Source: an uncultured Pelagibacteraceae bacterium
GTDB taxonomy: Bacteria; Pseudomonadota; Alphaproteobacteria; Pelagibacterales; Pelagibacteraceae
NCBI GenBank assembly: GCA_902554335.1
Contig: CACDOD010000003.1
Coordinates: forward strand, 1 to 64,000
Direction of reading: 5' to 3'
DNA length: 64,000 bases
Under the pieces are notes generated by a model that ran no database searches, was not told where the DNA came from, and saw nothing but the letters and a program-made list of their open reading frames with translations. Of this stretch, positions 1-64,000 are shown one piece after another. The translations under genes were made by a program, and so were the position numbers. Within the stretch, counting starts at the first letter, position 1; every line of letters starts with the position of its first letter.

Positions 1-1059
1 ATTGGAAATAATGCCTCAAAAAAAGCAAGGCTTAGTCAAAAAAATTATATAAATAAAAATAAATTAATAAGTAATACTATTGAATCTGAAATTGAAAAGG
101 TAAAATCAGAATATTTTAAATCTTTAGAACCAATGGCTACCAGAAAATGTTCTGAGAAATTTCTGGAGATTATTTCAAAAGTACCAACTATAATTGGTGG
201 ATCTGCAGATCTTGCTGGATCAAATAATACAAAAACTAAAAATCACAAAATTATTAAGCCTGGAAATTTTTCAGGTAATTATATTCATTACGGAGTCAGA
301 GAACATGCAATGTGTGGAATTATGAATGGTTTAGCTTTGCACAGTAATATAATTCCTTATGGAGGGACTTTTTTAATTTTTAGTGATTATTGTAAACCCT
401 CTATAAGACTTGCAGCCATGATGAAACAAAGAGTGATATACGTATTCACACATGACTCTATTGGTCTTGGAGAAGATGGACCAACACATCAACCTATTGA
501 GCAATTAACTAGCTTAAGATCAATTCCAAATTTAAATGTATTTAGACCCTCTGATTTAATTGAAACATTTGAATGTTGGCAGCTAGCATTAGAAAAAAAA
601 GATAGCCCAAGTGTTATAGCATTAACAAGACAAAAAATTAATGCAGTGAGAAAAAAAGATAATTCTCAAAATCTTTCTGCAAAGGGTGCATATGAGATTT
701 TAAGAACTAATGAGCAAATAAAAGTTACTATTTTATCCACTGGCTCAGAAACAAGTTTGGCATGTGAAATTAGTCATAAATTGGCCACAGAAAATATTTA
801 TTCAAAAGTTATTTCCATGCCTTGTCAGGAACTATTTGATCAACAGAGCGAAAATTATCGTAAAAAAATATTAAATGAAACTGATCTAATTGTTTCAATT
901 GAGGCTTCAGAAACTAATTTTTGGAAAAAATATACCGGCCAAAAAGGATTAAATTTTGGGATAGATAGTTTTGGAAAAAGTGCACCATTTAAACAGATAT
1001 ATAATAATTTTGAATTGAATTCTGAGAGTATAACGAAAAAAATTAAACAAAAATTATGA
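1..1059 (+). CDS. tkt: Transketolase, C-terminal part (5' truncated by window; frame is open from base 1)
   Basis: Frame 1 reads IGNNASKKARLSQ... into MATRKCSEKFLEII...GGSADLAGSNNTKTK...HYGVREHAMCGIMNGLALH...THDSIGLGEDGPTHQPIEQL, a transketolase Pyr/C-terminal signature. Confidence 0.95.
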   Translation: MGNNASKKARLSQKNYINKNKLISNTIESEIEKVKSEYFKSLEPMATRKCSEKFLEIISKVPTIIGGSADLAGSNNTKTKNHKIIKPGNFSGNYIHYGVREHAMCGIMNGLALHSNIIPYGGTFLIFSDYCKPSIRLAAMMKQRVIYVFTHDSIGLGEDGPTHQPIEQLTSLRSIPNLNVFRPSDLIETFECWQLALEKKDSPSVIALTRQKINAVRKKDNSQNLSAKGAYEILRTNEQIKVTILSTGSETSLACEISHKLATENIYSKVISMPCQELFDQQSENYRKKILNETDLIVSIEASETNFWKKYTGQKGLNFGIDSFGKSAPFKQIYNNFELNSESITKKIKQKL

Positions 1060-2063
1060 AAATAAAAGTTGGAATTAATGGAATGGGAAGAATTGGAAGA
1101 ATGATTATTCGTTCAATAGTTGAAAACAATTATTCTAATTTTGAAATTAAACATATTAACAATAGAACTAATTCTGAGACATGTTCAAATCTTTTAAAAT
1201 ACGATTCAATACACGGAAAATTCGATGCAGAAATTAAATTTGATCAAAATAATTTAATTGTTAACAATAACAAAATTACCTTTAGTCAAGAAACAGATAT
1301 TAATAAAATTGACTGGAAAAAATTTAATGTTGATTATGTTTTTGAGTGCACAGGAAAATTCAACTCCAAAGATAAATTATTGCCACACATAAATAATGGT
1401 GCAAAAAAAGTTATAGTTTCAGCACCGTGTAAAGATGCTGATAAAACAATTGTATTTGGAGTTAATGAAAAAGAAATAAAAGTAGAAGACAAAATTATCT
1501 CCGCAGCATCTTGCACAACCAACTGTCTTGCTCCAGTTGCTTATATTCTTAATGAAAATTTTGAAATTGACAAAGGATTTATGACAACTATTCATGCATT
1601 TACTAGTGACCAAAGAATTTTGGATAATTCACATAAAGACCCAAGACGCTCAAGGTCAGCTAGTCAATCAATCATACCAACTTCTACTGGAGCTTCAAAA
1701 GCAATAGGTGAAATAATTCCCTCACTTAAAGGGAAAATAGAAGGAATTGCAATGAGAGTTCCAGTTCCAAATGTATCTTTGATTGAATTGGTATTCTGCT
1801 CAAATAAGGAAGTTAGTATTGAAGGTATCAATACAGCTTTTAAAAATTTTGTTAAGGATCAAAATAAAAAAATAATAGAAATAACTGATGAAAAACTTGT
1901 ATCAGTTGATTTTAATCACAACTCAGCGTCATCAATTATAGACGCTTCACTTACAAAAGTAGTTGGAAAAAATATGGGAAAAATTACTGCTTGGTATGAT
2001 AATGAGTGGGGATTTTCAAACAGAATGTGTGATATAGCAGAATATATTCATAAAAGTTCTTAA
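1056..2063 (+). CDS. gap: Glyceraldehyde-3-phosphate dehydrogenase
   Basis: MKIKVGINGMGRIGRMIIR...SAASCTTNCLAPVA...WYDNEWGFSNRM. Confidence 0.97.
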   Translation: MKIKVGINGMGRIGRMIIRSIVENNYSNFEIKHINNRTNSETCSNLLKYDSIHGKFDAEIKFDQNNLIVNNNKITFSQETDINKIDWKKFNVDYVFECTGKFNSKDKLLPHINNGAKKVIVSAPCKDADKTIVFGVNEKEIKVEDKIISAASCTTNCLAPVAYILNENFEIDKGFMTTIHAFTSDQRILDNSHKDPRRSRSASQSIIPTSTGASKAIGEIIPSLKGKIEGIAMRVPVPNVSLIELVFCSNKEVSIEGINTAFKNFVKDQNKKIIEITDEKLVSVDFNHNSASSIIDASLTKVVGKNMGKITAWYDNEWGFSNRMCDIAEYIHKSS

Positions 2064-3139
2064 TGAAATATATAAGAGATAAAAAAGAACTTGATGGTAA
2101 AATTGTCATATTAAGACTTGATTTAAATGTACCTATTAAAAATGGTAAAATAGTTGATGAAACTAGAATAAATAAAATATTGCCAATTTTTAATCATTTG
2201 ATTGAAAGAAAATCAAAAATAATTGTTATTTCTCACATCGGTAGACCTAAGGGAAGGATACTTGAAAATCTATCATTAGAAATAATTTGTAAATGTTTAG
2301 AGACAAAACTACAAAAAAAAATTAAATTTATTAAAGAAAATATTTATGATTTAACTAAAATAAATTTATTTGAAAATTTTGTAGATCAAATTATATTTCT
2401 AGAAAATATAAGATTTTACAAAGAGGAAGAGGAAAATGATAATAATTTTGCGAAACAACTCGCAAGTCTTGGAGATTTATTTGTAAATGATGCATTTTCT
2501 TGCTCGCATAGAAATCATGCTTCAGTAAGTGAAATTGCAAAATTTATACCTTCATATGCTGGTTTACAGCTAGAAACAGAGATAAATGCCTTAAGAAAAG
2601 TTACTATAGAAATTAAAAAACCCGTAACTTGCATCATTGGTGGATCAAAAATATCAACTAAAATCCAAGTTATTAAGAATTTAATTCCTAAGTTCGATAA
2701 TTTTATAATTGTAGGTGGGATGGCTAACAATATTCTTAAATATAAAGGACATCCAATTGGAAAATCAATTCAAGAAAAAAATTGTGATAAAACAATAAGT
2801 GATATATTTAAACTTTCTAAAAATCACTCATGCTCTGTAATTTATCCAAATGATGTAGTTGTTGGCAAAACAATGGAAGATAATCCTAAAATTAAAGAGC
2901 TCCATGAGGTAAATAATGACGAAATAATATTAGATATTGGCCCTAAAACAATAGAGAGAATTTCTAATATTATAGAAACAAGTAAAACTATATTGTGGAA
3001 TGGACCAGCTGGCTATTTTGAAAATTCTAATTTTGCAAGAGGAAGTTTTGAAATAGGAAAAAAAATTGCTGAAAAAAATAAATTAAATGAAATTTTTTCA
3101 GTAGTTGGTGGTGGAGATACATGGAGAAATAACAAGTGA
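2063..3139 (+). pseudogene. pgk: Phosphoglycerate kinase, C-terminally truncated after the GGGDT motif (ends GGGDTWRNNK*)
   Basis: LRLDLNVPIKNGKI...SHIGRPKG...NDAFSCSHRNHAS...GGSKISTKI...WNGPAGYFE...SVVGGGDT, then loss of the usual ~40-aa C-terminal segment (STGGGAxLE motif absent). Confidence 0.85.
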
Positions 3140-3467
3140 GAAGATGGCTGTAGGAAATTTTTTAGATGGTAGAGCATCCTTAGTAGTTGGAACACACACC
3201 CATGTTCCAACTAATGATGCGAGAATATTACCAAATGGAACAGGTTATATTACAGACGCAGGTATGTGTGGAGATTATGATTCAGTTATTGGCATGGATA
3301 AAAATAATTCTATAAAAAGATTTTTAAAAGAAGAGTCAATTAAACATTTTCCTTCTAAAGGTGAAGCATCAATATCAGGAGTAATTGTCAATGTTAACAA
3401 AGAAACTGGTTTAGCAATAAAAATCCAAAGCTTTATATATGGAGGTGTATTAAATAATACATATTAA
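3105..3467 (+). pseudogene. C-terminal remnant of a YmdB/TIGR00282-type metallophosphoesterase, N-terminal part missing
   Basis: HGEITSEKMAVGNFLDGRASLVVGTHTHVPTNDARILPNGTGYITDAGMCGDYDSVIGM matches the YmdB C-terminal half. The ORF begins inside the pgk end with no N-terminal DxxG/NxE metallophosphoesterase motifs. Confidence 0.8.
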
Positions 3468-3471
3468 TTAA

Positions 3472-4197
3472 ATGGCAGGTCATTCACATTGGGCAGGTAT
3501 AAAACATAAGAAAGGGAAAGCAGATAAAATAAGATCAAAAATATTCTCAAAACTTTCAAGAGAAATTACTGTAGCTGCAAAATTAGGAGATAAAAACCCT
3601 GAGATGAATCCAAGGCTTAGATCAGCTATTCAATCTGCAAGGGCAGCAAACATGCCAAAAGATAATATTGACAGAGCCATAGACAAATCAGAGGTTGGCG
3701 ATCAATCAAATTTTGATGATATTAGATATGAGGGATTTGGTCCAAAAAATATCGCAGTAATTGTTGACACATTAACAGATAATAAAAATAGAACAGCATC
3801 ATCTATAAGAACATTATTTCAAAAAAATGGTGGAAATTTAGGAACTAAAGGATCTTCCTCACATAATTTCAAACAATCAGGTGTTATAAAAATAGATTAT
3901 AAAATTATCTCTGATGAAAAAATTTTGGATTTAGCGCTAAATGCAGGAGCAGACGACTGTATTTCTTATAATAACGATTTTCACGAAATCCGATGTGATA
4001 AGGAGGATGTTTATAAAGTTAAGAAAATATTGGAAAAAGATATACAATCGTTCATCTCAACTGGAATTGAATGGATACCTCTGATTTATATTGAAGTTGA
4101 TAGTAATGAAAAAGATGAAATTGTAAATTTTTTGGAAAATATTGAAGATGATGATGATGTTCAGAGCGTTTATAGCAATGTTAGATTTAAGGATTAA
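3472..4197 (+). CDS. yebC: YebC/PmpR family DNA-binding regulatory protein
   Basis: MAGHSHWAGIKHKKGKADKIRSKIFSKLSREI... signature. Confidence 0.96.
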   Translation: MAGHSHWAGIKHKKGKADKIRSKIFSKLSREITVAAKLGDKNPEMNPRLRSAIQSARAANMPKDNIDRAIDKSEVGDQSNFDDIRYEGFGPKNIAVIVDTLTDNKNRTASSIRTLFQKNGGNLGTKGSSSHNFKQSGVIKIDYKIISDEKILDLALNAGADDCISYNNDFHEIRCDKEDVYKVKKILEKDIQSFISTGIEWIPLIYIEVDSNEKDEIVNFLENIEDDDDVQSVYSNVRFKD

Positions 4198-4689
4198 ATG
4201 TACATAATCGGTATAGATCCTGGAATTTCTGGAGCAATTTGTTTTTTTGAGGATGGAAAAATTGTTGATGTAATTGAAATGCCCTCAATGGCTGAGGGAA
4301 AGAAAAATAAAAAACAAGTAAATGGAAATCAACTTTTTAATGAAATTAAATCACGATTAACAGAGGTGAGTCAAGATGAGGTATGTGTTGTTGTAGAACA
4401 TGTTACTGCAATGCCAGGCCAGGGTGTAACAAGTATGTTTAATTTTGGACAATCTTTTGGAGTAATTAAAGGAATTTGTTCAGCTATGCAGTTACCGATA
4501 CATTATGTCAGACCAACAAAGTGGAAAAAATATTTTAATTTGATTAATACATCTAAGGATGCAAGCAGATCAAGAGCAATCGAAATTTTTCCAAAAGTTT
4601 CAGATAAACTTAAAAGAAAAAAAGACTCAAATAAAGCTGATGCAATTTTAATAGCAAGCTATTATTATAATAGTAATAAAAGTAAATAA
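4198..4689 (+). CDS. RuvC-like (phage-type) Holliday junction resolvase / RNase H-fold endonuclease
   Basis: IGIDPGISGAICFFEDGK...EHVTAMPGQGVTSMFNFGQSFGVIKGI...KKDSNKADAILIA; RuvC fold with acidic residues but phage-like motif spacing. Confidence 0.8.
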   Translation: MYIIGIDPGISGAICFFEDGKIVDVIEMPSMAEGKKNKKQVNGNQLFNEIKSRLTEVSQDEVCVVVEHVTAMPGQGVTSMFNFGQSFGVIKGICSAMQLPIHYVRPTKWKKYFNLINTSKDASRSRAIEIFPKVSDKLKRKKDSNKADAILIASYYYNSNKSK

Positions 4690-4743
4690 ATAAGCTAATT
4701 TTGGAGACATATTCATGACACATTTTAGTGTGAGAAGAGTCTC

Positions 4744-5418
4744 ATGGAAGCAGATATAGCAACACAAGCTGTAGGTTTAACCTCAAGCGCAGACTTTTCA
4801 ATTCTTAATTTATTCTTAAGAGCAGATATAGTAGTTAAATTAGTAATTATAATGCTTATAGCGGCCTCTATTTACTCTTGGGCTATTATATTTGAAAAAT
4901 TTAGAATGTTTAAAAAGATAAACCAATCAACTATTGAATTTGAAGAAAAATTTTGGAGATCTAAATCAGCTGAAACATTTTATAATAATTTACCATCAGA
5001 AATGGACGATCCAATGGGAATGGTATTTAAAGATTCAATGCAAACTGTTTTAAAGTCTAGATCTAAGTCAAATCTTAGTGATAGATTAACAAATATTATG
5101 TCAACAAACATTGAAAAACAAATGTCTGTAATAGAAAAAAACTTCACCTTTCTAGCAACTGTAGGTGCTACAGCACCATTCATCGGCTTATTTGGAACAG
5201 TCTGGGGAATCATGAACTCATTTCAATCAATTGCAATTTCAAGAAATACAAGTCTTGCAATTGTTGCTCCAGGTATAGCAGAAGCTCTATTTGCAACTGC
5301 ACTTGGTTTGCTAGCAGCTATTCCTGCAGTTGTTGCTTATAATAAATTTAACAGTGATGCTAGAAAATACTCAAACAAGCTAGAAGATTTTTCAAAACGT
5401 TTCTTAGCAATTATATAA
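4744..5418 (+). CDS. tolQ: Tol-Pal system proton channel TolQ
   Basis: MotA/TolQ/ExbB family, ATVGATAPFIGLFGTVWGIMNSF. Confidence 0.95.
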   Translation: MEADIATQAVGLTSSADFSILNLFLRADIVVKLVIIMLIAASIYSWAIIFEKFRMFKKINQSTIEFEEKFWRSKSAETFYNNLPSEMDDPMGMVFKDSMQTVLKSRSKSNLSDRLTNIMSTNIEKQMSVIEKNFTFLATVGATAPFIGLFGTVWGIMNSFQSIAISRNTSLAIVAPGIAEALFATALGLLAAIPAVVAYNKFNSDARKYSNKLEDFSKRFLAII

Positions 5419-5419
5419 T

Positions 5420-5836
5420 ATGGCATTTAAACTTGGTCGATCATATAAAGAACCTATGAGCGATATCAATGTTACTCCCTTTGTAGATGTGATGTTGGTT
5501 CTTTTAATAATATTCATGGTTACTGCACCCCTTTTAACAGTGGGAGTTCAAGTAGATCTTCCAGAAACTTCGGCTGATTCACTGCCAGAAGAACAAGAAC
5601 CATTAACATTAACAATAAATTCTAAAGGTGAAATTTTTATTCAAGAGGCAAAAGTTGAATTTGATAGTCTTACCGCTAAAATTTTAGCAGTGTCTAAAAA
5701 TAGAACTGATACAAGAATTTATGTTAGAGGCGATAAGGCAATCAATTATGGAAGAGTACTTGAAATAATGGGGATGTTGTCTGGATCTGGATTTACTAAA
5801 GTTGCACTGATTTCAGAGCCATATAAAGAGAGGTAG
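5420..5836 (+). CDS. tolR: Tol-Pal system protein TolR
   Basis: ExbD/TolR family, MSDINVTPFVDVMLVLLIIFMVTAPLL. Confidence 0.95.
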   Translation: MAFKLGRSYKEPMSDINVTPFVDVMLVLLIIFMVTAPLLTVGVQVDLPETSADSLPEEQEPLTLTINSKGEIFIQEAKVEFDSLTAKILAVSKNRTDTRIYVRGDKAINYGRVLEIMGMLSGSGFTKVALISEPYKER

Positions 5837-5840
5837 TCAA

Positions 5841-6650
5841 GTGCCTCAAAATTTATTATTATCATTTGTATTTCATGTTTCATTAATTGTCATAGCAGTT
5901 GTTAGTTTTCCTTTTATTGCAAAAAAACCAATTGATATTCCGCCTTTAGTATCTGTTGAACTAATTCAAATAACAGATCAAACAAATATCCCATTTGCAC
6001 CTAAAGCTGAAAAAATTATTGAAAAAGTTAAAAAAGAGAAGGAAAAACTAGTTTCTGAACAAGCTCCACCCAAAAAGGTACTTAAGGAGAAACCTGATGT
6101 AATACCTTTACCAGATCAAGATATTGAAAAGATCAAAAAAATAGAAAAAGAAAAGCAAAATCCAAAAATTGAAGACAATAAAGCAAAACAAGTGTCTGAA
6201 TTTGAAAAAAAAGAATTGTTTGACCCAAATAATATTGCAGCATTAATTGATAAATCCAAAGAAAATTTTGCAGAAACAAATCTCAAAAATGACGAAATTA
6301 CTCAGTCTGAGGATGAATCAATGAAATTATCAGGTCTAACTTTAAATGAAGAAGACGCTTTAAAAGCACAAATTTTTGGTTGCTGGAGCATACCTTTAGG
6401 TTTACCTTACAATGAAAATTTATTAGTTAGAATAAAATTAAAACTAAAACCCGATGGTACAGTGATTAAATCTGAGATATTAGACCACGCTAGAATGAAC
6501 AAACCTGGTCAAGGATTCTATAAGGTATTAGCTGAGAGTGCATTAAGGGCTATACAACTTTGTCAACCTTTAAGAGTTCCTACAACTGGTTATGAAAAAT
6601 GGAAAGATATGCAATTAAATTTTGATGCAAGAGAAATGTTAGAGGGTTAA
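5841..6650 (+). CDS. tolA: TolA-like energy transducer (GTG start)
   Basis: N-terminal TM, Lys/Glu-rich middle, C-terminal TonB-like domain, position between tolR and tolB. Confidence 0.85.
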
Positions 6651-7996
6651 TGAAAAAAATTAAATTTTTATTTTTATTAATTACTTTAATAATTCCATAT
6701 AAAGCGATTGCATTAATAGAAGTAGATATAACCAGAGGAAATTTAAACCCACTACCGATAGCAGTTTCAGCTCTATATACAGATAAAGACACAAACGATG
6801 CTTTAAAAAAAGAAATAAAAATAGACTTAGTTGGTGAAGAAATTTCTAAAGTAATAGAAAATAATCTTAAAGCAACTGGATTATTCAATCCCCTGGAAAA
6901 AAAAGCATTCCTTCAAAAACCAGATGTTGCTCATTTAAAACCAAGATTTGAAGATTGGTCATTAATAAAAGCACAAGCACTAATAACTGGCAAGGTAGAG
7001 TTTAAAGACGATAAAGTTAGAGTAGAGTTTAGATTATGGGATGTTTTGGCAGCGAGAGAAATGTTGGCCTTAGCCTTTACTACTTCTCCAAACAATTGGA
7101 GAAGAATTGGGCATATTATTTCTGACAAAATTTATGAAAGATTAACAGGTGAGAAAGGGTATTTTGATACCAGAATAATTTATGTTTCTGAGGAAGGACC
7201 AAAAACTAAAAGGGTAAAAAAACTTGCTATCATGGATCAAGATGGTTTCAATACAAAATATTTAACATTAGGAAATGAATTAGTATTGACACCTAGATTT
7301 AACCCCACAAATCAAATGGTGACTTATCTTTCTTATTTTAGAAACCTTCCAAGAGTTTACTTGCTAGATATTGAAACTGGAATTCAAGAAGTAGTAGGAG
7401 ATTTTCCAGGTATGACTTTTGCTCCAAGATTTTCACCTGATGGTAAGAAAATTATTATGAGTTTTGCTAAAGATGGGAATTCAGATATTTATACAATGAA
7501 TTTAGAAAATAGAATTGTAGAAAGAATTACAAATCACCCTTCAATTGATACTTCGCCCTCTTATTCTCCAGATGGTAAATTTATAACATTTAATTCTGAT
7601 AGAAGTGGCTACCAACAAATTTATGTAATGAAAAGTGATGGTTCAAGCGTTAAAAGAATTTCATTTGGAAATGGTTTATATGGAACACCAGTGTGGTCTC
7701 CACGTGGTGACTTAATTGCATTTACTAAACTTCATAAAGGTAAATTTTATATAGGGGTAATGAGAACAGATGGAACAGGAGAGAGATTATTAACGGAAAA
7801 CTATTATCAAGAAGCACCCTCATGGTCACCTAACGGCAGAGTATTGATCTTTTATAGAGAGACAAAATCAAATAGTGATGGTGAAGGTTTTTCGGCAAAG
7901 CTGTGGTCAATTGATTTAACAGGATATAATGAAAGATTGGTAATTACTGAAACAGACGCTTCTGACCCATCTTGGTCCTCATTGTTGTCCAATTAG
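6650..7996 (+). CDS. tolB: Tol-Pal system beta-propeller protein TolB
   Basis: Repeated SPDGKKI/WSPNGR propeller motifs, signal peptide, operon position. Confidence 0.95.
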
Positions 7997-8053
7997 CAGA
8001 TAAATTAAAAAAAACTTAATATTTTCAGTTGATTTCTTACCTTGAAAGATTTA

Positions 8054-8071
8054 ATTAGTTGTGAAACTAAT
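8054..8071 (+). promoter_or_regulatory. Small hairpin with GNRA-type loop upstream of pal
   Basis: ATTAGTT-GTGA-AACTAAT, 7-bp perfect stem. Confidence 0.35.
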
Positions 8072-8099
8072 AGGTTTATAAAAGAATTTAAGGAGCAGT

Positions 8100-8585
8100 A
8101 TGATATTTATAAAGTCAACTTACAATCTAATTTTAGTATCAATATTTGCGCTGTTGTTATCTGCTTGTGCAACACAAAAAGCTGCAAAAATTGACTCACA
8201 AATACAAGGTGACGTATACACAGGTACGGACACTGTTGAATATTTAGCAGACGGTGTGCCAGACAGAGTATTCTTTGCAACGAATGAATCAGTTTTAACT
8301 ACTGCTTCAAGAGAAACTTTGAGAAAACAAGCGGCTTGGTTAAGAAAAAATTCTGATATCAATGTTGTTTTAGAAGGGCATGCAGACGAAAGAGGTACTA
8401 GAGAGTATAACTTAGCATTAGGTGAGAGAAGAGCTAACGCTGCAAAAGACTATCTAATGACCTATGGAATTTCAGAAAATAGAATATCTGTAATTAGCTA
8501 CGGTAAAGAAAGACCAGTTGACTCTGGCTCAAACCCTTTATCATGGTCAAAAAATAGAAGATCTGTAACTGTTAAAGCTAATTAA
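8100..8585 (+). CDS. pal: Peptidoglycan-associated lipoprotein Pal
   Basis: Lipobox LLSACA, OmpA-like domain VVLEGHADERGTREYNLALGERRANAAKDYL. Confidence 0.96.
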   Translation: MIFIKSTYNLILVSIFALLLSACATQKAAKIDSQIQGDVYTGTDTVEYLADGVPDRVFFATNESVLTTASRETLRKQAAWLRKNSDINVVLEGHADERGTREYNLALGERRANAAKDYLMTYGISENRISVISYGKERPVDSGSNPLSWSKNRRSVTVKAN

Positions 8586-8603
8586 ATAAAATAATTAAAT
8601 ATT

Positions 8604-8646
8604 AAGACCCATTACTTTAAATTAAAAAGTAATGGGTCTTTTTTTT
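8604..8646 (+). terminator. Rho-independent terminator after pal
   Basis: AAGACCCATTACTTT (8604-8618), 7-nt loop, AAAGTAATGGGTCTT (8626-8640), T-tract through 8646. Confidence 0.93.
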
Positions 8647-8677
8647 GCCATCATTGTATCTAAAAACTAATATCTAC

Positions 8678-9673
8678 ATGATTAAGAAATTTATTATTAA
8701 AATATTTGTCATTATTTTTATCGTCAACGTTAATGTTAGTAATGTATTTTCAGATAACCATAATATTTTACAAATTTTAGAGACATTACAACAAGATATA
8801 AAAACTTTAGAAAGAGCTGTTTATTCAGATTCTTTTGAAAAAAAAAGTTCTAATAATAATGAAGAAACTCAGTTAGGTAATAATAGTTCTGAGGAAGCTT
8901 TAACAAGACATCTTCTGAAGTTATCAGAAATTGAAAATCAATTTAGAGATTTAACAAATAAATTTGAGGAAATTAATTTTAAGTTAGATAAACTTTCAAA
9001 CAGATTAACAAAGTTACAGTCAGATAATCAACTTCGTTTTGAACAAGTAGAAAAGACAATAGGTAATGTGGTGAGCACGGGCGCAGCTTCTTTAAATGAT
9101 AATATTTTAGATGATAAAAAAATATTGCCTGGCTCATCTGAACCACAAGATTTAGGAAGTGTTTCTTATAAAGATATGACAACATCTGAAACTTCCCAAC
9201 AAACACAGTCTATTGATTCTACTTCAACAGTTATTTTAGAAAATGTAGAAAGCATTGAAAAATTGTTACCAGAGGATGTTCCAGAAAAACAATATGAATT
9301 TGCAACAAGTTTTTTAAAAGTTGGTGACTATAATACTGCAGAAAGGGCTTTAAAAGAATTTGTACAAACCAATCCAAATCATGAACTTGCTGGTAATGCA
9401 CAATATTGGTTTGCAGAAACTTTTAGAATAAGGCAGTTGTATGTAGATGCAGCTTCAGCTTATTTAGAAGGCTATCAAAAGTATCCAAAGAGTGAAAAAG
9501 CACCTGATAATTTATTGAAATTAGGTGTATCTTTAGTTCAAATTGGAGAAAAAGAGCAGGGCTGCATGATGATTACGAGCTTAAAAAAAGAATACCCTGA
9601 AGCATCCCAATCTATTCTTCAAAAAGCAAAATATGAAGAAAAAAAGTTTGAGTGCAAAAAAGATAATACTTAA
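8678..9673 (+). CDS. cpoB: Tol-Pal system protein YbgF/CpoB; start reassigned to ATG 8678
   Basis: Signal peptide MIKKFIIKIFVIIFIVNVNVSNVFS, coiled coil, TPR domain (AQYWFAETFRIRQLYVDAASAYLEGYQKYPKSEKAPDNLLKLG). The listed TTG at 8645 lies in the terminator T-tract. Confidence 0.9.
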   Translation: MIKKFIIKIFVIIFIVNVNVSNVFSDNHNILQILETLQQDIKTLERAVYSDSFEKKSSNNNEETQLGNNSSEEALTRHLLKLSEIENQFRDLTNKFEEINFKLDKLSNRLTKLQSDNQLRFEQVEKTIGNVVSTGAASLNDNILDDKKILPGSSEPQDLGSVSYKDMTTSETSQQTQSIDSTSTVILENVESIEKLLPEDVPEKQYEFATSFLKVGDYNTAERALKEFVQTNPNHELAGNAQYWFAETFRIRQLYVDAASAYLEGYQKYPKSEKAPDNLLKLGVSLVQIGEKEQGCMMITSLKKEYPEASQSILQKAKYEEKKFECKKDNT

Positions 9674-10703
9674 TAGTTTTAACTATATAAAAATTTTAAA
9701 AGATAAAAAAATCTTTAAAATATATAAGAATTTTGAAAAAAATTTCGATAAATTAAAAGAGGCAAATAAAGTTGCTATATCTGTTTCAGGTGGCCCAGAC
9801 AGTATGGCATTATGTTTTTTAGTAAGCAATTATAAATCTAAAATAAATAGTAATTTACAACCTTATTTTTATTTAGTTGATCATGGTCTAAGAGTTGACT
9901 CTTCCATAGAAGCTAAAAATATCAAAAAACAATTAAAATTGAAAAAAATTAAATTAAAAATATTAAAATGGAGAGGAAAAAAGCCAAATTCAAATCAGCA
10001 AAGTTTATCAAGGCAAAAAAGATATGAGCTTATATTTAAGGAGTGTAAGAAAAATGATATTAAAATTGTTTTAACCGCTCATCATCTAGACGATCTTTAT
10101 GAAACTTTTTTTAGTAGACTTTTAAGAGGATCAGGAACGGAGGGACTTTCATCTTTTACAAATATGGAGAAAAAATTTATTTTTGGACAAAACTCATTCA
10201 CTGTAGCGAGACCATTATTAAATATAAAAAAACAAGATTTAATTTATCTTTCTCAAAAAGTTTTTAATTTTTATTTGAATGATCCATCTAATGATATGGA
10301 TAAATTTCAAAGAGTTAGATTAAGAAAATTAATTATTAATTTAAAGAAACAAGGATTAGATTTTAGAAAATTAAGCCTCACTTTAAACAATCTTGCTTCC
10401 ACAAATAGAACAATAAATGAATTAGTTGAAAAAAATTTAAGCGATAACGTAATTTATAAAAAAAATAAATTTTTAATAAGATCAGAATTTTTTTTGGTGC
10501 CACAAGAAATAATCTTTAGATCTTTTTCAAGTTTGTTAAAAAAAATAACTAAAAATTACTATCCACCAAGAGGGAAAAAAATTCTATACATAATTAATCA
10601 ATTAAAAATTAGAGATCGCTTAAAAGCGACATTAGGTGGCACTATTATAGAAAAAATACAAAATACAGTCGTTGTTAGTGAGGAAAAAACAAAAAAACGT
10701 TAA
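9633..10703 (+). CDS. tilS: tRNA(Ile)-lysidine synthase
   Basis: AISVSGGPDSMALCFL PP-loop, LTAHHLDDLYETFFSRLLRGSG. Confidence 0.93.
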   Translation: MKKKSLSAKKIILNSFNYIKILKDKKIFKIYKNFEKNFDKLKEANKVAISVSGGPDSMALCFLVSNYKSKINSNLQPYFYLVDHGLRVDSSIEAKNIKKQLKLKKIKLKILKWRGKKPNSNQQSLSRQKRYELIFKECKKNDIKIVLTAHHLDDLYETFFSRLLRGSGTEGLSSFTNMEKKFIFGQNSFTVARPLLNIKKQDLIYLSQKVFNFYLNDPSNDMDKFQRVRLRKLIINLKKQGLDFRKLSLTLNNLASTNRTINELVEKNLSDNVIYKKNKFLIRSEFFLVPQEIIFRSFSSLLKKITKNYYPPRGKKILYIINQLKIRDRLKATLGGTIIEKIQNTVVVSEEKTKKR

Positions 10704-10767
10704 ATTTGCCACAATTTGACACTTGTTTAATTTATAATAATTCTTAATTAGGTTATATAATTAATAT

Positions 10768-12675
10768 ATGAATTTAAAAAATTTAGCTATGTGGGCAATC
10801 ATAGTCCTGTTGACTATAGGGTTGTATAATATGTTTAAGAATCCGCAAGGATCTTTTAAACAAAATAATAATATCATCTTTTCAGAATTTTTAACAGAAG
10901 TAGAAAATGGACGCGTAGTACAAGTTGAAATACAGGGCAATAATGTTAACGGCATTTTCTCAAACGGACAAAAATTTTCAACATATGTACCAAATGATCC
11001 AAATTTAATTGAAAAATTATCAGAGCGTGGAGTAAGTATATCAGCATCTCCGTTAGAAGAAAAAATGCCATCACTTTTGGGAGTTCTTTTATCATGGTTT
11101 CCAATGCTGCTTTTAATTGCAGTTTGGATTTTCTTTATGAGACAAATGCAAGGTGGTAAAGGTGGAGCCATGGGATTTGGTAGGTCAAAAGCAAAATTAA
11201 TGAATGAACTAAAAGGTAAGGTAACATTCAAAGATGTTGCTGGAGTTGAAGAAGCGAAAGAGGAAGTAGAAGAAGTGGTTGAGTTTTTAAAAGATCCAAG
11301 AAAATTTAGTAGGTTGGGAGGAAAAATTCCTAGAGGTTGTCTATTAGTTGGACCACCAGGTACAGGTAAAACTTTATTAGCAAGAGCAATCGCTGGTGAA
11401 GCTGGAGTTCCTTTCTTTACAATCTCTGGTTCAGACTTTGTTGAAATGTTTGTAGGTGTTGGAGCTTCACGAGTTAGAGATATGTTTGAGCAAGGAAAGA
11501 AACATTCACCATGTATTATTTTCATTGATGAAATTGATGCTGTAGGAAGAAGCAGAGGTGCAGGTCTCGGTGGTGGAAATGACGAGAGAGAACAAACACT
11601 CAATCAGCTATTAGTAGAAATGGATGGTTTTGATACAAATGAGGGTGTAATAATCATTGCAGCTACAAATAGACCTGATGTTCTTGATCCAGCATTATTA
11701 AGACCTGGAAGATTTGATAGACAAGTTGTGGTTTCAAACCCAGATATTATTGGAAGAGAAAAAATATTAAAAGTACATGCAAAAAAAATCAATATGTCAC
11801 CTGATGTTAACTTAAGGACTGTTGCTAGAGGAACTCCTGGTTTTTCAGGCGCAGACCTTGCAAATCTTGTAAATGAGGCTGCTTTGTTAGCAGCGAGGAA
11901 AAACAAGAGAATAGTTACTTATCAAGAGTTTGAAGATGCAAAAGATAAAGTAATGATGGGTGCAGAAAGAAGATCTATGGTTATGACAGAAGATGAAAAG
12001 AAACTTACTGCATACCATGAAGGGGGCCACGCGTTAGTGTCATTTAATATGCTACCGCATTATGATCCGATCCATAAAGCTACTATAATACCAAGAGGAA
12101 GAGCTCTAGGTATGGTTATGAATTTGCCAGAAAGAGATAAACATGGATATTCAATTAAATATTTAAAAGCAAGACTTGCAGTTTGTTTTGGAGGCAGAGT
12201 AGCAGAGGAATTAATTTTTGGTAAAGATAATATTACAACGGGCGCAGGTGGAGGAAATGGGTCAGATATAAACCAAGCTACTCAATTAGCAAGAGCCATG
12301 GTCACAAAATATGGCATGAGTGAAGAAATGGGTCCGGTTGAATATGGTGAAAACCAAGAGGAGGTATTTTTGGGTAGATCAGTAACACAAACACAAAGTG
12401 TTTCAGAGGCCGTTGCACAAAAAATTGATAAAGAAATTAGAAAATTAGTTGATGAAGGATACAATCAAGCAAAAGAAATATTAAAAAATAAAATTGAAGA
12501 TCTTCACAAAATAGCGAAAGCATTATTAACTTATGAAACTCTTACTGGAGACGAAATTGAGAATATAATTAATAAAAATCAATATCCAGAGAGTAAGCAA
12601 GATTTGACAAAAGATGACGATAATAAAGACTCAGCTCTTGGGTCTATTGGACTAAAACCAAAAATAGTTCATTAA
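10768..12675 (+). CDS. ftsH: ATP-dependent zinc metalloprotease FtsH
   Basis: AAA+ [26 protein letters not shown], zinc site HEGGHA. Confidence 0.98.
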
Positions 12676-12679
12676 TAAA

Positions 12680-13735
12680 ATGGTAAAATATTACACAAGA
12701 GCGTGTAATTTTTATTATGGCAAAATATCAAAAAACAAAGTAACAAAAAAACTTTCTCTACCTCTTAATGGAAATAAATTTATTTCTTTTGATACTATTG
12801 AGTTAATCACTAGAAAAAAAAAGAAACTAATAAATATCAAGGATATAAAAAAACTTCCAAAAAAATTAGAGGAAAAAATTCAAAAAGATTTAAAAAAAAT
12901 CGTAAAACCAAAAATTTTAAAAAAAATTAGATTTAAAACATCCCCATTGTTGATGGGAATATTAAATGCAACACCAGATAGTTTTTCTGACGGCGGAAAA
13001 TTTTTAAAATCTAAATATGCAAATATTCAAATAAAAAAATTAAAAAAAGATGGAGCAGATATCATAGATATAGGAGGGGAATCAACTAGACCATATTCAA
13101 ATACTGTTGATAGCGTAACCGAATGGAATAGAATTAAAAATAAATTAAGATATGCAAAAAAAAATAAATTTTTTACTTCAGTTGATACGAGAAAAAGTTT
13201 TGTTCTAAAAAAATCCTTAGCATTTAACATAAATCTTCTAAATGATGTATCAGGATTGAGCCATGATAAGAAAATGATAAATATATTATATAAAACTAAA
13301 ATACCCTTTGTTATCCATCACATGCAAGGCACACCTAAAACTATGCAAAAAAATCCCAAATATAAAAATGTTGTATTAGATATTTATGACTTCTTTGAAA
13401 AAAAACTTAAATTTATAAGAGAAAATAAAATTACACATAATAATATTATTTTGGATCCTGGAATTGGATTTGGTAAAAATTTGAAACATAATATTACTAT
13501 ATTAAATCAAATATCTATTTTTCACTCACTTGGATTTCCAGTAATGTTAGGTATATCAAAAAAAAAATTTATTAAGGATGTAGCAAAGAACAATGATAGC
13601 ATAAATAGAATTGGAGGAACAATTTCATCTAGTATTTATGCTCTTCAACAAGGAGTTCAAATTCTTAGAGTGCACGATATAAATGAAACAAAACAAGCTA
13701 TTAAAGTTTTTAATAAACTTATTTTTAATATATGA
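12680..13735 (+). CDS. folP: Dihydropteroate synthase
   Basis: LMGILNATPDSFSDGGKF, DIIDIGGESTRP, ILDPGIGFGKN. Confidence 0.94.
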   Translation: MVKYYTRACNFYYGKISKNKVTKKLSLPLNGNKFISFDTIELITRKKKKLINIKDIKKLPKKLEEKIQKDLKKIVKPKILKKIRFKTSPLLMGILNATPDSFSDGGKFLKSKYANIQIKKLKKDGADIIDIGGESTRPYSNTVDSVTEWNRIKNKLRYAKKNKFFTSVDTRKSFVLKKSLAFNINLLNDVSGLSHDKKMINILYKTKIPFVIHHMQGTPKTMQKNPKYKNVVLDIYDFFEKKLKFIRENKITHNNIILDPGIGFGKNLKHNITILNQISIFHSLGFPVMLGISKKKFIKDVAKNNDSINRIGGTISSSIYALQQGVQILRVHDINETKQAIKVFNKLIFNI

Positions 13736-15063
13736 ATAAAAGATATTTTGGTACAGATGGCATTAGAGGAACAGTCAATCATGATAAAATTAACGGAAAT
13801 ATGTTTTTTAAGTTTGGTCTTGCCGCAGGAACTTATTTTAGAAATTTAAAGAAAAAAAAACAAACAGCTATAATTGCTAAAGATACAAGATTATCTGGAT
13901 ATACTTTAGAGCCAGCTCTCGTATCTGGACTAGCATCAGCCGGAATGCATGTATATACCCTTGGACCCTTGCCTACAAACGGATTAGCAATGTTGACAAA
14001 AAAAATGAATGCAAATTTAGGAATTATGATTACAGCATCGCATAATCCATTCTACGATAACGGACTAAAATTATTCGGGCCTGATGGATTGAAATTATCT
14101 GACAAAATAGAGAAAAAGATAGAAAAATTAATAGATACGAAAATCTCAATAAATTTAACAAGGCCAGGAATTTTAGGTCGAGTAAAGAGATTAGAGGATG
14201 CAAACAAAAATTATATAAATATATTGAAAAGTAATTTTCCTAAAAACTTTTCTCTAAAAGGTTTAAAAATAGCCATCGATTGTGCAAATGGTGCAGGTTA
14301 TAAATCTGGACCAAAAATACTTAAATCTTTAGGCGCTAAAGTTTACGATATTGGAACCTCTCCTAATGGTCTAAATATTAATTCAAAATGTGGTTCAACT
14401 TTTCCAAATAAAATAAAATCCTTTTCCCACAAAAACAAAGTTGACCTAGGAGTTTCTTTAGATGGAGATGCAGATAGAATAATAATTTGTGACGAAAAAG
14501 GAAAAATAATTGATGGTGATCAAATTATTGCAATGATAGCCCTAAGATGGAAAAATAAAAAAATTTTAAAGGGAGGAGTTGTGGGTACATTAATGTCAAA
14601 TTATGGATTAGAAAAACTTTTTAAAGAAAAAAAAATTAGATTTATAAGAGCACATGTTGGTGATAGGTATGTAAAAGAAGCAATGAAAAAAAATAATTGT
14701 AATTTAGGAGGTGAGCAATCAGGCCATATAATACTTGGAAACTTTGCAACAACAGGAGACGGTATCCTTGTTGCGCTAGAAGTTCTCTATTCAATGAGAA
14801 AAGGGAAGAAAGCAAGTGAATTATTTAATAACTTTAAATCAATACCACAAAAACTTATTAATATATATGTAAAAGATAAATCAGTCATAAATTCATCAAA
14901 ATGTAAAAAATCAATAGCTTATGCAAAACAACTTTTAAAAAATAAAGGTAGAATTTTAGTTAGATCTTCTGGTACAGAACCCAAAATAAGAATAATGTGC
15001 GAGACAAATGATACAAAATTGATGATGAGATGTATAAATCTTGTAAAAAAAACTATAAATTAA
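13732..15063 (+). CDS. glmM: Phosphoglucosamine mutase
   Basis: YFGTDGIRGTVN, IMITASHNPFYDNGLK, SLDGDADRII, VRSSGTEPKIRIM. Confidence 0.97.
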   Translation: MNKRYFGTDGIRGTVNHDKINGNMFFKFGLAAGTYFRNLKKKKQTAIIAKDTRLSGYTLEPALVSGLASAGMHVYTLGPLPTNGLAMLTKKMNANLGIMITASHNPFYDNGLKLFGPDGLKLSDKIEKKIEKLIDTKISINLTRPGILGRVKRLEDANKNYINILKSNFPKNFSLKGLKIAIDCANGAGYKSGPKILKSLGAKVYDIGTSPNGLNINSKCGSTFPNKIKSFSHKNKVDLGVSLDGDADRIIICDEKGKIIDGDQIIAMIALRWKNKKILKGGVVGTLMSNYGLEKLFKEKKIRFIRAHVGDRYVKEAMKKNNCNLGGEQSGHIILGNFATTGDGILVALEVLYSMRKGKKASELFNNFKSIPQKLINIYVKDKSVINSSKCKKSIAYAKQLLKNKGRILVRSSGTEPKIRIMCETNDTKLMMRCINLVKKTIN

Positions 15064-15064
15064 A

Positions 15065-15877
15065 TTGAATATAAAATCCAAAGTATTGATAATAGCAGGT
15101 TCGGACTCTTCTGGTGGAGCAGGAATTCAAGCAGACATTAAAACTGTAAATTCATTAGGATCATACGCTATGACAGTAATAACAGCGGTAACCTCTCAAA
15201 ATACTATTGGAGTTTTATCAATTTTTTCAGTTCCTCCTTTAGAAATCTCTAAACAAATCGAATATACTTCGAATGATATTAAGCCTGATGCAATAAAAAT
15301 TGGAATGTTGGGCGATGTAAAAGTTATAAAATCGGTATTAAATTCTTTAAGTAAAATAAAAGCAAAGAAAATTGTTCTTGATCCAGTAATGGTTGCAAAA
15401 GGAGGTGAAAGGTTAATAAACAAAAGTTCTTTAAAAATTCTTAGAGAAAAACTAATTAAAAAAGTAACTTTAATTACTCCAAATATCCCAGAAGCAGAGA
15501 TTTTGACAAATAAATTAATAAATACAAAAGAGGACATGATTAAAGCAGGTAAAAAACTAATTAAAATGGGAGCAAAGAATGTTTTAATTAAAGGAGGTCA
15601 TTTAAAATCAAAATTTATATATGATATTTTATTAGAAAAAAATAAAATATCTGTATTTAAAAACAAAAAAATAAATTCCAAACATACTCATGGCACAGGT
15701 TGCACTCTATCTTCAGCAATTGCAACGTATTATTCGTGTGGAAAATCATTAAAGAAATCTTGTGAAAATGGAATTAAATATGTACACCAAGCTATTAGCA
15801 GCGCTCCAAAATATGGAAAGGGACATGGACCAATTAACCATCTTAACTCAATTTATATAAAGAAAAAATTTAGATGA
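15065..15877 (+). CDS. thiD: Hydroxymethylpyrimidine/phosphomethylpyrimidine kinase
   Basis: [32 protein letters not shown]. Confidence 0.95.
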
Positions 15878-17166
15878 AAAATGTTGTAGTAGTTGGATCA
15901 CAATGGGGAGACGAAGGGAAAGGTAAAATTGTAGATTGGCTATCTAGCGAAGCAGATGTAGTTATAAGATTTCAGGGTGGTCATAATGCAGGACACACTT
16001 TAGTTATAGATGGCAAGATTTTTAAATTAAGATTATTACCTTCAGGAATAGTCAGAAAAAATAAAATATCAATAATCGGTAATGGTGTAGTTGTAGACCC
16101 CTGGGCACTCGTTGATGAAATTGAAGAAATTAAAAAAGAAGGTGTACTAATAAATGAAGAAAATCTCTTTTTGTCTGAAGCTGCAACCTTAATTTTACCT
16201 ATTCATAGAGAATTAGATGCATTGAGAGAAGATAACGCTAAAAACTCAAAAATAGGAACCACTAGAAGAGGTATAGGCCCAGCCTACGAAGATAAAGTTG
16301 GACGAAGATCAATAAGAGTAATTGATTTATTGTCAGAGGAAAATTTAGACTCTAAATTAACAATTCTTCTAGCACATCATAACTTTTTAAGAAGAGGAAT
16401 GGGCGAAAAAGAATATAGCAAACAAAAACTTAAAGAGGAACTTTTAAAAGTTGCTCCAAAAATACTAAAGTTTAGCAAACCAATATGGAAAAAAATTGAA
16501 GAATTTAAAAAATTAAATAAAAAAATTTTGTTTGAAGGTGCTCAAGGAATTTTACTGGATATTGATCATGGAACATATCCATTTGTAACATCCTCAAATA
16601 CTGTAGCATCTTCTGCAGCTACTGGATCTGGATGTGGGATAGATACAATAAGTTACATATTAGGAATAACAAAAGCTTACACAACAAGAGTAGGCGAAGG
16701 TCCTTTTCCAACAGAGCTTAAAAATGAAAATGGAGAAAAACTTGGACAAAGAGGAAAAGAGTTTGGAACAGTAACTAGTAGAAAAAGAAGATGTGGTTGG
16801 TTCGATGGTGTTTTGGTGAAGCAAACAATTCAAACTTCTGGAATTGATGGGATAGCTTTAACTAAGCTAGATGTACTTGATGATTTTGATGAAATAAAAA
16901 TTTGTATAGCTTACGATTTAAAAGGAAAAAAAATAGACCATTTGCCAGCATCATCTGAGCAACAATTAAAAGTTAAGCCTATCTATAAAAACTTTAAGGG
17001 CTGGAAATCTTCTACATGTGGAATAAAGAAATTTTCTGAACTTCCAAATCAAGCACAAATCTATATTAAGTTTATTGAGGAATTTGTTGGAGCAAAAGTT
17101 TCAGCAATATCTACGAGTCCTGAGAGAAATGACACAATACTTATTGAGGATCCATTTAAGGTTTAA
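15874..17166 (+). CDS. purA: Adenylosuccinate synthetase
   Basis: [20 protein letters not shown]...[24 protein letters not shown]. Confidence 0.98.
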
Positions 17167-18056
17167 TTCGCAGGCAATAAGTTCTTAGATTTAGCCGAGT
17201 TCAACATGTGCTTTTGCAGTTTTTCAAAAGCTTTATTTTCAATCTGTCTTATTCTTTCTCTACTTATTTTGAATTTTTTACTCAACTCTTCTAATGTACT
17301 TGGATTGTCGTTCAATCTTCTTAAGTATAAAATTTCTTTTTCACGATCATTTAAAATTTTTATGGAGTCAGTCAACAAATCTTTTCTTTGTTCCATTTCT
17401 TCCTGCTGAGCAATTTTAAGTTCTTGATCCATGTTTTGGTCTATTACCCAATCTTGCCATTCGTCGCCATCTTCACCAATAGGAGCATTTAAAGAATGTT
17501 CTTTACCAGCCAATCTTCTATTCATTGAAACGACTTCGTCTTCACTTACATCCAATCTTTCTGCAATGTTTTTTACATCTTCATTGCGCAGGTCCCCCTC
17601 GGTATCTGGAGCAATTTGATTTTTAATTTTTTTCAAATTAAAAAATAATTTTTTCTGTGCAGTAGTTGTACCTATTTTGACTAAACTCCATGAACGTAAG
17701 ATATACTCTTGTATTGCAGCTTTAATCCACCACATCGCATATGTAGCTAACCTAAAACCTTTATCAGGCTCAAATTTTTTTACTGCTTGCATTAATCCCA
17801 CATTACCTTCTGAAATCATTTCATTTAATGGTAAACCGTAACCTTTATATCCCATTGCTATTTTTGCAACTAATCTTAAATGACTAGTAACAAGTTTTTC
17901 AGCGGATTTAACATTTCCAGTATTTTTCCAATTTTTTGCTAACATGTATTCTTCCTCAGCATCTAGCATAGGAAATTTTTTTATTTGCGCAAGATATGCC
18001 CCTAATCCACCTTCATTTGAAAGTATCGGCAAATTATATGTTTTTGAATTACTCAT
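17163..18056 (-). CDS. rpoH: RNA polymerase heat-shock sigma factor RpoH (sigma-32 type)
   Basis: [58 protein letters not shown]; RpoH-box region. Confidence 0.95.
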
Positions 18057-18106
18057 AATTATTTCGATAGTTATTTAATAAACAATTTTTTTTTTACAAC
18101 ATTTAA

Positions 18107-19084
18107 TTAGTTATATTTTTCAAGCACATTAACTATATTCTTCAAATCCTTTGGCAAATTTGATTCAAAATAAAGTTTTTTACCAGATCTAGGATGACTA
18201 AAACCTAAAATCTTAGCATGTAAAAATTGTCTACTCAGTTTCATAATATTTTCTTCAATTTCGTAACTTATACTCTTTAATTTTTTATATTTTTTTTTAT
18301 ATTTTTTATCTCCAACAATTTGATTACCTTTAAAGTTCATGTGAACTCTTATTTGATGCGTTCTTCCTGTTTCAAGTTTACACTCTACTAAACTGAATGT
18401 AGGTATATTTTTTCCTTCAAAAACTTTAAGTGTTTTATAATTTGTTATTGCCTTTTTCCCTTTCGTCAAACTTACATCCATCAATTGTCTATTTTTAGAA
18501 CTTCTTGTAATAAATGTCTGAATTACACCTGTTTGTGGTCTTAATTTACCCCAAACCAATGTATTATAAACTCTATCAATTGAATGTTCGCTAAATTGTT
18601 TTGAAATATTTTCATGACTGGTATTATTTTTAGCGATTACAACTAATCCAGATGTATCTTTATCAATTCGATGAATTATTCCTGGCCTTAGTTCATCTCC
18701 TATAGTTGATAATCTAATTTTATCATAACTCATTAAAGCATTTACTACTGTGTTATCATAGTTACCAGGGCCAGGATGCATAGAAATTCCAGCTGGTTTA
18801 TCTATAACGATTAGATCCTTATCTTGATAAATAATATCTAGTTTAAATTTATATGGCCTTAATGATGTTTTTTTTGGTATAGGGATTTCAAAAGAAATAT
18901 TATCCCCTTCTTTTATTTTTTTTGACGGCATGACATTAATTTGTCCATTTATTTTAAGTCTTTTATCTAAAATTAAATTTTTGATTCTTGTCCTGCTAAG
19001 ATCGCTACATTTTCCAAAAATAAATGTATCAATCCTTTTTTTATCTGAGTTTTGCTCAACAATTAAGTTAATGATATTTTTCAT
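18107..19084 (-). CDS. rluD: RluA/RluD-family 23S rRNA pseudouridine synthase
   Basis: S4 domain, HRIDKDTSGLVVIAK, TGRTHQIRVHM. Confidence 0.9.
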   Translation of the reverse strand: MKNIINLIVEQNSDKKRIDTFIFGKCSDLSRTRIKNLILDKRLKINGQINVMPSKKIKEGDNISFEIPIPKKTSLRPYKFKLDIIYQDKDLIVIDKPAGISMHPGPGNYDNTVVNALMSYDKIRLSTIGDELRPGIIHRIDKDTSGLVVIAKNNTSHENISKQFSEHSIDRVYNTLVWGKLRPQTGVIQTFITRSSKNRQLMDVSLTKGKKAITNYKTLKVFEGKNIPTFSLVECKLETGRTHQIRVHMNFKGNQIVGDKKYKKKYKKLKSISYEIEENIMKLSRQFLHAKILGFSHPRSGKKLYFESNLPKDLKNIVNVLEKYN

Positions 19085-19107
19085 ATATTATAATATTAAT
19101 ACAAAAT

Positions 19108-19184
19108 GCGCTCGTAGCTCAACTGGATAGAGCGCCAGATTTCGGCTCTGGAGGTTCAGGGTTCGACTCCTTGCGGGCGCGCCA
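19108..19184 (+). tRNA. tRNA-Arg (anticodon TCG), CCA encoded
   Basis: Acceptor GCGCTCG/CGGGCGC, anticodon stem CCAGA-TTTCGGC-TCTGG, T-arm CAGGG-TTCGACT-CCTTG, GCCA end. Confidence 0.96.
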
Positions 19185-19982
19185 TTATTCTCCTATATTT
19201 ATTAATGTGCCTTTTTTTCTAGCTTGATTAAAAGAGTAATAAAATAAGCTTATAGCAACTATTAAATAAACTGTATTAAGTAAAAATGCTTTATATAAAT
19301 TTTCTATATTTAATGTTTGATCAACAAGTATTCTTCTTGCTTCCTCAAAAACATAAACCAGCGGCATAGCATATGCAATTTTTTGGAAAAAATTTGGTAG
19401 AATATCTACAGGATAATATATACAACCGAATGGAGCAATAAGAAACATTGTAGACCAGGCAATATTTTCAAATGATGGTCCGAATCTAAGAAGTCCTGCA
19501 GATACCAAAATACCTAGTGTAATTCCAAAAATGTACAAACTTAAAAAAAGAAAAAACAAACTTATGCCTAAATTAAGAATAGAAATTCCAAATAATGGAG
19601 AAGTTAATAATATTGCGGGCACCAATCCAATTAATGCTCTTATTAAAGCCGTACCCACTAAAGAAGTAATTATTTCACTTATTCTCATTGGAGAAATAAA
19701 CAAATTTGTAAAATTTCTACTCCATATTTCTTCTAAGAAAAGCATATTAAATCCGATACTTGTTCTGAATAGAAAATCGTAAAGTATTGCACATGTTAAG
19801 ATTATTCCTACAGCATTATTATAATAAGTGCTGTAAGTTGCAAAAAAATTTGATATAAAACCCCATAAGGTTATTTGTATAGTTGGCCAATAAATTAAAT
19901 CTAGTATTCTTGGGAATGATCTTGTTATCAAATAAAAATGTCTTAAGAAAAGACCATATATTCTAATTAAATTCATTTTCAC
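19185..19982 (-). CDS. ABC-2 type transporter permease
   Basis: Six predicted TM segments; FISPMRISEIITS and PFGCIYYPVDILP motifs; paired with ATPase. Confidence 0.85.
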   Translation of the reverse strand: MKMNLIRIYGLFLRHFYLITRSFPRILDLIYWPTIQITLWGFISNFFATYSTYYNNAVGIILTCAILYDFLFRTSIGFNMLFLEEIWSRNFTNLFISPMRISEIITSLVGTALIRALIGLVPAILLTSPLFGISILNLGISLFFLFLSLYIFGITLGILVSAGLLRFGPSFENIAWSTMFLIAPFGCIYYPVDILPNFFQKIAYAMPLVYVFEEARRILVDQTLNIENLYKAFLLNTVYLIVAISLFYYSFNQARKKGTLINIGE

Positions 19983-20700
19983 TCCTAGATAATTTAAGAA
20001 AAACTTCCTCTAAATTTTTACGTCCATGCTTTTCTATTAGAAACTGTGGACTTCCCTTATCTATAATAGCACCGTTTTTCATCATAAGTACAGATTTACA
20101 GAGTCTATTAACTTCACTCATATTGTGAGATGCTAACAATATAGATATTTTATTTTCTTTTTTGTAGTTTTCTAAAAAACTTCTAACAAAATCTCCAATC
20201 TCTGGATCTAAGGATGCAGTTGGTTCATCAAGAAATAATACTTTTGGATTATTTATTAGCGCCTTAGCTAAACTTGCTCTGTTTTTCTGACCAGATGATA
20301 ATTCACCAGTAATTCTATTTAAAAGTTCCTTAAGTCTTAACTTTTCTGTTAAGTAATCTATGCGTTCTTTTAAATTTTTAATATCGTATAATTTTCCATA
20401 GACAGTTAAATTTTGTTTAACGGTTAGTTTTTTTGGAAGTTCTATGTATGGAGATATAAAATTAATTTTATTTAAAATTTCAATTCTATCCTTTTCAAAG
20501 ATCATATTATCTATTTTTATTTCTCCCCCAGATGGCTTTAAAAGACCCAATAGCATTCCTATAGTAGTAGTTTTTCCTGATCCATTTGGACCCAATAATC
20601 CCAAAATTTCATTTTCTTTTATATTAAAAGAAACATCTTTTACTGCTTCCTTCGAAGAATAATTTTTTTTTAAATTTTTAACTTCAACTAAATAATTCAT
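19963..20700 (-). CDS. ABC transporter ATP-binding protein
   Basis: Walker A GPNGSGKTTT, signature LSSGQKNRASLAKAL, Walker B VLFLDEPTASLDP. Confidence 0.95.
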   Translation of the reverse strand: MNYLVEVKNLKKNYSSKEAVKDVSFNIKENEILGLLGPNGSGKTTTIGMLLGLLKPSGGEIKIDNMIFEKDRIEILNKINFISPYIELPKKLTVKQNLTVYGKLYDIKNLKERIDYLTEKLRLKELLNRITGELSSGQKNRASLAKALINNPKVLFLDEPTASLDPEIGDFVRSFLENYKKENKISILLASHNMSEVNRLCKSVLMMKNGAIIDKGSPQFLIEKHGRKNLEEVFLKLSRSENEFN

Positions 20701-21629
20701 TTAAAATTAGAAGCTCTTTTTAACCTATCATTAATTACTTCCCCAAATCCTTTATTGGGTATTTTCTCAACAGCTATACTCTTATACTTTCTTTTTTTTA
20801 TGAATCTTAGTGTTTTATACAAATTTTTTGCTGCTTCTTTTAAATTATTTTTTTTCGATAAATAAAAATAATTTTGATTCATTTTTTTCCTTTTCTTGAT
20901 TAAAACAAAAGCTTCATTTCTATTTGGTTTTTTTATGTTTAATCTTAATTTTATATACGGAGAATAATGGGTTTTTTCTTGCCCAGGTGAATTAATTTTT
21001 GATTTTTTTATATATACTAAATGAGAATTCAAATATTTTTTAATTTGTTCCTTAGGGATTCCACCTAACCTCAAAATTTGTGGTTTTTTAATCAAATTTA
21101 TTATAGTTGACTCAACCCCAATCTTAGATTGACCCCCATCTAATATAAGTTTAACTTTTCTACCAAATTCATCTTTTACATCTTTTTTTGAAACAGGACT
21201 AATTTTAGTAGATATATTTGCACTTGGTGCTGCCAATGGATAATTCAATTGTTTTAATAAATTTCTTGTCAGGCGATGGCTCGGGAATCTTACAGCTAAA
21301 GTATTTTTTTTATTTGTGACGTTTTTTGAAATTAAACTTTTCTTTTTTAGTTTTAAAATATATGAAATTGGACCCGGCGAATATTTTTTATACAATTTCA
21401 AAAAATTATCATTAATTTCGCAATCTTTTTTCAGCAACTTAAGATTGAAGTAGTGAACTATAAGGGGGTTCTTTTTAGGTCTTTTTTTTAATTTGAATAT
21501 TTTATCTGTTGCATCTGATGAATAAGCATTTGCCGCTAATCCATAAACAGTTTCTGTTGGAATTCCTACACATTGGTTCTTATTTAGAATTTTAACAGCT
21601 TTTTTAATATTTGAAAGATTGTTTTTCAT
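20697..21629 (-). CDS. L-threonylcarbamoyladenylate synthase (Sua5/YrdC family)
   Basis: GIPTETVYGLAANAY...KRPKKNPLIVHY...PLAAPSANIS; C-terminal Sua5 domain. Confidence 0.93.
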   Translation of the reverse strand: MKNNLSNIKKAVKILNKNQCVGIPTETVYGLAANAYSSDATDKIFKLKKRPKKNPLIVHYFNLKLLKKDCEINDNFLKLYKKYSPGPISYILKLKKKSLISKNVTNKKNTLAVRFPSHRLTRNLLKQLNYPLAAPSANISTKISPVSKKDVKDEFGRKVKLILDGGQSKIGVESTIINLIKKPQILRLGGIPKEQIKKYLNSHLVYIKKSKINSPGQEKTHYSPYIKLRLNIKKPNRNEAFVLIKKRKKMNQNYFYLSKKNNLKEAAKNLYKTLRFIKKRKYKSIAVEKIPNKGFGEVINDRLKRASNFK

Positions 21630-21649
21630 ATAATAATACCAACTAATAT

Positions 21650-21913
21650 ATGAAAGATAAAAATTTACTAGATGATATTGAAACTAAATCATTAGAGGAG
21701 TTAAATGCTTTGGCAAATAGAATAATTGATAATTTAGACAAAAAAAGCAATGAAGATTTTATAAAGGATTATCAAGAGTTAATAAAATTAAATAATTTTA
21801 TAGAAAAAAAGCTTCTTAAAGAAAAAAAATTAATATCAAAAGAAACTAAAGACAAAATTGATGAAATAACTAGCAATGGAAAAAAAATTAAAAAAACTTT
21901 CAAAAAGAGTTAA
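21650..21913 (+). CDS. xseB: Exodeoxyribonuclease VII small subunit (probable)
   Basis: Short helical protein with SLEELNALANRIIDNLD...ELIKLNNFIEKKL, directly upstream of ispA/dxs as in many proteobacteria. Confidence 0.75.
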   Translation: MKDKNLLDDIETKSLEELNALANRIIDNLDKKSNEDFIKDYQELIKLNNFIEKKLLKEKKLISKETKDKIDEITSNGKKIKKTFKKS

Positions 21914-22745
21914 TTATTATTTAAATAGCTACATATCAAATTTTAACTCTCCAGTATTGATTGGTCCAATGAAATATGGATTATTTCCAGGTGGAAAAAA
22001 AATTAGATCAAAAATTATATTTGATGTAGGTAAAATCTTTAAAGTAAAAAATAAAGACTTGCTAATATTAGCAGCATCAGTGGAAGCCATTCATTCTTAC
22101 TCTTTAATTCATGATGATTTACCTTGTATGGACGACGATAAATTGAGAAGGGGAAAACCTTCTACTCATGTAAAATTTGGTGAGTCCACTGCTATTTTAG
22201 CGGGGAACTCTTTATTAACAACCGCATTTGAAATATTAAGTGATAAAAATTTTAAAATTGATGATGAAACAAAGTCTAGATTAATAAATTTTCTTTCTCG
22301 TTGTTCAGGTCAAACAGGAATTGCTGGTGGCCAATATCTAGACTTAAGCTATGAGAAAAAAAAAGTTTCTCTTCAAAAAATACTTAACATGGAATTAAAA
22401 AAAACAGGAAAGCTATTTGAATTTTGTTGTGTAGCTCCCTTAATAATTAAAAAAAACAAAAAATACCTGAAATCTTTTTCCAAAATTGGGAAAGATATTG
22501 GATTATTATTTCAAATAGTTGATGATTTGATTGATTTTAAAGGTAAAACAAAATTTGCAGGGAAAAAAACACAAAAAGACATAAAAAAAGGTAAAGCTAC
22601 TATAATTAGTTTACTTGGATACGAAAATGCAGTTAAATATGCTTTCAAACTTAAACAAAATATTTATAGTAGACTGAAAAAACATAATACAAACGCTCAA
22701 GATTTAAGAGAAACAATTAATTTTATTATGGAAAGAAATAATTAA
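21876..22745 (+). CDS. ispA: Polyprenyl synthetase (geranyl/farnesyl diphosphate synthase)
   Basis: GGKKIRSKIIFDVG, DDLPCMDDD, second Asp-rich motif VDDLIDFKG. Confidence 0.94.
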   Translation: MEKKLKKLSKRVNYYLNSYISNFNSPVLIGPMKYGLFPGGKKIRSKIIFDVGKIFKVKNKDLLILAASVEAIHSYSLIHDDLPCMDDDKLRRGKPSTHVKFGESTAILAGNSLLTTAFEILSDKNFKIDDETKSRLINFLSRCSGQTGIAGGQYLDLSYEKKKVSLQKILNMELKKTGKLFEFCCVAPLIIKKNKKYLKSFSKIGKDIGLLFQIVDDLIDFKGKTKFAGKKTQKDIKKGKATIISLLGYENAVKYAFKLKQNIYSRLKKHNTNAQDLRETINFIMERNN

Positions 22746-24656
22746 ATGTCAGATTATAATTTTTTAAAAAATATAAACTTTCCTTCTGACATTAAAAAAT
22801 TATCAAATTCTGATCTAAAAACTTTATCAAAAGAAATTAGAGAAAAAATGATACAAGCTGTTTCAAAAACTGGAGGACATCTAGGTGCAGGACTTGGTGT
22901 TGTTGAACTTACTGTTGCCTTACATTATATATTTGACACACCAAAAGATAAAATTATTTGGGATGTCGGCCATCAATCATACCCCCATAAAATATTAACA
23001 GGAAGAAAAGACAAAATAGAGACATTGAGAACGGGAGGAGGTTTGTCAGGTTTTACCAAGAGAGAGGAAAGCGAATATGATCCATTTGGAGCTGCGCACA
23101 GCTCGACATCTATTTCTGCAGCATTAGGAATTGCAACTGCAAACAAACTCTCAAATAAATCTGAAGATGTAGTAGCTGTAATTGGAGATGGTGCTTTAAG
23201 TGCTGGAATGGCCTATGAGGCTATGAATAATGCTGGATCTGCTAAGACTAAAATGATCGTTATTTTAAATGATAACGATATGTCAATAGCTAAACCAGTG
23301 GGAGCTTTAAGAACTTATCTAGCAAAAATTTTATCAGGTAAAATTTATTTTAGTTTTAGAGAGACATTAAAATTGATAATTTCATCATTTTCAAAACGAT
23401 TTATGAAAAAGGCTGGAAAAGCAGAGGATTTTTTAAGATCTGCGGTAACAGGGGGTACTTTATTTAGTTCACTGGGTTTTTATTACGTTGGACCAATAGA
23501 TGGTCACGATATTGACGTGCTAACTTCCGTTTTAGATAATGCAAAAAAAATGAAATATGATGGTCCAATTTTAATTCATATTAAGACTGAAAAAGGCAAA
23601 GGATATGAATTTGCTGAAAAATCTTTAGACAAATATCATGGAGTTACAAAATTTAATGTTTTAACTGGTCAACAAGACAAAGGAAAAAGCATAGCTCCTT
23701 CTTATACAAAAGTTTTTGCTAATTCGCTTATTAAACATGCCGAAAAAGATAGCAAAATTGTAGGGATAACTGCTGCGATGCCTGGTGGAACTGGAATGGA
23801 TTTGTTTGCTCAAAGATTTCCTGACAGAATGTTTGATGTTGGAATTGCTGAGCAGCACGCAGTAACTTTCTCAGGAGGATTGTCAACCCAAGGTTATAAA
23901 CCTTTTGCAGCAATTTACTCAACTTTTTTGCAAAGAGCTTATGATCAGGTAGTTCACGATATTGCAATTCAATCACTCCCAGTAAGATTTGCAATTGATA
24001 GAGCAGGACTTGTAGGAGCAGATGGACCAACACATGCTGGCTCATTTGATATAACTTATTTAACAACATTACCAAATTTTGTAGTTATGGCAGCCAGCAA
24101 TGAGTCAGAACTTGTTAAAATGATTAATACTTCAGTCTCAATAAATGATAAACCATCTGCGTTTAGATACCCTAGAGGAAACGGAATTGGAATAGAATTA
24201 CCTAATGAAGAAGAAAAATTAATTATTGGTAAAGGGAGATTTATCAAAGAAGGAAAACAAGTTGCTTTATTAAATTTTGGAGCAAGACTGCAAGAATGTT
24301 TAATTGCAGAAAAAAATTTATCAAAAAAGGGAATTTCTACAACTGTATTTGATGCGCGATTTGCAAAACCTCTAGATCAAAACTCGTTATGGCAAATTGC
24401 TACGAATCATGACGTAATCATAACAATTGAGGAAGGATCTATTGGGGGTTTTGGATCTCATGTTAATCACTTTTTAAACGAAAAAAATTTACTAGATAAA
24501 GATGCTAAGTTTAGATCTATGATTTTGCCTGATTTATTTATTGATCAAGATAAGCCAGAAAATATGTATAAGGTAGCTGGTTTAGATTCTATATCTATTG
24601 AAAATAAAGTTATAGATACATTAAACTCAAAAGTAATATTGAAAAAAACTAATTAG
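22746..24656 (+). CDS. dxs: 1-deoxy-D-xylulose-5-phosphate synthase
   Basis: [18 protein letters not shown]...[18 protein letters not shown]...[15 protein letters not shown]. Confidence 0.97.
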
Positions 24657-25738
24657 TTTTCACACTGAGCTTTATTCATGAGGTAGTGATCTAGCAAAAT
24701 ACAGTGCATCATTGCTTCACCAATTGGTACCGCACGAATACCTACACATGGATCATGTCTTCCTTTAACGGAAATAGATGTATTTTTACCTGTTTTATCT
24801 ATTGTTTTTCTCTCATTAAGAATAGATGATGTAGGTTTCACCGCGAAGGAAACTATAATATCTTGTCCTGTAGATATACCTCCCAATATTCCTCCGGCAT
24901 TATTTGATTTGAAAAATGTTTTTTTTCCTTTTTTATATATTTCATCTGAATTTTCTTCGCCGGTCAACTTTGCAGCATTCATTCCAGAGCCAATATTTAC
25001 ACCTTTAACTGCATTTATACTCATCATTGCTGAGGCAATATCCATGTCTAATTTTGAATAAATTGGAGCTCCCAAGCCAATCGGCACCCCTTTTGCTCTG
25101 ACTTCTATCACTGCTCCACATGATGAGCCTGCTTTTCTTATAGATAAAAGATATTTTTCCCAAAGTTTAAGTATTTTTTTATCAGGGCAAAAAAAAGAAT
25201 TTTTTGCAATAAATTTTTCATCCCAGTTATTTGGGTTTATACCTAGAATACCAATTTGAGTAACAGCTCCAATAACTTGATACCTTTTACCAATTTTATT
25301 TTCTAAAACTTTTTTTGCTACTGCTCCTGCCGCAACTCTAGCAGCAGTTTCCCTTGCTGACTGTCTTCCTCCACCTCTGTAGTCTCGTATTCCGTATTTC
25401 ATAAAATAAGTATAGTCAGCATGGCCTGGTCTAAATTTAGATTTTATTGTTTCGTAGTCTCTAGATTTTTGGTCCTCGTTATATATAATTAAAGATATTG
25501 GTGTACCCGTTGTTTTTCCATCAAATACACCTGACATTATATGAACTAAGTCTTTCTCTTTTCTTTGAGTAACGAATTTATTTTGACCTGGCCTTCTTTT
25601 GTTTAATTCCTTTTGAATATCTTCAGCTTTAATTTGTATATTTGGGGGACAACCATCTATGACACACCCTATAGCTGGTCCATGGGATTCGCCCCAAGTA
25701 GTAAATCTAAAAAACTTTCCAAAAGTATTAAATGACAT
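24653..25738 (-). CDS. aroC: Chorismate synthase
   Basis: [21 protein letters not shown]...[19 protein letters not shown]...[18 protein letters not shown]. Confidence 0.97.
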
Positions 25739-25771
25739 TATACCTGTTATATAGTTTAATTTGTCGAAATT

Positions 25772-26395
25772 ATGAATAAAAAAAATAATTTAGGGCTAGA
25801 TATTTGCTTCATGAATGAAGATGATCCATTCATAGTTTTCAAACAATGGATGTCTGAAGCTGAAAAAAATGAAATTAATGATCCAAATGCAGTTGCATTA
25901 GCTACTGTTAACGAGTCCAATCAACCTGATGTTAGAATGGTTCTATTAAAAGAATTCAACAATAATGGTTTTATTTTTTTTACAAACTTAGAAAGTAAAA
26001 AAGGATCAGACTTAAAAAAAATACCTAAAGCTTCAATGTGTTTTCACTGGAAATCATTATTGAGGCAAGTAAGAATTTCTGGCGAAATCTCTTCAATATC
26101 AGATAAAGAGGCTGACGAATATTTTAATTCTCGACCTTATTTAAGCAGAATAGGAGCCTGGTCATCTAATCAGTCAAAACCAATGGAAACTAGGGATGCT
26201 TTTTTAAATAGAATTCAAAAATATAAAAACAAATTTTCAGATCAAAATAATGTTCCAAGACCAAACCATTGGTCGGGTTTTATGCTTTCACCTAAAAGAA
26301 TTGAGTTTTGGAAAGATGTTGAGGGAAGGCTTCATCAAAGATTAGAATATTTAAAAGAATTAAATTCTTGGAAAAAAAATATTTTATACCCTTAA
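25772..26395 (+). CDS. pdxH: Pyridoxamine 5'-phosphate oxidase
   Basis: [18 protein letters not shown]...[13 protein letters not shown]-like region, [18 protein letters not shown]. Confidence 0.95.
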
Positions 26396-27405
26396 AAATT
26401 ACGCTCTAAAGAGAACGTTGTTAAATTTCTAAGTATATCTTTTTCATTGCTATTTTGAAAAATGTTTAATGAATTTGATGCTAGGCTTATATAATGCTCA
26501 GCTTTTTTATAACATTCATTTATTATATTATAATGCTTTATTAGCTCAAGAACTTCTTTTAAGTCATTTTCATTTCTATTTTCTTTAGTAAAAAAATCTT
26601 TAAGTAATTTTTTTTTATTATCGCTTATTTTTTGGAGAAGCAAAATTATTGGAAGTGTGACTTTTCCTTCAAAAAAATCATTTCCAATATTTTTTCCAAA
26701 AATCTTAAGATCTGAATTATAATCTAGGGTGTCGTCTGCTATTTGAAATGTTAGCCCAAGATTTTTACCATAGGACTCTAGAGCGTCTTTATATTTATTT
26801 TCTTTATTTGTTATAATTGGTCCTATTTTGGCAGCAGCCAAAAATAGAGCTGCTGTTTTACTTGAAATAATTTTTAAATATGTTTCTTCTAACATATCCA
26901 CATCACCTCTATATTGTAATTGCAAAATTTCACCTTGAGATATTAATGCAGATGTCGACGAAAGAAGTTTTAATATTTCTAAATTTCCATCTTCTACCAT
27001 CATCTCAAAACAACGGCTCAATAGGTAATCACCCACTAATATTGAGGATTGATTTCCCCAAATTTTATTAAGTGTTTTTTTTCCTCTTCTTATTTCTCCA
27101 TTATCTATAACGTCGTCATGCATTAAAGTTGCAGAATGAATTAATTCAACACATGCAGCAAAATTTACATCCCTCGAACCTTTATTGTAACCACATAATC
27201 TTGAAGCACCCAAGGTAATTAGTGCTCTTAATTTTTTTCCACCTGTATTAAGGTGGTAGGAGGACATTTTTTTTACTAAATCGACATTACTTTGAAGCTT
27301 TTCTTCAATTCTTTCATCTACCATTAGAAGCTTATCTTCAACTGATTTTTTTAATTCTAAATAAGAATTATTTATTTTTTTACTTAATTTGATTACTGAT
27401 CCCAT
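26392..27405 (-). CDS. ispB: Polyprenyl (octaprenyl-type) diphosphate synthase
   Basis: GGKKLRALITL, LMHDDVIDNGEIRRGKKT, QIADDTLDY. Confidence 0.92.
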   Translation of the reverse strand: MGSVIKLSKKINNSYLELKKSVEDKLLMVDERIEEKLQSNVDLVKKMSSYHLNTGGKKLRALITLGASRLCGYNKGSRDVNFAACVELIHSATLMHDDVIDNGEIRRGKKTLNKIWGNQSSILVGDYLLSRCFEMMVEDGNLEILKLLSSTSALISQGEILQLQYRGDVDMLEETYLKIISSKTAALFLAAAKIGPIITNKENKYKDALESYGKNLGLTFQIADDTLDYNSDLKIFGKNIGNDFFEGKVTLPIILLLQKISDNKKKLLKDFFTKENRNENDLKEVLELIKHYNIINECYKKAEHYISLASNSLNIFQNSNEKDILRNLTTFSLERNF

Positions 27406-27514
27406 AGAATAAAGTTAATATATAATCAAATTTAATACACTTATCAATTGACGCACCATTTTCTTCAACTAAAAGTAAGCTTTATATTATTAATAAAATC
27501 TAATAAGCATTAAC

Positions 27515-28324
27515 ATGTTTTCTTTTTTCAAAAAAAAAAAAATTATTCCCCATATTAGGCTCAGTGGGGTAATTGGGAATGCTGGAAAATTTAGACAAGG
27601 ATTAGATTTTTCAGGCCAAGAAGAAATAATAAAAAAAGCATTCTCAATTAAGAAAAGTCCTGCTGTTGCAATAACAATTAATTCACCCGGGGGATCTCCT
27701 GTTCAATCTCATCTTATTTATAAATTTATAAGAGAACAAGCAAAAGAAAATAAGAAAAAAGTTATAGTATTTGCAGAGGATGTTGCTGCTTCTGGAGGTT
27801 ATTTAATTGCGTGTGCTGGTGATGAAATATATGCAAACCAAAGTTCTATTGTAGGATCAATAGGAGTTATATTTTCTTCCTTTGGTTTTAAAGATTTGAT
27901 TAAAAAAATTGGAGTTGAAAGAAGGGTATATACAGCTGGCAAAAATAAAAGTACGCTCGACCCTTTTATGGAAGAAAAACCCGAGGATATTGAAAGACTG
28001 AAAAAAATACAGTTAGAGATACATCAAGATTTTATTGATGTTGTAGAGGAAAGCAGAAAAGATAAGCTTAATAAAAACTCAGGTGTTGAATTATTTTCTG
28101 GTGAGTTTTGGTCAGGAAAAAAAGCTAAAGAGTTAGGACTTATTGATGAGATAGGTAATATTAGTCAGGTTTTAAGAGAAAAATATGGCAAAGATATTGC
28201 AATCAAAAAATTCGAAAAACCGAAAAGCTGGATATCAAAAAAACTATCATCTTCAGAGGAGAGCATAGAAAAAATTGCTAGCATTTTAGAAGAAAGAAGT
28301 ATTTGGCAAAGATATGGTTTCTAG
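27515..28324 (+). CDS. S49 family signal-peptide peptidase (SppA/SohB-like)
   Basis: [39 protein letters not shown]. Confidence 0.93.
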
Positions 28325-29195
28325 AAAAAAAATATCAAAAAAAAAAATTCTGTCATTTCAAGATTCTATATTAAGTTTACAAAAATATTGGAGCAAACAA
28401 GGATGTGTTGTACTGCAACCATATGATATAGAAGTTGGAGCTGGAACATTTCATCCTGCAACAACTTTGAGATCACTTGGAAAAAAACCTTGGCGTACTG
28501 CTTATGTTCAGCCATCTAGACGACCTACGGATGGGAGGTATGGAGATAATCCAAACAGGTTGCAGCACTATTATCAATTTCAAGTTTTAATTAAACCATC
28601 ACCAGATAATATAAAAAAACTTTTTCTTAATAGCCTTTTATCATTAGGCATTAAGAATGATGAGCATGATATAAGATTTGTTGAGGACGATTGGGAGAGT
28701 CCTACTTTAGGCGCAGCAGGCTTAGGATGGGAAGTTTGGTGTGATGGAATGGAAATTACTCAATTTACTTATTTTCAACAAATGGCAGGTATAGAATGTA
28801 ATCCAGTTTCTGTTGAGATAACCTATGGTTTAGAGAGATTATGTATGTTTATACAAAATAAAAAAAATATATTCGAACTAAATTGGAATGACCAAGGAAT
28901 TCTTTATAAAGATGTTTTTCACCAATCTGAAAAAGAATTTTCAGCTTATAACTTTGAATATGCAAACACAGATAATTTGTTTAACATCTTCGACATGTTA
29001 GAAAGTGAAGCAAAGTCTTTAACGGAAAAGAAACTTTCTTTACCAGCATATGACCAATGCTTAAAAGCAAGTCATGTTTTTAACATATTAGACTCAAGAG
29101 GAGTTATAAGTGTAGCCCAACGAGCTGAATATATAGCCAGAATTAGAGAACTTACAAAAATGATAGGCAGGGTCTGGTTAGACACACAAATTTAA
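28314..29195 (+). CDS. glyQ: Glycyl-tRNA synthetase alpha subunit
   Basis: [35 protein letters not shown]...[29 protein letters not shown]. Confidence 0.98.
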
Positions 29196-29196
29196 T

Positions 29197-31263
29197 ATGT
29201 CAGAATTCTTTTTAGAACTCTTTAGTGAGGAAGTACCACCAAAACTTCAAATAAATGCAAGGAAAAAATTACTTTTAGATTTTAAAAATTTTTTTCAGCA
29301 AAATAACATAAGCATTAAAGGCTCTGCAGATGTATATTCTACACCTAATAGAATTATAGTATATTTTTCAAATATTTCTAAAGAAGTTTTTAAAAAATCT
29401 CAGGAACTGAAGGGACCTTCTGTCAATTCAAAACAAGAGGCTTTAGAAGGTTTTTTAAAATCTCACGATATTAAAAAATCTCAAGTAAATACTAAGACAA
29501 CTGAAAAAGGAGAATTCTATTTTTATATAAAACCTAAACAAAAACTTAAGACCCATGATTTGCTAAAAAAAAATATTCCTATAATTTTAGATAAAATTAA
29601 CTGGAATAAATCTATGAAATGGGGCAATAACCAAATGTTTTGGGGTAGGCCTCTTAAATCCATTCTTGCAGTTTTTGATGATAAAAAAATTGAATTTAAA
29701 TTTTACCATTTGAAAGCTTCTAACTCAACTTATTTAGATAAAGATTTTGAGGAAAAGACAAAAAATTTTAATAATTTTAAATCTTATCAATCATATTTTA
29801 AATCAATAAAAATTATTCTTAATCAGGATAAAAGAAAAAATTTTATAGTTAATGAATTAAAAAAGGTATCAAAAAAAAATTATTTGTTAATCGATCTGAA
29901 AGAAAATTTATTAGATGAAATTACAAATATTGTAGAAAAGCCCAAAATAATTTTATGTCAGTTTGATAAGAAATTTTTAAATATTCCAAAAGAAATTTTA
30001 ATAATTTCCATGCAAAATCATCAAAAATATATACCAACATTTGATAAAAAAAAAAATTTAACAAATTTTTTTCTTACGGTTTCAGACTCAAATGACCCCA
30101 AAGGATATGTAAAATTAGGAAATGAGAGAGTCATAGAGGCAAGATTAAATGATGCAGAATTTTTTTGGAATAGAAATAAATCTCAAAATTTGATTAAACA
30201 ATTATCAGATTTAAAAAAAATAAATTTTTTTAAAGGACTTGGATCATACTTTGATAAAACTCAGAGAATTAAAAAATTAAGTTCATTAATTTCAGATGAG
30301 CTAATGATTAGTAAAGAAAAAATTGAAATCGCAGCCTCAATATGCAAGGTAGATCTCAAATCTGATTTAGTAGGAGAATTTCCTGAGTTACAAGGAATAC
30401 TGGGAGGATATTTTGCTGAGGCCCAGGGGTTTGAAAAAGAAGTTTGTCAATCAATTTCTGAACATTATTTACCAATCGGGCTTGAAAGTAAGGTTCCAAA
30501 AAATCCTTACAGTATTACTCTATCATTAAGCGACAAGCTAGATACCCTAGTTGGTTTTTTTGGTCTAGATTTAATACCTACAGGATCTAAAGATCCTTAT
30601 GCTTTAAGAAGAAATGCAATCGCTTTGCTAAGATTAATTATCGAAAATAAAATTAGTATCAAACTAAGAAGTATCATTAATTACTCCTTAACATTATATA
30701 AAGAGCAAGGTTTTGAATTTGATATTACAAAAGTTCTAAAAGAGTCAAACAATTTTATTTTAGAAAGATTAAAAAATTATTCAAAAGAAAAAGATATAAG
30801 ATTAGATATTATTGAAAGTTCTATGTTATCAAATGATATTGATGACATGTATAAAGTATATAAAAATGCATACGTATTTAATCAAAATATTAAAAAAGAA
30901 ATTGGACAAGATGTGGTTGGTATCTACAAACGATCATACAATATTTTAAACAGTGAAATTATTAAAAGTAATTTAAAACTATCAAACTCTGTTGATACTG
31001 GTTTGTTCAAAAATGACTTTGAAAAAAATCTCTATAAAAAAATACAAGAAATAAAAAAATATTTTCTAGATCTTGATAAAAACGATAATTTTGAGGACAT
31101 CCTAAAAGAGCTATTAAAATTCAAGCAAGACGTTAATTCTTTTTTTGATAATGTAAAAGTTAATGACGAAAATGAGTTAATTAAAAAAAACAGGCTAGAA
31201 CTTTTAAATTTGTTGTGTAAAAGCTTTGATAATTTTTTTAATTTCTCAAAAATTGAAGGCTAA
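29197..31263 (+). CDS. glyS: Glycyl-tRNA synthetase beta subunit
   Basis: FFLELFSEEVPPKLQ, KGPS, MQNHQKYIPTFD, KDPYALRRNAIALLRLI. Confidence 0.96.
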   Translation: MSEFFLELFSEEVPPKLQINARKKLLLDFKNFFQQNNISIKGSADVYSTPNRIIVYFSNISKEVFKKSQELKGPSVNSKQEALEGFLKSHDIKKSQVNTKTTEKGEFYFYIKPKQKLKTHDLLKKNIPIILDKINWNKSMKWGNNQMFWGRPLKSILAVFDDKKIEFKFYHLKASNSTYLDKDFEEKTKNFNNFKSYQSYFKSIKIILNQDKRKNFIVNELKKVSKKNYLLIDLKENLLDEITNIVEKPKIILCQFDKKFLNIPKEILIISMQNHQKYIPTFDKKKNLTNFFLTVSDSNDPKGYVKLGNERVIEARLNDAEFFWNRNKSQNLIKQLSDLKKINFFKGLGSYFDKTQRIKKLSSLISDELMISKEKIEIAASICKVDLKSDLVGEFPELQGILGGYFAEAQGFEKEVCQSISEHYLPIGLESKVPKNPYSITLSLSDKLDTLVGFFGLDLIPTGSKDPYALRRNAIALLRLIIENKISIKLRSIINYSLTLYKEQGFEFDITKVLKESNNFILERLKNYSKEKDIRLDIIESSMLSNDIDDMYKVYKNAYVFNQNIKKEIGQDVVGIYKRSYNILNSEIIKSNLKLSNSVDTGLFKNDFEKNLYKKIQEIKKYFLDLDKNDNFEDILKELLKFKQDVNSFFDNVKVNDENELIKKNRLELLNLLCKSFDNFFNFSKIEG

Positions 31264-33921
31264 ATGAAAAAACTTATTTTTAACTTTAAATCTAAAAATT
31301 TGAAAAATTTGAAAAAACCTAAAAATATTTTAGGTGGCAAAGGCGCAAACCTTGCTGAAATGGGCAGATTGGGTATGCCTGTCCCTCCTGGATTTACAAT
31401 ATCAACGGACGTATGTCATTTATTTTACAAAAATAAAAAAAAATTGAACCCTAAATTAATAAGAGAAATAAACAAAGAGCTTAATTTTATAGAAAAGGAT
31501 ACAAAAAAAAAATTTGGAGATTTGGAAAGTCCATTGTTAGTTTCTGTCAGATCTGGAGCCAGGGTTTCAATGCCAGGCATGATGGATACAATTTTGAACT
31601 TGGGTCTCAACGATCAGACAGTTGTTGCCTTAGCAAAAAAAACTTCAAACAAAAGATTTGCAAAAGATAGCTATCGAAGATTTATTCAAATGTATTCTAA
31701 TGTAGTTTTAGGAGTAGAAGGTTATAAATTTGAGGAATTAATTGAAAACTATAAATTAACCAAAGGAGTTCTCCTTGACACTGATTTAGACGAGTCAGAT
31801 TGGGATAATCTTATTGTTGATTTTAAAAATTTAGTTAAAGAAAAAACAAAAAAAGAATTTCCCCAAAATGTAAAAGATCAATTAATTGGAGCAATATGTG
31901 CAGTATTTCTATCTTGGGAAAGTCCTCGAGCAAAGATTTACAGAAAATTAAATCAAATTCCCTCAGATTGGGGAACAGCTGTTAATGTTCAGTCAATGGT
32001 TTTTGGTAATATGGGTGATGATTGCGCCACGGGAGTTGTCTTTACAAGAAACCCATCTGACGGTACTAACCAAATCTATGGTGAATATTTAATCAATGCT
32101 CAAGGAGAGGATGTTGTAGCAGGGACCCGTACTCCACAACATATCACTAAAAAAGCAAGGATCGAGTCTAAACAAAAAAAATTATCAATGGAAGAATCAA
32201 TGCCTTCAGTTTACAAAAAACTTAAAAAAATTCTATTAAAGTTAGAGAAGCATTACAAAGATATGCAGGATGTTGAATTTACAGTTGAAAACAAAATTTT
32301 ATGGATTTTACAAACAAGGTCTGGAAAAAGAACTGCAAAATCAGCAGTAAAGATTGCTGTTGATATGGTTAAAGAAAAATTAATTTCTAAAAAACAAGCA
32401 GTGTTAAGGCTAGACCCAAATTCTTTAGACACGTTATTACATCCAACCTTAGACGATAGTGAAAAAATAAATGTAATAGCCAATGGTTTGCCTGCATCAC
32501 CTGGAGCTGCGAGCGGTAAAGTAGTATTCAATTCAGATGAAGCAGAGAGATTGAATAGTATGATGCAAAATACAATATTAGTTCGAGTAGAAACTTCACC
32601 AGAAGATATTCATGGAATGCATGCTGCAAAAGGAATTCTTACAGCAAGAGGTGGAATGACAAGTCATGCTGCGGTTGTAGCAAGAGGGATGGGAAGACCT
32701 TGTGTCTCAGGCTCTAGTGAAATTGAAATAGACTATGAAAATAAAAATTTCAAAGTAAATAACAAAATTATTAAAGAAGGTGATATAATTACAATCGATG
32801 GATCGACAGGCAGGGTTATATCAGGAGAAGTAAAAACAATTAAGCCAGAAATATCTGGGGATTTCTCAAAAATAATGAGCTGGGCAGATATGTTTAGAAA
32901 ATTAAAAGTTAGAACAAACTCAGAGACACCTTTAGATAGTAAAGTTGCTAGGGATTTTGGGGCAGAAGGAATTGGATTATGCAGAACGGAGCATATGTTT
33001 TTTGACGAAGAAAGAATTATATCTGTAAGAGAAATGATACTTTCCAAATCAAAAGAAGATAGAGCCGTTGCCTTAGATAAACTATTACCTCATCAGAAGA
33101 AAGATTTTTTTGAAATATTTAAAATTATGCAAGGATTACCAGTTACAGTTAGGTTATTAGACCCTCCTTTGCATGAATTTTTACCAAAAAGCTCAAAAGA
33201 TATTGAAGAGGTGGCGAATTCTTTAAAATTAACAAAAAACGAGATAGAAGCAAGAATTACTGAACTTCACGAGCAAAATCCAATGCTTGGTCACAGAGGA
33301 TGCAGACTCGGAATTTCTTTTCCAGAGATCTACGAAATGCAGTGTCGCGCAATATTTGAAGCATTAATTGAGCTTAAAAGAAAAAAAATTAAATCTGCGT
33401 TTCCTGAGATAATGATACCCTTAGTTTCAACTGAGGCTGAAATTAAAATAATGAAAGACCTTGTAATAACTACAGCACGAAAAGTACAAAATAATTACAA
33501 AACAAAAATCAATTTCTTGGTAGGTACAATGATTGAGTTACCAAGAGCCGCTATTAAAGCCGATGATATTGCAAAGCATGCTGAATTTTTTAGTTTTGGA
33601 ACTAACGACTTAACACAAACAACATTTGGTATTAGCAGAGATGATAGCGGTAAGTTTTTGAATGATTACATTGAAAATAAAATTTTCGATATTGATCCAT
33701 TTGTTTCTATTGATGATGGTGTAGGTGATCTAATCCAAATCGCATATCGAAAGGGGAAAAAACAAAATAAAAAAATCAAGCTTGGAATATGCGGAGAACA
33801 TGGTGGAGACCCTAAGAGCATACAGTTGTGTTCCAAAATTGGGCTTAATTATGTATCTTGTTCTCCTTATAGAGTTCCAATAGCTAGACTTGCCGCCGCC
33901 CAAGCTGAGCTTATAAAATAA
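31264..33921 (+). CDS. ppdK: Pyruvate, phosphate dikinase
   Basis: LGGKGANLAEMGRLGMPVPPGFTIS...ARGGMTSHAAVVARGMGRPCVSG...SFGTNDLTQTTFGISRDDSG. Confidence 0.98.
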   Translation: MKKLIFNFKSKNLKNLKKPKNILGGKGANLAEMGRLGMPVPPGFTISTDVCHLFYKNKKKLNPKLIREINKELNFIEKDTKKKFGDLESPLLVSVRSGARVSMPGMMDTILNLGLNDQTVVALAKKTSNKRFAKDSYRRFIQMYSNVVLGVEGYKFEELIENYKLTKGVLLDTDLDESDWDNLIVDFKNLVKEKTKKEFPQNVKDQLIGAICAVFLSWESPRAKIYRKLNQIPSDWGTAVNVQSMVFGNMGDDCATGVVFTRNPSDGTNQIYGEYLINAQGEDVVAGTRTPQHITKKARIESKQKKLSMEESMPSVYKKLKKILLKLEKHYKDMQDVEFTVENKILWILQTRSGKRTAKSAVKIAVDMVKEKLISKKQAVLRLDPNSLDTLLHPTLDDSEKINVIANGLPASPGAASGKVVFNSDEAERLNSMMQNTILVRVETSPEDIHGMHAAKGILTARGGMTSHAAVVARGMGRPCVSGSSEIEIDYENKNFKVNNKIIKEGDIITIDGSTGRVISGEVKTIKPEISGDFSKIMSWADMFRKLKVRTNSETPLDSKVARDFGAEGIGLCRTEHMFFDEERIISVREMILSKSKEDRAVALDKLLPHQKKDFFEIFKIMQGLPVTVRLLDPPLHEFLPKSSKDIEEVANSLKLTKNEIEARITELHEQNPMLGHRGCRLGISFPEIYEMQCRAIFEALIELKRKKIKSAFPEIMIPLVSTEAEIKIMKDLVITTARKVQNNYKTKINFLVGTMIELPRAAIKADDIAKHAEFFSFGTNDLTQTTFGISRDDSGKFLNDYIENKIFDIDPFVSIDDGVGDLIQIAYRKGKKQNKKIKLGICGEHGGDPKSIQLCSKIGLNYVSCSPYRVPIARLAAAQAELIK

Positions 33922-33924
33922 TAA

Positions 33925-34767
33925 TTAAATTAATAAACTAGTATCAAAATTTTTTGCACTATGCGTTATAGATCCAACTGAAATTCTATTTACACCTGTG
34001 AGCGAAATTTGACCAACATTTTTTAAATTAACATTACCCGAATACTCTGTTTCATATTTATTTTGACACAATTTCAAACTTTTTCTTAATAATTTTAAAC
34101 TCATGTTATCAAATAAAATCCTTTTAAATTTAATTCCCAAAACTTGTTTGAGTTGTTTAATATTTTCTATTTCTACAGTAATTGGTTTATTTTTTTTTTT
34201 AGCTTTAATTATTAATTTTTTAATACTATTTTCTGAATTTATGTGGTTTTCTTTAATTAATATTTCATCACTTAAATTAAATCTGTGATTGAAGCCACCA
34301 CCTTTTTTTACTGCATATTTTTCAAGTAATCTTAAATTGGGAGTTGTTTTTCTAGTGCAACAAATTTTAGCTCTTTTTCCTACTTTATTTACAAATTTAT
34401 TGGTTAAAGTTGAAATACCGGATGAGTGATTGAGAAAGTTTAATGCTGTTCTTTCAGCAGTTAAAATCGTGTTGGTTTTTGCTTTTATTTCAGCAATAAT
34501 TTTATTTTTTTTAATTCGCTTGCCATCTTTAATTTTTTTCATAAATACTGTTTCTTTACCAATTAATTTAAAAGCAGTTTTACAAAATTCCAAACCTGAT
34601 ATTACTCCATCTTGTCGAGCAATAATTCTAGCTCTAATCACTTTATTTTTTGCCCGTATTAGATTAGTTGTCAAATCACCTTTAGGTGATAAATCTTCAA
34701 ATAATGCTTTTTTAACAATTGATTTAATATATCTTTGATTAATTTTTTGCATTGATCTAACGACCAA
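33925..34767 (-). CDS. nadC: Nicotinate-nucleotide pyrophosphorylase
   Basis: ALFEDLSPKGDLTTNLI, AERTALNFLNHSSGIST, TRKTTPNLRLLEKYAVKKGGGFNHR. Confidence 0.96.
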   Translation of the reverse strand: MVVRSMQKINQRYIKSIVKKALFEDLSPKGDLTTNLIRAKNKVIRARIIARQDGVISGLEFCKTAFKLIGKETVFMKKIKDGKRIKKNKIIAEIKAKTNTILTAERTALNFLNHSSGISTLTNKFVNKVGKRAKICCTRKTTPNLRLLEKYAVKKGGGFNHRFNLSDEILIKENHINSENSIKKLIIKAKKKNKPITVEIENIKQLKQVLGIKFKRILFDNMSLKLLRKSLKLCQNKYETEYSGNVNLKNVGQISLTGVNRISVGSITHSAKNFDTSLLI

Positions 34768-35761
34768 TTTTAACCATTCTCTCTACAGAATTTCTAGCTC
34801 TTTCCACTGTAATATCATCCATGATTATTTCATTTGTTTCATTTTCTAAGCAATCAAGAATTTTTGGTAGTGTAATTTTTTTCATATGCGGACAGAGATT
34901 ACATGGTCTAATAAATTTTACATTTGGGTTATCTATTTGTACATTATCACTCATTGAGCATTCAGTCACCATCATAACTTTCTCAGGCTGTCTATCATTT
35001 ACATATTTAATCATTCCACTTGTTGATCCTGTGAAGTCGCTTGCTTTAATTACATCTGGGGGACATTCTGGATGAGCTATAATTTTAATTCCGGGGTTAT
35101 TTTTTCTTATCTCATTAATTTCTTCATCATTAAATTGTTCGTGTACCTCACATGTTCCTTTCCAGGAAATGATTTCCACATCTGTTTGAGATGCAACATA
35201 CTTAGCTAAATAATCATCAGGCAAAAAGATGACTTTTTCTGCACCTAAAGAATTAACAATTTTAACAGCATTTGCTGATGTGCAACAAACATCCGTTTCA
35301 GCTTTAACATCCGCAGAAGTATTTACATATGAAACTACCGGAACACCTGGATATTGTTTTTTCAACTTTCTTACATCATCACCTGTAATAGAAGACGACA
35401 AAGAACAACCCGCATCCATGTCTGGCAATAAAACTTTTTTATGAGGATTCATTAGTTTTGCTGTCTCTGCCATAAAATGAACACCACACATAACAATTAT
35501 ATCTGCTTTTGTTTTTGCGGCTTCCACAGCTAACGCCAAAGAGTCAGCAGAAAAATCAGAAATACCATGATAAATTTCTGGTGTTTGATAATTGTGAGCA
35601 AGAATAATTGCATTCTTTTTTTTTTTTAATTTATTGATTTTATATATATATGGAGCGTGAGTTAGCCATTCAATTTCTGGGACAGCACTAGAAATCTTCT
35701 TATAAATTGGGTCAGTAGCTTTTTTTATCTCTGCAGTTATTTCCATATTAAAACTTATCAA
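34757..35761 (-). CDS. nadA: Quinolinate synthase
   Basis: ILAHNYQTPEIYHGISDFSADSLALA, cysteines in AGCSLSSS / HPECPP / PCNLCPHMKK. Confidence 0.97.
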   Translation of the reverse strand: MISFNMEITAEIKKATDPIYKKISSAVPEIEWLTHAPYIYKINKLKKKKNAIILAHNYQTPEIYHGISDFSADSLALAVEAAKTKADIIVMCGVHFMAETAKLMNPHKKVLLPDMDAGCSLSSSITGDDVRKLKKQYPGVPVVSYVNTSADVKAETDVCCTSANAVKIVNSLGAEKVIFLPDDYLAKYVASQTDVEIISWKGTCEVHEQFNDEEINEIRKNNPGIKIIAHPECPPDVIKASDFTGSTSGMIKYVNDRQPEKVMMVTECSMSDNVQIDNPNVKFIRPCNLCPHMKKITLPKILDCLENETNEIIMDDITVERARNSVERMVKIGR

Positions 35762-35803
35762 CTTGATATAGGATTGTCATTCATTTAATCTGACGCATCA
35801 ACA

Positions 35804-35889
35804 GCGGTCATGCTGAAACTGGTAGACAGGCACGGTTGAGGGCCGTGTGGGCCTAGCCCATGAGAGTTCGAGTCTCTCTGACCGCACCA
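35804..35889 (+). tRNA. tRNA-Leu (anticodon GAG), CCA encoded
   Basis: Acceptor GCGGTCA/TGACCGC, anticodon stem CACGG-TTGAGGG-CCGTG, long variable arm TGGGCCTAGCCCA, T-arm GAGAG-TTCGAGT-CTCTC, ACCA end. Confidence 0.97.
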
Positions 35890-35918
35890 AAAAATTTAAT
35901 TATCTTTAATAATTTTAT

Positions 35919-35931
35919 GGGCGTTCTGTTG
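35919..35931 (+). repeat. Candidate att core, copy 1 (displaced tmRNA end)
   Basis: GGGCGTTCTGTTG, identical to 36581-36593. Confidence 0.7.
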
Positions 35932-35976
35932 TCCGTCCCAATTCAACTTATAACAGAATATAACACTTTTTGAATA

Positions 35977-35997
35977 GGTACATAGCAGGGTACATAG
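35977..35997 (+). repeat. Two GGTACATAG direct repeats (35977-35985, 35989-35997)
   Basis: Exact 9-mers, 12-bp spacing, followed by inverted repeat CATAGTT-A-AACTATG (35993-36007). Confidence 0.8.
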
Positions 35998-36061
35998 TTA
36001 AACTATGATTTCTTTGTGACGACTTTGTAATTGAGATTTTTTTCTGATATGTAATTCTCAA

Positions 36062-36484
36062 GTGAAATTAAATTGGATTATTTTTGTAACTGGATGGATG
36101 TCATTCAGAGCAGTTGGGTCAGGTTTGTTTTTGTTTTGGATCTTTACTGAAAATGAGCGTTCGGCACCATCCGAATGGATAGTTCCTTTTGTGGGCGACT
36201 TTTTTATTGGGATAACTGCTTTATTTTTAGTTTACCACATTATAAAAAAACCAAGCACTATACTATGGGGTCTTTTGCTGTCTTGGAATGTGATTGGTTT
36301 GTTAGATTTAATCGGGGCGATAAATGTAAGTTTTGTTGCTCCTTATGGACCTATACCAGAAATAGGATTTAATGAATTGGCAGTAAGATCTATTTTAATT
36401 TTAAATACTTTATTACAGATTTCTTGTATTTACCTATTGTTTCAAAAAGACATAAAAGAATATTTTAAAAAAAGTAAATTTTGA
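36062..36484 (+). CDS. Hypothetical small multi-pass membrane protein (GTG start)
   Basis: 140 aa with about four hydrophobic segments (WIIFVTGWMSF..., FIGITALFLVYHI, ILWGLLLSWNVIGLLDL, ILILNTLLQISCIYLLF). Confidence 0.65.
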   Translation: MKLNWIIFVTGWMSFRAVGSGLFLFWIFTENERSAPSEWIVPFVGDFFIGITALFLVYHIIKKPSTILWGLLLSWNVIGLLDLIGAINVSFVAPYGPIPEIGFNELAVRSILILNTLLQISCIYLLFQKDIKEYFKKSKF

Positions 36485-36497
36485 GTTTTGAAGGTAT

Positions 36498-36528
36498 GGT
36501 ACATAGTCAGTACATAGTAGGTACATAG
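36498..36528 (+). repeat. Three G/A-GTACATAG direct repeats (36498-36506, 36509-36517, 36520-36528)
   Basis: GGTACATAG, AGTACATAG, GGTACATAG at 11-bp spacing. Confidence 0.8.
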
Positions 36529-36579
36529 TCTTTTTACAAAATAATTATCGTTGATAGAGAAAGATAATAAATTATTTAA

Positions 36580-36840
36580 GGGGCGTTCTGTTGCCAGGTG
36601 CCCCAAACCCCGTTACTTAATTAATAAATTAATTAAGCTGCAAGTGCGTAACTTTCGTTAGCATTTGTAAAATTGCCCATTAAGGCGGAACAATACCTGA
36701 CGAAAGAATAACTTTTAGACACCCGTCGATCCTAATTCACCCCCGTTATTGAAAATGGTGGAGGTGGTGGGTACTGCCCCCACGTCCGTAATGGTTATTA
36801 CGAAATTCGTTTATCGCCATAGTTGGAAAACCAACTATAT
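36580..36840 (-). ncRNA. ssrA: Transfer-messenger RNA, circularly permuted two-piece alphaproteobacterial type; predicted tag ending (T)NANESYALAA
   Basis: Minus strand: acceptor piece ...GGACGTGGGGGCAGTACCCACCACCTCCACCA (3' end 36756), 11-nt spacer, coding piece GGGGGTGAATTAGGATCGACGGGTGT (5' end 36744). Acceptor stem GGGGGTG/CACCTCC pairs over 7 bp (one G-U). Tag codons ACA AAT GCT AAC GAA AGT TAC GCA CTT GCA GCT TAA (36668 to 36633). Terminal hairpin GGGGC..CTG-GCAA-CAG..GCCCC. Confidence 0.92.
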
Positions 36841-36904
36841 GATTATAAAAAAAAAGTTATTTTTTTCAACTTATTAATTAATTTTAAATTTTAATATTTC
36901 AGCC

Positions 36905-38527
36905 TTAAGGTACTGTTACTAATATTTTTTTACCCAGAATATTCATTTTAGAAAAACTATTTTTTCTTTCTTGGATCCAATCCATGTATTTGTAAATTTT
37001 ATCATTATGATAAAATTGATTATTTATAAACGGATTATATCCATAGCTTTGATTTTCTGAGACTAATCTATCTATATTTCGACCGAAAAAAATTATTAGT
37101 ACTATTACTAAGATTAATTTTGATTTTTTTTCAAATAAATAAAAGTTAATTGTACTACTATTAAAATAAAAAGAGATTGGTAAAAATATTAATAATGCAA
37201 TTAAGTGATATCCTCCATACCTTAATTGTGGATGTTTAAAAAACCACTCTAAAAAAATTACAAATAGGAAAATATAAATAAAAATAAACTTATTAAGATT
37301 GAACATATTATTTTTTTTAAAATTAGATTTTAAAAAAAATGTTAAATAAAAAATAAATATTAAAATTGCCAAACCTATTAAAAAGTCACTGACTTTATTA
37401 AAAAAATATATATTCATCCAATTTGGAAACCAATTCATTCCACTAATATAAAGCTCCTTATTTTCTACAGAAAAATTTGGCATAGCACCTGCTTTTGACC
37501 AAAGTTCAAACCACATATTATCGTGAATAATTAATCTTCTTGGTAACGACCAAGAAAGATCGTAGAAACAAATAAAATCTGCTGGATATATAATACATCC
37601 AGAATTAAAAAAATTATAAGTTAAATAAATAGTAACAAAAATTGCTGAGTAGAAAATTGAAAATTTTTTAATTATATCAATAAAATTTTTTCTCCAATAA
37701 TATAAAAAAATTAATCCCAAGGGCAGATATAGCAAATAAATAGATTTTATACTCACTAAGAAACTTAAAAGAATAGAAATAAATAAAAATAAATCCAAAT
37801 TATTTTTATAATTCTTATTTTGATTAATATTCCTCAAAATAACAAAACTGATTAAAATTATAATAAAAACAATTATCATGGCAGACCTATCTACGCCATG
37901 CTCACCAATTCTATAAAAAAAAATATTTATAAAAGAAAAAAAGATTAATGATAAAAAGTTTATTATTTTGAATTTATTAAAATTATTTTTAATAAAAATA
38001 AAATATACTAATATTAAATTTGCAAATCCTAAAACAAAAACAGGATATATCTGCATCAAATAAATCCCAGTTCCAGGCAAATAAAATAATGAGTTTAGAA
38101 AGAACAATGAAGAGGCATTTCTGAACCCGGGATTAACATGCCCCAAACCAATGGGATGTTCCATTTGTGTTAATAAATAACTGTATGGAAAGTGATAATA
38201 AGGAAAATCATCATGAGTTTTTGCTGAAAGTATAAAAATTATTAAAATTGTAAAAACAAATAAATGAGATTTAAAGTTTTTTTTTAAATCTAATGACCCT
38301 TTTTTTATTATCATAAGACATAACAATCCAAAAATTAAAATAATCGAATTAAAAATATAATTATGAACAAAAAAGGGTGCGGTCACATATGAAATAAATG
38401 TTAAAAAACTTAATCCATAAAAACCTAGAAAGCCAAAATTTCTTATTTTTAATCCTAAAATTTTAGAAAAAAATAATCCATAACCTACAATTGAAAAAGA
38501 TATTAGAAAATAATTAATAAAAAACAT
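36905..38527 (-). CDS. Large multi-pass membrane protein, GT-C glycosyltransferase-like (putative)
   Basis: 540 aa with many TM segments; HDDFPYYHFPYSYLLTQMEHPIGLGHVNPGFRN loop motif. Confidence 0.55.
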   Translation of the reverse strand: MFFINYFLISFSIVGYGLFFSKILGLKIRNFGFLGFYGLSFLTFISYVTAPFFVHNYIFNSIILIFGLLCLMIIKKGSLDLKKNFKSHLFVFTILIIFILSAKTHDDFPYYHFPYSYLLTQMEHPIGLGHVNPGFRNASSLFFLNSLFYLPGTGIYLMQIYPVFVLGFANLILVYFIFIKNNFNKFKIINFLSLIFFSFINIFFYRIGEHGVDRSAMIIVFIIILISFVILRNINQNKNYKNNLDLFLFISILLSFLVSIKSIYLLYLPLGLIFLYYWRKNFIDIIKKFSIFYSAIFVTIYLTYNFFNSGCIIYPADFICFYDLSWSLPRRLIIHDNMWFELWSKAGAMPNFSVENKELYISGMNWFPNWMNIYFFNKVSDFLIGLAILIFIFYLTFFLKSNFKKNNMFNLNKFIFIYIFLFVIFLEWFFKHPQLRYGGYHLIALLIFLPISFYFNSSTINFYLFEKKSKLILVIVLIIFFGRNIDRLVSENQSYGYNPFINNQFYHNDKIYKYMDWIQERKNSFSKMNILGKKILVTVP

Positions 38528-38716
38528 TGTAAAACGAGAATTAATCTTTCAATTACACTAAAAATAGAAATTTTAAATGTTTTATTTCTATTAGAAAATC
38601 CAATAATTTAAGTAAACTTATCCTCAGAAAAAACATAAATATATAAAAAAATTATTACTATTTTTAGTGTATTAGGCTAAATACTATTTTTGTAATAAAT
38701 ACTTGTAAATTTAATA

Positions 38717-39667
38717 ATGAAATTAACAAAAGAACAAGCTCTAAATATTAAAGAACAACAATCTCAATCCTATAAAACGAAGAGAGTAACAGCCCCGGAT
38801 CTTGAGAAAATTTTATACGAGGCTATCCCACTTTTAGATCATGGATTTATAAGAGTTATTGATTACATGGGGGACGATAGCTCTATAGTTCAAGCGGCCA
38901 GAGTTTCATATGGAAAAGGAACAAAAAAAGTATCTACAGACTCTGGGCTTATAAAATATCTTATGAGACATTGGCATAGTACACCATTTGAAATGTGTGA
39001 AATAAAATATCATGTTAAGCTACCAATTTTTATTGCAAGACAATGGATAAGACATAGAACAGCAAATGTTAATGAATATTCTGCGAGATATTCAATACTA
39101 GATAAAGAATTTTATTTACCCTCACCAGAGAACTTAGCTGCTCAATCTACAATTAATCGACAGGGAAGAGGCAATGTTTTAGAAGGTGAACGTGCAGAAA
39201 AAGTATTATCACTTTTAAAAAATGATGCACAGCAAACTTACGATAATTATGAGTTAATGCTTAATGAAAGATTTGATGGATCAATAATTGATGAAAATGA
39301 TGTAGGCTTAGCAAGAGAGCTTGCTAGAATGAATTTAACATTAAACACATACACCCAGTGGTATTGGAAAACAGATCTATTGAATTTAATGAATTTTTTA
39401 AGATTAAGAGCCGATAAGCATGCTCAATATGAAATAAGAACATATGCTGATGCAATGCTAGAAACTTTAAAAAAATGGGTTCCTATTACTTATGAAGCGT
39501 TTATGGATTATAGAGTTGGAGGCACAGAGGTTTCAGCAAAAGGAAAAATTATAATTAAAAAACTAATAGACGGTGATAAAATTGATTATGAAAAATCAGG
39601 ACTATCAAAAAGAGAGTGGAATGAGTTGATGGAGTCATTTGATATGAAGTCACATATAATTAAGTAA
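38717..39667 (+). CDS. thyX: FAD-dependent thymidylate synthase
   Basis: ThyX motif [18 protein letters not shown]. Confidence 0.96.
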
Positions 39668-39670
39668 TTT

Positions 39671-40333
39671 GTGCAAAATCTCACTTTAGTTATACCGGCA
39701 AAAAAAGAAGCTGAGTCGCTTCCAAGTGTTCTTAAAGAAATAGAAAATTTAGAATGTAACAAAATAGTAGTTCTTGAAGAAAATGATAAAGAAACAATAG
39801 AAAGTATTAGAGATTTTAATGTAACAATAATTTTTCAAAATGGAAAAGGTTATGGCAATGCATTAATCCAAGGCATCAATAACGTGCATACTAATTATTT
39901 GTGCATTTTTAATGCTGACGGTTCATTTAATCCTAAGGAATTACAAAACCTTTTAAATTATTGTCAAAAATTTGATTATGTTTTTGCATCAAGATATCTA
40001 AAAAATGCAAGCAGTGAGGATGATACAATTTTAACAAAATTAGGAAATTTAATTTTTACTTTTTTAGGTAATATTTTATTTTCTCTTAGATTATCAGATA
40101 TACTCTATACTTTTGTGATTGGTAAAACAAATTCATTTAAAAAATTAAACCTAAAATCTGATGATTTCTGTCTATGCGTTGAAATACCTATAAATGCAAA
40201 AAAAATGAAACAAAGTTATACAGATGTACCTAGTAATGAAAGAAGACGAATAGCAGGGAAAAAAAAAGTAAATGAATTTTCTGATGGAATGAAGATTCTT
40301 AAGTATATGTTACACAGATTTATTAAAAAGTGA
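39671..40333 (+). CDS. Family 2 glycosyltransferase
   Basis: LVIPAKKEAESLPSVLKEIE, FNADGSFNPKEL; GTG start. Confidence 0.82.
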   Translation: MQNLTLVIPAKKEAESLPSVLKEIENLECNKIVVLEENDKETIESIRDFNVTIIFQNGKGYGNALIQGINNVHTNYLCIFNADGSFNPKELQNLLNYCQKFDYVFASRYLKNASSEDDTILTKLGNLIFTFLGNILFSLRLSDILYTFVIGKTNSFKKLNLKSDDFCLCVEIPINAKKMKQSYTDVPSNERRRIAGKKKVNEFSDGMKILKYMLHRFIKK

Positions 40334-41196
40334 AAACAATTTACAAAATAAAAGTAGCAAAACTAATATTCAATATTTTAATGTTATGTGGAATTAATCA
40401 AAAGCAATTATTGAGCAGATCGTCTATTAACTGGAATTTAGATTTGTCGGAGGGTATAGATTTATCTATTTATATATTTGGATCTTTTCAAAACGATATT
40501 TCGTCTTCTATCTTAAGGTTGGTTAAAAAAATTATAAAAAATAATAACAATAAAATTAACTTTATAGATGTTGGTAGTAATATTGGTGATAAATCATTAT
40601 TTTTTGCAAGAAATCTATTAAATCAAAATATTCAAAATTTCCAAGTGTACTCCATTGAACCAACTGAATTTGCATTAAATAAACAAAAAAAAAATTTAAG
40701 TTTAAATAAAAAACTTTACAAAAAAATTAGTTTACATAATTATTTTATTTCAAACAGAAAAAAAAAAAATATATCGACCTACTCTAGTTGGAATTTAAAA
40801 AAAAATAATAATTCCCATAGTATCCATGGAGGCGTATTAAAAAAAATAAAAAATAATACAAAAATCACTTCTTTAGACGATTTTATCAAAAAATTTAAAA
40901 TTAATGATAATATTATAATTAAAATTGATGTTGATGGTTTTGAGTTAAATGTTTTAAAAAGTTGTGAAAAGCAAATCAGATCAAAAAATATTATCTTTTT
41001 TATGGAGTATGCTCCATATGCTTTTAAAGAGTATGGCAGAAGTATAAAAGATTTTTTTAGTTTTATTAAAAAAAATAATTTGATGATTTATGACCTAAAT
41101 TTTAATAACTTAAATAAAATTAAAATTGGAGAAGGTCAAAGTATCGATATTATTATTGTTAAAAAAAATTTTTTAAATCAAACTAATTGCCATTAA
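40330..41196 (+). CDS. FkbM-family methyltransferase
   Basis: FIDVGSNIGDKSLFFAR, TSLDDFIKKFKINDNIIIKIDVDGFELNVLKS. Confidence 0.85.
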   Translation: MKTIYKIKVAKLIFNILMLCGINQKQLLSRSSINWNLDLSEGIDLSIYIFGSFQNDISSSILRLVKKIIKNNNNKINFIDVGSNIGDKSLFFARNLLNQNIQNFQVYSIEPTEFALNKQKKNLSLNKKLYKKISLHNYFISNRKKKNISTYSSWNLKKNNNSHSIHGGVLKKIKNNTKITSLDDFIKKFKINDNIIIKIDVDGFELNVLKSCEKQIRSKNIIFFMEYAPYAFKEYGRSIKDFFSFIKKNNLMIYDLNFNNLNKIKIGEGQSIDIIIVKKNFLNQTNCH

Positions 41197-41983
41197 GGTA
41201 TAACTTCTTGATTTTTGTTGCAAATTTGAAATATATTTTTGATATCTCATTTTCTGGTAAACTTAATACTATTGGGGTACCCATATCACCTAGTTTTCCA
41301 ACTTCTGGATTTATCGGGATTTCACCCAAGAACTCTTTATTAAACTCCTTAGCAGTTTTTTTTACACCCCCTTCTCCAAAAATTGCATATTTTTTTCCAT
41401 CGTCTCCAATAAAATGACTCATGTTATCAACCAAACCAATAATTTTCACATTTAATTTGTCAAACATTTTTATACCTCTTTTTACATCTTGAAGAGCTAT
41501 TTCTTGTGGTGTGGATATTATAATAACTCCATCCATATTAATTTCCTGAGAAAAAGTTAATTGTGTATCTCCAGTACCGGGCGGCATATCTACAATTATA
41601 AAATCTAAATTATGCCAGGCAACTTTTTGAGTAAAAGTTTTTATAGCTGATGTTACCATCGGACCTCGCCAAATCATGGGTGTCTGCACATCTGTCAAAA
41701 AACCAATAGACATGCATTGTATTTCATATTTTAAAATTGGTTTTAAACTTTGGCCATCACTTTCAGGTTTACTATTTATAGAAAATAATTTAGGTAATGA
41801 TGGACCATAAATGTCAGCATCTAACAATCCAACCTTACAGCCTATTTTCGACAAAGCAAGCGCAAGGTTTGTTGCAAAAGTAGATTTACCCACTCCTCCT
41901 TTTGCACTTGAAATAGCAATTGTAAACTTTGTTCCCTTTATTGGGTTTTTTTGAAAGCGTTTTTTATCTAAATTTTCTTTCAT
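41183..41983 (-). CDS. mrp: Mrp/ApbC/NBP35-family Fe-S carrier P-loop ATPase, short form
   Basis: SSAKGGVGKSTFATNLALAL, VDMPPGTGDTQLTF; no N-terminal DUF59 visible. Confidence 0.92.
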   Translation of the reverse strand: MKENLDKKRFQKNPIKGTKFTIAISSAKGGVGKSTFATNLALALSKIGCKVGLLDADIYGPSLPKLFSINSKPESDGQSLKPILKYEIQCMSIGFLTDVQTPMIWRGPMVTSAIKTFTQKVAWHNLDFIIVDMPPGTGDTQLTFSQEINMDGVIIISTPQEIALQDVKRGIKMFDKLNVKIIGLVDNMSHFIGDDGKKYAIFGEGGVKKTAKEFNKEFLGEIPINPEVGKLGDMGTPIVLSLPENEISKIYFKFATKIKKLYLNGN

Positions 41984-42068
41984 TGTGTCAATTAGACCTT
42001 ATTTTCATTTATTTTTCAAAGTATCATTACCTTGTTTTTGTCAATAAAGACATTATATAGAGTGTCTT

Positions 42069-43163
42069 ATGAACGATTTCAAAAATCAAAGTCCTTGGGG
42101 GACTCCACCAGGAGGAAACGGTAACGGAGATGGAGGCTTCAGAAGAGGTCCAACCCCACCAAATATTGATGAAATTGTAAAAAATTTACAGAGCAAAATA
42201 AATAGATTTTTTCCAGGAGGAAGTACTGGTGGCAAACCAATTATTTTAGCATTAATCCTAATTGCAGTTCTTTGGACACTTAGTGGACTTTATAGAGTTC
42301 TTCCTGACGAGCAAGGTGTAGTTCTAAGATTTGGAAAATTTATTAAAACAACTCAGCCAGGCTTAAATTATCATTTACCATATCCTATAGAAAGTGTGTT
42401 AACGCCTAAAGTAACAAAGGTAAATCGTATGGACATTGGTTTTAGATCTGAAAGAGATACAGGATTTACATCCTCAAGTGTTGCAGATGTTCCAGAAGAA
42501 AGTTTAATGTTAACTGGAGATGAAAATATTGTTAATATTGACTTTTCTGTCTTTTGGGTAATTAAGGATGCTGGAAAATTTTTATTTAAAATACAGGATC
42601 CAGAAGGAACTGTAAAAGCTGCCGCTGAGACAGCAATGAGAGAGGTGATTGCGAGATCAGAAATTCAACCTATTTTAACAGAAGGAAGATCTCAAATAGA
42701 GATTAATACACAAGAAATCATTCAAAATATTTTGGATGAATACAATTCTGGGATACAAATAACTCAAGTTCAAACTCAAAAGGCCGACCCACCTGACCAA
42801 GTTATCGATGCCTTTAGAGATGTACAGGCTGCAAGAGCAGATATGGAAAGAGCAAAGAACGAGGCTGAAGCATACGCAAACGATGTTATACCAAGAGCAA
42901 GAGGAGATGCGGCGGTAATATTGCAAGCAGCTGAAGCATACAAGAAAGAAGTTGTAGCTAAAGCAGAAGGAGAAGCAAGTAGATTTTTATCAATATATAA
43001 TGAATATAAAAATGCAAAAGATGTAACTCAAGAAAGAATGTATCTAGAGACCATGGAAAGAGTTCTTGCTGATATAGATAAAGTAATAATTGAAAAAAAT
43101 GCTGGGTCGGGTGTAGTGCCTTATTTACCTCTTCCTGAACTTAAAAAGAAAGTAACAAATTAA
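42069..43163 (+). CDS. hflK: FtsH protease modulator HflK
   Basis: Gly-rich N-terminus, SPFH domain, adjacent to hflC. Confidence 0.94.
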   Translation: MNDFKNQSPWGTPPGGNGNGDGGFRRGPTPPNIDEIVKNLQSKINRFFPGGSTGGKPIILALILIAVLWTLSGLYRVLPDEQGVVLRFGKFIKTTQPGLNYHLPYPIESVLTPKVTKVNRMDIGFRSERDTGFTSSSVADVPEESLMLTGDENIVNIDFSVFWVIKDAGKFLFKIQDPEGTVKAAAETAMREVIARSEIQPILTEGRSQIEINTQEIIQNILDEYNSGIQITQVQTQKADPPDQVIDAFRDVQAARADMERAKNEAEAYANDVIPRARGDAAVILQAAEAYKKEVVAKAEGEASRFLSIYNEYKNAKDVTQERMYLETMERVLADIDKVIIEKNAGSGVVPYLPLPELKKKVTN

Positions 43164-44032
43164 TGAAAAAAATTTTAATACCACTAATAATTTTAATAGC
43201 AGCAACAATTTATTTCTCAGTATTTATTGTAAAAGAAGTTAACCAAGCCATAGTTTTACAATTTGGAGATCCAAAAAGAATAATTATGAATCCAGGTATA
43301 AATTTTAAAATTCCTTTTATTCAAAATGTGGTATTTTTAGATAAAAGAATTTTAAACTTAGATACTCCACCAGAAGAGGTAATTGCATCTGACCAAAAGA
43401 GATTAATAGTTGATGCTTTCGCCAGATTTCAGATAGTTGATCCATTAAAGTTTTATATTTCGGTTGGAAATGAAAGAGTTGCAAGATCGAGATTATCAAC
43501 AATTATTAATTCAAGAATTAGAAGTGTATTAGGAACTCAAAGACTACAAACATTACTATCAGCAGATAGAACTAACCAAATGGCTTTAATACAAGATGGG
43601 GTAAATAATGAAGCGGAGAACTTTGGAATAAAAATTGTTGATGTTAGGATTAAAAGAGCAGATCTACCTCAAGCGAACAGTGATGCTATTTATAAGAGAA
43701 TGCAAACAGAAAGAGAAAGAGAAGCTAAAGAGTTTAGAGCAAAAGGTGCTGAAATGGCTGCAGAAATAACAGCAAATGCAGATAAGGAAGTTACTGTGAT
43801 ACTAGCAAATGCTGAAAAATCTTCTCAGATTTTAAAAGGGGAAGGTGATGGACGAAGAAATAAAATTTTTGCAGATGCTTTCGGACAAGATCCTGACTTC
43901 TTTGCATTTTATAGAGCAATGCAAGCTTACGAAAAGGCATTAATTGGAGGAGAAACTTCATTAATACTTTCACCAGATAGTGAATTTTTTAAATTTTTTG
44001 GAAATATAAAACAAAAAGAAAATCAACAGTAA
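43163..44032 (+). CDS. hflC: FtsH protease modulator HflC
   Basis: SPFH domain following hflK; VKEVNQAIVLQFGDPKR. Confidence 0.94.
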   Translation: MKKILIPLIILIAATIYFSVFIVKEVNQAIVLQFGDPKRIIMNPGINFKIPFIQNVVFLDKRILNLDTPPEEVIASDQKRLIVDAFARFQIVDPLKFYISVGNERVARSRLSTIINSRIRSVLGTQRLQTLLSADRTNQMALIQDGVNNEAENFGIKIVDVRIKRADLPQANSDAIYKRMQTEREREAKEFRAKGAEMAAEITANADKEVTVILANAEKSSQILKGEGDGRRNKIFADAFGQDPDFFAFYRAMQAYEKALIGGETSLILSPDSEFFKFFGNIKQKENQQ

Positions 44033-44042
44033 TTTAAAAAAC

Positions 44043-44234
44043 ATGAGAGAGCTTATAATAGCTTTAGGATTGTTTCTGTTCATAGAAGGGGTTCTATATG
44101 CCATATTTCCATCAAAAATGAAAAATATGTTATCAAAATTGAACCTAATATCAGACAAGCAATTAAGATCTGGAGGTTTGATTTTTGCAATAGTTGGGTT
44201 CGTAATTATTTGGTATTTAAAAAGTAATGATTAA
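44043..44234 (+). CDS. DUF2065 family small membrane protein
   Basis: 63 aa, two TM segments, between hflC and degP-like gene (typical DUF2065 context). Confidence 0.75.
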   Translation: MRELIIALGLFLFIEGVLYAIFPSKMKNMLSKLNLISDKQLRSGGLIFAIVGFVIIWYLKSND

Positions 44235-45624
44235 AAAGATTTCAACATACATAATTTTTTTATTATTCTCGTTCAGTGCAAATAGCAAAGATTATCCAGC
44301 ATCCTTTGCTAACTTAGCTGAAAGATTGATGCCATCAGTAGTTAATATATCAACTACTCAAGTAATAACCACTAAATCAAATCCCTTTCCATTTGAATTT
44401 CCACCAGGATCTCCATTTGAAGACATGTTTAGAGATTTTGGAGAGCCACAACAAAGAAGAACCAGTGCTCTCGGCTCAGGATTTATAATCGATATTAATG
44501 GCACCGTAGTAACAAATAATCATGTAATTCAGGGAGCAGAAGATATTTTTGTGTCTGTGAATGGAGAAAAAGAATACCAGGCAGAAATAGTTGGTTCTGA
44601 TCCATTGTCCGATATAGCAGTTTTAAAAATAAAATCTGAGGATAAATTTTCACCTGTTAAATTTGGAGATTCAGATACAGCAAGGGTAGGAGATTGGGTA
44701 ATAGCAATTGGGAATCCATTTGGTTTAGGTGGAACCGTAACTTCAGGAATTATTTCAGCAAGAAACAGAAGCATTGGTCTTTCAAGATATGAAGATTATA
44801 TTCAAACTGATGCCTCAATTAACTCCGGTAATTCGGGTGGACCACTATTTGATATGAATGGAGACGTGATTGGAATAAATACAGCCATTCTAGGTCAATC
44901 AGGCTCAATAGGAATTGGTTTTTCAATACCATCTAATAGTGCAAAGAAAGTTATTGAGCAACTTATAAAGTTTGGAGAAACAAAAAGAGGGTGGCTTGGT
45001 GTAAGAATTCAAAATGTAACAGAAGAAATTGCTGAGGTAGAAAATTTAGGTGAGCCAAGAGGAGCATTAGTAGCAAGTGTTGCTGAAGGCAGCCCATCAG
45101 AGAGAGGCGGAATAAAGTCAGGAGATATAATTTTAGAGTTTAATGGAAAAAAAATAAATGAAATGAAAGAATTGCCAAAAATAGTTGCAGAAACTAAAGT
45201 TGGAACAATAGTTGATGTAAAAGTATGGAGAAATAAAAAAGAAATAACAAAAAAAATCACACTTGGTAGACTGGAAACCTCTGAAGATTTTAGACCACAA
45301 TTGAAGAAAGAAGAAAAACCTAAACAAACTAGAATTGAAGGTTTAAAAATTGAAGTAAGGCCTATAACAGAAAAAGATATTACTGATAGAGAATTACCAA
45401 AGAATACATCGGGAGTTGTAATTACAAAAATTGATAATGATAGTCCTGTAAATTACTTAAAAGTAAACAACATTATAATTGAAGCCCAAAAGAGAAACAT
45501 AAATACACCAGGTGATTTAAATATTGTTGTAAATTCAACATTAAGAAGCTCTGAGAAAACAATATTAGTAGTTATTTACAATAACCAGAATCAAAAAAGA
45601 TATATTGGTGTTAAACTAGATTAA
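44227..45624 (+). CDS. DegP/HtrA-like periplasmic serine protease (Do family)
   Basis: Signal peptide, TNNHVIQGAEDI, SINSGNSGGPLFDMNG, two PDZ domains. Confidence 0.95.
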   Translation: MIKKISTYIIFLLFSFSANSKDYPASFANLAERLMPSVVNISTTQVITTKSNPFPFEFPPGSPFEDMFRDFGEPQQRRTSALGSGFIIDINGTVVTNNHVIQGAEDIFVSVNGEKEYQAEIVGSDPLSDIAVLKIKSEDKFSPVKFGDSDTARVGDWVIAIGNPFGLGGTVTSGIISARNRSIGLSRYEDYIQTDASINSGNSGGPLFDMNGDVIGINTAILGQSGSIGIGFSIPSNSAKKVIEQLIKFGETKRGWLGVRIQNVTEEIAEVENLGEPRGALVASVAEGSPSERGGIKSGDIILEFNGKKINEMKELPKIVAETKVGTIVDVKVWRNKKEITKKITLGRLETSEDFRPQLKKEEKPKQTRIEGLKIEVRPITEKDITDRELPKNTSGVVITKIDNDSPVNYLKVNNIIIEAQKRNINTPGDLNIVVNSTLRSSEKTILVVIYNNQNQKRYIGVKLD

Positions 45625-45626
45625 AA

Positions 45627-46538
45627 ATGGACCTTCAGTCCAAAATAATTTTAATATCTGGACCAACAGCATCAGGCAAGTCAAGTTTTGCAGTTAACTT
45701 AGCTGAAAAAATAAATGGTGAAATTATCAATGCAGATAGTATGCAAGTTTACAAAGAAGTTAAAATATTAACTGCACGTCCCACTATAAAAGATCAAAAA
45801 AAAATTAAACATCATTTATATGGGTTTATTAGTGTTAAAAGAAAATTTTCAACAGGACAATGGTTAAAGCACGCCTCAAAAAAAATTAATGAAATAAGAG
45901 AAAAAAATAAAGTTCCGATTTTAGTTGGTGGAACTGGTTTATATTTTAGAGCATTAATTGAAGGACTTGTAAGAATTCCAAAAATATCTGCAAAAAAAAG
46001 AAAAATAGTATCAGGTCTTCAAAAGAAGTTAGGACAAATTAACTTCTATAAAAAGTTAATTAAGCTTGATCCAAAAATAAAAAAAATAGTGAACCAAAAT
46101 GACTATCAAAGATCAATAAGAGCTTACGAGGTCAAAAAATTTACAAGAAAATCAATAGTTGATTGGCACAAAGATACAAAGCCACTTTTTATGAAAGATA
46201 CTTTTGTAAAGCTTTATATTGACTGCTCAAAGGATTTACTTTTAGAGAGAATTAAACTGAGAGCAGAAAAAATGCTCCCATATGGAATGCATGAAGTTAA
46301 AAAAATTAGAGGGATCAAAATACCAAAAGGTTACAGTTCTACAAAAATAATTGGGTTCACCGAAATTAAACGCCTATTAGATAAAAAGCAGGACAAGGAA
46401 CAAACAGTAGAGCAGATAGTCATAAAAACAAGGCAATATGCCAAAAGACAGGCCACATGGGCCAGAGGGAAGATGAAGAATTGGAAAACTATCAACACTC
46501 TGGATAAAAAAATCTCATTAAAAAAATTATTTAATTAA
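45627..46538 (+). CDS. miaA: tRNA dimethylallyltransferase
   Basis: ISGPTASGKSSFAVNLAEKINGEIINADSMQVY, RQYAKRQATWARGK. Confidence 0.96.
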   Translation: MDLQSKIILISGPTASGKSSFAVNLAEKINGEIINADSMQVYKEVKILTARPTIKDQKKIKHHLYGFISVKRKFSTGQWLKHASKKINEIREKNKVPILVGGTGLYFRALIEGLVRIPKISAKKRKIVSGLQKKLGQINFYKKLIKLDPKIKKIVNQNDYQRSIRAYEVKKFTRKSIVDWHKDTKPLFMKDTFVKLYIDCSKDLLLERIKLRAEKMLPYGMHEVKKIRGIKIPKGYSSTKIIGFTEIKRLLDKKQDKEQTVEQIVIKTRQYAKRQATWARGKMKNWKTINTLDKKISLKKLFN

Positions 46539-46568
46539 TCACTAAACCTTGACCAATTAGCACAACTT

Positions 46569-46583
46569 CAGCTAGATTAGCTG
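46569..46583 (+). promoter_or_regulatory. Hairpin occupying the ribosome-binding position of ilvB
   Basis: CAGCTA-GAT-TAGCTG perfect 6-bp stem ending 1 nt before ATG 46585 (after G46584). Confidence 0.4.
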
Positions 46584-46584
46584 G

Positions 46585-48350
46585 ATGTCAAAATTATATT
46601 CAGGAGCTGAAATTGTATTTAAATGTCTTGAAGATCAAGGTGTTGAATTTATTTTTGGTTATCCAGGAGGTGCAGTGCTGCCAATTTATGATGAATTAAA
46701 AAATCATAAAAGCATAAAACATATTTTAGCAAGACACGAACAAGGAGCTGGTCATGCTGCAGAAGGTTACGCTAGATCGTCAGGTAAGCCTGGCATTGTA
46801 TTAGTAACATCAGGCCCTGGTGCAACAAACGTTGTTACAGCATTAACAGATGCGTACATGGACTCTGTTCCTTTGGTTTGTATTTCAGGACAAGTTCCTA
46901 CTCATTTGATTGGAACTGATGCTTTTCAAGAATGTGATACAACTGGTATAACTAGACCTTGTACGAAACATAATTGGTTAGTCAAAGATGTAAAAGATTT
47001 AGAAAAAACTATTCACAAAGCTTTTGAGGTAGCAACAACGGGAAGACCTGGCCCCGTGTTAGTTGATATTCCAAAAGATATTCAATTTAATAAATATAAA
47101 TATTCAAAACTAAAAAAACAAAAAAAACTAAATGGTAAGTCACATAATTTTTATTCACAAAAAGATATTGATGAATTAATTAATTTGATAACTAAAGCAA
47201 AAAAACCAATAATTTATTCAGGTGGCGGAGTAATAAATTCAGGTATAGAAGCAAGCCAGCTTTTAAGAGAACTTGTTGATGCAACTGGTTTTCCGATAAC
47301 TTCGACTTTACAAGGGCTTGGAGCGTATCCAGGTGAGGATAATCAATTTTTAGGAATGTTAGGAATGCATGGAACATATGAAGCAAATAATGCAATGTAT
47401 TCATGTGATCTAATGATAAATATTGGAGCAAGATTTGATGACAGAATAACTGGTAAGATAGATGAATTTTCTCCAAAATCAAAAAAAGTTCACATTGATA
47501 TTGACCCATCCTCGATTAATAAAAATGTAAAAGTTGACCTTGCAATTGTAGGAGATGTTTCGTCTGTTTTAAAAAATACAATCAAAACACTAAAAAAGGA
47601 GAAACCAAATTTTTCTAAATCAAATAAATCAAATATTTCGAAATGGTGGGAGCAAATTCAAAAATGGCGCTCGGTAAATTCTTTAGGTTATATAAATAGT
47701 GAAGAAAGTATTAAACCTCAGTATGCGATTCAAAGATTATATGAATTAACCAAAAATAAAGATACCTTTGTTACAACTGAAGTGGGACAGCATCAAATGT
47801 GGGCTGCTCAACACTATAAATTTGATAAACCAAACAGATGGATGACATCAGGTGGACTTGGAACCATGGGGTACGGACTTCCAGCCGCTATTGGTGTTCA
47901 AATTGCAAATCCAAATAAACTAGTTATTGATATAGCTGGAGAGGCATCTGTTTTAATGACAATGCAAGAAATGTCTACAGCGGTTCAATACAGCCTTCCA
48001 ATTAAGATATTTATTTTAAACAATGAATACATGGGAATGGTAAGACAATGGCAAGAATTATTGCATGATAAAAATTATTCTGAAAGTTACACTGCTGCTT
48101 TGCCTGATTTTGTCAAATTAGCAGAAGCATATGGTTGTGTTGGAATAAGAGCAAAAACGCCTGAGGAATTGGATGATAAAATCATTGAAATGATCAATAC
48201 AGATAGACCGGTTATATTTGATTGTTTAGTTGATAAAGTTGAAAATTGTTTTCCTATGATCCCATCTGGGAAGCCTCACAATCAAATGATTTTAGGACCA
48301 AAAGATCAAGAAGAAAATAAAATAACTGGTAAAGGAAAATCTTTAGTTTA

Positions 48351-48351
<1 letters not shown>
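46585..48351 (+). CDS. ilvB: Acetolactate synthase large subunit
   Basis: FIFGYPGGAVLPIYDEL, ARHEQGAGHAAEGYARSSGKPG, DIAGEASVLMTMQE. Confidence 0.97.
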
Positions 48352-49936
<1,585 letters not shown>

Positions 49937-49977
49937 ATTTATACTCAAATTTACATTTAAAATTGTAATTTATTTTG

Positions 49978-49996
49978 CAATCTCTATTAGAGATTG
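49978..49996 (+). promoter_or_regulatory. Perfect hairpin between ilvC and leuA
   Basis: CAATCTCT-ATT-AGAGATTG, 8-bp stem, 3-nt loop. Confidence 0.5.
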
Positions 49997-50024
49997 TATT
50001 ATGCAGAGCTTTAAAAATTAAAAA

Positions 50025-51611
50025 ATGAGCGATAAAAATAAAGTATTTATATTTGATACAACGATGCGTGATGGAGAGCAGTCTCCAGGTGCATCTATGA
50101 GTTTGGAAGAAAAAATTCAAATTGCAAGAGTTTTTGATGAGCTCGGAGTAGATATAATTGAAGCTGGTTTTCCAATTGCATCCCCAGGAGATTTTGAAGC
50201 AGTAACAGAAGTTAGTAAAATTTTAAAAGTTTCTATTCCAGCAGGATTAGCAAGACATTCAAAAAAAGATATTGATAGATGTTACGAAGCTTTAAAGCAT
50301 GCTCCAAGATTTAGAATTCATACATTTATTTCAACTAGCCCTTTACACATGAAACATAAGTTAAACAAAACACCAGAACAAGTTTATGATTCAATTAAAG
50401 AACACGTAACATATGCCAGAAAATTTACAGATGATGTTGAATGGTCGTGTGAAGATGGAACAAGAACAGATATGGATTATATGTGTAAAACAGTCGAACT
50501 AGCAATTAAATGTGGAGCTAAAACTATAAATATTCCTGACACAGTCGGTTACACAGTTCCATCAGAATTCACTCAAATTATTCAAACTTTATTAAATAAA
50601 GTTCCCAACATAGACAAAGCTATTCTTTCCACACATTGTCATAATGATTTAGGTTTAGCGGTTGCAAATTCTTTAGCAGGCGTCCAAGCCGGTGCGAGAC
50701 AAATTGAATGTACAATTAATGGAATTGGGGAAAGAGCTGGAAATGCTGCGCTTGAAGAAGTTGTAATGGCAATGAAAACTAGACCTGATCTTATGCCATA
50801 TGAAACTGGAATTAATACTAAACTATTAAGTAAGGCTTCAAAAATAGTTTCGAATGCAACAGGATTTCCTGTTCAATACAATAAAGCAATTGTTGGAAAA
50901 AATGCATTTGCTCATGAATCAGGAATTCATCAAGATGGAATGTTAAAAAATAGACAAACATATGAAATTATGACACCAGAAAGTGTTGGTGTTAAACAAA
51001 CATCGCTTGTAATGGGAAAACATTCAGGCAGACATGCATTTAAAGATAAACTAACAAGTTTAGGTTATGTCGATGTAACTGATGATATAGTTGAAAATGC
51101 ATTTGGTAAATTTAAAATCTTAGCAGATAAGAAAAAGCACATCTACGACGAGGATATAATAGCACTTGTTGATGATAGCTTGATTATTGACAATAAAGTC
51201 AATGCTATAAATTTAAAATCTTTAAAAGTATTTGCTGGTACAGGAGAACCACAAAGAGCGGAGATGACATTAGATGTATTTGGTAAAGTTAAACAGGCAA
51301 CTGAAACTGGAGATGGACCTGTTGATGCAATATTTAAATGTATAAAATCTCTATATCCACACAATATTAACTTGCAATTATACCAAGTTCATGCGGTAAC
51401 AGAAGGAACTGATGCACAAGCAACAGTAAGTGTTCGAATAGAGGAAAATGGAAAAACTACTGTTGGCCAAGCTGCAGACACTGATACACTAGTTGCTTCA
51501 GCAAATGCTTACATTAATGCATTAAACAAAATGATAATTAAAAGAGATAAAACAGCTCCAGACAATACGCAAGTTTCTGTGGAGTATGACAATAAAGTGA
51601 AAGGTATATAA
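50025..51611 (+). CDS. leuA: 2-isopropylmalate synthase
   Basis: FDTTMRDGEQSPGASMSLEEKI, HCHNDLGLAVANSLAGV, C-terminal regulatory domain. Confidence 0.97.
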   Translation: MSDKNKVFIFDTTMRDGEQSPGASMSLEEKIQIARVFDELGVDIIEAGFPIASPGDFEAVTEVSKILKVSIPAGLARHSKKDIDRCYEALKHAPRFRIHTFISTSPLHMKHKLNKTPEQVYDSIKEHVTYARKFTDDVEWSCEDGTRTDMDYMCKTVELAIKCGAKTINIPDTVGYTVPSEFTQIIQTLLNKVPNIDKAILSTHCHNDLGLAVANSLAGVQAGARQIECTINGIGERAGNAALEEVVMAMKTRPDLMPYETGINTKLLSKASKIVSNATGFPVQYNKAIVGKNAFAHESGIHQDGMLKNRQTYEIMTPESVGVKQTSLVMGKHSGRHAFKDKLTSLGYVDVTDDIVENAFGKFKILADKKKHIYDEDIIALVDDSLIIDNKVNAINLKSLKVFAGTGEPQRAEMTLDVFGKVKQATETGDGPVDAIFKCIKSLYPHNINLQLYQVHAVTEGTDAQATVSVRIEENGKTTVGQAADTDTLVASANAYINALNKMIIKRDKTAPDNTQVSVEYDNKVKGI

Positions 51612-51612
51612 T

Positions 51613-52647
51613 ATGGGAATGTTTGATAAGTTAACTGGAATTTGGTCACAAGATATGGCAATTGATTTAGGTACAGCCAATACATTAGTTGTGCTTAAAA
51701 CTAAAGGTGTGGTTCTAAATGAACCTTCAGTAGTTGCTGTTGCTGATAACAAAGGAAAGAAAACTGTTTTAGCAGTAGGTGATGAAGCAAAAACAATGCT
51801 GGGAAGAACACCTGGAAATATTCAAGCAATTAGACCTTTGAGAGACGGTGTAATTGCAGATTTTATTGTCACGGAAGAGATGATTAAACATTTCATTAAA
51901 AAAGTACATAAAGGAAGTACTTTTGCAAATCCAAGAATCCTAATTTGCGTTCCAACAGGATCCACACCTGTTGAAAGAAAAGCTATTCAAGATAGTGCAT
52001 TAGCTGCAGGTGCAAGAAAAGTTCAACTTATTGAGGAACCAATTGCAGCAGCAATAGGAGCTGGACTTCCTATTTCAGAGGCAACTGGTTCAATGGTAAT
52101 TGATATAGGCGGCGGAACAACGGAGATAGCAGTTATGTCTTTAGGAGGCGTGGTGTATTCCAGGTCTCTAAGAATTGCAGGAGATGCAATGGATGTTGCA
52201 TTACAAAATTATATGAGAGAAGAATATAATCTTTTAATAGGTGATAGTACTGCTGAGAAAATTAAAAAAGAAGTTGGTACAGCTATTCCAACAAATAATA
52301 ATAAGTATCCAGTAAAAGGAAGAGACATTAGATCAGGAACCCCAAAGGAAATTAATGTTACGGAGGAAGATACTGCCGCAGCATTAAATCCAATACTTAA
52401 AGAAATGATCGGTGGAATTAAAATGGCTCTAGAAAATACACCCCCAGAGCTTTCAGCAGATTTAGTTGATATGGGACTAACACTTACTGGTGGTGGCGCA
52501 TTGTTAAAAAATATTGACAAAAGATTTTCTAAAGAAACTGGTTTACCAGTGCATATTGCTGAGGATCCACTAGCATGTGTTGCAATTGGAACTGGAAAGG
52601 CGTTAGATCAAGAGGAAACTTTTTCCTCAATGCTTACAGAGTATTAA
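51613..52647 (+). CDS. mreB: Rod shape-determining protein MreB
   Basis: MAIDLGTANTLVVLKTKGVVLNEPSVVA, IDIGGGTTEIAVMSLGG. Confidence 0.98.
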   Translation: MGMFDKLTGIWSQDMAIDLGTANTLVVLKTKGVVLNEPSVVAVADNKGKKTVLAVGDEAKTMLGRTPGNIQAIRPLRDGVIADFIVTEEMIKHFIKKVHKGSTFANPRILICVPTGSTPVERKAIQDSALAAGARKVQLIEEPIAAAIGAGLPISEATGSMVIDIGGGTTEIAVMSLGGVVYSRSLRIAGDAMDVALQNYMREEYNLLIGDSTAEKIKKEVGTAIPTNNNKYPVKGRDIRSGTPKEINVTEEDTAAALNPILKEMIGGIKMALENTPPELSADLVDMGLTLTGGGALLKNIDKRFSKETGLPVHIAEDPLACVAIGTGKALDQEETFSSMLTEY

Positions 52648-52652
52648 AATAA

Positions 52653-53495
52653 ATGGCCTCAGGCAGAGATGACTTTATAATTGCCGTTAGATCAGCCTTT
52701 CTAAAAAAAAGTAACAAACAACAGTTTTCTTTACTTGCATTAATTATATTTTCAGTTTTTCTAATTTTTTTATCAAATTTAAATTTTATTGGAATTAAAT
52801 ATCTTAAGACAGGCATAAACGAGGCAACTTACAGACTTTCAGCATTAATAAGTTATCCAGAAAAAAAGCTTAACGATACGATAGTATTCTTTAAAGAATA
52901 TTTTATTGTATACGAAGAAAATCAAAATTTAAAAAATCAAATAGATAAATTAAATAATGAAAGATTAAATTATATTTTTCTTGAAAATGAAAATAAACGG
53001 TTAAAAGAAATTGTTGGTGAGAATTCTTCTTTTATAGACGGAGTAGTTTCGCGAGTTTTAATTGATAAAGATGGAAAGTTTTTAAAATCAATTATTTTAA
53101 ATAAAGGTAGCAAAGATGGAATTAAAATAGGTATGGTTGTGCTAGAGAAAAATTATCTTGTTGGACAAGTGATTGAAGTTAACTTTACCACATCAAGAGC
53201 AATATTAATTTCAGATTTAAATAGCAATATCCCAGTAGTTATAGAACCAGGTAGCTTTCAGTCAATTTTAAGTGGCACAGGTAAAGATTATGGGAAAATT
53301 AAATATTCTAAGAATGAAATAAAATTTAAAGATAATGATATAGTATATACATCTGGTTCTGGAGGAAATTTTAGAGCTGGATTGCCAATTGGAAAAATTG
53401 ACAATCAAATTGAAAAATTTGGTGTACAATTTTTCTCTGATTTATCACAATTATCTTATGTAAAAATTCAATCAATTGCACCAGCAGAGGAATAA
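52653..53495 (+). CDS. mreC: Rod shape-determining protein MreC
   Basis: TM, coiled coil, VVSRVLIDKDGKFLKSIILNKGSKDGIKIGMVV; position after mreB. Confidence 0.93.
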   Translation: MASGRDDFIIAVRSAFLKKSNKQQFSLLALIIFSVFLIFLSNLNFIGIKYLKTGINEATYRLSALISYPEKKLNDTIVFFKEYFIVYEENQNLKNQIDKLNNERLNYIFLENENKRLKEIVGENSSFIDGVVSRVLIDKDGKFLKSIILNKGSKDGIKIGMVVLEKNYLVGQVIEVNFTTSRAILISDLNSNIPVVIEPGSFQSILSGTGKDYGKIKYSKNEIKFKDNDIVYTSGSGGNFRAGLPIGKIDNQIEKFGVQFFSDLSQLSYVKIQSIAPAEE

Positions 53496-53996
53496 ATGGT
53501 TCAAAAAAAAATAAATCTTAAAAATAAATTTTTAAAATATTTTCCTCTAATATTATTATATTTTTCAGTCCTAAATGAATTTGATATAGATGTTTCCAAC
53601 GATTGGCTTATATCTTTTAATTTACCCTTTATAATAATTTTCTATTGGAGTTTAAAGGACCCAGATCAAATAGGAAATGGATTAATATTTATATCAGGAA
53701 TTTTAAACGATGTTACTCTTGGTTATCCCATAGGTATAAGTTCATTTATATACTTAACAATAATAGCATTTGCCGCATACCTGAGAAATATAACTTTAAG
53801 ACCCAACATTTACAAAGACTCGGTTGTTTTTCTTGTTGCAATCTTGTTTGCTAATTCTGTTAATGCATTAATTTTAGGTTTCATATTTTCAATTGAGATT
53901 AATTTTTTTGAAATTATAACCAATATAACCTTCACTTATGTATTATATTTTTTGTTTGCTAAGATATTTAATTATTTAAAACCTGTAGGAGCCTAA
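53496..53996 (+). CDS. mreD: Rod shape-determining protein MreD
   Basis: Small multi-TM protein; GNGLIFISGILNDVTLGYPIGISSF; operon position. Confidence 0.87.
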   Translation: MVQKKINLKNKFLKYFPLILLYFSVLNEFDIDVSNDWLISFNLPFIIIFYWSLKDPDQIGNGLIFISGILNDVTLGYPIGISSFIYLTIIAFAAYLRNITLRPNIYKDSVVFLVAILFANSVNALILGFIFSIEINFFEIITNITFTYVLYFLFAKIFNYLKPVGA

Positions 53997-55910
53997 ATGC
54001 TTGGAGATGGGATTGGATCAAACGTAAGAAAATCTAAATTAATAAATAGGAGAATGTTTTTAGCTTCAGCAGCAAAAGCAGTAGTTTTTTTTGGTATTGT
54101 AAGTAGGTTATTCTATCTGCAGGTTGAACAAAATAAAAAATATTTAACGCTCTCAGATAAAAATAGAATTAGAGAAAACAAACTTCCTCCGGTCAGAGGA
54201 GAGTTCAAAGATTTCTTCGGTAAGACAATTGCTGGTAATTTAGACGTTTACGAACTACATGTGATACCAGAGCAGGTTGAAGATTTTAGAGTATTGATTA
54301 CTAGAGTTAAGCAAATATTAAATCTATCTAATAAACATATTGATAAAATTTACAAAACAAAAAATAAGCAAAAACCATGGGAAACCATTATTATTTCAGA
54401 CAACTTAAATTGGAATGAATTTTCAAAAATAAATTATTACCTGTATGATTTGCCAGGTTTAAAACCAGTTATTTCAGTAGGTAGAAATTATCCTTTTAAT
54501 GAGAGCTATTCACATGTTCTCGGTTATGTAGCATATGCAAGCAAGGAGGATTTATCATCAAATGAAACAATTAACAAAAGACATGTGCCAGGTCTTAGGG
54601 TTGGAAAGAATGGCTTGGAAAAAACTTTTGAAAATCAATTAATAGGTACTAATACGATTCAAAGGTTTGAAGTAAATGCTTATGGAAAAAGAATTAATCA
54701 ACTAGAGGTTCAAAATGGTGATCAAGGAAATTCACTTAGAATTACTGTAGATACTGAAATCCAAAAATATACTAACGAATTACTTGCCGGAGAAGCAGGC
54801 TCAATTAGTGTAATGGATATTTTTACAGGTGAAATTATTGCAATGAACTCTTCTCCTTCATTTAATCCTAATGATTTTTTGTATGGAATAGGATCAAAAG
54901 ATTGGAAAGATCTAAATTCTAATCCGTTCAAACCTCTTGTTAATAAAACTATTTCTGGACTGTATTCGCCAGGATCCACTATAAAGCCATTGGTTGCATT
55001 ATCGGCACTTGAAAATAATGTTATTAAACCATCAATGAGGGTATTTTGTAAAGATAATATCGATTTTTATGGTCAAAAATTTCATTGTTGGAAAAAGAAA
55101 GGTCATGGACATATGACTTTAAAAAATGCGATTAAACAATCTTGTGACATTTACTTTTATGAGGTTGCAAGATTGCTTGGAGTAGACAGATTAAATGAAA
55201 CAGCAAACAGATTTGGGCTTGGAAAAATAGTTCTAAAAAATTTCTTTGAAAATGAAAAAAAAGGAGTTTTTCCATCTACCGAATGGAAAAAGACAGCAAT
55301 TGGGCAAAATTGGTATCTCGGAGAAACATTAATCACAGGAATTGGCCAAGGTTATATACAAAGCACACCACTACAATTAACTTTGATGACTGCACAATTA
55401 GCTAATGGAGGGAACAAAATATATCCAACAATAATTCCAAATAATAAAAATGTTGAACTTATAAAAAAAGAAATGCAAGATAATGAAGACTATGATCTTC
55501 CCACTAATTATCCACCTCTTGTAACAAACAAGGAAAATGTAAAATTTGTATTAGATGCTATGTTTAAATCAACAAATGAAATATATGGAACATCATATTC
55601 ATCTAGGATTGAAGATCCAAAATATCAATTTGCAGGAAAAACTGGAACTGCTCAGGTAAAAAGAATTACAGAAGCTGAGAGAGAACAGGAAAGAAAATTA
55701 GAGCAAATACCTTACAAAGAAAGAGATCACGCGTGGTTTATTGCTTTTGGACCTTATAAAAATCCTCGATATGCTCTAACTGTATTGGTTGAACATGGAG
55801 GATCAGGAAGTTCAGCGGCAGCACCAATAGCAAAAAAATTATTTAAAAAAATTATTGATAGACATGAGGAAAGAGAAAAAATTAGAATAAATGAAATTGA
55901 AACATCATGA
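53997..55910 (+). CDS. mrdA: Penicillin-binding protein 2
   Basis: Transpeptidase motifs SPGST (STIKP) and KTGTAQ; operon with rodA. Confidence 0.96.
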   Translation: MLGDGIGSNVRKSKLINRRMFLASAAKAVVFFGIVSRLFYLQVEQNKKYLTLSDKNRIRENKLPPVRGEFKDFFGKTIAGNLDVYELHVIPEQVEDFRVLITRVKQILNLSNKHIDKIYKTKNKQKPWETIIISDNLNWNEFSKINYYLYDLPGLKPVISVGRNYPFNESYSHVLGYVAYASKEDLSSNETINKRHVPGLRVGKNGLEKTFENQLIGTNTIQRFEVNAYGKRINQLEVQNGDQGNSLRITVDTEIQKYTNELLAGEAGSISVMDIFTGEIIAMNSSPSFNPNDFLYGIGSKDWKDLNSNPFKPLVNKTISGLYSPGSTIKPLVALSALENNVIKPSMRVFCKDNIDFYGQKFHCWKKKGHGHMTLKNAIKQSCDIYFYEVARLLGVDRLNETANRFGLGKIVLKNFFENEKKGVFPSTEWKKTAIGQNWYLGETLITGIGQGYIQSTPLQLTLMTAQLANGGNKIYPTIIPNNKNVELIKKEMQDNEDYDLPTNYPPLVTNKENVKFVLDAMFKSTNEIYGTSYSSRIEDPKYQFAGKTGTAQVKRITEAEREQERKLEQIPYKERDHAWFIAFGPYKNPRYALTVLVEHGGSGSSAAAPIAKKLFKKIIDRHEEREKIRINEIETS

Positions 55911-57031
55911 AATCATATAGTACATTCGGAGAAGTTTCATTCTTTCAAAAAATAAAATCATTAGATTTTTACTTATTAATTTCAATAATTATTCTTGGGG
56001 CAATAAGTATTTTAGCCATGTATTCTACTGACATAAGTGATGGAAATTTTTATCATAGTTTTAATCACGCTTTAAGATTTGTAGTATTTTTTTGTTTAAT
56101 GATTTTATTGTCATTTATAAATATTAAGCACTATTTTTCGCTAAGTATTTTTTTTTACTTTTGTGTATTAATCTTGCTTATTGGTGCTACTTTTTTTGGA
56201 ACAACTGTTCAAGGCTCACAAAGGTGGATTAACTTATATTTTATAAATCTCCAACCTTCTGAGCTGATGAAAATTGCAATCATAATATTTTTGGCAAGAT
56301 ATTATCATAGAGTTCAGCCCGATGCTGTTAACTCCATTAAAAAGTTTATTATTCCTTTTATTATATTAATTGTTCCAATTTTGTTAGTTTTAAGTCAACC
56401 TGATTTAGGAACATCAGTTCTGATTGCTTTGAGTGGAATTGCCGTTATATGGTTAGCGGGAATAAATATAAAATATATTATATATTCTCTATTAGGTTTA
56501 GTCATATCTTTTCCATTTGTTATTTCAATTTTAAAACCTTATCAAAAATTAAGAATTTTAACTTTTATTAATCCTGACAGAGACCCTTTAGGAGCAGGTT
56601 ATCAAATAATACAGTCAAAAATAGCAGTTGGTTCAGGAGGATTAACTGGCAAAGGTTTTTTAAAAGGAACACAAGGTTATTTAGATTTTTTACCTGAAAA
56701 ACATACAGATTTTATTTTTACACTTTTTTCAGAAGAATTTGGGTTTGTAGGTTCGGTTTTACTTTTAATTTTGTACGCATTTATAATAACTCGTATTTTA
56801 ATTATTGGATCAAATTCGAGAAATTATTTTGGTAAATTTTTTTGTTATGGTTTTGCAATATCTATATTTTTTTACATTTCTGTAAATATGTTAATGGTCC
56901 TAGGAATGCTACCAATAGTTGGTTCACCTCTTCCAATAATGTCATATGGGGGTTCATCAATGTTATCTATGATGATAGCGCTAGGAATTGTTATGAGTGC
57001 TAGGATATACTCAAGAGAAATTATTAATTAG
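55907..57031 (+). CDS. rodA: Rod shape-determining protein RodA (SEDS glycosyltransferase)
   Basis: SEDS family; QGSQRWI, LPEKHTDFIFTLFSEEFGFVGS, MSYGGSSML. Confidence 0.96.
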   Translation: MKSYSTFGEVSFFQKIKSLDFYLLISIIILGAISILAMYSTDISDGNFYHSFNHALRFVVFFCLMILLSFINIKHYFSLSIFFYFCVLILLIGATFFGTTVQGSQRWINLYFINLQPSELMKIAIIIFLARYYHRVQPDAVNSIKKFIIPFIILIVPILLVLSQPDLGTSVLIALSGIAVIWLAGINIKYIIYSLLGLVISFPFVISILKPYQKLRILTFINPDRDPLGAGYQIIQSKIAVGSGGLTGKGFLKGTQGYLDFLPEKHTDFIFTLFSEEFGFVGSVLLLILYAFIITRILIIGSNSRNYFGKFFCYGFAISIFFYISVNMLMVLGMLPIVGSPLPIMSYGGSSMLSMMIALGIVMSARIYSREIIN

Positions 57032-57107
57032 TTTCAACTCTAAATTACATTACTACAGGTTCAATTTGTCACGTGATAGAAATATTCTATTTTTAATAAG
57101 TTGATTT

Positions 57108-58355
57108 ATGCAAAGAAAAGAAAGAATTGCGATTATAGGCGCAGGTATTCAGGGAGTTTGCACAGCTCTATTTCTTCAAAAAAGTGGTTTTAAAGTAACT
57201 TTATTTGATAGAGATGAACCAGGTAACGCGGCCTCATATGGAAATGCTGGTCATTTTTCTCCCTACGCATCACTACAATTAAATAGAACAGATATTTTGT
57301 CTGACGTTCCAGCCATGCTTTTAAGTAGTAGAGGACCTTTGGCAATTAAATGGAACTATATTTTAAAAATGTTGCCTTGGTTCACGAAATTCATATTAAA
57401 TTCATCAAAATCAAAAATGATGCATACGGCAAAATATATGCATCAAATTTTGAACCTGTCCTTAGATGCTTTTGATGAGCTATTTCAGGAAATAGACTTA
57501 GATGACTTAGTTGTTAATAATGGTATTATATATATTTGGGAAAACAAGAGCCTTAAAAGCAGAGACTTAGAAATTAATATTAGAAAAGAATTGGGAATTG
57601 AACAACAAATTTTAACGCCAAAAGAAATCCACGATCTTGAACCTAATATAAAACCATTTTATCATGGTGGTGTTTTTTACAAGTACGCAAGACATGCCAG
57701 AAACCCAAAAAAAATTTTGATAAAATTGTTTGAAAAGTTTTTAAATGATGGTGGAAAATTTTTAAAATTAAATATTCAAGATTTAGATTTTGATGAAAAA
57801 AAACCTGTCTTAAGGTCAGAAGCACAACGTTTTTTATTTGATAAATTAATAATTGCTTGTGGAGCTTTTTCTAAAAAATTAACCGATCAGCTTCACGAAA
57901 ATATTCCTTTAGATACGGAACGTGGTTACCATGTACATTTTAAAAATTATGAAAATCTGTTGTCTAGACCTGTAGTATGGTCAGATAGAGGATTTGGTAT
58001 AACTCCAATGGAACAAGGCTTGAGAGTAGTTGGTACAGTTGAGTTTGGTGGGTTAAATAATCCTTTGTCAAAGTCAAGAGTTAAAAATTTAATTCTAAAT
58101 GCAAAAGATATGATCGAAGGAATACCAAATGATGAAGATCACGAAGATGAATGGCTAGGTTTCAGGCCAACTTTACCAGATTTTTTACCTGTAATTGGAC
58201 CATCAAAGAATTATGAAAATGTATATTATTCATTTGGACACCATCATCTTGGCTGGACTTTGGGAGCAATTTCAGGCAAAATAATATCAAAGATGATTGC
58301 TGAAGAAAAAACAAATCTAGATTTAGAACCTTATCGATCAACAAGATTTTCATAA
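57108..58355 (+). CDS. FAD-dependent oxidoreductase, D-amino-acid dehydrogenase (DadA)-like
   Basis: IAIIGAGIQGVCTALFLQKSGFKVTLFDRDEPGNAASYGNAGHFSPYA; C-terminal GHHHLGWTLGAISGKI. Confidence 0.88.
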   Translation: MQRKERIAIIGAGIQGVCTALFLQKSGFKVTLFDRDEPGNAASYGNAGHFSPYASLQLNRTDILSDVPAMLLSSRGPLAIKWNYILKMLPWFTKFILNSSKSKMMHTAKYMHQILNLSLDAFDELFQEIDLDDLVVNNGIIYIWENKSLKSRDLEINIRKELGIEQQILTPKEIHDLEPNIKPFYHGGVFYKYARHARNPKKILIKLFEKFLNDGGKFLKLNIQDLDFDEKKPVLRSEAQRFLFDKLIIACGAFSKKLTDQLHENIPLDTERGYHVHFKNYENLLSRPVVWSDRGFGITPMEQGLRVVGTVEFGGLNNPLSKSRVKNLILNAKDMIEGIPNDEDHEDEWLGFRPTLPDFLPVIGPSKNYENVYYSFGHHHLGWTLGAISGKIISKMIAEEKTNLDLEPYRSTRFS

Positions 58356-58359
58356 TTTT

Positions 58360-59259
58360 GTGAAAAATAAAAATAACTTAGCTTATATTTTATTAGTTCT
58401 CACCACACTTTTTTGGTCAGGAAACTTTATAGTTGGTAAAGCAGCAAGTATTTACGAAATACCACCCTTTTCATTAAATTTTTATAGATGGTTGTTTGCG
58501 GGATTAATCCTTTTACCTTTTACACTAACTGAGATTTTAAAGAAAAAGAATTATATTTTAGAAAATTTAGGTTTTTTTATTATTTTAGGAATAACAAGCA
58601 TTACAATATTTAACTCCACAGTTTACTATTCATTATATTATATGCAGGTAATAAGTGGAGTATTAATGATATCCACAATTCCAGTTTGGATAATGTTTAT
58701 ATCTTCAATATTGGGAATAGAAAAAACAAACAAATTTCAAATTCTTGGTGTAATTTTATCGCTTTTAGGAGTTTTTTTTATTATCACCAAATCAGACATT
58801 GAAGTTATAAAAAATTTGGCATTTAACAGAGGTGATTTAATAATGGCCACAGGCATGTTTGCTTGGGCACTTTATTCTGCGTTACTTAAAAAAAAAACAT
58901 ATAAAATTTCACAAATTACCTTGTTAGAAGTAGTTATTATAACAGGGCTTGTATTTCTTATTCCAATATATATTTTAGAAATGAGTTTTGGAAATCAAAT
59001 TGTTTTAGGAAAACCATTTATTCTAACATTATCCTATGTGGTTATATTTCCAGGTCTTGCATCCTTCTTTTTTTGGATTAAAGGAATTAGTATTATTGGA
59101 GCAAACAGAGCTGGGGTTTTCTTACATCTTATGCCCGTATTTGGTTCAGTTATGGCAATAATTTTATTTAATGAAAAATTTATGTTTTATCATTTATTAG
59201 GAGCAATATTTATTATTGCAGGTATAACACTTTCAAATAAAAAAATTAAAAATGCTTAA
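58360..59259 (+). CDS. EamA/DMT-family transporter
   Basis: About ten TM segments, two EamA repeats; LFWSGNFIVGKAA. Confidence 0.88.
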   Translation: MKNKNNLAYILLVLTTLFWSGNFIVGKAASIYEIPPFSLNFYRWLFAGLILLPFTLTEILKKKNYILENLGFFIILGITSITIFNSTVYYSLYYMQVISGVLMISTIPVWIMFISSILGIEKTNKFQILGVILSLLGVFFIITKSDIEVIKNLAFNRGDLIMATGMFAWALYSALLKKKTYKISQITLLEVVIITGLVFLIPIYILEMSFGNQIVLGKPFILTLSYVVIFPGLASFFFWIKGISIIGANRAGVFLHLMPVFGSVMAIILFNEKFMFYHLLGAIFIIAGITLSNKKIKNA

Positions 59260-60205
59260 GGTTGCAATATTAGATGATTATCAGAATGTTTCCCAAGAGT
59301 TTATAGATCTAAAAAAATTATCCGGCAAATATGAAATTAAAGTTTTTAATGTACCTTTTTTGGATGAAAATGACGCTATAGAACAATTAAAAGAATTTGA
59401 GGCCATATTAATAATGAGAGAAAGAACCAAAATTACTTCAAGCTTAATTAATAATTTAAAAAAACTAAAATATATCATCACTAGTGGAATGAGGAATAAG
59501 GCAATTGATATTGACTCTGCAAAAAAAAGAAAAATTATAGTTACAGGGACTGAAATAAATATTAATCCAACATCTGAATTAACCTGGGCTTTATTATTAG
59601 GTCTTGCAAGAAACTTAAAAACAGAAATAGATAATATGTATCAAGGTTACTGGCAAACAACAATTGGAGTAGAATTAAGAGGAAAAATATTAGGTTTAAT
59701 TGGATTAGGAAGAATTGGTTCACAAGTGGCTAAAATTGCAAAAGCATTTGGTATGCAAGTAATGAGCTGGAGTGAAAATCTAGATTTAGATAAATGTACT
59801 GAATTAGAAGTTTTGCCCTCTACAAAAGAGGACTTAATTAAGAACTCAGACTTTATTTCAATACATGTTCAAGGAGGGGAAAGATATAAAGACTGTATTA
59901 CTCTAAAAGAATTAGATAAAATGAAAAAAACAGCATTTTTAATTAATACATCGCGTGGACCAATTGTTAATGAAGATGATCTAATTATTGCATTATCAAC
60001 AAATGTGATTGCTGGAGCAGGAATAGATGTTTATGATAAAGAACCTTTACCAGAAGGTCATAAATTAAGGTTTCTACATAACGCTTTAATACTTCCTCAT
60101 CTTGGCTATGTAACAACAGAAAATTACTCAACATTCTACACTCAAATGATTGAAAATTTAGAAGCATGTGTTGCAGGAAAACCAATTAGATTAATAGAAA
60201 ACTAA
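59252..60205 (+). CDS. D-2-hydroxyacid dehydrogenase family protein
   Basis: LGLIGLGRIGSQVAKIAKAFGMQVMSWS Rossmann motif, NTSRGPIVNEDDL. Confidence 0.92.
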   Translation: MLKVAILDDYQNVSQEFIDLKKLSGKYEIKVFNVPFLDENDAIEQLKEFEAILIMRERTKITSSLINNLKKLKYIITSGMRNKAIDIDSAKKRKIIVTGTEININPTSELTWALLLGLARNLKTEIDNMYQGYWQTTIGVELRGKILGLIGLGRIGSQVAKIAKAFGMQVMSWSENLDLDKCTELEVLPSTKEDLIKNSDFISIHVQGGERYKDCITLKELDKMKKTAFLINTSRGPIVNEDDLIIALSTNVIAGAGIDVYDKEPLPEGHKLRFLHNALILPHLGYVTTENYSTFYTQMIENLEACVAGKPIRLIEN

Positions 60206-61098
60206 TGGACCTACCTATAGTCAACCATCCAGACTATGTCGCTAAAATCAATGACGACAACAAGTTTCCAATTAAAAAGTTTGGAGAATTAGCCAATCAC
60301 CTTAAAGAAACAAACATAGTAAAAAAATTCTTTATACCAAAACCCTGTTCTTTTGAAACTTTGAATCGGGCCCATTCAAAAGATTACATAAAAAACATTC
60401 AAAATAAAACTTTGGATCATTTAAGCCAAAAAAAAATTGGTTTTCCATTAAACGACAGTGTTGTTCAAAGATCATTTGTTGCAACAGGTGGCACAGTACT
60501 TGCAAGCAAACTTGCAATCAATTTTGGGTTGGCTTGTAATACGGCAGGAGGGAGTCATCATGCAAATTCTAACGAAGGCGCTGGTTTCTGTGTCTTTAAT
60601 GATGTAGCTGTTGGTGCCAGATATTTGCAAAAAAAAGGATATGCAAGAAGGATATTAATTTTAGATCTAGATGTTCACCAAGGAAATGGAACTGCAGATA
60701 TATTTAAGGATGATAATTCTGTTTTTACTTTTAGCATGCATTGTAAATCTAACTATCCAGCAAAAAAGACAAAAAGTGACCTAGATGTAGAATTAGAGGA
60801 AAATCTTGAAGATAAACAATATCTAGAAATTTTAAAGAAATATCTATTCTCCTTGAATGAAGAAAGTTTTGATTTTGTATATTATATAGCAGGAGTTGAT
60901 ATTCACCACGAAGATAGATTAGGAAAATTGAAAATTAGCGATGAAGGAATAAAAGTTAGAGATAGAATAGTAATTAATAATTTTTATCAAAAAAGAATAC
61001 CTTTATGTGGAGTATTAGGAGGAGGGTATAACAAAGATTTTAATAAATTAATCGAATTACATTCAATCTTGCATAAATCTTGCGCTGAAATAATATAA
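60205..61098 (+). CDS. Histone deacetylase-family (arginase/deacetylase fold) hydrolase
   Basis: GGSHHANSNEGAGFCVFNDVAVGA, ILDLDVHQGNGTADIF, AGVDIHHEDRLG. Confidence 0.92.
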   Translation: MDLPIVNHPDYVAKINDDNKFPIKKFGELANHLKETNIVKKFFIPKPCSFETLNRAHSKDYIKNIQNKTLDHLSQKKIGFPLNDSVVQRSFVATGGTVLASKLAINFGLACNTAGGSHHANSNEGAGFCVFNDVAVGARYLQKKGYARRILILDLDVHQGNGTADIFKDDNSVFTFSMHCKSNYPAKKTKSDLDVELEENLEDKQYLEILKKYLFSLNEESFDFVYYIAGVDIHHEDRLGKLKISDEGIKVRDRIVINNFYQKRIPLCGVLGGGYNKDFNKLIELHSILHKSCAEII

Positions 61099-61102
61099 TT
61101 TT

Positions 61103-61474
61103 ATGAACAAAAAAAATCCAAATTTAACAGCAGAACAAAAACTAGTATTTTTTGAGGAGGGAACTGAACCACCTGGAACTAGTGAATTAAATCATGAGAA
61201 AAGGGAAGGTGCATATTATTGTGCCAATTGTGATGTAAAATTATTTGAATCAAATTCAAAATATGAGAGTGGATCTGGCTGGCCATCTTTTTTTCAATCT
61301 TTACCTAAAGTGTTTGAAACAAAAACAGATTATTTATTAGGTTATGCAAGAACAGAATATCATTGTAAAAATTGTGGCGGTCACCATGGTCATATATTTG
61401 ATGATGGACCTAAGCCAACCGGCAAAAGATATTGTAACAATGGTGTGTGCTTAGTTTTTAAACCAAAAAATTAA
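61103..61474 (+). CDS. msrB: Peptide-methionine (R)-S-oxide reductase
   Basis: EKREGAYYCANCDVKLFESNSKYESGSGWPSFFQ, GHHGHIFDDGPKPTGKRYCNN. Confidence 0.96.
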   Translation: MNKKNPNLTAEQKLVFFEEGTEPPGTSELNHEKREGAYYCANCDVKLFESNSKYESGSGWPSFFQSLPKVFETKTDYLLGYARTEYHCKNCGGHHGHIFDDGPKPTGKRYCNNGVCLVFKPKN

Positions 61475-61729
61475 TTATTTAAGAAGATTATTAAGTTCTC
61501 CATTCTTTTCAAGTTCCCTTAACTCTACATATCCACCAACATGATGATTATCAAAAAATATTTGAGGAATAGTTCTCTTTCCATTGGCTTTTTGTATCAT
61601 TTCATCTCTTAATCCAGCTTCTTTAGATATATCTATCTCTTTGTAAGATAAATTATTTCTAGTCAACAGTCTCTTTGCTGCCTCACAGAAATTACACAAT
61701 GGACCTGAATAAACTGTTATAGTTTTCAT
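61475..61729 (-). CDS. grxC: Glutaredoxin 3
   Basis: VYSGPLCNFCEAAKRLL (CNFC instead of CPYC), RTIPQIFFDNHHVGGYVEL. Confidence 0.92.
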   Translation of the reverse strand: MKTITVYSGPLCNFCEAAKRLLTRNNLSYKEIDISKEAGLRDEMIQKANGKRTIPQIFFDNHHVGGYVELRELEKNGELNNLLK

Positions 61730-61798
61730 AAAACTTATATAATTATTAAATATTTTTTTTCCACTATATTTTTATCTTATTAATGCTATTAAAATTTT

Positions 61799-62314
61799 AT
61801 GAAATTAATAATTAATTTAATAATTTTTAGTATTTTTGTTGTAAACGCTGCGTTTAGCGATGAAAAACCACCGTTTAAAAATATTTTAGTTCTAGACAAA
61901 CCAAAATTTTACAAAGAAATTATTTTTCAAGATCGAGAAGGAAATCAAATAAATTTAAACTCTATTAATACGGAGGAAATATATATTTTAAACTTTTGGG
62001 CAACTTGGTGTGCACCTTGTAAAGATGAAATGCCATCTTTGGATAAATTACAAGCAATAGAAGAAATTTTTATTTATCCAATCAATATTGAAGATAAAAA
62101 TCTTAATAATGTTGATAAATTTTATAAGGATTTAAAAATTAAGAATTTAAATGTTTATTTTGACCAAGGATTGAAATTAGTTAAAGTTTTTACTTTAAGA
62201 GGAGTGCCCACAACTATTATTTTAAATAAGAATAAAGAAATGATTGCAAGAATCTCAGGCAGTGTAGATTTTGAAGATGAAAAATTTATTTCTTGGATTA
62301 AATCAATTAAATAA
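61799..62314 (+). CDS. TlpA-like thiol:disulfide oxidoreductase
   Basis: Signal peptide, NFWATWCAPCKDEMPSLDKL. Confidence 0.93.
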   Translation: MKLIINLIIFSIFVVNAAFSDEKPPFKNILVLDKPKFYKEIIFQDREGNQINLNSINTEEIYILNFWATWCAPCKDEMPSLDKLQAIEEIFIYPINIEDKNLNNVDKFYKDLKIKNLNVYFDQGLKLVKVFTLRGVPTTIILNKNKEMIARISGSVDFEDEKFISWIKSIK

Positions 62315-62609
62315 AATCATTTTTATTAACTTTTTTTCTTAAATTTTTTCTTTCTAAAATAAATTTTTTTCTATGTTTGATACTTTTTCTCTTTGCTCTT
62401 TCTCTCCAAAGTCTAAATGATGAGGGCTTAAGATTTCTTCTCATTATTTTAATAACATCATTTTCTGACTTTCCAGTTTTTTTCTTAATTTCCTCAAAGG
62501 TCACACGATCAGCCCAGGCAGCCCAAATTACCCAATCTGGACTATTAAGATTTGGCTCTGGATTTTTGACGCGGGTCTCAGGTAACTTAGATTTTTTCAT
62601 AAAATTCAA
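62307..62609 (-). CDS. TIGR03643/DUF2805-type small protein
   Basis: SPDWVIWAAWADRVTFEEIKKKTGKSENDVIKIMRRNLKPSSFRLWRER. Confidence 0.82.
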   Translation of the reverse strand: MNFMKKSKLPETRVKNPEPNLNSPDWVIWAAWADRVTFEEIKKKTGKSENDVIKIMRRNLKPSSFRLWRERAKRKSIKHRKKFILERKNLRKKVNKNDFI

Positions 62610-62653
62610 TAAATCTTAAAAAAATCTATAATGCAAATTTTATTGGGCTATGG

Positions 62654-62715
62654 TATAATAAGTACAAGATAGTCCTACTAAGCCATTTTTAGCTCCCGGT
62701 TCATTAGGACTATCT
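62654..62715 (+). promoter_or_regulatory. Extended -10 promoter plus 5'-leader hairpin of LysE-family gene
   Basis: TG-G-TATAAT (62651-62659), then AGATAGTCCTA (62667-62677) pairing perfectly with TAGGACTATCT (62705-62715), ATG at 62723. Confidence 0.55.
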
Positions 62716-62722
62716 CTGAAAA

Positions 62723-63338
62723 ATGTTCCCCCAAGATTTTATACTTTTTTTACAAATCATAATTTTCTTATTCATCACGCCTGGCACTCCGAGAATAGTT
62801 ATTATTTCTTATTCTATGAATTACGGGGTAAGAAATTGCATTTGGACAGCGCTGGGTGATGTAACTGCTAATTTATTTCAAGCAACTTTAGTAATTTTTG
62901 TTATAGGATCTTTTTTTTCTGATCATCCATTATTTTTTAAATACTTTTAAATGGATTGGAATAATTTACTTATGTTATTTAGCATTTGATATTTATAAAA
63001 GTATGCCAAAAGACATAGATTCGAAAAATTTTTCATCAAAAAGCTTTTTTTCTTTTTTTAAAGATGGATTTTTAGTTGCGGGAACTAGCCCTAAGGCTTG
63101 GATGTTTTTTCCATTTATTTTTCCACAATTTATAGATTTTTCAGGAAATTATGTTGCTCAATTTATTATTTTAATATCAACCTACATGATATTAGATTTT
63201 ATATCCCTTATAGGTTACGCAATCCTCGCAAACAAATTGATTATGTGGATAAAAGCAAATCCTAGAGTTATTAATTCAATTTCCGCGTGTGTATTAATAA
63301 TTATTGCTATAATTATTGCTCTTACTCAACAATATTGA
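62723..63338 (+). pseudogene. LysE-family translocator split by a +1 frameshift at the T-run 62945-62948
   Basis: ORFs 62723-62950 and 63003-63338 are one protein if one T is removed: ...HPLFFKYFKWIGIIYLCYLAFDIYKSMPKD... Confidence 0.8.
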
Positions 63339-63429
63339 GACTCGCTATGCACATTTAGTGTACTTGAAAAAAAAAAAATTTTTAGATTAAATACAATTAT
63401 TAATAAATTTATTAAGAGGAGAGAAAAAA

Positions 63430-64000
63430 ATGAATATAAAAAACATTTTAATTACATTTTTTTCTGCAATAGCAATATTATTTTCAACTTCAGTTGTTTC
63501 ATTTGCAAAAGTAGTTGGGGACAAAATTGTTTTAGGTGCTGCAATTTCTTTAACTGGAAAATATTCATCTAATGGTGTTCATACTCAAAACGGCTATAAC
63601 ATGGCTGTTGACAGAATTAACAGTATGGGTGGAATTAAAGTTGGAGGAAAAACTTATAAATTTGACATCATTTACTACGACGACGAGTCAAATCCAAAAA
63701 GAGCAGCCCAACTTGCAGAAAGATTAATTTCACAAGATGGTGTTGAGTTTATGCTTGGACCTTACAGCTCAGGCCTAACAAAAGCAATTGCGCCTGTAAC
63801 TGAGAAATATGGTGTTCCTATGGTTGAAGCAAATGGTGCTTCTAGATCTTTGTTTACAAAAGGTTACAAATATCTATTTGCTGTATTAGCTCCCGCTAAC
63901 TTATATCTTGATGTAGCTATCAGAACAGCTGTCGAATTGAATGGTGGAAAAGGTGTTAGGATTGCACAAGCTTTTGAACAAGACGCTTTCTCACAAGACG
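63430..64000 (+). CDS. Branched-chain amino-acid-type ABC transporter substrate-binding protein, 3' truncated by window (not in ORF track)
   Basis: MNIKNILITFFSAIAILFSTSVVSFAKVVGDKIVLGAAISLTGKYSSNGVHTQNGYNMAVDRINSMGGIKVGGKTYKFDIIYYDDESNPKRAAQLAERLI; GGAG RBS upstream. Confidence 0.93.
   Translation, partial: MNIKNILITFFSAIAILFSTSVVSFAKVVGDKIVLGAAISLTGKYSSNGVHTQNGYNMAVDRINSMGGIKVGGKTYKFDIIYYDDESNPKRAAQLAERLISQDGVEFMLGPYSSGLTKAIAPVTEKYGVPMVEANGASRSLFTKGYKYLFAVLAPANLYLDVAIRTAVELNGGKGVRIAQAFEQDAFSQD

What the first reader, a model, noticed from the sequence alone, without database searches (positions are those of the whole stretch)
35919..36593. Minimal or decayed integrative element inserted in the 3' end of the permuted tmRNA gene
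Seen directly: GGGCGTTCTGTTG is the 3'-terminal stretch of the minus-strand tmRNA coding piece (36581-36593) and is repeated exactly at 35919-35931 next to tRNA-Leu. The flanks after the core also look alike (GTCCGTCCCAA vs GCCAGGTGCCCCAAA). Between the copies lie ~650 bp with one membrane-protein ORF and no integrase. Known: tmRNA genes are common integrase targets, and the incoming att restores the RNA while the old end is displaced to the far side of the element, which is the arrangement here. Inference: a remnant or non-autonomous element using the coding-piece end of a permuted tmRNA as attB.
Basis: partly seen in the sequence, partly recalled or inferred. Interest (0 to 1): 0.85.

Follow-up and report, generated by a model that had tools for sequence, protein, structure and literature searches.

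The report
Mobile gene cassette at SAR11 tmRNA
The 662-base stretch beside this ocean bacterium's tmRNA gene is a tiny, recombinase-less mobile gene cassette, one of a large family that SAR11 bacteria insert at the end of this RNA gene, sometimes as arrays, so a very abundant marine bacterium seems to have an integron-like gene-swapping site that I found described nowhere.

Summary
GGGCGTTCTGTTG, the end of the permuted tmRNA coding piece, is repeated exactly 662 bp away beside tRNA-Leu, enclosing one membrane-protein ORF and no recombinase. It is not a decayed remnant. The same 662-bp unit, with the same ends, sits at other loci in other SAR11 genomes (rnhA-prx5, pnp-fabI, and inside a tmRNA array), and seven relatives have an empty tmRNA/tRNA-Leu junction. 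Crossover maps to the 9 bp CAACAGAAC.

The unit is one member of a large family. In 297 Pelagibacteraceae genomes, 131 carry two or more copies of the site, often tandem cassettes of 0.2-3.4 kb starting at the tmRNA. Many cassettes, this one included, have conserved end modules holding 8-bp iterons at 11-12-bp spacing and fixed distances from the core. The iteron sequence is the same at both ends of a cassette but differs between cassettes. This is arm-core-arm architecture, as in lambda-type attP. The window's end module recurs in another genus around unrelated cargo.

Most likely mechanism: a non-autonomous cassette integrated by a tyrosine integrase acting in trans. The enzyme was not found. 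Closest precedent: additive genomic islands with RNA-gene-end repeats. I rate it a new variant of a known kind.

The parts
36577..36873 (-). permuted tmRNA gene (acceptor piece, intervening segment, coding piece; tag ANESYALAA); its coding-piece 3' end is the attachment site
   Evidence: Rfam RF01849 215.5 bits, model 1-355; ARAGORN tmRNA* 36542-36852
36580..36604 (-). tmRNA-side attachment site, minus strand GGGGCACCTGGCAACAGAACGCCCC; 9-bp exchange region CAACAGAAC = 36585-36593
   Evidence: crossover mapped from empty versus occupied sites
35919..35931 (-). displaced copy of the core (CAACAGAACGCCC on minus strand), cassette left half plus old host right half; exchange region 35923-35931
35933..35976 (-). 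conserved distal end module (class A) TATTCAAAAAGTGTTATATTCTGTTATAAGTTGAATTGGGACGG
   Evidence: 44/44 identical in a cassette of another SAR11 genus with unrelated cargo; 8 further public SAR11 records share a 22-mer of it
35978..35985 (+). iteron GTACATAG, distal arm, copy 1
35990..35997 (+). iteron GTACATAG, distal arm, copy 2
36062..36484 (+). cargo gene: 140-aa four-helix membrane protein (GTG start; homologues start ATG at the same codon), function unknown
   Evidence: homologues in 17 of 297 genomes; dN/dS 0.11-0.26; low-confidence model with 4 helices, pLDDT 64
36499..36506 (+). iteron GTACATAG, tmRNA-side arm, copy 1 (of 3, spaced 11 bp)
36510..36517 (+). iteron GTACATAG, tmRNA-side arm, copy 2
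36521..36528 (+). iteron GTACATAG, tmRNA-side arm, copy 3
35804..35889 (+). tRNA-Leu(gag), host neighbour on the far side; directly next to tmRNA in relatives without the cassette
   Evidence: empty junctions

Best explanation
The interval is an intact, non-autonomous integrative cassette (662 bp: att half-site, distal arm module with 2 iterons, one membrane-protein gene, proximal arm module with 3 iterons, att half-site). SHOWN by comparison: it integrates precisely at the 3' end of the coding piece of the permuted tmRNA, with strand exchange inside the 9 bp CAACAGAAC; its incoming right half (GAACGCCCC) rebuilds the tmRNA end and the old host half is displaced to the far side. SHOWN: the same unit occurs at other loci with the same boundaries; related cassettes form same-orientation tandem arrays at the tmRNA; and many cassettes carry matched iterons at fixed distances from the core at both ends. 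INFERRED: the end modules are arm-type integrase-binding sites flanking a core site (a lambda-type attP), so a tyrosine integrase supplied in trans, by a phage or another mobile element, excises and inserts the cassette. New insertions would go mainly into the tmRNA-proximal site and build arrays. Because element and core are separable, cassettes with different arm specificities share one target.
For: Empty site: G069, G102, G124, G159, G247, G275, G281 have tmRNA end + about 20-35 bp + tRNA-Leu. Same unit elsewhere: G124 94.7% over 697 bp and G159 95.1% over 633 bp at rnhA-prx5, homology ending at the cores; four public SAR11 single-cell records with an exactly 662-bp copy at rnhA-prx5 and a fifth with part of it before prx5; G555 at pnp-fabI; G561 as second cassette of a tmRNA array. 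Empty rnhA-prx5 sites with one core in G597 and G604 (..CAACAGAACtgccc); in occupied ones the tgcc half lies distal and gcccc proximal. Insertion polymorphism: G603 has one cassette there, the window's genome has a second inserted at the proximal core. Arrays: 131 of 297 genomes have >=2 sites, 61 >=3, 31 >=4 (hand tally of the table, counted); reversed-pattern control 0 in every genome. 89 cassettes, median 997 bp. Iterons: 37/84 matched at both ends versus shuffle mean 0.64, max 3; 19 with 11-bp pairs at both ends versus 0 in 100 shuffles; enriched in the tmRNA-proximal cassette (25/37 versus 13/47, p=3.8e-4). Same ends, different cargo: window versus G041. Tyrosine integrases sit next to this same tmRNA end in viral contigs of GC-rich (0.62-0.64) Alphaproteobacteria-like hosts.
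Against: No integrase was found in any cassette examined or near any core site in SAR11, and no SAR11-phage attP with the end modules was found in IMG/VR. About half of the cassettes have no detectable class module or matched iterons, and some are only 225-350 bp, so arms may not be needed for all. Excision, circles and protein binding were not observed; all evidence is comparative. Most genomes are incomplete single-cell assemblies, so arrays and integrases may be missed.
Confidence: 0.8

Rival explanations
1. Integron-like system run by the host's own recombinase: the single conserved ~317-aa Cre/Xer-like tyrosine recombinase of SAR11 acts on the bare core site, and the iterons are regulatory or accessory sites.
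For: Most genomes, with or without arrays, carry exactly this one tyrosine recombinase and usually no other. The core has inverted 9-11-bp arms around a short centre (GGGGCACCT-GGCAACA-GAACGCCCC). Many small cassettes lack iterons and look like ORF plus site.
Against: The gene lies far from the arrays and has no IntI signature (28-33 bits against a cut-off of 265). The fixed-distance, matched iterons at both ends are not explained. A SAR11 dif for this enzyme could not be recognised, so its own site is unknown.
Confidence: 0.15
2. Cassettes are shuffled by ordinary homologous recombination between repeats of the tmRNA end, not by site-specific recombination.
For: Repeats are present in direct orientation at every junction; homologous replacement of islands is known in SAR11 (PMC2217521).
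Against: Shared sequence at empty versus occupied sites is about 9-25 bp, too short for efficient RecA exchange. Exchange maps to the same 9 bp at two unrelated loci. Homology between copies of the cassette at different loci stops at the core.
Confidence: 0.04
3. Deletion remnant of a once larger prophage or island at the tmRNA.
For: No integrase is present; short size.
Against: The same 662-bp length and ends recur at other loci and in other lineages; both end modules are intact; cargo is under purifying selection; no larger element with these end modules was found.
Confidence: 0.01

Closest known systems
Additive flexible genomic islands with RNA-gene-end repeats ('Ca. Actinomarinales' fGI1, PMC7771536; Methylophilaceae fGI-2 with 20-bp tRNA-Lys repeats, 330 bp-42 kb, PMC10872708)
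   Same: Small gene cassettes added at the end of an RNA gene, each leaving a direct repeat of that end; mostly unknown cargo; streamlined aquatic bacteria.
   Different: Here the target is the coding-piece end of a two-piece (permuted) tmRNA. Cassettes carry conserved end modules with matched, variable iterons. The same site also works at rnhA-prx5 and pnp-fabI. No recombinase is present.
Integrons / gene cassette arrays
   Same: Tandem, same-orientation cassettes of one or few genes anchored at one site; insertion at the anchor-proximal site; promiscuous cargo (SOD, restriction-modification, exonuclease, unknowns).
   Different: No IntI, no attI, no attC-type structured 55-140-bp site. The core is a short tmRNA-derived sequence, and many cassettes have two-sided arms. 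Earlier work found no attC in SAR11 hypervariable regions (PMC2217521).
Tyrosine-integrase islands and prophages in tRNA/tmRNA genes (Islander class, PMC4383910)
   Same: RNA-gene end used as attB; gene restored by the incoming half; displaced fragment marks the far end.
   Different: No integrase inside; element is 0.2-3 kb; tandem arrays; permuted tmRNA coding-piece end rather than the acceptor (CCA) end.
Tycheposons (Prochlorococcus; Methylophilaceae, PMC10872708)
   Same: Cargo-carrying integrative elements of streamlined marine bacteria at RNA genes.
   Different: Described as 4-200 kb with a tyrosine recombinase and tRNA target; here sub-kilobase, no recombinase, tmRNA target.
Lambda-type bipartite attP (from general knowledge)
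   Same: Core with short overlap flanked by arm-type repeats, 2 on one side and 3 on the other in this cassette, roughly one helical turn apart.
   Different: Arm sites inferred from sequence only; the enzyme is unknown.

Membership tests
RNA-gene-targeted integrative element (tDNA island) | RNA gene restored at one end, displaced fragment at the other | tested here: met
RNA-gene-targeted integrative element (tDNA island) | empty site in relatives | tested here: met
RNA-gene-targeted integrative element (tDNA island) | own integrase gene | tested here: not met
   no integrase in the cassette or near any core site
additive flexible genomic island with RNA-end repeats | multiple cassettes added at one RNA gene, each with a direct repeat of its end | tested here: met
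additive flexible genomic island with RNA-end repeats | the RNA gene is a tRNA | tested here: not met
   target is the permuted tmRNA; other hotspots are rnhA-prx5 and pnp-fabI
integron | intI integrase gene | tested here: not met
   only a Cre/Xer-like 317-aa recombinase, 28-33 bits to TIGR02249 (cut-off 265)
integron | attC sites (R''-L''-L'-R', GTTRRRY) | tested here: not met
   site consensus GTTaagGGCACCTGGCAACAGAACGCCCC has no GTTRRRY core and is about 30 bp (inspection consensus; no attC covariance model was run)
integron | tandem array of single-gene cassettes in one orientation of the sites | tested here: met
tycheposon | tyrosine recombinase, tRNA target, 4-200 kb (as stated in PMC10872708) | tested here: not met
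   662 bp, tmRNA target, no recombinase
phage satellite (PICI-like) | packaging or replication genes and a helper phage | tested here: inconclusive
   no such genes in the cassette; no helper found in IMG/VR by core or end modules
lambda-type attP | arm-type sites bound by the integrase N-terminal domain | not testable with these tools
   iteron layout fits; binding not testable

The most novel reading that the evidence does not exclude
SAR11 holds a shared, integrase-less cassette system: dozens of small cassettes with diversified arm-type iterons use one tmRNA-derived core, and are moved within and between cells by integrases of passing phages or other elements. The variable iterons would record which helper each cassette depends on, making the tmRNA array a phage-driven counterpart of an integron in one of the ocean's most abundant bacteria.
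Probability: 0.4. Interest if true: 0.88.

Novelty: new variant of a known kind. Interest (0 to 1): 0.77.

Why it matters
SAR11 genomes are streamlined and have few transposons, prophages or integrons, yet a large flexible gene pool; how genes enter it is an open question. A defined attachment core, defined cassette ends and matched arm repeats give a concrete, testable entry route: where genes insert, in which order, and which proteins to look for. It also shows the coding-piece end of a two-piece tmRNA being used as an integration target, and offers a simple marker (GGGGCACCTGGCAACAGAACGCCCC) to count cassettes in single-cell genomes and long-read metagenomes.

Tried and rejected
Viral contigs scanned with a two-iteron pattern: 46 scattered hits, not followed up beyond that. 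Viral contigs with the core GCAACAGAACGCCCC: chance hits plus phage-encoded permuted tmRNAs, no SAR11 attP with an integrase. End-module scans of viral contigs: none. INPHARED phages with the tmRNA end: nothing relevant. dif-like site for the host recombinase: hits no more frequent than the reversed control. Single-strand folding of the cores: unremarkable. A DNA alignment of end modules made with wrong coordinates was discarded. Structure of the cargo protein: four helices but low confidence, so no fold search was run. Considered and rejected: chance repeat, decayed prophage, integron membership, tycheposon membership.

Full report
WHAT IS THERE. The window is from a Pelagibacteraceae (SAR11) genome: its relatives and the public records sharing its end module are Pelagibacteraceae. 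The minus-strand permuted tmRNA matches Rfam alpha_tmRNA over its full length. Its coding piece ends, on the minus strand...GGGGCACCTGGCAACAGAACGCCCC. The last 13 bp are repeated exactly at 35919-35931, beside tRNA-Leu(gag), and nowhere else in 64 kb even at two mismatches. Between them lies a 140-aa membrane-protein ORF with no Pfam or PADLOC match. Exact GTACATAG occurs five times in the 64 kb, all inside this interval: at 35978 and 35990, and at 36499, 36510 and 36521.

EMPTY SITE. Of 297 family genomes, 253 have the tmRNA. In seven same-genus genomes (G069, G102, G124, G159, G247, G275, G281) the tmRNA end is followed after about 20-35 bp by tRNA-Leu(gag), with one core and no insert. So the window's interval is an insertion.

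THE SAME UNIT ELSEWHERE. G124 and G159 have an empty tmRNA site but carry the window's unit (94.7% over 697 bp; 95.1% over 633 bp) between rnhA and a peroxiredoxin gene (prx5). Aligned with G124, identity runs from core to core and then stops. A scan of public genomes with a 22-mer of the distal end module found eight Pelagibacteraceae records. Four have an exactly 662-bp copy at rnhA-prx5, and a fifth (AG-426-M19) has the cargo and distal end before prx5 at the edge of the stretch held. The others include AG-422-A21 with different cargo in a tmRNA array. A genus search added copies at rnhA-prx5 (G598, G611, G616), a copy as second cassette of a tmRNA array (G561), and one at a third locus between pnp and fabI (G555).

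CROSSOVER. At rnhA-prx5, two genomes have a single, empty core..GGCACCTGG[CAACAGAAC]TGCCC.. (G597, G604). In occupied genomes the rnhA side reads ..[CAACAKAAC]GCCCC-cassette and the prx5 side cassette-TTGGGACAGA[CAACAGAAC]TGCC-host. The exchange therefore lies within the 9 bp, and the cassette's own right half always ends up on the anchor side. At the tmRNA this rebuilds the gene's 3' end. The window's own genome also has a two-cassette array at rnhA-prx5 (contig C27, locus L243), and its relative G603 has only the second of those cassettes, so the first was gained at the anchor-proximal core.

ARRAYS. The site pattern GGGCGTTCTGTTGCNNGGTG (<=1 mismatch) was found in 258 of 297 genomes, with zero hits for the reversed control in every genome. 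By my hand tally of that table, 131 have two or more, 61 three or more, 31 four or more (count); in 104 of the 131 all copies in the genome are in one orientation. Fetched loci show tandem cassettes starting at the tmRNA, up to seven in G033 and G230. In 77 tmRNA loci, chosen with a bias to multi-site genomes, there are 89 cassettes of 149-3381 bp, median 997, with consensus junction gGTTaagGGCACCTGGCAACAGAACGCCCCTT. Cargo includes superoxide dismutase, a restriction-modification set (HindIII-like endonuclease plus methylase), an Mrr-like nuclease, an inverse-autotransporter-like protein, an exo/endonuclease-phosphatase and many small unknown proteins; several gene families recur in different arrays. 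Outside Pelagibacteraceae, in about 243 sampled Alphaproteobacteria, the exact 16-mer was single wherever present, except in one genome.

END MODULES AND ITERONS. Using exact 7-mers, 21 of 84 cassettes have a repeated word near the tmRNA-proximal end, always spaced 11 bp, starting 45-59 bp after the core; shuffles give 0.3. Allowing mismatches, 37 of 84 have the same word at both ends (shuffle mean 0.64, maximum 3 in 100), and 19 have 11-bp pairs at both ends (0 in 100 shuffles). Cassettes with matched iterons are more often the first one after the tmRNA (25/37 against 13/47, p = 3.8e-4). In the window's cassette the three proximal copies are 11 bp apart and the two distal ones 12 bp apart. 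The end modules fall into classes with conserved spacer sequence and different iteron words, and 48 of 89 cassettes carry one of seven distal modules. Within a class most cargo is unrelated (17 of 120 and 17 of 78 interior pairs share homology). The window's class-A distal module is 44/44 identical in G041, a different genus, around unrelated cargo; only the two ends align. This is what a bipartite attP would look like. That reading is an inference.

THE MISSING ENZYME. Most SAR11 genomes have one ~317-aa tyrosine recombinase related to Xer/Cre, below the cut-offs for XerC, XerD and integron integrase, and not near the arrays. Phage-type integrases occur in few genomes, none near a core. IMG/VR holds no contig with the end modules tested. 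In IMG/VR contigs of GC 0.62-0.64, tyrosine integrase genes lie within about 40-80 bp of the same permuted-tmRNA end (L318, L336, L342), so integrases that use this kind of attB appear to exist. My preferred mechanism is a trans-acting integrase from a phage or other element. The main rival is the host enzyme acting on the core alone, which would suit the iteron-less small cassettes.

THE CARGO GENE. Homologues occur in 17 of 297 genomes. In several they lie in the chromosome beside what I read as trxB, with DNA identity of 95-98% limited to the ORF. dN/dS is 0.11-0.26. This suggests recent transfer of a clean ORF between chromosome and cassette, direction unknown. Function is unknown.

LITERATURE. 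Additive islands with repeats of a tRNA end are described in 'Ca. Actinomarinales' (PMC7771536) and Methylophilaceae (PMC10872708). SAR11 hypervariable regions were reported without attC sites (PMC2217521). I found no report of tmRNA cassette arrays in SAR11 in the held library, which lacks most subscription journals.

VERDICT. Mobility is shown by comparison only.

Noticed in passing
window 36905-38527 (-): A 540-aa membrane protein gene lies between the tmRNA's 5' side and thyX in this genome and is not covered by homology in any of the nine relatives compared, so the other side of the tmRNA is variable too.
   Followed up: no
G000:C27 (locus L243) 512-1500: The window's own genome carries a second cassette array, two cassettes between rnhA and prx5, one with TGGCACA iterons; the other cassette's 98-aa gene resembles one in a tmRNA array of another genus (L127).
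   Followed up: partly
L398 640-1320; L129 about 7735: A third insertion locus downstream of pnp (pnp-fabI in G555; a site at the pnp stop codon in G040). The known host sites abut tmRNA, rnhA and pnp, all RNA-metabolism genes; the reason is unknown.
   Followed up: partly
L036, L038-L041: Chromosomal homologues of the cassette ORF, apparently next to trxB, match it over the ORF only (start codon to just before the stop), a possible snapshot of gene capture into a cassette.
   Followed up: partly
L318, L336, L342 (IMG/VR): Tyrosine integrase genes immediately beside a permuted tmRNA 3' end in GC-rich phage contigs, one with phage structural genes nearby: apparently phages of other Alphaproteobacteria using the same attB.
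   Followed up: partly
L180, L183, L187, L190, L199, L206: AT-rich phage contigs encode their own permuted tmRNA with the same 3' end, which could act as an extra attachment site.
   Followed up: no
L134 3958-17611: A 13.6-kb segment with about 15 ORFs sits between two core sites in G096, so the same junctions may also bound large islands.
   Followed up: no
SAR11 genomes generally: Most genomes show only one tyrosine recombinase (~317 aa, Cre/Xer-like) and no recognisable XerC plus XerD pair; its dif site was not identifiable.
   Followed up: partly
window 62650-62728 (+): Match to Rfam rhtB sRNA (RF01814, 66.9 bits).
   Followed up: no

Follow-up and report, generated by a model that had tools for sequence, protein, structure and literature searches.

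Tycheposons are large marine elements that target tRNA genes. Cluster K mycobacteriophages, such as CrimD, integrate at the tmRNA gene; Pixie, a Cluster K phage whose attB lies in a tRNA-Lys gene, possesses a direct pair of arm sites on the left and a triplet on the right; and related Cluster K integrases differ in arm sequence (PMC3203893). CIMEs retain attL and attR, have lost their integration genes, and accrete in tandem at one att site (PMC5704250). PICMI is a 6.1-kb phage satellite that lies beside fis in Vibrio and encodes an integrase and a DUF5906 primase, and the gene set of this type comprises int, alpA and a DUF5906/DUF3987 primase (PMC10803314).

The locus described here lies in a window of 64,000 nucleotides (the whole stretch of DNA that was analysed) from an uncultured Pelagibacteraceae bacterium, in which two clusters of the motif GTACATAG sit at the ends of a small element beside the tmRNA gene. 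These arrays are very likely (probability about 0.88) to be arm-type sites of a tyrosine integrase, two on the left and three on the right, that flank the two halves of the attP of a 0.66-kb cassette lacking an integrase, at the tmRNA 3′ end of SAR11 (Pelagibacter). As in the K1 phages, the core is shared with the tmRNA 3′ end; as in Pixie, tandem direct arm repeats of ~10-12 bp lie on both sides in a 2 + 3 arrangement; and, as among the Cluster K phages, arm sequence varies among related integrases. Unlike in Cluster K, the SAR11 arms flank one-gene elements that lack an integrase, the host tmRNA is of the permuted two-piece form, and the core lies in the 3′ hairpin of the coding piece rather than in the tRNA-like T stem. 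The SAR11 elements resemble CIMEs in standing in tandem at one target gene and in carrying a decayed integrase in some copies, but they are much smaller, at 0.2-2.7 kb in most cases and often with one gene only, occur many to an array, show no sign of conjugation genes, and include several coexisting arm classes. The window element possesses none of int, alpA and a DUF5906/DUF3987 primase, and does not lie beside fis. The arm pair and triplet, the tmRNA target and arm divergence are already known from Cluster K, and integrase-less tandem elements from CIMEs; what seems to be new is the scale and miniaturisation, with one-gene cassettes, in several arm classes, at the tmRNA gene of SAR11.

The window element, empty sites and copies at other loci

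A preliminary description of the window had reported five (G/A)-preceded copies of GTACATAG at spacings of 12, 11 and 11 bp, and had read them as the P and P′ arms of an integrated tyrosine-recombinase attP, just inside two putative att cores. Copies and spacings were confirmed (Table 1), and these five are the only occurrences of GTACATAG on either strand of the window (dinucleotide shuffles: mean 0.79, maximum 3 in 100), forming three tandem pairs as compared with none in 200 simulated windows. Across the whole genome the window arrays are the sole tandem arrays, the 6 further copies all being singletons at approximately the number expected by chance. The distance of ~46 bp from the left core to the first arm held, whereas that from the last arm to the core at 36580, given as ~52 bp, was measured as 51 bp. 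The cores proved to be real direct repeats (GGCGTTCTGTTG is present twice against 0.00 expected); the right one forms the 3′ hairpin part of the permuted tmRNA gene, and the left one starts 29 bp past tRNA-Leu, as placed by ARAGORN. The reading as P and P′ arms is supported by the geometry, the matched motifs, the adjoining recombinases and the empty sites in relatives, all of them features of sequence.

The element consists of arms, one ORF and arms, and is inserted exactly at the core. Its single 140-aa ORF, between attL and attR, has no family match in Pfam, PADLOC or PHROGs, and no integrase match was obtained for the element. On the far side of the tmRNA gene, a 540-aa membrane protein ORF without a Pfam match (36905-38527, minus strand) sits between tmRNA and thyX; the gene is absent from this position in several other genomes.

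Table 1. Features of the element and its flanks, in coordinates of the 64-kb window.
Feature	Position	Strand	Remarks
tRNA-Leu(GAG), left chromosomal neighbour of the insertion	35804..35889	+	ARAGORN; ~20-40 bp from the tmRNA 3′ end in L268, L270 and L468
Left att core GGGCGTTCTGTTG	35919..35931	+	Direct repeat of 36581-36593
Candidate 7-bp overlap GTTCTGT	35923-35929	+	Inside the left att core
Left core-arm spacer, ending in TATAACAGAATATAACACTTTTTGAATAG	35932..35976	+	Conserved across cassettes with differing arm motifs; 25/29 identical to L591
Left arm site 1, GGTACATAG	35977..35985	+	
Left arm site 2, GGTACATAG	35989..35997	+	12 bp from site 1
Cargo ORF, 140 aa, GTG start	36062..36484	+	Hydrophobic, probably a membrane protein
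Right arm site 3, GGTACATAG	36498..36506	+	
Right arm site 4, AGTACATAG	36509..36517	+	
Right arm site 5, GGTACATAG	36520..36528	+	
Right att core, tmRNA 3′ terminal hairpin, GGGGCGTTCTGTTGCCAGGTGCCCC	36580..36604	+	
ssrA, permuted two-piece tmRNA gene, integration target; tag peptide ANESYALAA	36577..36873	-	Rfam alpha_tmRNA, RF01849, E=2.4e-62; ARAGORN

The 0.66-kb unit is an insertion, given that relatives (L268, L270 and L468) possess tRNA-Leu followed by an intact tmRNA 3′ end and have nothing inserted between the two; in the complete genome at L463, ~120 bp separates the two genes. Copies of the window element elsewhere adjoin rnhA (L257, L273, L277 and L260), lie past fabI (L281) or stand in a tmRNA array (L262). 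These copies are 95.3-99.8% identical over ~645 bp, whereas core genes of the same or related genomes are only 80-88% (rnhA) and 77-83% (thyX) identical, indicating that the element itself has moved by recent horizontal transfer.

Such an element could nevertheless be a dead relic, with arms and cores as the vestiges of an ancient integration and nothing mobilised today, an account that fits the lack of an integrase in the element, the truncation of the recombinases found by GTACATAG arms and the lack of a helper in the viral collections searched (IMG/VR). It is considered unlikely, however, given that copies of 95-99.8% identity occupy differing chromosomal sites in diverged species and that the arms are intact in most copies, which points to recent movement. 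A relic concerns present activity and is compatible with the identity of the repeats as arm sites. The window element most plausibly represents a derivative that lacks an integrase and is moved in trans, and elements of its size are probably still mobilised in this way, as the near identity of the copies suggests.

Cassette arrays and arm classes across SAR11

Tandem GTACATAG arrays are present in 12 of 201 same-genus genomes and in 5 of 247 order-wide genomes, with 2 genomes common to both sets and one belonging to another genus, many of the surveyed genomes being partial single-cell assemblies, and a GTDB scan returned 13 Pelagibacteraceae loci with such arrays, in part duplicating the genus and order genomes. 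The pattern read backwards, as a control, gave no arrays in the 201 genus or 247 order-wide genomes. The arrays start 60 or 61 bp inside a left core or 68-81 bp ahead of a right core, with two exceptions that have no core at the expected distance and have apparently lost it: L019 in the genus and order set, and L151 among the GTDB-scan loci. The arrays are therefore not scattered away from att sites, the outcome that the preliminary description had named as counting against it, since they keep a fixed distance from the GTTCTGT core. At one locus (L644; G517:C1 ~179050), a solo element of ~150 bp consists of a core, 60 bp, three GTACATAG, a spacer and a core, without cargo, and looks like the product of a deletion running from the left to the right arm array.

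The sequence GGCGTTCTGTTGCC is present in 94 of 121 genus genomes, often as several copies in the same orientation 0.2-2.7 kb apart. At tmRNA, as many as about seven cassettes stand in tandem: the array at L254 (G157) comprises eight cores and seven cassettes and ends at tmRNA, and six cores are present at L461 (G114). A cassette typically contains one to four small ORFs, and the cargo ranges over restriction-modification-like, HNH and McrB-like proteins and many small secreted-type proteins. Among the cargo that could be identified, one element has two N6/N4 methyltransferases and, with them, a possible restriction partner; HNH_4, MrcB_N with NOV_C, DUF4268 and a formyltransferase were also recognised.

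From 73 regions, 85 distinct core-to-core segments were extracted; GTTCTG was demanded for a core call, so the invariance of the core is partly by construction. A de novo repeat scan recovered an exact tandem 8-mer at +56 to +62 in 29 of 36 distinct non-tmRNA-like leaders, spaced by 12 bp in 28 of the 29 (shuffles: mean 0.16, maximum 1), and in 0 of 42 tmRNA-like leaders. The leaders, de-duplicated yet related by descent and not phylogenetically independent, fall into only about five motif classes: GTACATAG (10 leaders), ACTTCRTTG (16), and ACTTCAATG, GTGTATGC and ACTTCGTG (1 each). A tandem repeat is also present at the right end of 10 elements, and in 9 of these it equals the motif at the element's own left end, with a spacing of 11 or 12. 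Against L591, a cassette with ACTTCATTG arms, the window matches at 25 of 29 spacer positions but at only 3 of 20 arm positions, indicating that the core-arm spacer is homologous between arm classes. Such constancy of geometry, combined with repeats that change in step at the two ends, is the hallmark of cognate arm-binding.

Most one-gene cassettes possess arms at the left end only, ~30-100 bp ahead of the cargo start, and in many of these the cargo runs with its stop codon right up to the next core; the leader may double as a promoter, the right arms may have diverged or not be needed, or the copies may be immobile. The repeats could also be viewed as transcription factor operators or activator sites for the cargo genes, carried with the cassette leader, as many cassettes have arms only upstream of the cargo ORF and a third copy stands ~30-35 bp before the ATG. 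This account is improbable, however, given that the same motif occurs in tandem downstream of the cargo, facing the core, in all right-array elements but one, that the motif varies between cassettes while the core distance is constant, that recombinase genes abut the arrays, and that the arrays are absent elsewhere in the genomes. A combined role, in which the integrase also affects the promoter, is possible.

A second att-like core, TTACATTCGCCTACATTCGCA, lies downstream of groEL (L584, L597, L626-L631 and L656; for example L627:5368-5485). Leaders with the groEL-type core keep the ACTTCATTG arm geometry, and a full-length recombinase relative of 414 aa adjoins the core in L656, which suggests related integrases with a different target.

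Recombinases beside the arms and searches for a helper

In larger relatives, genes for divergent tyrosine recombinases terminate next to the left arms. Contig CACHTB010000003 (L148, L170, L651 and L663) carries a 3.4-kb GTACATAG element (L663) made up of a core, two arms, a recombinase remnant, other ORFs, three arms and a core. The remnant (L148) lies on the opposite strand and encodes a 202-aa C-terminal fragment with tyrosine recombinase-like segments (GGFRPGLE, RPIYVYRHS and NTSVQMINQHY), and L148 and the window leader can be aligned across both arms as far as ~+125, past which the recombinase fragment of L148 follows. A genus search with this fragment recovered two more decayed copies, L652 and L654, directly inside GTACATAG-type leaders that are partly degenerate. 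An order search recovered an intact 434-aa recombinase (L655/L666), the stop codon of which abuts CTTCGTTG arms; these arms and a core of the same kind adjoin the ppdK 3′ end, and in relatives ppdK is found on the tRNA-Leu/tmRNA side. The 434-aa protein is 37% identical to the L148 fragment and matches PHROG integrases (E=1.2e-13), and its matches to Pfam Phage_integrase (PF00589) and a SAM-like domain are weak and below the curated cut-off. The L148 fragment alone has no Pfam or PHROG family match, so its identity rests on the L655 alignment. Further remnants in another genus (L657 and L660) have the possible repeats TGTGTTGTT. At the ppdK 3′ end, L666:11300-17001 (oriented) carries the intact tyrosine recombinase, a resolvase (PF00239) and several unknown genes, and its right end was not reached.

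A tyrosine recombinase gene beside attP is thus lacking in the window element, decayed in L651, L652 and L654, and intact in L655. In the SAR11 genus and order searches, only truncated recombinases were found directly beside GTACATAG arms, the intact L655 enzyme having CTTCGTTG arms; the autonomous relative envisaged in the preliminary description was therefore recovered for the GTACATAG class in decayed copies and not as an intact element. Of the att regions that it had proposed to search, those of SAR11 genomes have arrays at the cores, and the IMG/VR contigs gave no real attP.

A pelagiphage origin of the arms was rejected on the latter result, which covered arm pairs, the core with GTACATAG and the core with ACTTCRTTG. 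IMG/VR and INPHARED yielded neither a recombinase of the L148/L655 kind nor an attP with core and arms, relatives of the L655-type recombinase were lacking in IMG/VR, a home-made profile detected no integrases in the IMG/VR contigs with GTACATAG pairs, and the window element had no match among INPHARED phages. The tmRNA-like core in IMG/VR is confined to phage-encoded tmRNA genes; among its contigs, those at L372, L386, L393, L397, L421, L431, L637 and L638 encode permuted tmRNA genes that share their 3′ hairpin with SAR11.

Other recombinases at or near this target were considered. A 6.2-kb element (L433:4151-10324) carries a conventional phage-type integrase and a DUF5906 primase between direct repeats and ends at the tmRNA core, and an integrase of the same type, 52% identical to that of L433, lies in L607, which ends at the same core. 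L433 is PICMI-like in its size and in pairing an integrase with a DUF5906-type primase, but unlike PICMI it targets tmRNA, has arm-like repeats of its own (TTGCTTAAC), and has no identified AlpA. Its integrase is distinct from the recombinases that abut GTACATAG arms, and was ruled out as the cognate GTACATAG enzyme given its own TTGCTTAAC repeats. Xer sites lack arms, and host Xer was ruled out on this ground and because other recombinase genes abut the arrays. Most SAR11 genomes, including nearly all of those in the genus, possess a single divergent Xer-like tyrosine recombinase (for example G000:C6:11383-11925) that scores far below the XerC/XerD equivalog cut-offs.

Integron cassettes are likewise tandem, with one gene each, a shared recombination site and varied small cargo, and the SAR11 cassettes differ from them in site structure, arms and recombinase family. 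A reading of the core as a folded, attC-like site on which IntI acts would fit the tandem one-gene cassettes with a common site between them and a core able to form a hairpin, but is very improbable given the arm arrays on both sides of the sites, a core that is tmRNA sequence and by inspection lacks the attC R''/R' boxes, and the failure to see an IntI, with the resident tyrosine recombinase at 26 against the NCBIfam integron-integrase cut-off of 265 bits and the L433 integrase also far below it.

Proposed mechanism and significance

In the favoured reading of the repeats as integrase arm sites, an integrase from a larger relative would be supplied in trans and would bind the arms via its N-terminal domain. 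The core would be recombined with the tmRNA 3′ hairpin or with a resident core, the exchange probably falling within GTTCTGT. The element's own end, AAGGGGC, would then restore the tmRNA 3′ end, since in filled tmRNA sites AAGGGGC comes from the element side; Islander describes such restoration of the 3′ end for tRNA and tmRNA targets in general (PMC4383910). Repeated integration at the regenerated core would give rise to tandem cassette arrays, and the process may be ongoing. The attP of the excised circle would consist of three arms, ~50 bp, the core, ~46 bp and two arms.

More tentatively, and at somewhat less than even odds, SAR11 may possess an integron-like gene-capture system, in which cassettes of interchangeable cargo are gathered in tandem at the tmRNA 3′ end, and at a second core past groEL, by a divergent tyrosine recombinase family acting in trans, its arm specificities having diversified within a fixed geometry. 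The cassette family is large and apparently undescribed; no description was found in the open-access literature, and subscription papers could hold one.

How streamlined SAR11 cells gain variable genes is poorly explained, and a common att site, defined cassette ends and a candidate recombinase make the question testable. With the core and arm motifs, the cassettes of any SAR11 genome or metagenome can be listed, and the matched arm classes provide a natural series for the evolution of integrase arm-binding specificity.
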